Source of the DNA: Candidatus Saccharimonadota bacterium
GTDB lineage: Bacteria; Patescibacteriota; Saccharimonadia; Saccharimonadales; Saccharimonadaceae
NCBI GenBank assembly: GCA_027311865.1
Contig: DAICYC010000005.1
Location: forward strand, 11,176 to 45,157
Direction of reading: 5' to 3'
Length of the DNA: 33,982 nt
The notes under the pieces were generated by a model. It saw nothing but the letters and a program-made list of their open reading frames with translations. It did no database searches and was not told where the DNA came from. The translations under genes and the position numbers were made by a program. Shown piece by piece: positions 1-33,982 of the stretch (positions are counted from its first letter, which is position 1; each line of letters opens with the position of its first letter).

Positions 1-546
1 GTCATAGTCGAGCCGGGCCAATTTCAGAAAGGTTTCGGATAATTTGATTAGCTTATTGGCTTCCTCGAGGTTGCTTTCGAGCAGCTCACGAGCATCTTCG
101 GTCGATAGGCTGTCGTCGCGCAGGGCAACTTCCAATTCAGTTTTCATGGCGGCCAACGGCGTTCGTAGCTCGTGGCTGGCGTCACTAGTGAATCGACTCA
201 TGGCTTCGTGTGATCGTTGGATTGGATCAAGAGTTCGCCGAGCCAGCAAATAACTACCGATACCGCCACCAACAAATACAATCAGGTTGACGTAAAATAG
301 TGACGAAATTAGTTGTTCGCTGGCTTGGCGGGATTGATTGAGACGGTACTGATCAGTTCTAGCATGGTCTGGTGTGATAACGATAAAATCATTACCAGTC
401 AAGCCGCGCTGTAAATTTTCGAGGCGGTTGTTTAGCTCTGTAAATGCGATAGCATAAATCGCAACACTAAAAATCAGACTCAACGTCACTAGAATAGCTA
501 GATACCACACCGTCAGCTTGAAGGTGGCCGACTGAAAGAGCTTCAT
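1..546 (-). CDS. Sensor histidine kinase, partial (C-terminus beyond window start)
   Basis: Minus-strand reading frame open to the window edge: MKLFQSATFKLTVWYLAILVTLSL...SRFTSDASHELRTPLAAMKTELEVAL, with TM segments and an H-box (SHELRTPL). Lies just downstream of a response regulator. Confidence 0.9.
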   Translation of the reverse strand, partial: MKLFQSATFKLTVWYLAILVTLSLIFSVAIYAIAFTELNNRLENLQRGLTGNDFIVITPDHARTDQYRLNQSRQASEQLISSLFYVNLIVFVGGGIGSYLLARRTLDPIQRSHEAMSRFTSDASHELRTPLAAMKTELEVALRDDSLSTEDARELLESNLEEANKLIKLSETFLKLARLDYD

Positions 547-555
547 GTTTTACAC

Positions 556-1227
556 CTAAGCTTCAATCTTGTAGCCGAAGCCACGGACCGTTCGAATCAA
601 CGGCTGGACGAAGCCTTTATCGATTTTATTACGTAAATACTTGATGTAGACTTCGACCGTATTTGGTAATATATCGGCGTCATAGTCCCATACGTGACTG
701 ATAATAACGTCTTTGCTGAGCGGACGGCCTTGGTTGCGCATCAAATACTCGAGCAAGGCAAATTCTTTACTAGTGAGATTAATTCGTCGACCATCTCGTT
801 CGACTGAATAAGTCAGAGTATTTAGCTTGAGATCACCGACTTCTAGAACGGTTGACTGTTGTTCGGTCGGACGTCGTAACAGTGCGCGAACTCGAGCCAA
901 AAGCTCTTCCAGCGCGAAGGGTTTGACGAGATAATCGTCGGCTCCGGCATCTAGGCCGCTGGTTCGATCGTTGACACCACCCAGGGCGCTAAGAATTAAT
1001 ACTGGAGTGTGGATTTTTTTATCACGCATCGCGCGGATGATGGCGATGCCATCGTATTCACCTGGCACCATGCGGTCGATAATTGCTACGTCATAAGGTT
1101 CGGTTGTGGCCATGGCGTAACCTTCATCACCGTCGTAAGCGACGTCAACGGCGAAAGTCTCCTGTTCGAGCACACGTTTGAGGGCTCTCGCTATTTTGTG
1201 CTCGTCTTCGATTATAAGCACTCTCAT
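556..1227 (-). CDS. OmpR/PhoB-family response regulator
   Basis: Receiver domain (MRVLIIEDEHKIARAL..., LILSALGG, DDYLVKPF) plus winged-helix C-terminus (NTVEVYIKYLRNKID..IRTVRGFGYKIEA). Confidence 0.95.
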   Translation of the reverse strand: MRVLIIEDEHKIARALKRVLEQETFAVDVAYDGDEGYAMATTEPYDVAIIDRMVPGEYDGIAIIRAMRDKKIHTPVLILSALGGVNDRTSGLDAGADDYLVKPFALEELLARVRALLRRPTEQQSTVLEVGDLKLNTLTYSVERDGRRINLTSKEFALLEYLMRNQGRPLSKDVIISHVWDYDADILPNTVEVYIKYLRNKIDKGFVQPLIRTVRGFGYKIEA

Positions 1228-1248
1228 GCTGTAAATTGTATCACAGTT

Positions 1249-1569
1249 TTACTGAGAGCTTGCTGAAGCGAAGTTTTGGCTCCAATTGTCCATGTCTCGA
1301 AGAATTGGCATTAAAGCCGAACCTTTTTCGGTGAGACTGTATCGGCATCGCCGCCGTGACGTGGTCGGAATCTTTTTGATAACTTCACAATTTTCGAGTG
1401 AGGATAGTCGGGCCGATAATGTCCGCGGGTTTATGCCGTCGAGCTGTTCCTCGAATTGGCAAAATCGAACATCACCTTCATTGGCTAAGAGCCTAATGAT
1501 GTGCGGTGTCCATTTGTCACCGAGAATAGTCGTGGCAGCTTTGACGCAGCCGATTTTAGCTTGGGTCAT
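1249..1569 (-). CDS. HxlR-family winged-helix transcriptional regulator
   Basis: GDKWTPHIIRLLANEGDVRFCQFEEQLDGINPRTLSARLSSLE...SRRRCRYSLTEKGSALMPIL is HxlR-like. Start placed at MTQAKIG because a TATAGT box lies 6 nt upstream. Confidence 0.85.
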   Translation of the reverse strand: MTQAKIGCVKAATTILGDKWTPHIIRLLANEGDVRFCQFEEQLDGINPRTLSARLSSLENCEVIKKIPTTSRRRCRYSLTEKGSALMPILRDMDNWSQNFASASSQ

Positions 1570-1608
1570 ACTATTACTATACAATATCTAGTATTATGGG
1601 TCAAAAAT

Positions 1609-3273
1609 CTACTTTATCAGGGCCTGGTCGGAGCCTTGTCGGATATGCTCCATGCTGTAGTCCCACGAGGCGTCGGTTTTCTTGTGTGGATTGAAGATAT
1701 TTTGCGGATCGAAAATCGTTTTTACTTGCTTGAAAATAGCGTACATTTCATCGCCAAAGACTGCTGGCAGCCACGGTCCACGAATCATGCCGTCGTTATG
1801 TTCGCCGGCCATTGTGCCTTTATATTTGAGGACAATCGGGATTAACTCGCGCATTACTGGTTCCAGTTTGGCTTGTTCTTTGGGGTTGTCGATATCCATA
1901 AGTGGGATAATGTGAAAGTTTCCGTCGCCGAAATGTCCAGCTAGTGTGGCCGGCAATTTATGTTTGCGAATAATTCGCCGGACTTGAGGTAAAAATTCCG
2001 GCAAGTAGCGCGGCTGGACTGTCATGTCATCGATGAATGGTGATGCGTATTTGTCTTTGACTTTATTGCGAAGTAGCGACAAGGAGGCGCGCCTAATTTG
2101 CCAAAATGGGGCACTACCCTCTTCGTCGCTTTCGATGTCGAGGCGCAGTTTATATTTTTTCAAGTCGTCGGCCAACTTGGCTATTTTGTGATAGACTTCA
2201 GCTTCGCTGTCGCCTTCCATTTCAATCATCAAGACGATGTTGGGCAGGTGGCCCTTAAATTTGGCGACCGATTTGAGGAGACGAGCCTGTTGTTTAAGCA
2301 GTTCACGGGTGCCGAGTTGTTTACGAAAGCCCGAAAAATATTTGACACCCAGGTTGAAGGTTATATCATCAAAACCCTCGAAAGTAGCTGGTCGGTGCTT
2401 CATGACGGTGGGGATTATTTCGTCAAGTTGTTTGGGTGAGGTTAGGTATGCCAATAGCAAGCCAGTGTGCTGTGGCTTTGGCACCGTTTCAAAAATCATG
2501 TCGGTGATGATACCTAAGGTGCCCTGACTACCAGTCAATAGCTTCGTCATGTCAAAGATGCCAGTTTGTTTATCCCAGACATCCCATATGTTGTAGCCCA
2601 TGGAGTTCTTGTTAACCTTTGGTCGAGCATTTTTGATCGTGTCGTAGTTGTCGTCGATCAATTTATAAACCTGGCGATATAAATCACCCTCGAAATTGTC
2701 TAGTTTTAATTTTTGATTAAGTTCTCGACGATTTAGCGGTTGAAATCGGTAGGTATTTCCATCTGACAACACGACATCTAAGACCCGCACCCAGCGATCG
2801 GTATTGCCATAACGCAGCGATTGTTCGCCCCCGGCGTTGTTGCCGACCATGCCCCCAATCGTACAGATGGCCCGGCTGGCCGGAGCACACCCTAACATCA
2901 GTTGATGTTGGGCTAGTAAAGAATCGATATCGCGCACAAAGACGCCGGGCTGGAGCGCCAAAAGCGAACCGTTTAATTTATGGATTTTCGAGAAGTTCGT
3001 TGTCATGTCGAGCACTAGCGAGCTGCCAATTGCCGCACCGGACATGTCTGTGCCAGCACTACGTGGTGTGATGGCAAGTGACGGGTAGTCGGATTTGTTC
3101 TTGGCGACGAATCTAACTATTTTTTCGACGTCGCGTCCATTGTGTGGATGAACAATGGCCTGAGGTGTCAATTCGTAGATGCTGGCATCGAAACGATAGT
3201 TCGCCCGGACGGCTTCGGTGGTGTCGACGCTGCCCTTAATAATTTTCTGGAGATCTTTATAGATAGGATTCAT
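1609..3273 (-). CDS. FAD-binding oxidoreductase (GlcD / D-lactate dehydrogenase-like)
   Basis: FAD_binding_4-like region (TPRSAGTDMSGAAIG, CTIGGMVGNNAGGEQSLRYGNT) and FAD-oxidase_C-like end (AGHFGDGNFHIIPLMD, GEHNDGMIRGPWL). Confidence 0.9.
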   Translation of the reverse strand: MNPIYKDLQKIIKGSVDTTEAVRANYRFDASIYELTPQAIVHPHNGRDVEKIVRFVAKNKSDYPSLAITPRSAGTDMSGAAIGSSLVLDMTTNFSKIHKLNGSLLALQPGVFVRDIDSLLAQHQLMLGCAPASRAICTIGGMVGNNAGGEQSLRYGNTDRWVRVLDVVLSDGNTYRFQPLNRRELNQKLKLDNFEGDLYRQVYKLIDDNYDTIKNARPKVNKNSMGYNIWDVWDKQTGIFDMTKLLTGSQGTLGIITDMIFETVPKPQHTGLLLAYLTSPKQLDEIIPTVMKHRPATFEGFDDITFNLGVKYFSGFRKQLGTRELLKQQARLLKSVAKFKGHLPNIVLMIEMEGDSEAEVYHKIAKLADDLKKYKLRLDIESDEEGSAPFWQIRRASLSLLRNKVKDKYASPFIDDMTVQPRYLPEFLPQVRRIIRKHKLPATLAGHFGDGNFHIIPLMDIDNPKEQAKLEPVMRELIPIVLKYKGTMAGEHNDGMIRGPWLPAVFGDEMYAIFKQVKTIFDPQNIFNPHKKTDASWDYSMEHIRQGSDQALIK

Positions 3274-3371
3274 TTACCTTAACTATACCCGAAGCATAAG
3301 GATTATCTCAAGTCTGGTGTCGAATCATGAAATTAACACTAGTTTGTCCCCTATTGTGTATAATGAGTCAC

Positions 3372-4481
3372 ATGAGAACCAGAATTGATATCGAGACCCA
3401 GACATTTGTTCGTTTTTGGCTAGTTGTAATTGGTTTTGCGTTAGCGTTCTTCGCTATCCGAATGGCGAGCACGGCTTTGTTGATTATCGGTATAGCGCTT
3501 TTCTTGGCGTTAGCCTTAAATGGTCCAGTGAATCGAATTTATCGCGAACTTCCTGGTCGCAGTCGCGTTGGTGCGACAGCTTTAGCATATATAGCAGTGT
3601 TGGCAGTTTTAGGGGCGGTTCTATTTCTGGTTGTTCCGCCTATCGTCCAGCAGACGGCCGTTTTTCTACAAAAAGCACCTGCAGTTGTCGAGAGTGCTCT
3701 CGATCAGTCAAGTGGCCTCAAGGCTTTAGTCGACGAGTATGGTCTCCAGCCGCAAGTTGATTCAGCGCTAGACTCAGTTCAGTCGAGCGCTGCCGGCTGG
3801 GCCGGCAATGTCGGCGAGAATATCATCTCGGGCATTGGCTCGGTCTTCAGCTTTTTCGCTGCTTTAATTTTGGTCTTGGTCCTCACCTTCCTGATGCTGG
3901 TTGAAGGCCCGGGTTGGATGCGACGTGTGTGGGGTCTTTATCGCGACAAGGATCAAATGATTCAGCACAAACGGGTTGTCGGCAAAATTTATTCGGTCTT
4001 CTCGGGTTATGTCACTGGTCAACTGCTTGTATCGGCCATTGGTGCGCTGTTCGCTGGTCTGGCTGTATTTGTCATCTCCCTCATTTTCCCTAACGTGGCT
4101 GGATCGTTGGCTTTTCCAACGGCGGCCGTAACCTTTGTTCTGTCTTTGGTGCCGATGTTTGGCGCTACAATTGCCGGAACGATCATCACTTTGCTGATTG
4201 CTTTAAATAATATTCCCGCCGCCATCACTTACGCCATCTTCTTCATTATTTATCAGCAGGTCGAGAATAATTTCATCTCGCCACATATCCAATCGAAGAA
4301 GCTGGAATTATCCGCATTAGCTGTGCTGGTAGCGGCAACTATTGGAATCTACATGTTCGGTATCGTCGGCGGTATTATTGCTATTCCGATTGCCGGATCG
4401 CTGCGCGTCTTGTTCGATGAGTACAATCAGTCTCGAAGCCGAGCAGAGCGGGCCAGCCGTCGTTTGGCAGCCGGTAAATAA
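3372..4481 (+). CDS. AI-2E family transporter (PF01594-like permease)
   Basis: Multi-TM protein with PMFGATIAGTIITLLIALNN...QQVENNFISPHIQSKKLELSALAVLVAATIG. Start set at MRTRIDIE, 7 nt after TATAAT. Confidence 0.85.
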   Translation: MRTRIDIETQTFVRFWLVVIGFALAFFAIRMASTALLIIGIALFLALALNGPVNRIYRELPGRSRVGATALAYIAVLAVLGAVLFLVVPPIVQQTAVFLQKAPAVVESALDQSSGLKALVDEYGLQPQVDSALDSVQSSAAGWAGNVGENIISGIGSVFSFFAALILVLVLTFLMLVEGPGWMRRVWGLYRDKDQMIQHKRVVGKIYSVFSGYVTGQLLVSAIGALFAGLAVFVISLIFPNVAGSLAFPTAAVTFVLSLVPMFGATIAGTIITLLIALNNIPAAITYAIFFIIYQQVENNFISPHIQSKKLELSALAVLVAATIGIYMFGIVGGIIAIPIAGSLRVLFDEYNQSRSRAERASRRLAAGK

Positions 4482-4496
4482 TAGTTGCCTTATTTA

Positions 4497-5894
4497 TTAG
4501 TTCAAAAATTGCCAGACAGTGCCTGAAGTAGTGTCGAGCAATGTGATTTTGGAAGTGTGCTCAATTTCGAGCCGCAGTTTGTCGGATTCTGCCCAATCTC
4601 GATTATCCCGGGCGCGATTACGCTCTACAATCAATCGTTTGGTTCGTTCGTCGATATCAGGCGTTGTCTCTAGCAAACGCAAACCAAGTAATTCGTCAAT
4701 GGTCTGCAGTAGAGCGACTAGGCCTGACCTAGGTAGTTTCTGAGGCTTTGTGACCAGTAGCTCGCTAAAGGCATCTTCGATTACACGCAGAGCCGTCGGT
4801 GTATCGAGGTCATCGGCCAGGGCTCGCTGCAAGTCGACAATAGCCTTGTCGAAGATCTTGGAGTCGTTGCTACTGTCGTCTGATAGCCGATCGTGAATCT
4901 GATGACGAAGTGCCGCCATTGATCGCCATCGAGTTAGGCGGCTATGAGCTGATTCGAGCTGGTCGGTAGTGTAATTTAGGGGCGAACGGTAATGCGACTG
5001 AAGAATTAGTAACCGCAGTGCCATCGGTGAATAGCCTGCTTTAATAATGTCTCGAATAGTTATAAAGTTGCCGGTACTTTTCGACATCTTGTCATTATTA
5101 ATTGTTAAGAAACCGGTATGTAGCCAGTACTTGACCAGTGGCTTTTGGCCAGAAGCTGCCTCCATTTGAGTTATTTCTGCTTCATGGTGCGGGAAGATTA
5201 AGTCGATGGCTCCACCATGGATGTCGTACTGTGGGCCGAAAACAGTTTCAGTAATGGCAGTGTCCTCAATGTGCCAGCCTGGACGACCATCACCAAAGGG
5301 TGCTGGCCATGACGGTTCATCGCGGCGTGAAAATTTCCATAAAGCAAAGTCGTTCCAGCCACGCTTGGCCTCGCTGTGGTCGATTCGGCTCTGGGCATCG
5401 TGCTCTTCTATTTCGGTGCGACGCGATAGCTTGCCATACTCAGGGAAGGTGGCAATTTCAAAATAAATACCATCGTTGTCGATGACGTAAGCGTGACCCT
5501 TGTCGATGAGTGTTTGAACTTGATTGATGATGGCTTCGATAAAGTCAGTTGCCCGGGCGTACTTATCAACACTCGTGTTGTTGAGAGCGTGCATGTCTTC
5601 GAGATACTCTTCCTCGAACCGTTGGCTCAACTCACGCCAGTCGATTTTATTATCGTTCGCACGCTGGATAATCTTATCGTCGATGTCGGTTATATTTTGG
5701 AGATAATTGACATGATAACCAGATTGACGCAGGGTTCGAGCCAAGATATCGAATTGAATGTAAGTCTTGGCGTGGCCAATATGAGCGTAGTCGTAGACAG
5801 TTGGGCCACAGACAAATAGGTCAACTTTGTTGTCCCGGCGGGGCTTGAAGGCCTCTTTTTTGCGCGTTAAAGTGTTATACAGCTTGATTGTCAT
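4497..5894 (-). CDS. cysS: Cysteinyl-tRNA synthetase
   Basis: FVCGPTVYDYAHIGHAKTYI, GWHIEDTAITE, DIHGGAIDLIFPHHEAEI and KMSKSTGNF signatures. Start taken at MTIKLYN; the frame overlaps the upstream DHH gene. Confidence 0.93.
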   Translation of the reverse strand: MTIKLYNTLTRKKEAFKPRRDNKVDLFVCGPTVYDYAHIGHAKTYIQFDILARTLRQSGYHVNYLQNITDIDDKIIQRANDNKIDWRELSQRFEEEYLEDMHALNNTSVDKYARATDFIEAIINQVQTLIDKGHAYVIDNDGIYFEIATFPEYGKLSRRTEIEEHDAQSRIDHSEAKRGWNDFALWKFSRRDEPSWPAPFGDGRPGWHIEDTAITETVFGPQYDIHGGAIDLIFPHHEAEITQMEAASGQKPLVKYWLHTGFLTINNDKMSKSTGNFITIRDIIKAGYSPMALRLLILQSHYRSPLNYTTDQLESAHSRLTRWRSMAALRHQIHDRLSDDSSNDSKIFDKAIVDLQRALADDLDTPTALRVIEDAFSELLVTKPQKLPRSGLVALLQTIDELLGLRLLETTPDIDERTKRLIVERNRARDNRDWAESDKLRLEIEHTSKITLLDTTSGTVWQFLN

Positions 5895-6912
5895 AGTCAT
5901 CTAAGGCCTTGGTGACACTATCAATTAATTCTCGATAAATGGTATCGTAATCTTCATATATTTTAAAGCCGGCCGAATATTGATGCCCGCCACCACCGAA
6001 GTAGCCAGCGACTAGTTGAGATATTGGGATATTCGACCGCAGCTTGCCGGTTATCTTGCCGTCAGGATAGGTTTTTATTGCTACCGCTATGTCGACTCCT
6101 TCCACCAACCGCATTTCATCAATAATTAGAGCGCCTGGATTATAGCGATCCGAGTATTCTTCAATCTCATCCCAAGTTATATGAACGGTTGCTAGTCGAC
6201 CGTCGAGTTCATAGTTAATTTTCTCGATTAATTTGGCTTTGTATGACAAAATATCGGCCGGCTTTTTCATGTACTCACGTCGTCGATTTTCTATGTCTGA
6301 CGGGTTGGCACCGAGTGCCACCAGGTCGGCGGCAATGCGATAGCTCTCGGCGGTTGTATTCGGAGTGGTCAGTCCAAGACTGTCGGATTGAATGGCTAAG
6401 AATAAACTTTCGGCAGCCGATGAGTTGATGATCCATTTTCGACTGCTGGCTAACTTGTAGATTAATTCTCCTGTCGCAACACACGAGCTGTCAATTAGTG
6501 TACTGTGATCAAAACCCAGTTGCTGACCTTCGGTCTCGACGTGATGATCGATAACTAATATCGGCGTGACTTCAAAGTGGTGACGAATACCTGGCTGTGA
6601 GAACGTTTTGGTCAGTAAGGTTTCACTTGCTGTGTCGACCAAAATAATTAAATCGACTGACTTTGGCCAATCCTTCTCGACTCTGTCCCAGCCCTGTATA
6701 TAGTGGAGGTATTTGGGGATATCGATGGCGCAGAACAGACTAACCTGACGGTCGTCGTTACTGAGAATTTCCTCGATAGCCAGGGCGCTACCGAGGCTGT
6801 CGGCATCAGGATTCTCGGCCTGGACAACAACGATATGTCGACTGTTGTCGATCAATTGACTGGCGGTATCAAACATTGTATCCATTGTATCAGACGGGCT
6901 AAATTTGTTCAC
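5875..6912 (-). CDS. DHH-family phosphoesterase (NrnA-like oligoribonuclease/pAp phosphatase)
   Basis: NPDADSLGSALAI, VDTAS, VIDHHVE and C-terminal GGGGHQYSAGFKI motifs. GTG start overlaps the recR stop (GTGA). Confidence 0.88.
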   Translation of the reverse strand: MNKFSPSDTMDTMFDTASQLIDNSRHIVVVQAENPDADSLGSALAIEEILSNDDRQVSLFCAIDIPKYLHYIQGWDRVEKDWPKSVDLIILVDTASETLLTKTFSQPGIRHHFEVTPILVIDHHVETEGQQLGFDHSTLIDSSCVATGELIYKLASSRKWIINSSAAESLFLAIQSDSLGLTTPNTTAESYRIAADLVALGANPSDIENRRREYMKKPADILSYKAKLIEKINYELDGRLATVHITWDEIEEYSDRYNPGALIIDEMRLVEGVDIAVAIKTYPDGKITGKLRSNIPISQLVAGYFGGGGHQYSAGFKIYEDYDTIYRELIDSVTKALDDYDNQAV

Positions 6913-7523
6913 AGTGTTCGCCTTCCCTCGAGAGCATGGCTGAGGGTTATTTGATCGGCATACTCGAGGTCAACGCCTACAGGTATGCCTCGAGCCAGGC
7001 GACTCATCGTTATCTCAATACCAGCATCTTTGATGTATTTTTGGAGAAATAAAGCCGTCGACTCGCCTTCGACACTGGCGTTAGTAGCGATAATTAGCTC
7101 TTTGACTTCATCACGCTTAATACGATCTATCAACTCAGGGATGTGCAATTGTTCGGGGCCAATGCCGTCGATCGGGCTAATTGCTCCGCCGAGAACGTGA
7201 TAGGTGCCCTTGAACTGCCCGGTGCGCTCGAGGGAGATAATGTCGAGAGGCTCTTCGACAACGGCGACCAGAGTCTTGTCGCGGTCAGATTCGGCGTACA
7301 GTGGCGATAGTTCCTGATCCGCATCAATTAGAGCAAAGGTTACTGGGCAAGTTTTGACTCGGCTGTGGACTTCGCTAATAGCCGAGGCCATCGAGTCGTT
7401 GATCCGCTGTTCGCTGCGTAATAAATAGTACGCATAGCGCTCTGCCGTGCGTGAACCAACCCCTGGTAGGCGGCCCAATTCATCAATCAGCTTTTCGAGA
7501 GCTGTCGGCAGGAGACGAGACAC
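6909..7523 (-). CDS. recR: Recombination protein RecR
   Basis: LGRLPGVGSRTAERYAYYLL helix-hairpin-helix, Toprim VVEEPLDI, YHVLGG.ISPIDGIGPEQL, and ARGIPVGVDLEYADQITLSHALEGR. Confidence 0.95.
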   Translation of the reverse strand: MSRLLPTALEKLIDELGRLPGVGSRTAERYAYYLLRSEQRINDSMASAISEVHSRVKTCPVTFALIDADQELSPLYAESDRDKTLVAVVEEPLDIISLERTGQFKGTYHVLGGAISPIDGIGPEQLHIPELIDRIKRDEVKELIIATNASVEGESTALFLQKYIKDAGIEITMSRLARGIPVGVDLEYADQITLSHALEGRRTL

Positions 7524-7529
7524 TTTGGT

Positions 7530-7820
7530 TTAGAGTCCTAGGTTGCCTAGCCCACCCATTAGAGGCTTCATTTTTTCGGCGGCCACTTCCTGGGCTTTGG
7601 CTAGTCCATCGCGAACGGCAATTTCTACCCAGTGTTCGAGTTGTTGGATGTCATCGAGGTCAACGAAATCCGGGTCAATACTGACCTTCTTAATTTTAAG
7701 TTCACCAGTGATCTGGACGACGACTGCACCATCACCGGCCTCAACTTCAATAATTTCTTTTTTAAGTTCATTCTGGGCTTTGCGGAGTTGGTTCAGCATT
7801 TTCATTTGGTCTAAGGCCAT
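7530..7820 (-). CDS. ybaB: YbaB/EbfC-family nucleoid-associated protein
   Basis: Size, LRKAQNELKKEI...GELKIKKVSIDP, and position directly upstream of recR. Confidence 0.88.
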   Translation of the reverse strand: MALDQMKMLNQLRKAQNELKKEIIEVEAGDGAVVVQITGELKIKKVSIDPDFVDLDDIQQLEHWVEIAVRDGLAKAQEVAAEKMKPLMGGLGNLGL

Positions 7821-7851
7821 AAAGTTCTCCCTCGGTTAATAATTCTTACTT

Positions 7852-7857
7852 ATTATA
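7852..7857 (-). promoter_or_regulatory. -10 element (TATAAT) upstream of ybaB-recR-DHH-cysS
   Basis: Minus-strand TATAAT about 31 nt before ybaB ATG, with SD-like GGGAG in between. Confidence 0.5.
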
Positions 7858-7875
7858 TCAGATAGAGGGTGGATA

Positions 7876-9318
7876 CTAGTTCTTGTCGTTCGGGGTGGCG
7901 ACGATGTAAAAGCGATTGGCGTTGTTGGCCGATTCATTGGTAATAATCTGCGAGATTTCGGTTGGATCGACGGTTGACTTCTGATAGGCGGCTGCGGTCA
8001 TCGCATACGTCCCGTTGTCCGGGATAGTCGTGAGTACAGACAGCTTGTCGCGATAATCGGCAATCGCCTTGTAGAAATCAACCTCCTCGCCAGTGACTAC
8101 CAGGATATTGGTGTCAGTTGGCAGTAGCGCCAGATCGCGACTAAAGTTGCTCGCCAAGCCGGGTGCATAGTGATAACCGTACATGTATCGATCGATCCCA
8201 GACCCTAGCATGACGCTGATTAGGACGACGATTGGAATTAAGCCGGCGATTCGAGCGTAAGGATTTAGTGGAAATAGTCGATACCAATATTTAATCAAGC
8301 TGGTTAGACCCGCTGCTAATAATAACACCGCCGGTAGTGTCAATATGGCCGTCGACTCCGGATGTAAAACGGCGATTGGAGCTAGAAGAAGCAGCCAAAT
8401 CATAATCAGGTAACTCCTGGTTGTCTGACTGGTCCGAATGAGACGATAGACACCCAGGCCAATCAATAAGGTTGTCGCCAGCCCAAAGACTGGAGTTAGT
8501 ATTTCACCGGCGTCAGGCTGCCAAAACAACAGGTATTGGCTGGCTAATTGCTTCAAGTTCGATACGACGTCGATTGGCAGTTGACTCAAGCCTAGTAGCT
8601 CTAGACCGGCCGCTGAATTGCTAATTGACAGCCAAATCAACGGTGCGGTCAAGATAATGGCTATGGCTACGCAAGTGCTGATCCGTACGACTGACATCCG
8701 TTTGATGGTTAGTCGCAAGTGAGGGTGTAAAGCGATGGTGGCTACAACCGCCAGTAAAACGTAGATGCTTAGTGGCGTGTAGAGGCTCAGAGCAGCCGCA
8801 ATTGTGAAGACGATCTTCCAGGCGAATCGATGGCTCTTGGTTCTCGTTACTTGGGTACCGAGCAGCAAGATGAGCACCGGCCAGAAAATATGCATAATTA
8901 GTGGCGCGCCACTCTGAGCAATGAACAAAAATTGACCAGTTACTATCGCGATGGTTGAGGCAAGCACGGCAATGCTGGCCGGAAACCAGCGTCGTAATAG
9001 AAACAGTAAGCCAATACCGGTTAATAGTCCGATGATCAAGGACGGCAGCTTAATCGTAAACTCGCTAGCCCCGAATAAACTCAAGATACCCGCTTGAAGC
9101 AAGTGGTAAGGCGCGTCGATCATCAGCCAGGTGCGTGGGTCGCGCCAAGTCATTGCGGCACTGTCGATAACCGATAGTTTTTCGTTAGCGCTCAGGCCAC
9201 CCGGAATGTAAATACCGGCTAGAATTAGCAGCGTCGCAAACAGCACTGCCAAGAGTAGATAGCCAATGATGTATCGATATTTATAGAGTGAAAAAGATGT
9301 GATTTTTGGTCGTGCCAT
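7876..9318 (-). CDS. ArnT/GT39-like membrane glycosyltransferase
   Basis: About 10 TM segments, LSANEKLSVIDSAAMTWRDPRTWLMIDAPYHLLQAGILSLFGASEFTIKLPS resembling the GT39/PMT first-loop motif. TATAAT 11 nt before ATG. Confidence 0.7.
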   Translation of the reverse strand: MARPKITSFSLYKYRYIIGYLLLAVLFATLLILAGIYIPGGLSANEKLSVIDSAAMTWRDPRTWLMIDAPYHLLQAGILSLFGASEFTIKLPSLIIGLLTGIGLLFLLRRWFPASIAVLASTIAIVTGQFLFIAQSGAPLIMHIFWPVLILLLGTQVTRTKSHRFAWKIVFTIAAALSLYTPLSIYVLLAVVATIALHPHLRLTIKRMSVVRISTCVAIAIILTAPLIWLSISNSAAGLELLGLSQLPIDVVSNLKQLASQYLLFWQPDAGEILTPVFGLATTLLIGLGVYRLIRTSQTTRSYLIMIWLLLLAPIAVLHPESTAILTLPAVLLLAAGLTSLIKYWYRLFPLNPYARIAGLIPIVVLISVMLGSGIDRYMYGYHYAPGLASNFSRDLALLPTDTNILVVTGEEVDFYKAIADYRDKLSVLTTIPDNGTYAMTAAAYQKSTVDPTEISQIITNESANNANRFYIVATPNDKN

Positions 9319-9343
9319 ACGTCTAATTGATTATAACACGCGA

Positions 9344-10690
9344 TCAGTCGTGCTTGCGATCGAGCGACATGAAACGTAGACGTTCAGGGTGGAAGTATAA
9401 TTCGATTTTGCCAGTCGGCCCATTACGGTGCTTAGCGATAATTAAATCAGTGACATTTTCGCGCTCGGTCTCGGGATTATAGTAGGCTTCCCGATAAATA
9501 AACATAACGATATCGGCGTCCTGTTCGATCGATCCTGATTCACGCAGGTCGGCTAGCTGGGGAATTTGCGGGCTACGGCTTTCTACCGAACGGGACAACT
9601 GCGACAGAGCGATAACTGGTACATTCAGTTCGCGAGCAATGAGTTTGAGACCTCGTGAAATTTCACTTACCTCTTGGACGCGGTTGCCGTCGCTGCGTCC
9701 CGAGCCTTGCATTAGTTGTAGGTAGTCGACGATGATTAAACCAAGTGGTTGTTCGTGGGCGATTCGACGGGCCTTGGTGCGCATTTCTAGGACACTGACA
9801 CCAGGTGTGTCATCGATGAAGATTGGCGCTTCGGCCATCTCCCCCATCGCTTCAGACAGTTTACTAAAGTCTTCGTCAGACAGATTACCGGTTCGAATGT
9901 TCCAAGCGTCGACCCCCGAAGCATCGGCGAGCATACGGTCAACCAACTGCTCCTTGCTCATCTCAAGGCTAAAGAACAGAACTGGTAGTTTGTTTATCGT
10001 CGCCACGTTATAAGCTAGATTGGTGACAAGGGTCGTTTTTCCCATTGCCGGCCGCGCCGCCAGAATGATCAGGTCGGATCGCTGAAGCCCAGCTGTCATG
10101 TTGTCCATATCTCGATAGCCAGTTCTGATTCCCCGTAGACTGCCTTTATTGCGATGGAGCTCCTCCATGCGATCGAAGCTTTCGGTCAAAATCGACTCCA
10201 TACTGACTAGATCTTGCTTGAGCGACTGATCGCTAACTGAGAATAATTCGGCTTCGGCCTTTTCGAGTAGTTCCTGGGTGGTGTATTCTTCGTCAAAGCT
10301 CAGCTCTGAGATATCAGCACTAGCCTTGATTAAGCGGCGCCGGACAGCCTTTTGAGATACTAGCTCAGCGTAAGCTTCGGCATGGGCGGCAGTCGGAACG
10401 TAATTAGTTAGGTCGGTGAGATAAGCCGATCCGCCGATTTCGTCTAATTCGTTTTTGCGCTTGATTTCGTCGGTCAAGGTTAACAGGTCAACCGGTTTGT
10501 GCTTTTCGTACAGACGCATCATGGCTGAATAAATGATGCCATGGCGTTTGTCGTAAAAATCCTCCGACCGGACGTGATCCGATATGTCGGCCATCACCTC
10601 TTCGTCGATTAGAACCGCACCAAGTAAGCTCATCTCTGCGTCGAGATTCTGGGGTGGTATTTTACCGGCGGGAATTGTTTTTGTCGCCAT
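9344..10690 (-). CDS. dnaB: Replicative DNA helicase DnaB
   Basis: PPQNLDAEMSLLGAVL, AARPAMGKTTLVTNLAYN (Walker A), LIIVDYLQLMQ, LSQLSRSVESR, LADLRESGSIEQDADIV. Confidence 0.96.
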   Translation of the reverse strand: MATKTIPAGKIPPQNLDAEMSLLGAVLIDEEVMADISDHVRSEDFYDKRHGIIYSAMMRLYEKHKPVDLLTLTDEIKRKNELDEIGGSAYLTDLTNYVPTAAHAEAYAELVSQKAVRRRLIKASADISELSFDEEYTTQELLEKAEAELFSVSDQSLKQDLVSMESILTESFDRMEELHRNKGSLRGIRTGYRDMDNMTAGLQRSDLIILAARPAMGKTTLVTNLAYNVATINKLPVLFFSLEMSKEQLVDRMLADASGVDAWNIRTGNLSDEDFSKLSEAMGEMAEAPIFIDDTPGVSVLEMRTKARRIAHEQPLGLIIVDYLQLMQGSGRSDGNRVQEVSEISRGLKLIARELNVPVIALSQLSRSVESRSPQIPQLADLRESGSIEQDADIVMFIYREAYYNPETERENVTDLIIAKHRNGPTGKIELYFHPERLRFMSLDRKHD

Positions 10691-10695
10691 AATTA

Positions 10696-12129
10696 TCAAG
10701 CAGTGGCGGGTTTAGTTGCCTCGGCCTCCAAGTTAACTTCTTCTCCTCCGCCCATAATAGCAACAACCGATGCGGCCTGGCTACTCTTTGGCGGGGCGAC
10801 ACGAGGAATTGTCTCTATTGCCAGGTCGGCACAGCCGATTTGTTGAAGTGATTGATACAGTAATGGGCTGTACTTGCTGTCGTCGAGTTTCTTTTTGTAG
10901 AACGCGTTGCCGGTATAAAGCTTCAGGATGGCGCCATCGAGTTCGGGCTTGCACTTGTTCAGGACGCTATAAAGAGCGACGAAATTTTCCTTAACATAAT
11001 CTAATAGTTTATCCCAGTCGAAGTCAGCCGGTTCGACGGCCGGTAGTTCTTTGATACCAATCGGAACTTCGTCCGGTGGATCAACCGGTTTTTTGCGTGT
11101 CGCCTGTTTGGCTAGAGACGCTATAGTAGCGCTCACCTCTTTGACCGGAGACGACAGGGCGACATTTTTTGACGGCTTTGGATTGTGTGACGCTCGACCA
11201 AGTACCGACAATAATTTAAGGTGCGGTTGAGATGACCGGTTTACATCTAGGAGTTGGTCGATGACATCAAAAAATTCTGGATGTTCAGTCGACAATTCGG
11301 TAAGCGACTGAGCTAGCTGACTGGCTAGCGTTAGTGGACTCAAGCCTTGGCTCCGAGCATTAGTCAGTGAGTTAACGATAGCCTCGGTGTCGAGGTTTTT
11401 GAGGTACGTGATAATATCCGAAATGAGCGACTTTGGAGCCAGGCCAAGTGCCAACTCGACGTCGCTAGCCGAAATTGACTTCTTTCCGTCGGCGAGGCCG
11501 GCAACCTGGTCAAGCAGACTGATGCCATCTCGAAAACTGCCGTCAGCCCGATCCGCAATCAGAGCTAGCGCTTCATCGTCAATTTTTATCTTTTCGGATT
11601 TTGCAATCTTCTTGAGGTGGACCACCGCATCGCTCGGTTCAATAGCCCGGAAGCCATACCGCTGGGTTCGGCTGACGATGGTAGCTGGCAGTTTATCGAG
11701 GTCGGTGGTGGCTAGGATAAACACAACGTGAGCTGGGGGCTCTTCTAGCGTTTTGAGCAAGGCGTTGAAGGCTGGTTTAGATAGCATGTGGACTTCATCA
11801 ATGATGTAGATTTTTTTGCTAGCAGAAACCGGGGCAATTTGAACTTTTTCGCGTAGATTGCGAACGTCTTCGACGCCGTTATTACTGGCGGCGTCAATTT
11901 CAATAATGTCGAGGTTGGTTGCAGCCTCGTCGTAAGGTAGCTGGGTGATGGCATGCGCTAAAATCCGCGCGACCGATGTCTTGCCGACACCACGAGGACC
12001 GGTGAATAAATAGGCGTGAGAAATTCGCCCAGACTCTAGGGCCTTAGTTAGCACGTCAGTAATATGTCGCTGTCCAACAACTTCATCAAGCGATTTACTA
12101 CGATACTTACGATATAAGGCACGCGACAT
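10696..12129 (-). CDS. dnaX: DNA polymerase III subunit gamma/tau
   Basis: MSRALYRKYRSKSLDEVVGQ, FTGPRGVGKTSVARILA, IIDEVHMLSKPAFNALLKTLEEPP; SD GGAGGAG upstream. Confidence 0.95.
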   Translation of the reverse strand: MSRALYRKYRSKSLDEVVGQRHITDVLTKALESGRISHAYLFTGPRGVGKTSVARILAHAITQLPYDEAATNLDIIEIDAASNNGVEDVRNLREKVQIAPVSASKKIYIIDEVHMLSKPAFNALLKTLEEPPAHVVFILATTDLDKLPATIVSRTQRYGFRAIEPSDAVVHLKKIAKSEKIKIDDEALALIADRADGSFRDGISLLDQVAGLADGKKSISASDVELALGLAPKSLISDIITYLKNLDTEAIVNSLTNARSQGLSPLTLASQLAQSLTELSTEHPEFFDVIDQLLDVNRSSQPHLKLLSVLGRASHNPKPSKNVALSSPVKEVSATIASLAKQATRKKPVDPPDEVPIGIKELPAVEPADFDWDKLLDYVKENFVALYSVLNKCKPELDGAILKLYTGNAFYKKKLDDSKYSPLLYQSLQQIGCADLAIETIPRVAPPKSSQAASVVAIMGGGEEVNLEAEATKPATA

Positions 12130-12161
12130 AGCAGTCCCTGCTCCTCCCTCTCTTAGTTATC

Positions 12162-12167
12162 ATTATA
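12162..12167 (-). promoter_or_regulatory. -10 element (TATAAT) of dnaX
   Basis: Minus-strand TATAAT about 32 nt upstream of dnaX ATG. Confidence 0.5.
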
Positions 12168-12210
12168 ACGGGAAGCGGGCGAAAAAATGCCGTGATTTTT
12201 ACAGTTTCAA

Positions 12211-12729
12211 CTACAGAGCCGCTTCAACAGCTGCCCAGGTGGCGTCGGGATTGTCAGTTGGAACGATAATCGTAACTTGATCACCGACATTGATGCGGAA
12301 GTAAGTCACGCTGGCTAGTAAGATTCGGTATTCACGACCACTAGCTTCGACGTAGTAAGCACCATCATGTTGGGTTAGTGTACCGATAACTTGCGTTCGA
12401 TCGACTGGACCAATCTGTTTGTAGATGAAGCTGCCGTCATCGGCAATGGTCAGTTTCAGAATGTCGCCCTCAACCAACTTTGATTTGCTGGCATAGTTAG
12501 CAGGGACTGGATATTCTTTACCGTCCGGTCCAATCATTTTTTGACCATCAAAGACGCCCTCAACAACTTTGCCGCCTACCTCTTCGGCGTGCGAGGTTTT
12601 CGGAGTGATGACCGAACCGTCATCGCCGACGATACTCATTAGCAACTCTTTGGCGGCCGCCAAGTTAGTCTCGGCTTCTTGAATAAGCATGTAGAGACGT
12701 TTGATTTGTTTTTCTGGTAGGTCAGACAT
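12211..12729 (-). CDS. Hypothetical protein with N-terminal helix and C-terminal beta-rich region
   Basis: 172-aa uninterrupted ORF MSDLPEKQIKRLYMLIQEAETNLAAAKELLMSIVGDD...EGDILKLTIADDGSFIYKQIGP; codon use resembles its neighbours. Confidence 0.8.
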   Translation of the reverse strand: MSDLPEKQIKRLYMLIQEAETNLAAAKELLMSIVGDDGSVITPKTSHAEEVGGKVVEGVFDGQKMIGPDGKEYPVPANYASKSKLVEGDILKLTIADDGSFIYKQIGPVDRTQVIGTLTQHDGAYYVEASGREYRILLASVTYFRINVGDQVTIIVPTDNPDATWAAVEAAL

Positions 12730-12817
12730 ATCGGTACTCGCAATTCCTTTGTCTATTTTTGGACTTGTATCACCTCACTTATACCAATTGGTTGTCATAA
12801 AGTCAATAAAAAGAAGA

Positions 12818-12841
12818 ATCCCGCCACAGGTGTGACGGGAT
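12818..12841 (-). terminator. Intrinsic terminator downstream of coiled-coil gene
   Basis: ATCCCG.CAC-AGGT-GTG.CGGGAT stem followed on the minus strand by TTCTTCTTTTTATT. Confidence 0.8.
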
Positions 12842-12848
12842 AACTTCA

Positions 12849-13694
12849 CTAGGCCGAGAGATTCCGTTTCCGTTGGACGAATGGTTCGCGCAGGTAGATG
12901 ACAGACGTCAGGTCCTTGTCGCAGACAATGTGTCCGTGGCCGTCTCCATCCGGTTCACCTACGCCACCATAGTAGACGTGATGCGTTTCGTCATGCTCCT
13001 TGAAGCGGTAAATCGCGTGACGTGCGAGCTCCATCGGCAGGTTGACCAGCTCGATCATGCGATCGATCATTCGCTGATTTTGACGACTGATATCGTGGAT
13101 CTGCTTGTCCAGAGATTGACTACGCGCTTGATGGTGTTCATGTTGTTGCTTATAGCCAATAAATGAGGCGTGTAGTTGTCGATGCTCCTGCTGAAGTTTC
13201 AGGAAAGTTTCACGCAGCGACTGGTGCCTCTGTTCGGCCTTGAGAACAAATTTGAGTGCGGTTTGTTCGGCTGTTTCCAGCGACGACCGATCATTGATCA
13301 ACTTGCCGTGCCGACGATTTGCCAACTTGAGCTCATGGTGAACGATGGCTAGTCGTTTCGTCAGGTCGCTGAGGTACTGGGAGCCGGATTCGTCTTGACT
13401 AACGAGTCGGATGGTTGTCGTCAAGTCATCAGCCCGCTCGGTTAGCTCAGTAATCTTGCGGGCCAGGTCGTTGATTTCAGCGGCGTGCCGCCCCACGTAG
13501 CCTTTCAGGTCGGCTTTGCGCCTGCGTAGGTTATCACGCTTGTCGACCAGAATCTCGTAGGACTTGTCCATGGCTGCTCGCGCACAGGCCATGTCACCCC
13601 ATTTGTCGTCCATATCGGCATGGACGAGTTGCTTGATGTCGTAAGCTTCTTGCGCTTCGGCACGAGCTTGGAGTAGCTCGTCAATTAGAGTCAT
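12849..13694 (-). CDS. Long coiled-coil protein with conserved-looking C-terminal HHVYYGG...DGDGHGHIV domain
   Basis: Heptad-rich central region; start at MTLIDELLQ after GAGAGAAG SD-like sequence; terminator follows. Confidence 0.75.
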   Translation of the reverse strand: MTLIDELLQARAEAQEAYDIKQLVHADMDDKWGDMACARAAMDKSYEILVDKRDNLRRRKADLKGYVGRHAAEINDLARKITELTERADDLTTTIRLVSQDESGSQYLSDLTKRLAIVHHELKLANRRHGKLINDRSSLETAEQTALKFVLKAEQRHQSLRETFLKLQQEHRQLHASFIGYKQQHEHHQARSQSLDKQIHDISRQNQRMIDRMIELVNLPMELARHAIYRFKEHDETHHVYYGGVGEPDGDGHGHIVCDKDLTSVIYLREPFVQRKRNLSA

Positions 13695-13847
13695 AACTTC
13701 TCTCTCTAGTGAAGGTACACGTACGCTTGTACGATAAACATACCGTATGACAAAACCAAGTTTCTGGCAAGCATAATCGGTATTGACTTTATCCACACTA
13801 TTAACAGATACCAGTCCATTTTCGTTGTAAAAATCGTCCAACAAAAA

Positions 13848-13868
13848 GTCGCCCCAATGTGGAGCGAC
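13848..13868 (-). terminator. Intrinsic terminator downstream of rplL
   Basis: GTCGC...GCGAC stem with inner CC/GG pairs, then TTTTTG on the minus strand. Confidence 0.75.
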
Positions 13869-13914
13869 GTATTGTGATCATAATTAGGCCGTAATTTAGC
13901 TTGTGGCTAACTGA

Positions 13915-14295
13915 TTACTGAAGTTCAACAGCTGCGCCAGCTTCTTCGAGAGTCTTCTTGGCGGCTTCAGCTTCTTCCTTAGGAACGTTTTCTTTGACGT
14001 TACCTGGAGCACCATCGACGATGGCTTTGGCTTCACCAAGTCCGAGACCGGTGATGTCTTTAACGGCCTTAATGACGGCCACTTTTTGAGCACCGGCGTC
14101 CTTTAGGACGATGGTGTATTCGCTCTTGGCTTCTTCCGCAGGAGCGGCGTCACCACCGGCAGCTGGGCCGGCTACAGCAACAGCTGCCGCAGCAGGCTCG
14201 ATGCCGTATTCATCTTTCAAAATAGTCTTGAGTTCGTTGACCTCAAGGACGGTAAGACCGGTAAGAGTCTCCGCCAATTTCTTTAAATCAGCCAT
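13915..14295 (-). CDS. rplL: 50S ribosomal protein L7/L12
   Basis: [22 protein letters not shown]...[39 protein letters not shown]. Confidence 0.97.
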
Positions 14296-14319
14296 AATAG
14301 CCTCCTATGTAGTAATTAA

Positions 14320-14844
14320 TTAACTGGTTGCTTTTGCTTCGATACCATCAAGCAAGCCGTGAAGGTTGCCAGATAGGGCATTTGTAACATCGTGGACTGG
14401 TGATAACAGTTGGGCGACGACTTCGGCAATGAGTTGACTCTTGCTTGGAAGAGCCGCTAGCGCCTTGACGTCGTCGGCAGCCATTAGGACACCGTCGCTC
14501 GATAGACCACCAGCAATGACGAGATTATCGTTGTGCTTGGCAAAGTCGTTAAGGACCTTGGCTGGCATAACTTCATCGTCCTGACTGATAGCGTAAAGTA
14601 GCTGTCCATTCAATGATGACAAGTCGAGATCCTTGTAGGTGTCTAGACCCTTAAGAGCGACTCGAACCAAACGGTTCTTGACAACCTTAATGGTGACGCC
14701 GGCTTCACGAGCCTGGCGACGTAGGTCTTGAACATCGGCAACGCTTAAGCCTTGATAGGCAGCGTAGGTTGTTGTTTTCGCTGACGAAAGCAACTCGGTG
14801 AGCTCAGCAACCAATTCGTTCTTTTTATCGCGACTAATTGCCAT
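14320..14844 (-). CDS. rplJ: 50S ribosomal protein L10
   Basis: MAISRDKKNELVAELTELLSSAKTTTYAAYQGLSVADVQDLRRQAREAGVTIKVVKNRL. Confidence 0.96.
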   Translation of the reverse strand: MAISRDKKNELVAELTELLSSAKTTTYAAYQGLSVADVQDLRRQAREAGVTIKVVKNRLVRVALKGLDTYKDLDLSSLNGQLLYAISQDDEVMPAKVLNDFAKHNDNLVIAGGLSSDGVLMAADDVKALAALPSKSQLIAEVVAQLLSPVHDVTNALSGNLHGLLDGIEAKATS

Positions 14845-15026
14845 AAAAATCTCCTTGGTTAGTTGTTGTGGTTCAGTAGTTGGCCTAATTTTTAATGATC
14901 AGGACAGGCAGTTGAAAAACAAAAAGTCTTTGGTTCTCGCACTGCCAAAGACTAATAAGAATGTGTTGAAGCACTTTCCTCGGTGGCGGATTAAGTCTTG
15001 CGACGGCCACTGTCTTTGGTCTGTCT
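14845..15026 (-). ncRNA. L10-type ribosomal protein leader with attenuator terminator
   Basis: Minus-strand leader has CTTAATCCGCCACCGAGGA (L10-leader-like core) and terminator AGTCTTTGG-CAGTGCGAGAA-CCAAAGACT-TTTTGTTTTT at 14925-14953. A second CCAAAGAC copy lies 5' of it. Confidence 0.75.
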
Positions 15027-15032
15027 CTAGGG

Positions 15033-15061
15033 ATTATACTTAATGTTGTGTTTTTGGTCAA
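15033..15061 (-). promoter_or_regulatory. Sigma70-type promoter of rplJL
   Basis: Minus strand TTGACC - 17 nt - TATAAT. Confidence 0.85.
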
Positions 15062-15133
15062 CCCCTTTAGGGCGATACCGAAACAGCCTAAATTATAGAC
15101 TAATTCACCGAAAAGTGATATAATAAATATATT

Positions 15134-16279
15134 ATGTTCGCCGAACGGCTTTTTTATGATGAGAAAACGGAGAAATTTAGTCTCTGTACGCCTGAGATGA
15201 TTGAAATCGCTAGGTCAGTCCCCCGCGGCCGACCTGATACCTATGGGGCAACCCCACTCAACCACCAGCTCGTTAGTCAGCAGCAGCTAGAGTTATTAAA
15301 AGGCTTTGCTGAATTGGTTGAGACTGATATTCCACCCTCAACTCCTGAGCATATCGCTAATTACATGAAACTGATCGTTCCGTCTCGATTTGTTAATCGA
15401 GGCGTTGCTAACCATGAAAATTACGCGACAGCTCCCGTCAGACCAGAGGCCTACGCGAACAATGATTCGATGCTAGAGATCATGACCCGAGCAGAAACTG
15501 GTCACGCTTCGCCGGCTGAACTGCTGATTACTCGTCAGGCCCTCGGTATTAGAAGCGTGGAGCTAGCCTGCGTTACTCACCCGTACGGTAAACATCTAGA
15601 TATACGAGATGAAATGAAGCGATCGGTTAAAGAATCAATCGAGTCGATGGGCGGAGAGTACTATCGTCACCCCGAGTCGAAATTCTTCGTCAAGGGTTTT
15701 GTTGATCTACGCCATCCAATGGTTGATGACGACTTGACGCCAGCGTCGAAAAAGACGATCTCTCCTGAAGAGCATATTGCGGCCCACTTTGCCAAAGTTA
15801 TTGACAAGCCACTAGAGATTGCCGAACCCGACTATAGCCAAGGTTTGCTAATTACTCGTCAATCAACTATCGGTGAGATGGTCGACGGCACTACGGTTCG
15901 TGAGCGAACATCATTCATTTTGCGAACAGATGATGACTCGATTGTTCCACCCGAGTCGCTTGAAGCAATTTGTCAGCTCGATCGACATAGTCCGACATGG
16001 AAGCAGGACGCTGTCACGGCTGGTCGTCTCGATGAGTACGCCAAGCGCCTGTGGGAAGTAAAGGAATATTCACTATTAATTCCTATCTCAACCACAGTCT
16101 ATGCTTTTAATATGGATTCAACAAAGTATATCCAAGCCAAACAGGCTAATGACGAGTATCAGCAACGCCTAAGCGAAGCCAAAGCTATTCGCGACAACTT
16201 CCCCAACCTATTTAGTCGCTTAGTGGAGGATCCTAATCACTGGCTGTCGACATTAGACGACGAGCTTAGTGAACGTTAG
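15134..16279 (+). CDS. Hypothetical protein, no recognised family
   Basis: 381-aa ORF beginning 9 nt after a TATAAT box (15119-15124); strongly coding-like composition. Confidence 0.8.
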   Translation: MFAERLFYDEKTEKFSLCTPEMIEIARSVPRGRPDTYGATPLNHQLVSQQQLELLKGFAELVETDIPPSTPEHIANYMKLIVPSRFVNRGVANHENYATAPVRPEAYANNDSMLEIMTRAETGHASPAELLITRQALGIRSVELACVTHPYGKHLDIRDEMKRSVKESIESMGGEYYRHPESKFFVKGFVDLRHPMVDDDLTPASKKTISPEEHIAAHFAKVIDKPLEIAEPDYSQGLLITRQSTIGEMVDGTTVRERTSFILRTDDDSIVPPESLEAICQLDRHSPTWKQDAVTAGRLDEYAKRLWEVKEYSLLIPISTTVYAFNMDSTKYIQAKQANDEYQQRLSEAKAIRDNFPNLFSRLVEDPNHWLSTLDDELSER

Positions 16280-16871
16280 GCTGATCGAGCATGGCGTCGA
16301 GTAGTGGTTTAACATGTTGACGAATATCGGCCTGAATTGATTCGACGCTTCGCATCCAGCCGGTTTCACTATCAATCCCATCAATAATTCTAAATTCGTC
16401 CGGATAGGTTTCAGCCAGCAAATTGTATGTGTCATAAGTTCGGCGTAGGTGTTCGGTGTCGGCCTCGTGAATATCGCGTTGCTGATTGGTATATTCGCGA
16501 GCCGCTTTTTTGTCGACATTACGCTGGGCTGTCTCCGGATCGATCATGATAATGAGGTTCAAATCAGGTTTGGGCACGCCCATTACTTCGTGCTCGAAAT
16601 GACGCTGAAATTCAAAGAAATCTAGTCGCTCAGCCTGACTGTCGAGTTTCGATCCGTTGTGCCCCAGGTTGGAAGCCGTAAAACGATCAGCTAAAACGAC
16701 ACCTGATTCAAGTTTGAGTGTGTTTCGAATGGCCGTCGAGGCCATCATACGATCAAAGGAATAAGCCAGTGAAATGAGTTCAGGGTGAACATCGGTGCCA
16801 TACTCACCTCTCAAGAAGCGTTGAATGTGGTGACTGGTTTCATGATCGTACCTCGGAAAGCGCTCCGCCAA
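16266..16871 (-). pseudogene. Thymidylate kinase-like ORF lacking the N-terminal P-loop
   Basis: ERFPRYDHETSHHIQRFLRGEYG, VVLADRFTASNLGHNGSK and LID-like region match TMK. The expected GxDGxGKxTQ P-loop is absent; the only canonical start in frame is TTG at 16871. Confidence 0.75.
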
Positions 16872-16932
16872 AACAGTGTAGCCCTCGTCGGTCAGATATT
16901 TCTCCGTGATTGTAGCAATCCCTAAATAAAAT

Positions 16933-16972
16933 AGCCACCTGTTACTCGTAAACTAACGAGTAACAGGTGGCT
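16933..16972 (-). terminator. Strong hairpin terminator of thyX
   Basis: Perfect 17-bp stem AGCCACCTGTTACTCGT / ACGAGTAACAGGTGGCT, 6-nt loop, followed on minus strand by ATTTTATTT. Confidence 0.85.
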
Positions 16973-16986
16973 GGTGGATGAGAGGC

Positions 16987-18036
16987 TTAGCGTACGACGA
17001 CGGTGCCAGTCTGGCGCTCAATGTGACGTCGCTGGGACACCCAACCGCGGTAGTTGGCTGACTTTTCGAGAGACTGCTGGATGTCACTGATGATGTCATC
17101 ATCGATGGTGAACAGCATGTCTCGAGCGGTGGCGTCGAGAATCAAGTTCTGACGAGCTTGCCATTCGGCCAAACTCATTGGTTTGGCCTGATGCTCAAAG
17201 GGCGACCAGTGCCCCGATTGACGCAGCTTGTCGTAGCGACGACGATCCTTTTCAGGATCCTTTCGATCCTGACGAAGATAGCTCACGGCAGCACAGCGCG
17301 AAGTCGAAGCCATCAACCGTTCTTCGATGGTCGGAAACTCGTCATCTTCGACATACGGTGTGTGCCAATCGTTCGCCGTACGGTACCTTGGTGTTGATTC
17401 GGCATACACCTGACGCATCATTCGAGCGATGGTGGCAATTTCGCCTTGTGCGTCGGCATGATCGCGCAATTTGAAGAAGTTGGTCAGCTCGGTTGCCGTG
17501 ATGATGACCGTCTGCCAGGAGTACGTCTCCAGGTGGCGACCAGCCAACTGTTTGTGAACATTCAGCCGTGTGTCGGTCGGATCGATTGATTCGGTCGATT
17601 TGGGTATGGTTTGCTTGAGTTCATCGAGCTTACCGAGAATAGTTGAATGATCGACGTATTCCCGACTAGGGTTGTAGCCAAACAGCTTGGCGGATTCCTT
17701 AGTGCCGATCAGCAATTCGATGACGGTCGTTGCAGCTCGTCCGAGTCCGGCCAGCCAACGCTCAACCGCTTCGTCGTGTCGGAGTCCAGCCAGATGGCTG
17801 AAAGCCTGCATGCCGGGCTGGTTTACGCCGAACTTCTCCGGTATAAATGGCTCCCGAAGAACGTTTTCGAGCAGGGTTGTCGTCATGATTGCTCGAGTGC
17901 TAGCCGAATTTCGTGAGAAATCACGGTGAGTATTGAGCTCCGCCAGAATGATCCGTGGCATAGTCGCTTCGAAGGTGGTGATTCGAAAGTCTTCCATGCT
18001 GATTGAATCGGCGATGATCTGGGCCTTGAAAGCCAT
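16987..18036 (-). CDS. thyX: ThyX-like FAD-dependent thymidylate synthase (phage-type variant)
   Basis: LNTHRDFSRNSASTRAI corresponds to the ThyX RHRxxSxNxxSxR motif; LMASTSRCAAVSYLRQDR and GHWSPFEHQAKPM fit ThyX C-terminal motifs. Confidence 0.82.
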   Translation of the reverse strand: MAFKAQIIADSISMEDFRITTFEATMPRIILAELNTHRDFSRNSASTRAIMTTTLLENVLREPFIPEKFGVNQPGMQAFSHLAGLRHDEAVERWLAGLGRAATTVIELLIGTKESAKLFGYNPSREYVDHSTILGKLDELKQTIPKSTESIDPTDTRLNVHKQLAGRHLETYSWQTVIITATELTNFFKLRDHADAQGEIATIARMMRQVYAESTPRYRTANDWHTPYVEDDEFPTIEERLMASTSRCAAVSYLRQDRKDPEKDRRRYDKLRQSGHWSPFEHQAKPMSLAEWQARQNLILDATARDMLFTIDDDIISDIQQSLEKSANYRGWVSQRRHIERQTGTVVVR

Positions 18037-18107
18037 CGCTGGCTCCTCTCTTTGAAGGTGCTTCCACTTCGACCTACTCTACAATATTTATCGGTTATTG
18101 ACAATAA

Positions 18108-18134
18108 AATATAGCACCATCAGGGTGCTATATT
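18108..18134 (-). terminator. Terminator downstream of rplA (possibly bidirectional)
   Basis: AATATAGCACC...GGTGCTATATT stem; minus strand continues TTATTG, plus strand continues TTATAAATTTT. Confidence 0.8.
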
Positions 18135-18159
18135 TTATAAATTTTATGCGTCGGACGAA

Positions 18160-19158
18160 CTAGCTGATGAAGTTCTCAACTTTGATGCCAGGACCCATGG
18201 TGGTGCTGACGGCAATCGTCTTGACGTAGCCGCCCTTGAGGCTGGTTGGCTTTTGGTTAGTCAGGCTGTCGAAGAAGGCGCGAGCGTTTTCGATTAGTTT
18301 GTCGGCGCCGAAGCTGACTTTGCCGATACTTAAGTGTACGATCGCTTGTTTATCAACCCGATATTCAACTTTACCGGCCTTGGCTTCGGTAACCGCCTTG
18401 GCGACATCAGTGGCGACGGTACCGCTCTTTGGATTAGGCATCAGGCCACGAGGACCGAGAAGTCGAGCGTATTTACCGAGTCGAGGCATGTATTGAGGTG
18501 TGGCAATCAAGACGTCAAAGTCGACAGTTTCCTTGTCGAGCTGAGCCAGAATCGCCTCGTCACCGATGACGTCGGCGCCAGCTTTTTTAGCGGCAGCGTG
18601 GTCAGCCTCGGGGGCAAAGACGGCTACCCGGATAGTCTTGCCGGTACCGTTTGGTAGGCTGACGGTCGAACGAATATTCTGATCAGCTTGACGAGGGTCG
18701 ACGTTCAAGCGGACGTGGACTTCGACACTAGCATCAAACTTCGATGGGTTAGTTTCGACAGCAAGCTTAATGGCTTCGTCGAGGCTGTAGCTTTGTTGAC
18801 TGTTAACTTTTTCAGCAACTTGGCGGTAGTTCTTGCCGCGACGTTCGATTAATGGTCGAGTGACTGGCTTTGGGCCTTTCTTGACGGTTGAGTCAGAACC
18901 GTCGGCTGGAGTGGTGTCACCTGCTTCTTTGCGAGCGGCTTTTTCGGCTGCTTCTTCGGCTTCACGCAAGGCTTTGGCGCTTCTTTTGCCGGCTTTGGTG
19001 GTAGTTTCGGCCACTACTTGTGCTGGAGCAGCCTCGGTCTCCGCTGGAGCGGTCTCCGATCGGCTGATGGCCGCTTCGATTTCGGCAATTGTATTCTTTT
19101 CGTTCAATTCCAAGCCCATGTCATGAGCCTTGGCTAGCAAGTCGGCTTTTTTAGCCAT
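18160..19158 (-). CDS. rplA: 50S ribosomal protein L1 with about 100-aa N-terminal extension
   Basis: L1 core [51 protein letters not shown]...[15 protein letters not shown], preceded by a helical and Ala/Glu/Lys-rich segment. Confidence 0.95.
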
Positions 19159-19226
19159 ATAGGTTAAATCCTTTCTGTGGTCATAACGGCGTTTTTAGCG
19201 CCTCCCAGCATTGATATTGTCTCTAT

Positions 19227-19255
19227 ATTATAGCATATTGACTACTGATTAACAA
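19227..19255 (-). promoter_or_regulatory. Promoter of rplA embedded in the 3' end of the upstream pilin gene
   Basis: Minus strand TTGTTA - 17 nt - TATAAT; the -35 overlaps the pilin C-terminal codons. Confidence 0.75.
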
Positions 19256-20117
19256 TGACTTGAACGTCCTTGAGGATATTGTCGGACGTATAAGCTGACG
19301 AGTATAGCGTAAATCGAATGTAGTGGACATTAGGTCCGGTTGAGTAGGTGCCGGTATACTCCCACCAAGTATTGAGCGGCGACGAACCGGCGGCGTTGCC
19401 GTTTCCAGTGTAGCCGCCAGTATTCTGGACTAGTGTCGAGCGGTCAGCTCCGAAGTATGACGATCCGGTGTGTATGCCAGACTCCGGTGTTCGATTGACG
19501 CTGGCAAGCGTTGGATAGCTTTTCATTTTTATGGTGGCCGATGACGACCCGGTGACCTTGTAGAGTGGTGAATACCATGTTCCGGCTACGTTGGGGGTCA
19601 ATAGCATTTGCTTGGTAGTCGCGTCATAGTTGATGCCGGTGCCACTGATGCGTCGCCAGTCAGCAAAACTGCCGCCGATATTGACTCCAAAGATAGTCTC
19701 TCCGACGGTGCCTCCGATTGGTGAGCCGATTGGATCACCTGGGCATACACCGGTTCGATAGCCGTCACCGGGTCGATACGACATTGTCTCTAGCGGTTCA
19801 GAGCTGTAAGCATTGACACAGTATGGATCGTCGATGCCGCTGGCATCAGTCAGGGTCATTTTGAAGCCTGGGCGTAACTTGATAGTTGTTGGTAGTGTTG
19901 AGATTGTTTCGTCAGGACTGCTTAAGATTTCTAATTCAATGGCATCAACCGCTTTGTTGAGTTCTGTTAACAAGGCCGTACTCTTCGATCGATTCTGAAG
20001 GATGTTATATCCGACAGCCGTGACGGTAATCAGTAGCCCGATGACAATAATCACGACAACCAGTTCAATAACGGTGAAACCAGGTCGATGCCTGTGCGAT
20101 AAATTAATCAAGGACAA
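19242..20117 (-). CDS. Type IV pilin-like protein with large C-terminal extracellular domain
   Basis: Prepilin signature RPGFTVIELVVVIIVIGLLITVTAVGYNILQ; Ser/Thr/Gly/Tyr-rich C-terminal region. TTG start overlaps the upstream pilin stop. Confidence 0.85.
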   Translation of the reverse strand: MSLINLSHRHRPGFTVIELVVVIIVIGLLITVTAVGYNILQNRSKSTALLTELNKAVDAIELEILSSPDETISTLPTTIKLRPGFKMTLTDASGIDDPYCVNAYSSEPLETMSYRPGDGYRTGVCPGDPIGSPIGGTVGETIFGVNIGGSFADWRRISGTGINYDATTKQMLLTPNVAGTWYSPLYKVTGSSSATIKMKSYPTLASVNRTPESGIHTGSSYFGADRSTLVQNTGGYTGNGNAAGSSPLNTWWEYTGTYSTGPNVHYIRFTLYSSAYTSDNILKDVQVIVNQ

Positions 20118-20491
20118 GCCCCTGCTTTCGGATTAAGATTCAAGTTGGTGACATGATAGTCAGGAATGCTGAGACGGGTCGTTGAGGCACGGACGCAAAA
20201 ACCTTCTGGGGCTGTCGAGCGAGTATAGGTATAACTGACGCGAGGATTATTGTTATTAAAGCCCGCCGCCTCGAGAGACGCAGGATAGGTGTTGGTGGTC
20301 GATTCGGCGCGGGCCGTCTGTAGGCGGCTAGCGGCTGCCCGGAGATCAGACGACATGGCGGCTTCAGTCGCTTGATCAAGTGAACGTCGATAGCCCACCG
20401 CAATGACAGTTACCAAGAGGGCAATAACTCCAATTACTACTAATAGTTCAACAATAGTAAATGCCCGATTGTTTGAAGAAGTGCGTAACAT
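20108..20491 (-). CDS. Type IV pilin-like protein (minor/major pseudopilin)
   Basis: MLRTSSNNRAFTIVELLVVIGVIALLVTVIAVGYRRSL prepilin N-terminus; TACAAT box 10 nt before ATG. Confidence 0.88.
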   Translation of the reverse strand: MLRTSSNNRAFTIVELLVVIGVIALLVTVIAVGYRRSLDQATEAAMSSDLRAAASRLQTARAESTTNTYPASLEAAGFNNNNPRVSYTYTRSTAPEGFCVRASTTRLSIPDYHVTNLNLNPKAGACP

Positions 20492-20535
20492 ACTTATGGT
20501 TATTGTATACGGACGGCGTCTAATCGGCAACAAAA

Positions 20536-20558
20536 TACCCTCACGCGTTGTGAGGGTA
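20536..20558 (-). terminator. Terminator downstream of rplK
   Basis: TACCCTCAC-loop-GTGAGGGTA followed on minus strand by TTTTGTT. Confidence 0.8.
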
Positions 20559-20579
20559 CAGATGTTTCGTGAATTCGGA

Positions 20580-21005
20580 CTAGTCGGTAACTTCGACGCC
20601 CATTGAACGAGCAGAGCCGGCAACAACCTTCACGGCGCCTTCGAGGTCGATAGCGTTGAGCTGAGCCATTTTGGTTTCGGCGATTTCTTCGAGCTGAGCG
20701 CGGCTGATTTTGCCGACCTTGTCGGTGTGAGGCTTGGCGCTACCCTTCTTGATGCCGACCTTTTCACGAATCATGTCATCGACTGGTTGGCCGAGTGATT
20801 TCCAAGTGAAAGTTCGGTCTTCGTAGACCTGGATGTGGACGATAACGTCTTTACCCATCATGTCTTTGGTGGCTTCGTTGAAGGGGTTAATGAACTCCAT
20901 CATGTTGAGGCCCCATTGACCGAGGGTTGAACCGACTGGAGGTCCAGCGGTTGCGCGGCCAGCAGGAATACGAAGCTTTAGGTTGCCGATAATTTTCTTT
21001 GCCAT
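20580..21005 (-). CDS. rplK: 50S ribosomal protein L11
   Basis: LKLRIPAGRATAGPPVGSTLGQWGLNMMEFINPFNEATKDM...SARSMGVEV. Confidence 0.97.
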   Translation of the reverse strand: MAKKIIGNLKLRIPAGRATAGPPVGSTLGQWGLNMMEFINPFNEATKDMMGKDVIVHIQVYEDRTFTWKSLGQPVDDMIREKVGIKKGSAKPHTDKVGKISRAQLEEIAETKMAQLNAIDLEGAVKVVAGSARSMGVEVTD

Positions 21006-21087
21006 TGAATTTTTCCTTGTACTAAATAAATAATTGCGAAGCAATTTCAGCTTTTTGAAGAAGCTTATTTAGTGCGTAACTTACTTA

Positions 21088-21633
21088 TTATACCTTTTTT
21101 ACCTGTAGTGCGTCAAGTTCGACCGAAGTGTCACGACCAAACATGCTGACCATAACTTTGACTTTTCCTTTTTGATTGTCAATTTCGGCAATTGCTCCGT
21201 CAAAGCCTTTAAATGGACCGTCGGTAATGCTAACAACTTCACCTTCTGAGAAGTTGATATTGTGCTTTGGATCCTCGACACCCATTCGCTTCTTGATTTT
21301 GGCAATTTCGTGATCAGACACCGGCGTCGGTTGAGTGCTAGTACCGACAAAGCCAGTCACGCCTGGTGTGTTGCGGACGATGTACCATGTTTCGTCAGTC
21401 AATTTCATTTCAACGAGGGCGTAGCCTTGAAAAATTTTCTTTTCCACGACTTTGCGCTTGCCGTTCTTGATTTCAATTTGTTTCTCTTTTGGTACCATGA
21501 CGTCGAAAATTTTGTCGGCCATATCAACAGCATTAATTCGCTGCCGAATGCTATCGGCAACTTTTTCTTCGTAACCGCTATAGGTGTGGATGGCGTACCA
21601 TTGTCGTGAGGAGTCGTATCGGTTGTTTGACAT
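21088..21633 (-). CDS. nusG: Transcription termination/antitermination protein NusG
   Basis: WYAIHTYSGYEEKVADSIRQRI...PGVTGFVGTSTQPTPVSDHE plus KOW-like EGEVVSITDGPFKGFDGAIAEID. Confidence 0.96.
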   Translation of the reverse strand: MSNNRYDSSRQWYAIHTYSGYEEKVADSIRQRINAVDMADKIFDVMVPKEKQIEIKNGKRKVVEKKIFQGYALVEMKLTDETWYIVRNTPGVTGFVGTSTQPTPVSDHEIAKIKKRMGVEDPKHNINFSEGEVVSITDGPFKGFDGAIAEIDNQKGKVKVMVSMFGRDTSVELDALQVKKV

Positions 21634-21649
21634 GTGGATTATATCCTTA

Positions 21650-21946
21650 TTATTTAATAATTAATTCGAACAAGTTTTGAAAGCCAAGATCGAGCAGTAT
21701 AACTAGCGCGACAAAGAAAGCGCTGAACAACAAGACGGCAAAGGTTAGGCTCCAGGTGGCGCGACGAGTTGGCCAGTGAACCTGCTTGAGTTCGTACCAG
21801 GCACCTTTGAAATAGCCGCCGATTTTGCCGAGTATATTTGATCGCTTTTGACGTTTCGGTTTGGCTCCGACGCTCGATTTCGCTACCTTCGCAGCTGGTT
21901 TAGAGTCGGCCGCTTTGATGCGAGTGACTTTGGTTTTTTCTGCCAC
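21650..21946 (-). CDS. secE: Preprotein translocase subunit SecE
   Basis: GTG start after AAGGAAG; C-terminal GAWYELKQVHWPTRRATWSLTFAVLLFSAFFVALVILLDLGFQNLFELI. Confidence 0.9.
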   Translation of the reverse strand: MAEKTKVTRIKAADSKPAAKVAKSSVGAKPKRQKRSNILGKIGGYFKGAWYELKQVHWPTRRATWSLTFAVLLFSAFFVALVILLDLGFQNLFELIIK

Positions 21947-21967
21947 GCTCGTGTCTTCCTTCTTTCT

Positions 21968-22006
21968 CTTGACAATTAAAATAGTCTGCTCTGGCAGACT
22001 GTCAAG
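21968..22006 (-). promoter_or_regulatory. Hairpin at start of secE-nusG-rplK leader
   Basis: Nested arms CTTGACA[GTCTGC-CAGA-GCAGAC]TATTTTAAT-TGTCAAG, just downstream of the promoter. Confidence 0.55.
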
Positions 22007-22009
22007 ATT

Positions 22010-22038
22010 ATCATAGCAAAACAGTGGTGATTCGTCAA
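22010..22038 (-). promoter_or_regulatory. Promoter of secE-nusG-rplK
   Basis: Minus strand TTGACG - 17 nt - TATGAT. Confidence 0.75.
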
Positions 22039-22061
22039 TGAGATGGTATGATTGAGAGTAG

Positions 22062-23213
22062 ATGTTCGTCGGTTTATTGTATTGTCTGTACGGAGTGGTA
22101 GGTGCAACCCTGCTTAGTGGTTTGTGGCGACTCAATCTGATGATCAAGCGCTTCTCAGCCAATGACTTGCCTGAACTGAAGCCACTCACCAACCAGGACG
22201 AGATGGCTAGTGTCAGTGTTTGTATTCCGGCCCGAAATGAGAGTCACGCGATGACTGAATGCCTTCAAAGCGTACTCCTGAGTAAGTATCCGAAACTAGA
22301 GATTCTGGTTCTTGATGATCAGTCGGCCGATAAAACCCCCTCACTGATTAAGGCGTTTGCTCACGACGGTGTTCGTTTCATCGAAGGTACTCCGTCGCCA
22401 GCCGGTTGGCTAGGCAAGAACCATGCTCTTAACCAGCTACTCGGTGAAGCCAGTGGCCGCCTGGTGCTATTTATGGACGTTGATACTCGAATCAAGCCGG
22501 ATACAATCGGTCGATTAGTCTCTTATATGAACGCTCGACAAGCCAATATGATATCGGTTATACCTCGTCGCGATGATGGCCCAAGAGCTAGTGTCGTTTT
22601 TGCGCCACTACGATATCTGTGGGAAATCCTATTTGATCGACATCAAGCGCCGGCTGTCTCGAGCGCTGTCTGGATGCTCGATCGACATCAGTTTGAACAA
22701 GATTTCGCAGATTTCAGCAAACTCCGGCACGTTATCCAGCCCGAGGCTCATATAGCCGCCACTTATCGCGATGATCATACTTATCGTCTACTGATGTCAT
22801 CGGAGAAACTGGGTGTCAGCCAGCAAAAGAAATGGCGCTCTCAAATCGACACCAGTATTCGTCTACTCTACCCGCTCATCGGGTCGCGACTGAATCGGAG
22901 TCTGGTAGTGGTGTTAGATTTGTTAGTTTTATCCTTACCGCCACTCGTCACGATTATCGCCGGACTCGTCGGGATCTCTCATCAGCCCATCTTTGTCGGT
23001 GTAGCCGTCTACCTGCTGGGAGTTGTTCTGTATGGCTATTTCTTGAAACATATCTGGAGCCGGGGCTGGTTGATAGCGGCTCTGCTCTGGCCGGCCATCG
23101 TTCTCCAAGAGGCTGTTCTAGTCGTTGTTAGTACGATTCAATATCGACGAGGTCGCGTTATGTGGAAGGGTCGACCAGTTGAGTTACCGGCGGCTGCCGT
23201 CGAAGCCAACTAA
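22062..23213 (+). CDS. GT2-family membrane glycosyltransferase
   Basis: VSVCIPARNESHAMTECLQSVLLSKYPKLEILVLDDQSADKTPSLI...GWLGKNHALNQL...LFMDVDTRIKPD plus C-terminal TM helices. Confidence 0.9.
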   Translation: MFVGLLYCLYGVVGATLLSGLWRLNLMIKRFSANDLPELKPLTNQDEMASVSVCIPARNESHAMTECLQSVLLSKYPKLEILVLDDQSADKTPSLIKAFAHDGVRFIEGTPSPAGWLGKNHALNQLLGEASGRLVLFMDVDTRIKPDTIGRLVSYMNARQANMISVIPRRDDGPRASVVFAPLRYLWEILFDRHQAPAVSSAVWMLDRHQFEQDFADFSKLRHVIQPEAHIAATYRDDHTYRLLMSSEKLGVSQQKKWRSQIDTSIRLLYPLIGSRLNRSLVVVLDLLVLSLPPLVTIIAGLVGISHQPIFVGVAVYLLGVVLYGYFLKHIWSRGWLIAALLWPAIVLQEAVLVVVSTIQYRRGRVMWKGRPVELPAAAVEAN

Positions 23214-24835
23214 TCAATGAGCGGTAATTCGAAGCTGAAAGTTGAGCCGTGATTCAGTCGGCTGGTGACTTCAATTTTCGTGCCAAGTTTGCGAGCTAGC
23301 TTTGACGAAACGTACAAGCCGAGGCCGGTGCCGCCAGTTTCGCGAATACGATAGTCTTCGCTGCGATAGAATTTATTGAAGATCTTTTCTTGGTCGGATC
23401 GACTGATGCCGATACCGGTATCGGTGACATCGAAACGGACTTTTCCATCGTGGCGCCTGGCGACGACTCTGATTGAACCCTCATTAGTGTACTTGATCGC
23501 ATTAGTAATAAAGTTTTGAAGTAATTCTTCTAGATACAGTCGACTGGCGTGGACTTGGCCGGGTTTTGTCGGCATGTCGAGGTCGAGTTTGAGGTTTTTA
23601 GCGGCCGCTTCGGATTGGTACTGTCGGTGGAGATGGTGAATCATTTCGGAGACGTCGATATCCTCCTGGGTGTCGGCTACGCCTCGTTCGGCCCGAGATA
23701 ACGTTGATAGGTCGTTGACCATTTTGGCTAGATAGACTATCTGATCATGAGCAGTTTTAATGGTTGAAGCCGCGACTTTCTTGTCCATTTTGTCGGAACG
23801 TTCGACAATCAATTGGAGGTTCGACAAAGTCCCTTCGGCAATCGTAATCGGCGTTCGTAATTCGTGACTGACGACTGAGATAAATTCATCGCGCTCTTCT
23901 TCGAGGCTTTTCATTTTTGTAATATCACGTGCTATGACGACATAACCGTTTTCAGTGGTGCGGCCCTTGGTGCCGTAGGTACTTTTTATCGGCGCGTAGG
24001 TTATTTCTAGTCGAATGATTTCACCATCAGGATAGGTGTGCCGCAAATCGTCTCGATAGGTTGTGCGGTGGGCTTTTTTGAGTAGGCTGTTCAAGCGGAT
24101 TTTCTTACCGTCTCCGTTGGTTAGTTCGAATAGTTCACTTATGGTGACGCCTTTGAGGTCGCGGTTGGTGTCAAGCAAATTTAAACACGCCGCGTTGTAG
24201 AGCTGGATCGTGCCTTTACTGTCGGTGCTAAACGTGGCATCGGTCATATTGTTCATAATGGTTGAAATACGGTCGTATTGTAGTCGCTCCTGACGTCGAC
24301 TGTGAGCTAGCGCCGAACGACGCGTTTTTTGACTGTCGAGGATTGACTGGAGGATGATAGCTAGCGTCAGTACAGCCACGGTTGCCATCAAATTCTGTTG
24401 AATAATTTCTGGTTGGCTCGGTGCTCGAACGATGGTGTCGAGTCCGGCCGCGATTACGACGCCTAGCACACTAGCGATGAAGCCACGATCGCCAAAATAG
24501 TGCTCGGCGGCTACAAACAGCAGCAGTAAAGCCGCTATAAACGGTTGAAAGAAACCAGTCACGATCATGATGGTGACCAGTGCTAAGGCTTCAAATGCGA
24601 TAAATCTACCTAAGATGTCACGACTCGACTTTAACGGTCGAAAGTAATGATAAGCCGATAAGACGATCCAGGTGCCAATTAATACGACGGCAATTTCAGG
24701 TTGGCTATAATTTGGACTACGAAGTTCGCCGTACATTACCAGTAGGATTTGAATAACAAAGACTGGCATGACAACCACGACCAAGCCACGAATGATTCGA
24801 TCCGAATCCGCCGATACAGTTTTTGCCACCCTCAT
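23210..24835 (-). CDS. PAS-domain sensor histidine kinase, multi-TM
   Basis: N-terminal TM helices, PAS (MNNMTDATFSTDSKGTIQLYNAACLNLL), SHELRTPITIAEG, N-box NFITNAIKYT, DTGIGISRSDQEKIFNKFYRSED, GGTGLGLYVSSKL. Confidence 0.93.
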   Translation of the reverse strand: MRVAKTVSADSDRIIRGLVVVVMPVFVIQILLVMYGELRSPNYSQPEIAVVLIGTWIVLSAYHYFRPLKSSRDILGRFIAFEALALVTIMIVTGFFQPFIAALLLLFVAAEHYFGDRGFIASVLGVVIAAGLDTIVRAPSQPEIIQQNLMATVAVLTLAIILQSILDSQKTRRSALAHSRRQERLQYDRISTIMNNMTDATFSTDSKGTIQLYNAACLNLLDTNRDLKGVTISELFELTNGDGKKIRLNSLLKKAHRTTYRDDLRHTYPDGEIIRLEITYAPIKSTYGTKGRTTENGYVVIARDITKMKSLEEERDEFISVVSHELRTPITIAEGTLSNLQLIVERSDKMDKKVAASTIKTAHDQIVYLAKMVNDLSTLSRAERGVADTQEDIDVSEMIHHLHRQYQSEAAAKNLKLDLDMPTKPGQVHASRLYLEELLQNFITNAIKYTNEGSIRVVARRHDGKVRFDVTDTGIGISRSDQEKIFNKFYRSEDYRIRETGGTGLGLYVSSKLARKLGTKIEVTSRLNHGSTFSFELPLID

Positions 24836-24873
24836 GATGTTTATGATTATACAGTATTTTCTAGTAACAGTGC

Positions 24874-25563
24874 TCAAATAGTCGGGTTTTCACGCTTTAG
24901 GGCTCTTCGATGCCGCACGTAGTTTGGGTCGCCTCGCTCGACCTCAGCCCAAAAAGCTGGACTATGATTCAAGTGTTTGGTGTGGGCTAACTCGTGAATC
25001 AAGACGTAATCAATCAGTTCGAACGGCAGTTTCATCAGGGCAATATTCAGACTGATGGTGCCCTGGCTGCTACAACTCCCCCATCGGCCGCTGGCGTGTG
25101 AGAAGCGTATCGTCGAGTAGTTGTGGTTAAGATTTTCAGCCAAATATTTCAGTCGTTTAGGTAAATAGCTCTTAGCCTCGAGCCGAAGTGCGGCTTGAGC
25201 GACTTTGCGAATTTCGCGTTGAATAATCGGGTCATAGATATCATTATTGGCCGGGAGTTTGACGATAATTTTCTGCCCCTGACGCTTAACCTCAAGTTGT
25301 GAACCGGCGACGACATACAGTGAATGGCTCTTGCCAATGCGCATGCCGGGCTCATAGGTGGTGTCGGGTAGAGAGTCTGACAGTAACTCGCGCAGCTCGG
25401 CGCGCGAATTTGCCAACAAACGCTTGACTAGAAAAATCGGCGCATATACTGGCAGCGATGCTCTCAGTGTGCCGTCAGGTGCGACTCGAAGTTTGACCTG
25501 CGTGGCTTTAGCGCTTCGTCTAATGGTGATCTTGCCGAATTCCTTATCGTGAATTATCGGCAT
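24874..25563 (-). CDS. YgjP-like (DUF45/M48-type) metallopeptidase
   Basis: RWGSCSSQGTISLNIALMKLPFELIDYVLIHELAHTKHLNHSPAFWAEVER. Confidence 0.9.
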   Translation of the reverse strand: MPIIHDKEFGKITIRRSAKATQVKLRVAPDGTLRASLPVYAPIFLVKRLLANSRAELRELLSDSLPDTTYEPGMRIGKSHSLYVVAGSQLEVKRQGQKIIVKLPANNDIYDPIIQREIRKVAQAALRLEAKSYLPKRLKYLAENLNHNYSTIRFSHASGRWGSCSSQGTISLNIALMKLPFELIDYVLIHELAHTKHLNHSPAFWAEVERGDPNYVRHRRALKRENPTI

Positions 25564-25567
25564 AGAT

Positions 25568-26140
25568 TTACCGGATTATCAGTCGCCTAGCGTTGGCTGG
25601 TGAGCTGGGTCGATCTGGTTTTGGTGAGTTCGTCTCATCAGTTCGCGAATTGCCAGCTAGGCGCTTGAGAACAATCTTTACCTGAGAGGCGTAAGTATGC
25701 TTGCCACTAATAACAACCGGGCGCTCGGTCTGATGAGGCCGACTGAATTGCTTGAGGAAATTATCGTATTCAACTGGATCGACTTTCCACTTTTTAATCG
25801 TCCGCTGTTTGGCTTGAACAGGATCAGTCTGAACCCAAACCAGCATGGGGCTATAGCCGGCGGCACGGGCTTTTTTAGCCAAGTCCATTCGAAAAGTCCG
25901 ACGATGGGTCGGGCCTTCGAATACGATGGTGCGACCGGTTTTAAGCATTTCGTCTAAAATCAAAGTCGACAGTTCAGTGGCGCGGCTCTCGTCGATGCCG
26001 GCCATGGTCTGTATGGCGGTTTGATTAACGTAAGGCGCCGCAAACATCTTTGAGAAATGTTCCGCAAAGTGTGTTTTTCCAGCTCCGGGTATACCCACCA
26101 TCACAATTAAGTGAGGGGTTGATGGCGTCAATGGCTTCAT
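25568..26140 (-). CDS. P-loop ATPase/kinase (AAA_33/zeta-toxin-like)
   Basis: LIVMVGIPGAGKTHFAEHFSKMF, IVFEGPTHRRTFRMDLAKKARAAGY. Confidence 0.8.
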   Translation of the reverse strand: MKPLTPSTPHLIVMVGIPGAGKTHFAEHFSKMFAAPYVNQTAIQTMAGIDESRATELSTLILDEMLKTGRTIVFEGPTHRRTFRMDLAKKARAAGYSPMLVWVQTDPVQAKQRTIKKWKVDPVEYDNFLKQFSRPHQTERPVVISGKHTYASQVKIVLKRLAGNSRTDETNSPKPDRPSSPANARRLIIR

Positions 26141-26170
26141 ATATGACAGTATAGCAAATCTATGTCGAAA

Positions 26171-26686
26171 TTACTGACCGTTCGTCATATCTTTCGATGT
26201 CGATTTAGCTTGCTTCACTAATGTTTTTTCGTAAATTTCTTTAAATTGATCCTGGATGACATCGAGTTCGCCGTCCGATAGGTCTTCGAGATCAACAAAT
26301 TCCATTCGAGCACCACGAGTCGTATTGATGAGCTCATTCAACTTTAGCTGCATCGCTCGAGCATCTCGGTTCTGACTGTTCTGAATCGCGAACACCATCA
26401 GGAAAGTTACAATCGTCGTTGCTGTATTGATAACTAGCTGCCAGGTGTCCGAGTAGTTAAAAAAGGGACCAGTTACAACCCAAATGATAATCAATAGAAG
26501 GGCCAAGCCAAAGGCTGTCGGCGAGCCTAGTTTGTTTGTGACAATTTGTGAAGCTCGTCGAAAACGTTCCTGTGGGCCAACCGTCGGTGTCATTGGCGTC
26601 GCGGCTTGGTCGGGAATTATATGTCGTATGATGCGCAAGCGATGATGCGGCTTTTCGGTCGGTGGAGTGTCTTTATGATTCATCAT
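26171..26686 (-). CDS. Low-affinity iron permease-like membrane protein
   Basis: GSPTAFGLALLLIIIWVVTGPFFNYSDTWQLVINTATTIVTFLMVFAIQNSQNRDARAMQLKLNELI. Confidence 0.85.
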   Translation of the reverse strand: MMNHKDTPPTEKPHHRLRIIRHIIPDQAATPMTPTVGPQERFRRASQIVTNKLGSPTAFGLALLLIIIWVVTGPFFNYSDTWQLVINTATTIVTFLMVFAIQNSQNRDARAMQLKLNELINTTRGARMEFVDLEDLSDGELDVIQDQFKEIYEKTLVKQAKSTSKDMTNGQ

Positions 26687-26716
26687 ATTGACAGTATACC
26701 ATCAACCGAAAGCATT

Positions 26717-29104
26717 TTAGTGACCGGTTGACTCAATCGCTTTGTCCCAGCGCCAGTCTCGAATTTCAGGCATATCTTGGCCGTTAGCTTCAATGTAATG
26801 CTTGTGTTCGATGAGCTTCTTTTGCATGTCTTGGTACAGCTGCTGAGCTTCGGGGCTGGTCAACTGAGCTCGCTCGATAACGTCCATGACCAGATGGAAG
26901 CGATCCAGGTCATTCTTAACGGTCATGTCGAAGGCTGTCGTAATCGTCCCCTCTTCCTTGTAGCCACGAACATGGAGGCGTTGATTTTTACGCTTGTAGA
27001 CCATCCGATGGATTAACCATGGGTAGCCGTGGAAGGCGAAGATGATAGGCTTGTCGGTCGTAAATAAGCGGTTGTAATCCATGTCGCTCAGGCCGTGAGG
27101 ATGCTCCGTATCTGGTTGAAGGCGCATGAGGTCAACAACGTTAACGACTCGGATTTTCAACTCCGGCAAGCGCTGACGCAAAATCGAAGTCGCGGCCATG
27201 ATTTCGAGCGTTGGTATATCACCAGCTGCGGCCATAACCACATCGGGCTCGCCGTCGTTATCGTTCGAGGCCCAGTCCCAAACACCGATACCTTTCGTAC
27301 AGTGCTCAATCGCTTGATCCATGTTGAGCCACTGAGGGGCTAGGTGTTTACCGGTAATAGTTAAGTTGATGTAGCCTCGGCTGCTTAAGCAGTGGTCCAT
27401 CACGCTGAGCAGAGTATTAGCATCTGGCGGTAGGTAGATTCGGGCAACGTCAGCTTTCTTGTTAACGATGTGGTCGATAAAGCCCGGATCTTGGTGGGTG
27501 AAGCCGTTATGGTCTTGACGCCAAACATGAGACGTCAGCAGATAATTGAGTGACGGGATCTGCTCACGCCATGCCAGCTCGTTTGACATCTTGAGCCACT
27601 TGGCGTGCTGGCTGACCATCGAGTCGACGATGCGAATAAAGGCCTCGTAGCTGTGCATAATACCATGGCGACCAGTCAGCAAGTAACCTTCGAGCCAGCC
27701 CTGGGCTTGGTGTTCACTGAGTTGGGCGTCAAGCACTAGACCGTCCGGCGCCATAAAGTCGTCGTGCTCGTCGGTGCGAGCGTTCCATTGTCGATCGGTG
27801 ACTTCGAAAACCGCCTCAAGTCGGTTAGAGACCGTTTCATCAGGACCAAAAATACGGAAATTACGCTTGGTCTGATTTAGTTTAATAACATCACGTAGCC
27901 ACGGCCCGAGTGAATGAGTGTTGCCGGCATTTTGAATGCTCGGATATTCCACATCGACAGCGTAATCACGGAAATTCGGCAAGTTCAGTTCGCGCATCAA
28001 TTTACCGCCGTTAGCGTAAGGAGTCGCCCCCATTCGCTTGTCGCCGGACGGAGCAAGTTCAGCCAATTCTGGTATCAGCTGACCGTCATCGGTGAACAGC
28101 TCGTCTGGTCGATAGCTGCGCAGCCAGTTTTCAAGAAGTTCGAGGTTCTCGGTGTGATTTTCATCGACGATGATAGGCACTTGGTGCGATCTAAATGAAC
28201 CTTCGTTAGGTTTGCCATTAACAACTTTTGGCCCAGTCCAGCCTTTGGGCGACCGCAGGATAATCATTGGCCAGCGTGGTCGCATGGTGCTGCCGTGATC
28301 GTTAGCATACGACTTGATTCGCTTGATTTCGGCGACAGCTTCGTCCATGACATGAGCCATCTGAGCGTGCATTGTCATTGGGTCGTCGCCTTCGACATAA
28401 TAAGGTGTCCAGCCATAACCACGGAAGAGTTGGTCGAGCTCGTCGGGTTCGATGCGTGCCAAAATTGTCGGGTTGCTGATTTTGTAGCCATTGAGATGAA
28501 GAATCGGCAGAACGACCCCGTCGGTTGCAGGGTTCAAGAACTTATTGGAATGCCAGGCCGTAGCTAGGGGACCTGTTTCAGCCTCACCGTCGCCGACGAC
28601 GCAGGCCGCAATCAAATCAGGATTATCGAAGACTGCTCCAAAGGCGTGAGTTAATGAGTAGCCAAGTTCGCCGCCCTCGTGAATTGACCCTGGTACTTGA
28701 GGTGATACGTGACTCGACAAACCCCCTGGCCATGAAAATTGCTGGAAGAAGCGACGCATGCCATCAACATTTTGTGGCATGTCGGGATAAATTTCGCTCC
28801 ATGATCCCTCTAGGTAGGTATTACTCATTAACGCCGGACCACCATGACCTGGGCCAGACAGGTAAATCATGTTCAAGTCGTGCTGCTTGATGATGCGATT
28901 TAGGTGAACGTAAATAAAATTCTGTCCAGGTGTAGTACCCCAGTGGCCTAGAAGCATATTTTTGACATCGGTTAATTCGAGAGGTCGCTTTAGTAGTGGA
29001 TTGTCGCGCAGATAGATTTGACCGACACTTAGATAATTACTGGCTCGCCAGTACGCATCCATTTTATGTAGCAAGTCCGGATTGATGGTATTGTGTGGTT
29101 GCAT
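26717..29104 (-). CDS. xfp: Phosphoketolase (xylulose-5-P/fructose-6-P)
   Basis: [80 protein letters not shown]. Confidence 0.97.
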
Positions 29105-29105
29105 G

Positions 29106-30275
29106 CTATTTTTCTTCCTTTATGGTACTTAGAGTCTGTTTGGCAATTATTCGATCTTCGTGAGTATGGATGACGTGAACACCGACATCCGAGTCGACGC
29201 TCGAAATGAGTCGCTCGCCTCCTTCGTTCCGCTTGGGGTCAAGTTTGATACCCAAATACTCAAGTGGTTCACAAACCCGGCGCCGGATTTCAGCAGATCG
29301 TTCACCGATGCCGGCTGAAAATATGATGCTATCAACACCGCCCAATACGGCGCTGAAGGCGCCAATGGTTTTACGGATATGGTAGGCGTAGACATCAATC
29401 GCCAATTTGGCCCGTGGGTCAGTGGCTTCGCTTTGGAGTAGCGTATACATGTCGGTGGTCATCTCCGAGAGGCCGAGTAGGCCCGACTCCTTGTAAAGAA
29501 TTCGCTGGATGTCGGCTCGGTCGTGACCGCTAGAGAGTAAAAAGTCGATGACGCCGGGATCAATATCGCCGCTCCGACTAGACATCACTAATCCAGAGGC
29601 GGGCGTAAAGCCCATAGTCATATCAAGTGGTTTGCCGTTCAAGCAAGCCGACATGCTCGAACCGCTGCCGAGATGAGCGATAATTACTCGACCGTTAGCG
29701 GCTGTCTCGCCCTCGTGTTCGGCGAAATTATCCAGGATGTATTGATATGACAAGCCATGAAAGCCGTATCGTCGAATACCTTGATCACGAAGTCGTTTGG
29801 GTAAGGCTAACGTACGAGCAACTTCTGGTATCTGGTGGAAGAAACTTGTATCGAAACAGGCGACTTGTGGGACGGCTGGATATTCATTCATCAATTCGTT
29901 GACGCAATCGAGTGACGGCTGCATGTGATTTGGGGCCAGTTGTTTTAACTGATCGATAGCATCTATGACGGAATCGTCGAGAATAGTTGGCTGGAAATAT
30001 TTGTCAGCACCATGGACAATCCGATGGCCGATTCCATCGATCGTTGCGATGTTAGTCTGATCGTAGATCCATTTTACGGCTTGTTTGACAGCTTCAGCAT
30101 GATTGACCGCCTCGACAGGAGCGGTTCCCGAGGATCCATACTTTCCTTCTGGGATTAAGCTGGCATCCGTCGAGCCGATATTCTCAATCGACACCGAAGT
30201 AGTCGGCTCCAAAGAACCTTGAAAAAGGGCGACTTTAACGCTCGAAGAACCGGCATTGACGGTCAGTATGTTCAT
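29106..30275 (-). CDS. ackA: Acetate kinase
   Basis: [85 protein letters not shown]. Confidence 0.97.
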
Positions 30276-30297
30276 GCCTCCCCTTTCATCTATTAGT

Positions 30298-30303
30298 ATT
30301 ATA
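30298..30303 (-). promoter_or_regulatory. -10 element (TATAAT) of ackA-xfp
   Basis: Minus-strand TATAAT upstream of GGGGAGG SD and ackA ATG. Confidence 0.6.
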
Positions 30304-30363
30304 CATAAGCACTACTAGTCCGTCCACGCAGCGATAGCCAATATTAAAGGTTTGTGAAGAAGT

Positions 30364-30573
30364 TCACTTTTGTTTGCGATCAACTTGGCGCGTGAGATGC
30401 CAGTGATTACAGACATGACAGTGATACACTGTTAGGTCGATCGTCATATTTTCGAGCATTCGAAATTCTGCCGCCTCCAAGGCTTCGGCTTCATTTTTGA
30501 ATTGGCGTTTCGTCGCGCAAACATCTCGGTAGCGATAAAAGTTGACATCAAGTTTGGGTCGATAGCGTGGCAT
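30364..30573 (-). CDS. Small hypothetical protein with putative zinc-binding CHVC motif
   Basis: 69 aa; VYHCHVCNHWHLTRQ; coupled 2 nt downstream of the tsaC-like gene. Confidence 0.7.
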   Translation of the reverse strand: MPRYRPKLDVNFYRYRDVCATKRQFKNEAEALEAAEFRMLENMTIDLTVYHCHVCNHWHLTRQVDRKQK

Positions 30574-30574
30574 A

Positions 30575-31126
30575 TTAGTCTCGGATCGTCTCGTAGGTGT
30601 TGTCGGATCTGATCTTTATGATTCGTGATGGTATGACATCAGTTGGAACTTCGCCTCCATCGAGATAGACGTTCACTTTATCGCCAAAATATGATTTGGC
30701 CTGGTTAATGTTAATCGCTGGCGGTAATCCTTCGGGATTAGCACTGGGTGCAATTAGTGGGCCGGTTTCATCAATGATGTCACACAGAATGTGACCAGGC
30801 GGCAATATCCGATAGGCTAAAGTATCGCCGCCTCGGGTTAACCAGCCAGGAGCACCGGAAACCGGCACGATGATAGATGTTGGCCGATTCGATTCTGACA
30901 GAATAGCGGCGATAACGTCTTGATTGAACGGAATGTCCGCTGGGTCTTTGACTAAGATGATACAAGCTTTGTTTTCGGTGCGACCCTTTGTGTCATAAAC
31001 ACGCTCGACGGCGGCTTCGTCGCTAGCTTTAGCCAACAAACCATAAATGGTGTCGGTACGGGCGACAACGATACCGCTATTTTGAAGGGCGTGCGTAGCC
31101 GCTGCAATCGCATGATCTTCAGTCAT
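30575..31126 (-). CDS. TsaC/YrdC/Sua5-family protein (L-threonylcarbamoyladenylate synthase-like)
   Basis: GIVVARTDTIYGLLAKASDEAAVERVYDTKGR...PTSIIVPV...LAYRILP...GPLIAPSANPEGLPPA. Confidence 0.9.
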   Translation of the reverse strand: MTEDHAIAAATHALQNSGIVVARTDTIYGLLAKASDEAAVERVYDTKGRTENKACIILVKDPADIPFNQDVIAAILSESNRPTSIIVPVSGAPGWLTRGGDTLAYRILPPGHILCDIIDETGPLIAPSANPEGLPPAININQAKSYFGDKVNVYLDGGEVPTDVIPSRIIKIRSDNTYETIRD

Positions 31127-31178
31127 ATGAGAGTTATTATAAAGGATTACCTGTGTTTACGAAAGTACAAAAATCTGA

Positions 31179-31184
31179 TATAAT
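31179..31184 (+). promoter_or_regulatory. -10 element (TATAAT) of hypothetical gene 31222..32016
   Basis: TTTACG - 17 nt - TATAAT, then GGAGG before GTG 31222. Confidence 0.65.
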
Positions 31185-31221
31185 ATATAGATACCTTTAC
31201 ATTTCGACAATTGGAGGCAAC

Positions 31222-32016
31222 GTGTTTGATCATAGCTTACTGAACGCCAAGCATGGTGAGATCAAGTCGCTGATTGACAGTGGCGCTATCAGTCAGGCTG
31301 AGGTTGTGCGCATCTACGACGAGATTATCAACTCTGTCCCACAGACTGTTACCTTGGCTGAAATTCATCGATACATGTTGTCAGACGACATGATTGAACC
31401 AGCCGAACAGCTGGAGACCATTAAGGCTCTCAACCGTTTTCGTGGTTGGGGTATCGCCGAGGATGATTTTCCCACCACTGTTCCGTCGTTCGACGACTGT
31501 CGGCGGGGCGTACCGATTCTTGCCTTCTACTTCGAACCGAAGCCATGGCCGGCAAGATGGCGCGATAACTACAACCATCACTGGGCAGTACTACGTTCGG
31601 TGTGCTCCATCCATAGCGTACGCCACGATCGAGTCATTAGCGCCTCTGAGGGTGGCGTATACGATTATGGTCATAGGCTGTTCCGGCCGGGCGTGCGTTG
31701 GCTAGAGTTCAATCCGCTGACCTATCGACACAAGTCGGCCGCGGAGGTTCATCGTCCTAGCACCACTGACGCTACACTAGCTATTAGCGAATCGTTCCTG
31801 GCAGCCGCTTTTTACCCCGCCTGGATTCGTTCATGGAATCAGGCTAGTAGCCCAGCGCCAATGTTGCCGTGGTTGATGTTCACGCAGGGCTCCGATCGGC
31901 ACCGAGTGCCGATTATGAACCGATACGACCACGACAAATCGTTGCGGCTCAATCTCATTTCGGCAAGTCACCGGGATGTGTTGGGGTTTGCTTCGCCGAC
32001 TGTCTACGAACTGTAA
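31222..32016 (+). CDS. Hypothetical protein, no recognised family
   Basis: GTG start after SD TTGGAGG; 264-aa protein VFDHSLLNAKHGEIKSLIDSGAIS...; terminator follows. Confidence 0.78.
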   Translation: MFDHSLLNAKHGEIKSLIDSGAISQAEVVRIYDEIINSVPQTVTLAEIHRYMLSDDMIEPAEQLETIKALNRFRGWGIAEDDFPTTVPSFDDCRRGVPILAFYFEPKPWPARWRDNYNHHWAVLRSVCSIHSVRHDRVISASEGGVYDYGHRLFRPGVRWLEFNPLTYRHKSAAEVHRPSTTDATLAISESFLAAAFYPAWIRSWNQASSPAPMLPWLMFTQGSDRHRVPIMNRYDHDKSLRLNLISASHRDVLGFASPTVYEL

Positions 32017-32019
32017 AGT

Positions 32020-32059
32020 ACCCGCACCGCTCTATCTCTCGAGATTAGGCGGTGCGGGT
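32020..32059 (+). terminator. Intrinsic terminator
   Basis: ACCCGCACCGC ... GCGGTGCGGGT stem followed by TTTAATTT. Confidence 0.88.
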
Positions 32060-32129
32060 TTTAATTTGCCTGGACATGGTTCAGCTAGTTTTAAGGGCTC
32101 AGATTTTAAAATAAACGTGGAGGTAGCCA

Positions 32130-32450
32130 ATGAGTCATCACACGGAAATTATGAACAAATGTTACAAAACTTGCACCGAGACAATCAATCATTGCCTAGA
32201 TATGGGTGGCGAACATGCGGCCCGAGATCATATCAATATAATGATGGATTGCGCCAAGGTTTGCCAGCTGTCGGTTGATTTTGCGGTTCGCGAATCTGAC
32301 AATACGGATCAGATAAATGAGCTGTGCGCTGACGTTTGTCGTCAGTGTGCCGATGAGTGCGAGCGCCTAGCTGATGGCGACGAAAAGATGCTGGAGTGCG
32401 CCAAAGTTTGTCGTGACTGTGCTGAGGCTTGTGAGCCAAGCGGCGTTTAG
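32130..32450 (+). CDS. Four-helix-bundle copper-binding protein (DUF326/Csp-like)
   Basis: Cys-rich helical pattern: NKCYKTCTETINHCLDM, MDCAKVCQLS, LCADVCRQCADECERL, LECAKVCRDCAEACE. Confidence 0.88.
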   Translation: MSHHTEIMNKCYKTCTETINHCLDMGGEHAARDHINIMMDCAKVCQLSVDFAVRESDNTDQINELCADVCRQCADECERLADGDEKMLECAKVCRDCAEACEPSGV

Positions 32451-32482
32451 ATGAGTCAAGACAATTTACACGTGCTTAATGA

Positions 32483-32506
32483 AAAATCTCCCTCTCGGGA
32501 GATTTT
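32483..32506. terminator. Symmetric bidirectional terminator
   Basis: AAAATCTCCC-TCTC-GGGAGATTTT between the convergent Csp-like gene and the 29-aa ORF. Confidence 0.85.
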
Positions 32507-32507
32507 C

Positions 32508-32597
32508 TTAGTAGCCGCGTTTGATTTTGAGGCTCTTGGCTTTCTTTTTGAGCATCCGCTTACGGGCGGCACCGTGCCAGTTCTTGTGTTTTGCCAT
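32508..32597 (-). CDS. 29-aa very basic protein, possible small ribosomal protein (bS22/AURKAIP1-COX24-like)
   Basis: MAKHKNWHGAARKRMLKKKAKSLKIKRGY*, read directly; absent from the ORF track. Followed immediately by a terminator, preceded by TATAAT upstream. Confidence 0.65.
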   Translation of the reverse strand: MAKHKNWHGAARKRMLKKKAKSLKIKRGY

Positions 32598-32833
32598 GAT
32601 AATCCAATTGGTTAGTTAGTAAAGTCTAGGGGTTATTATACAGGAAAAGCACGAATGTTGGATGAAATTAGACTGATTTGGCGCAAAGATAGTCACCGAC
32701 TTCTTGAGCGCGTATCTCGGCTAGTGGGGCTGTCGTGGCAATCATATTTTTAAACGATTTTACAATTCGATCATATTCATCCTGGCTATAAGGGGTTCGG
32801 CTGCGGACCGTGATCACCTCTACATAAACCGAA

Positions 32834-32873
32834 CACGAAAGTACGGCTAGCAAATGCTAACCGTACTTTCGTG
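32834..32873. repeat. Long inverted repeat/hairpin
   Basis: CACGAAAGTACGG / CCGTACTTTCGTG 13-bp perfect stem, extended by TAGC/GCTA after one mismatch. Confidence 0.85.
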
Positions 32874-32907
32874 GCAGTGAGAGGCATAAGCGACCCTCCG
32901 CAAGCTA

Positions 32908-33225
32908 TTATTCCTGCGCTTCTGCGACTTCAGGCACATTAACTTCCGCGGGAAATTCATAATTAAATTTTAATAACATCTCAATAAACTTAAGGATTGT
33001 TTTTGCCGCCTGTTCGTCCATGATGACAATTTCATGGTTTGCCTCATTGCCAAGATTACGAATTTCGTCCACCCAGGTGCGTGCATTCGGTGGTGTATAG
33101 CCATTATCCGCAAGATAGTTTACATATGTGATGAATTTCTTACCAGGATCGGCACCCTGATCAACAGCAATATGCATCAAAAGTTTTCTCGCGGCCAACA
33201 CGGCTGCGACCCCTCTACTTTGCAA
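32908..33225 (-). pseudogene. DUF4145-like domain fragment, N-terminally truncated
   Basis: SRGVAAVLAARKLLMHIAVDQGA...WVDEIRNLGNEANHEI resembles the C-terminal part of DUF4145 proteins. An in-frame TAG lies 3 codons before the TTG start. Confidence 0.6.
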
Positions 33226-33622
33226 GAGTTCCTAGCTTCAGTTGGTCAAGTTGCTCTTGAGCCGCTTGACTGTGTGGTGTACCCGAACCAATAGACTGTC
33301 CATCCTTCGTTGTACGTGAAGTAAATAGAGTCGTTGCGTCTGTGCCGCAGGCTCGAAGTACTTCATCACCTCCAGGATGGCGATTTATGAAATCGGTAAG
33401 TTCATAAACCTGTCCCGAGATAATCGTCCAACAATCGGTTCTTGAGTTATGAGAAGCTACTTCATCTAAAGTAAACGTTTTTGCTTGCTGTTCGGTGGAG
33501 GTATTGTTAGGTACTCCAGAGTTCTTATTATTCTGTCTATCGATAAGCGCCCATAAACCAAATCCTATCAAAACCAATAGGATCAGTGTGGTCGCCGAGA
33601 ATATAGCTATACTTTTCTTCAT
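33215..33622 (-). CDS. Membrane-anchored cytochrome b5-domain protein
   Basis: N-terminal TM helix; FTLDEVASHNSRTDCWTIISGQVYELTDFINRHPGGDEVLRACGTDATTLF. Confidence 0.92.
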   Translation of the reverse strand: MKKSIAIFSATTLILLVLIGFGLWALIDRQNNKNSGVPNNTSTEQQAKTFTLDEVASHNSRTDCWTIISGQVYELTDFINRHPGGDEVLRACGTDATTLFTSRTTKDGQSIGSGTPHSQAAQEQLDQLKLGTLAK

Positions 33623-33644
33623 AACGAAGTATGTCCTTTCTCCA

Positions 33645-33651
33645 GTATAAT
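33645..33651. promoter_or_regulatory. Shared symmetric -10 element of divergent heme module
   Basis: AGTATAAT reads TATAAT on plus and ATTATACT (TATACT) on minus between divergent genes. Confidence 0.55.
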
Positions 33652-33659
33652 GAAACTAG

Positions 33660-33982
33660 ATGCATTACTTTTTTAACCGTTACCGTGCATGGATTTTGTT
33701 TGTCTTTGTATCTGCCATAAGTATTATACTCTGGCTCATAACATTATCGGGCAGTATCAGGTCAATGTACCAATTTTTTCCTATACTTGGGGTGCTAGCA
33801 TGGACAACAATGTGGGTTCACTACGTTGCAGGCTCAATCGGAAAGTCTACAAATGGAAGACGTTTTACAAAGTGGACTGAGGCTGTTGTCTTATTATTGC
33901 TAGTCGCGCACCCTGGCATTTTTCTGGTTCAGCGGTTTCTTGATACCGGTCTGCTTCCTCCGGCGAGCTATGTAAGCTATGT
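33660..33982 (+). CDS. Multi-TM protein, partial; possibly ferric reductase/cytochrome b-like
   Basis: Frame open to window end: MHYFFNRYRAWILFVFVSAISIILWLITLSGSIRSMYQFFPILGVLAWTTMWVHYVAGSIGKSTNGRRFTKWTEAVVLLLLVAHPGIFLVQRFLDTGLLPPASYVSY, with His in predicted TM helices. Confidence 0.7.
   Translation, partial: MHYFFNRYRAWILFVFVSAISIILWLITLSGSIRSMYQFFPILGVLAWTTMWVHYVAGSIGKSTNGRRFTKWTEAVVLLLLVAHPGIFLVQRFLDTGLLPPASYVSY

Follow-up and report, generated by a model that had tools for sequence, protein, structure and literature searches.

The only gene for a dTMP kinase (tmk) in this Saccharimonadaceae assembly lacks its start codon and its P-loop, and it was probably decapitated by a recent deletion, which would make it a broken gene and not a new kind of enzyme. 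The window, i.e., the whole stretch of 33,982 nucleotides that was analysed, belongs to a genome (G000) assembled to 639 kb in 29 contigs at 92% completeness. Within the window, a reverse-strand open reading frame (ORF) at 16266-16871, in a frame that stays open up to 16952, encodes the body of a dTMP kinase. The features of the locus are the following:

16987..18036, minus strand: thyX-like gene for an FAD-dependent thymidylate synthase, intact, 349 aa (PF02511, E=1.1e-11)
16933..16972, minus strand: intrinsic terminator of thyX, with a 17-bp stem and a 6-nt loop, then TATTTTATTT
16908..16917, minus strand: extended -10 promoter element TGCTACAATC, which would have served the missing dcd-tmk operon
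16901..16908, minus strand: putative deletion junction (approximate), joining the promoter to about codon 24 of tmk
16266..16900, minus strand: tmk remnant, the body of a type-A dTMP kinase without start codon and P-loop (PF02223, 30.5 bits)
15134..16279, plus strand: orf381, convergent and of no known family, at the same place in congeners whether tmk is present or not

The thyX product matches the thymidylate synthases of PHROG 85 (E=4.6e-55) and is nearest, among the loci fetched, to that of congener G001 (48% identity, 352 aligned positions). On the other side, the end of orf381 overlaps that of tmk by 14 bp. No match to orf381 was found in Pfam, NCBIfam, PHROG or PDB; its family is fast-evolving (about 320-380 aa) with conserved stretches G.ASPAEL, THPYG, ERSSF, and P.STT, and lies convergent to dcd or tmk in the window and in loci L044, L037, L032, L035, L041, L046, L045, L036, L158, and L159, tmk-less loci included.

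The sequence-only reading of this DNA had described a tmk-like ORF with ERFPRYDH, a further motif, and a LID-like region, and all of these were confirmed. The ORF contains ERFPRYDH and DRFTASNLGHNGSK as well as the LID-like KKAAREYTNQQRDIHE; FPRYDH and DRFTASNLGHNG represent the FPRY and DRxxxSN motifs, and KKAAREYTNQQRD the basic LID region, in which one lysine that is invariant in the aligned relatives is replaced by Q. The P-loop GxDGxGKxT was not found at the N-terminus of the remnant and, as already reported for the nearby frames, is absent from the DNA between thyX and the tmk ORF in all three minus-strand frames. Profile matches reflect the same truncation: the PF02223 score passes the curated cut-off of 27 but covers only positions 16-174 of 185, the NCBIfam PRK07933 match begins at profile position 21 of 213, and the NCBIfam dTMP kinase equivalogs remain below their cut-offs (82.8 vs 193 and 34.6 vs 83.25). 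Position-by-position scoring against 69 distinct relatives places the onset of TMK likeness at about KYLTDEGYTV, corresponding to residue 9-10 after the P-loop, with positive scores from KYL onward and negative scores at the first post-P-loop positions, where the nearly invariant T-Q is unmatched. TMK structures of the Mycobacterium tuberculosis type, e.g., 1g3u, rank among the clade profile's best PDB matches. The P-loop strand and loop are needed by P-loop kinases to bind the phosphates of ATP, and the remnant as assembled would not be expected to display dTMP kinase activity, its P-loop being gone.

Relatives were surveyed for the P-loop in two overlapping sets, consisting of 67 relatives fetched from the same family and genus and the 80 best named records. 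It was present in all 67 of the former (an automatic pattern recognised 60 and inspection by eye the other 7; variants include EDGDGSGKGT and EGASDGIGKT) and in all 80 of the latter. The remnant itself has neither an ATG nor a GTG start, nor a convincing ribosome site; its first in-frame ATG, GTG, or TTG codon is the TTG at 16871, which together with an in-frame CTG located 6 nt after a GGAG provides the best, putative, start candidates. These candidate starts, the conserved body, and the position of the ORF close behind a promoter element would suit a P-loop-less relative of dTMP kinase that was kept for another function, e.g., as a dTMP-binding or regulatory protein or as partner of another nucleotide kinase. 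Nevertheless, a new P-loop-less enzyme is very unlikely, because the remnant should not bind the phosphates of ATP and has no ATG or GTG start. Neither survey set contains a P-loop-less relative, no second, catalytic tmk was found of which the remnant could be the paralogue, and the open frame runs at first through promoter DNA. Moreover, without the P-loop strand and loop, the core of the fold would be left open. The earlier suggestion that a P-loop-less paralogue had been retained is thus not supported. Expression of the remnant from the kept promoter in a genuine role, e.g., dTMP binding in a lineage that keeps thymidylate synthase without dTMP kinase, is if anything still less probable.

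The search for a second, intact tmk, proposed in the sequence-only reading, yielded none in the G000 assembly, where the remnant is the sole PF02223 match; a second copy could reside in the unassembled part of the genome. When the N-terminal 139 residues of a relative were used as query, the only match in the assembly was at the remnant, beginning after the P-loop. A split tmk or relocated N-terminus was therefore rejected, as no separate N-terminal or P-loop fragment was found in the assembly; a second copy of the thyX hairpin, considered as recombination partner, was rejected likewise, the hairpin occurring once in the genome. These results leave hardly any room for the idea that an inversion or translocation at the hairpin carried the 5' part of tmk elsewhere, from where recombination could bring it back: there is a strong inverted repeat near the break, but the break lies about 25-30 nt beyond it, and neither a second hairpin nor a detached fragment is available. 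The gene for dCTP deaminase (dcd) occurs neither at the locus nor elsewhere in the assembly, fragments included, and the only PF22769 match is a dUTPase of 151 aa. Salvage through thymidine kinase was also considered and discarded; no convincing PF00265 gene was found in the assembly (a sub-cut-off match lies within a 366-aa ORF), and this route would be no answer because tmk would still not be bypassed.

Gene order in relatives specifies what is missing. The genus comparison set comprised 17 members including the genome of the window, i.e., 16 congeners, and this type of tmk was matched by sequence in seven of the 17, again counting the window's own. In the neighbourhood comparison suggested earlier, intact tmk orthologues, mostly behind dcd, occupy the same place in congeners (G005, G006, G004, G003, G014, and G015). 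The nearest are those of G005 and G006, both 48% identical to the remnant, with proteins that begin MGxFIxxEGGDGSGKxTQ. The usual order is thyX or thyA, terminator, extended -10 promoter, dcd, and tmk, with dcd upstream of tmk on the same strand in 55 of the 67 relatives, nearly always abutting, and with the tmk start at or near the dcd stop codon in most. The tmk ATG and the dcd stop codon overlap in G006; this genome and G004, G003, G014, and G015 share the arrangement of dcd, tmk at or near its stop, and convergent orf381, mostly with thyX or thyA before dcd. Full-length dcd was found in 14 of the 16 congeners; G005, whose tmk is the nearest in sequence, is likewise without it. In G002, G010, and G016 a dcd-like ORF of 320-357 aa has roughly 60 additional N-terminal residues ahead of the deaminase part (L042, 4191-5153; L045, 3155-4228; L047, 5187-6185).

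The sequence between thyX and the remnant was examined against this background. The thyX terminator folds with -38 kcal/mol over a 101-nt stretch (z = -6.2; none of 200 shuffles was equally stable), and the in-frame TAG stop previously noted inside the 17-bp hairpin indeed sits within its loop. The remnant had been placed directly against this terminator, which proved incorrect: the first TMK-like residue lies about 30 nt past the hairpin, and the intervening DNA holds a T-rich tract and TGCTACAATC. Because this stretch consists of the terminator tract and an extended -10 element, the in-frame FYLGIATITE is probably non-coding DNA read by chance. A hairpin-like inverted repeat is found at the same position in congeners, and the order thyX, hairpin-like repeat, and TGnTACAAT some 30-75 nt before dcd recurs in several of them; TGnTACAAT lies upstream of dcd in G006, G001, G008, G011, G009, and others. 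Over the whole window, TGNTANAAT occurs eight times where 4.2 would be expected; the motif by itself is therefore no proof of a promoter, and its position is the argument. Apart from the one at the tmk locus, most sites lie shortly upstream of gene starts, and this class of motif seems to be a genuine promoter type of the organism. The sites at 1235, 7852, 9330, 15116, and 19227 of the window are located about 8-70 nt upstream of gene starts, which suggests that this is a common promoter form here, often with very short leaders.

From the -10 element to the first TMK-like residue the distance is about 6 nt in the window and 761 nt in G006, where dcd lies in between. Missing as one contiguous block are dcd, the tmk start, and the P-loop, together about 0.76 kb by the G006 layout. 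A genome-wide DNA search showed junction and hairpin to be single-copy, with matches restricted to the sequence itself, its own hairpin arm, and trivial stretches of 14-19 nt, so that no long repeat is available for a simple assembly misjoin.

The age of the loss was assessed from invariant sites in a leave-one-out count, as the nearest tmk (48% identical) is too distant for dN/dS. The remnant has changed at 2 of 46 invariant sites, and intact relatives, each left out in turn, at 2-7 of about 50; in addition, its approximately 210 codons hold no stop or frameshift. The window copy shows no excess of changes, in agreement with the earlier argument that the intact body speaks against old decay. 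A body as conserved as that of intact relatives implies that the loss is either very recent or an assembly error, and tmk appears to have been under full constraint until very recently, or may still be so in the real genome.

A recent deletion is the reading that best accommodates what is observed: pieces of the locus are missing, their surroundings are conserved, the assembly contains no other copies, and the body has not decayed. A single deletion, with one end just beyond the -10 box of the dcd-tmk operon and the other at about tmk codon 24, would have removed the leader, the ribosome site, probably the whole of dcd, the tmk start, and the P-loop, so recently that the remaining tmk has not decayed. 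The proposal of a recent deletion made from the sequence is therefore retained as the best supported of its three alternatives, with two amendments: the breakpoint does not fuse the thyX terminator to tmk but lies past the -10 element of the downstream operon, and the deletion is probably larger than first thought, dcd, which separates thyX and tmk in most relatives, being missing along with the tmk 5' end. One deletion of about 0.76 kb explains both the jump from promoter to tmk and the absence of dcd. Alternatively, since G005 is also without dcd, that gene may already have been gone, and the last deletion may have taken only about 0.1 kb; the promoter kept in the window is more like the leaders of dcd than like the tmk leader of G005, and this likeness leans towards the single larger deletion. 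We infer that the living population does carry the deletion, that it arose in one event, and that dcd was present until then.

Several observations count against a deletion. With thyX intact, dTMP is presumably still made and tmk is needed to use it, and a body free of stops and frameshifts fits an assembly error equally well. The cell might possess an intact dcd-tmk operon, of which a chimeric read, an amplification chimera, or a minor deletion variant was assembled. Such an origin, which we consider unlikely but deserving of real weight, is favoured by the undecayed body and the intact thyX, by the predominance of metagenome-assembled genomes (MAGs) among the database genomes of the lineage, and by the small size of the missing segment, which could have dropped out as a short contig; moreover, tmk is usually essential. 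On the other hand, the single-copy junction makes an ordinary repeat-driven misjoin unlikely, no dcd fragment was found elsewhere in the assembly, and near-complete congeners are also without tmk. A misassembly would in any case not lie at the hairpin itself, as had been envisaged, because the sequence runs on for about 30 nt beyond it, into a promoter element like those at this place in relatives. The weights given here to deletion and to artefact or minor variant are judgements, not computed values.

Three congeners of 97-99% completeness (G009, G011, and G012, the last a single contig) yielded no tmk by PF02223 or the clade profile, and tmk loss does therefore occur in the genus. In both G009 and G011, orf381 directly adjoins dcd; in G012 a thyA-like gene is present, and neither dcd nor tmk was found within 8 kb next to rplJ. 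All three keep thyA or thyX (G009, L064 and L159; G011, L070 and L158; G012, L161). In Parcubacteria, tmk, cmk, and gmk are reported to be poorly represented (PMC4508563), and beyond that report little literature was found on tmk or pseudogenes in Saccharibacteria.

The history of the locus is mosaic, which also counts against the deletion reading: a ribosomal-protein tree, and likewise a neighbour, group G000 with G016, G008, and G002, which carry another type of tmk at the same place. Two dTMP kinase types, about 20% identical, fill the same slot in different species of the genus (L041, L044, L042, L045, L046, and L047 vs L034, L035, L032, and L033), and the thymidylate synthase gene there, between rplA and rplJ, likewise varies, being a long thyX, a short thyX, or thyA, which points to repeated replacement. 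Because the ribosomal grouping, the tmk type, and the affinity of thyX (to G001) disagree, exchange and loss of dTTP-pathway genes have probably recurred in the rplA-rplJ interval in this genus.

If the deletion is real, a tmk loss has been caught in progress in a host-dependent lineage, with thymidylate synthase kept and the next step just broken. The cell would then need dTDP or dTTP from another source, i.e., host-derived nucleotides or another nucleotide kinase, and the three congeners without detectable tmk would likewise have to obtain them some other way, which raises the question how Saccharibacteria with ThyX or ThyA but without Tmk acquire dTTP. If it is an assembly error, the locus cautions against inferring pathway losses from single assemblies.

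Compared with dTMP kinases (Tmk; PF02223; PRK07933), the remnant shares FPRY, DR(F/Y)xxSN, the LID region, and the length and order of the body, and like their loci it adjoins a thymidylate synthase gene; it differs in lacking the start, the first strand, the P-loop (EGGDGSGKxTQ in relatives), and the dcd neighbour. In comparison with recent 5'-deletion pseudogenes of reduced, host-dependent genomes, the deletion is known here from one assembly and its fixation in the population is putative, but the locus resembles them in what would be one clean deletion, its undecayed ORF, and the absence of the same pathway gene from some relatives.
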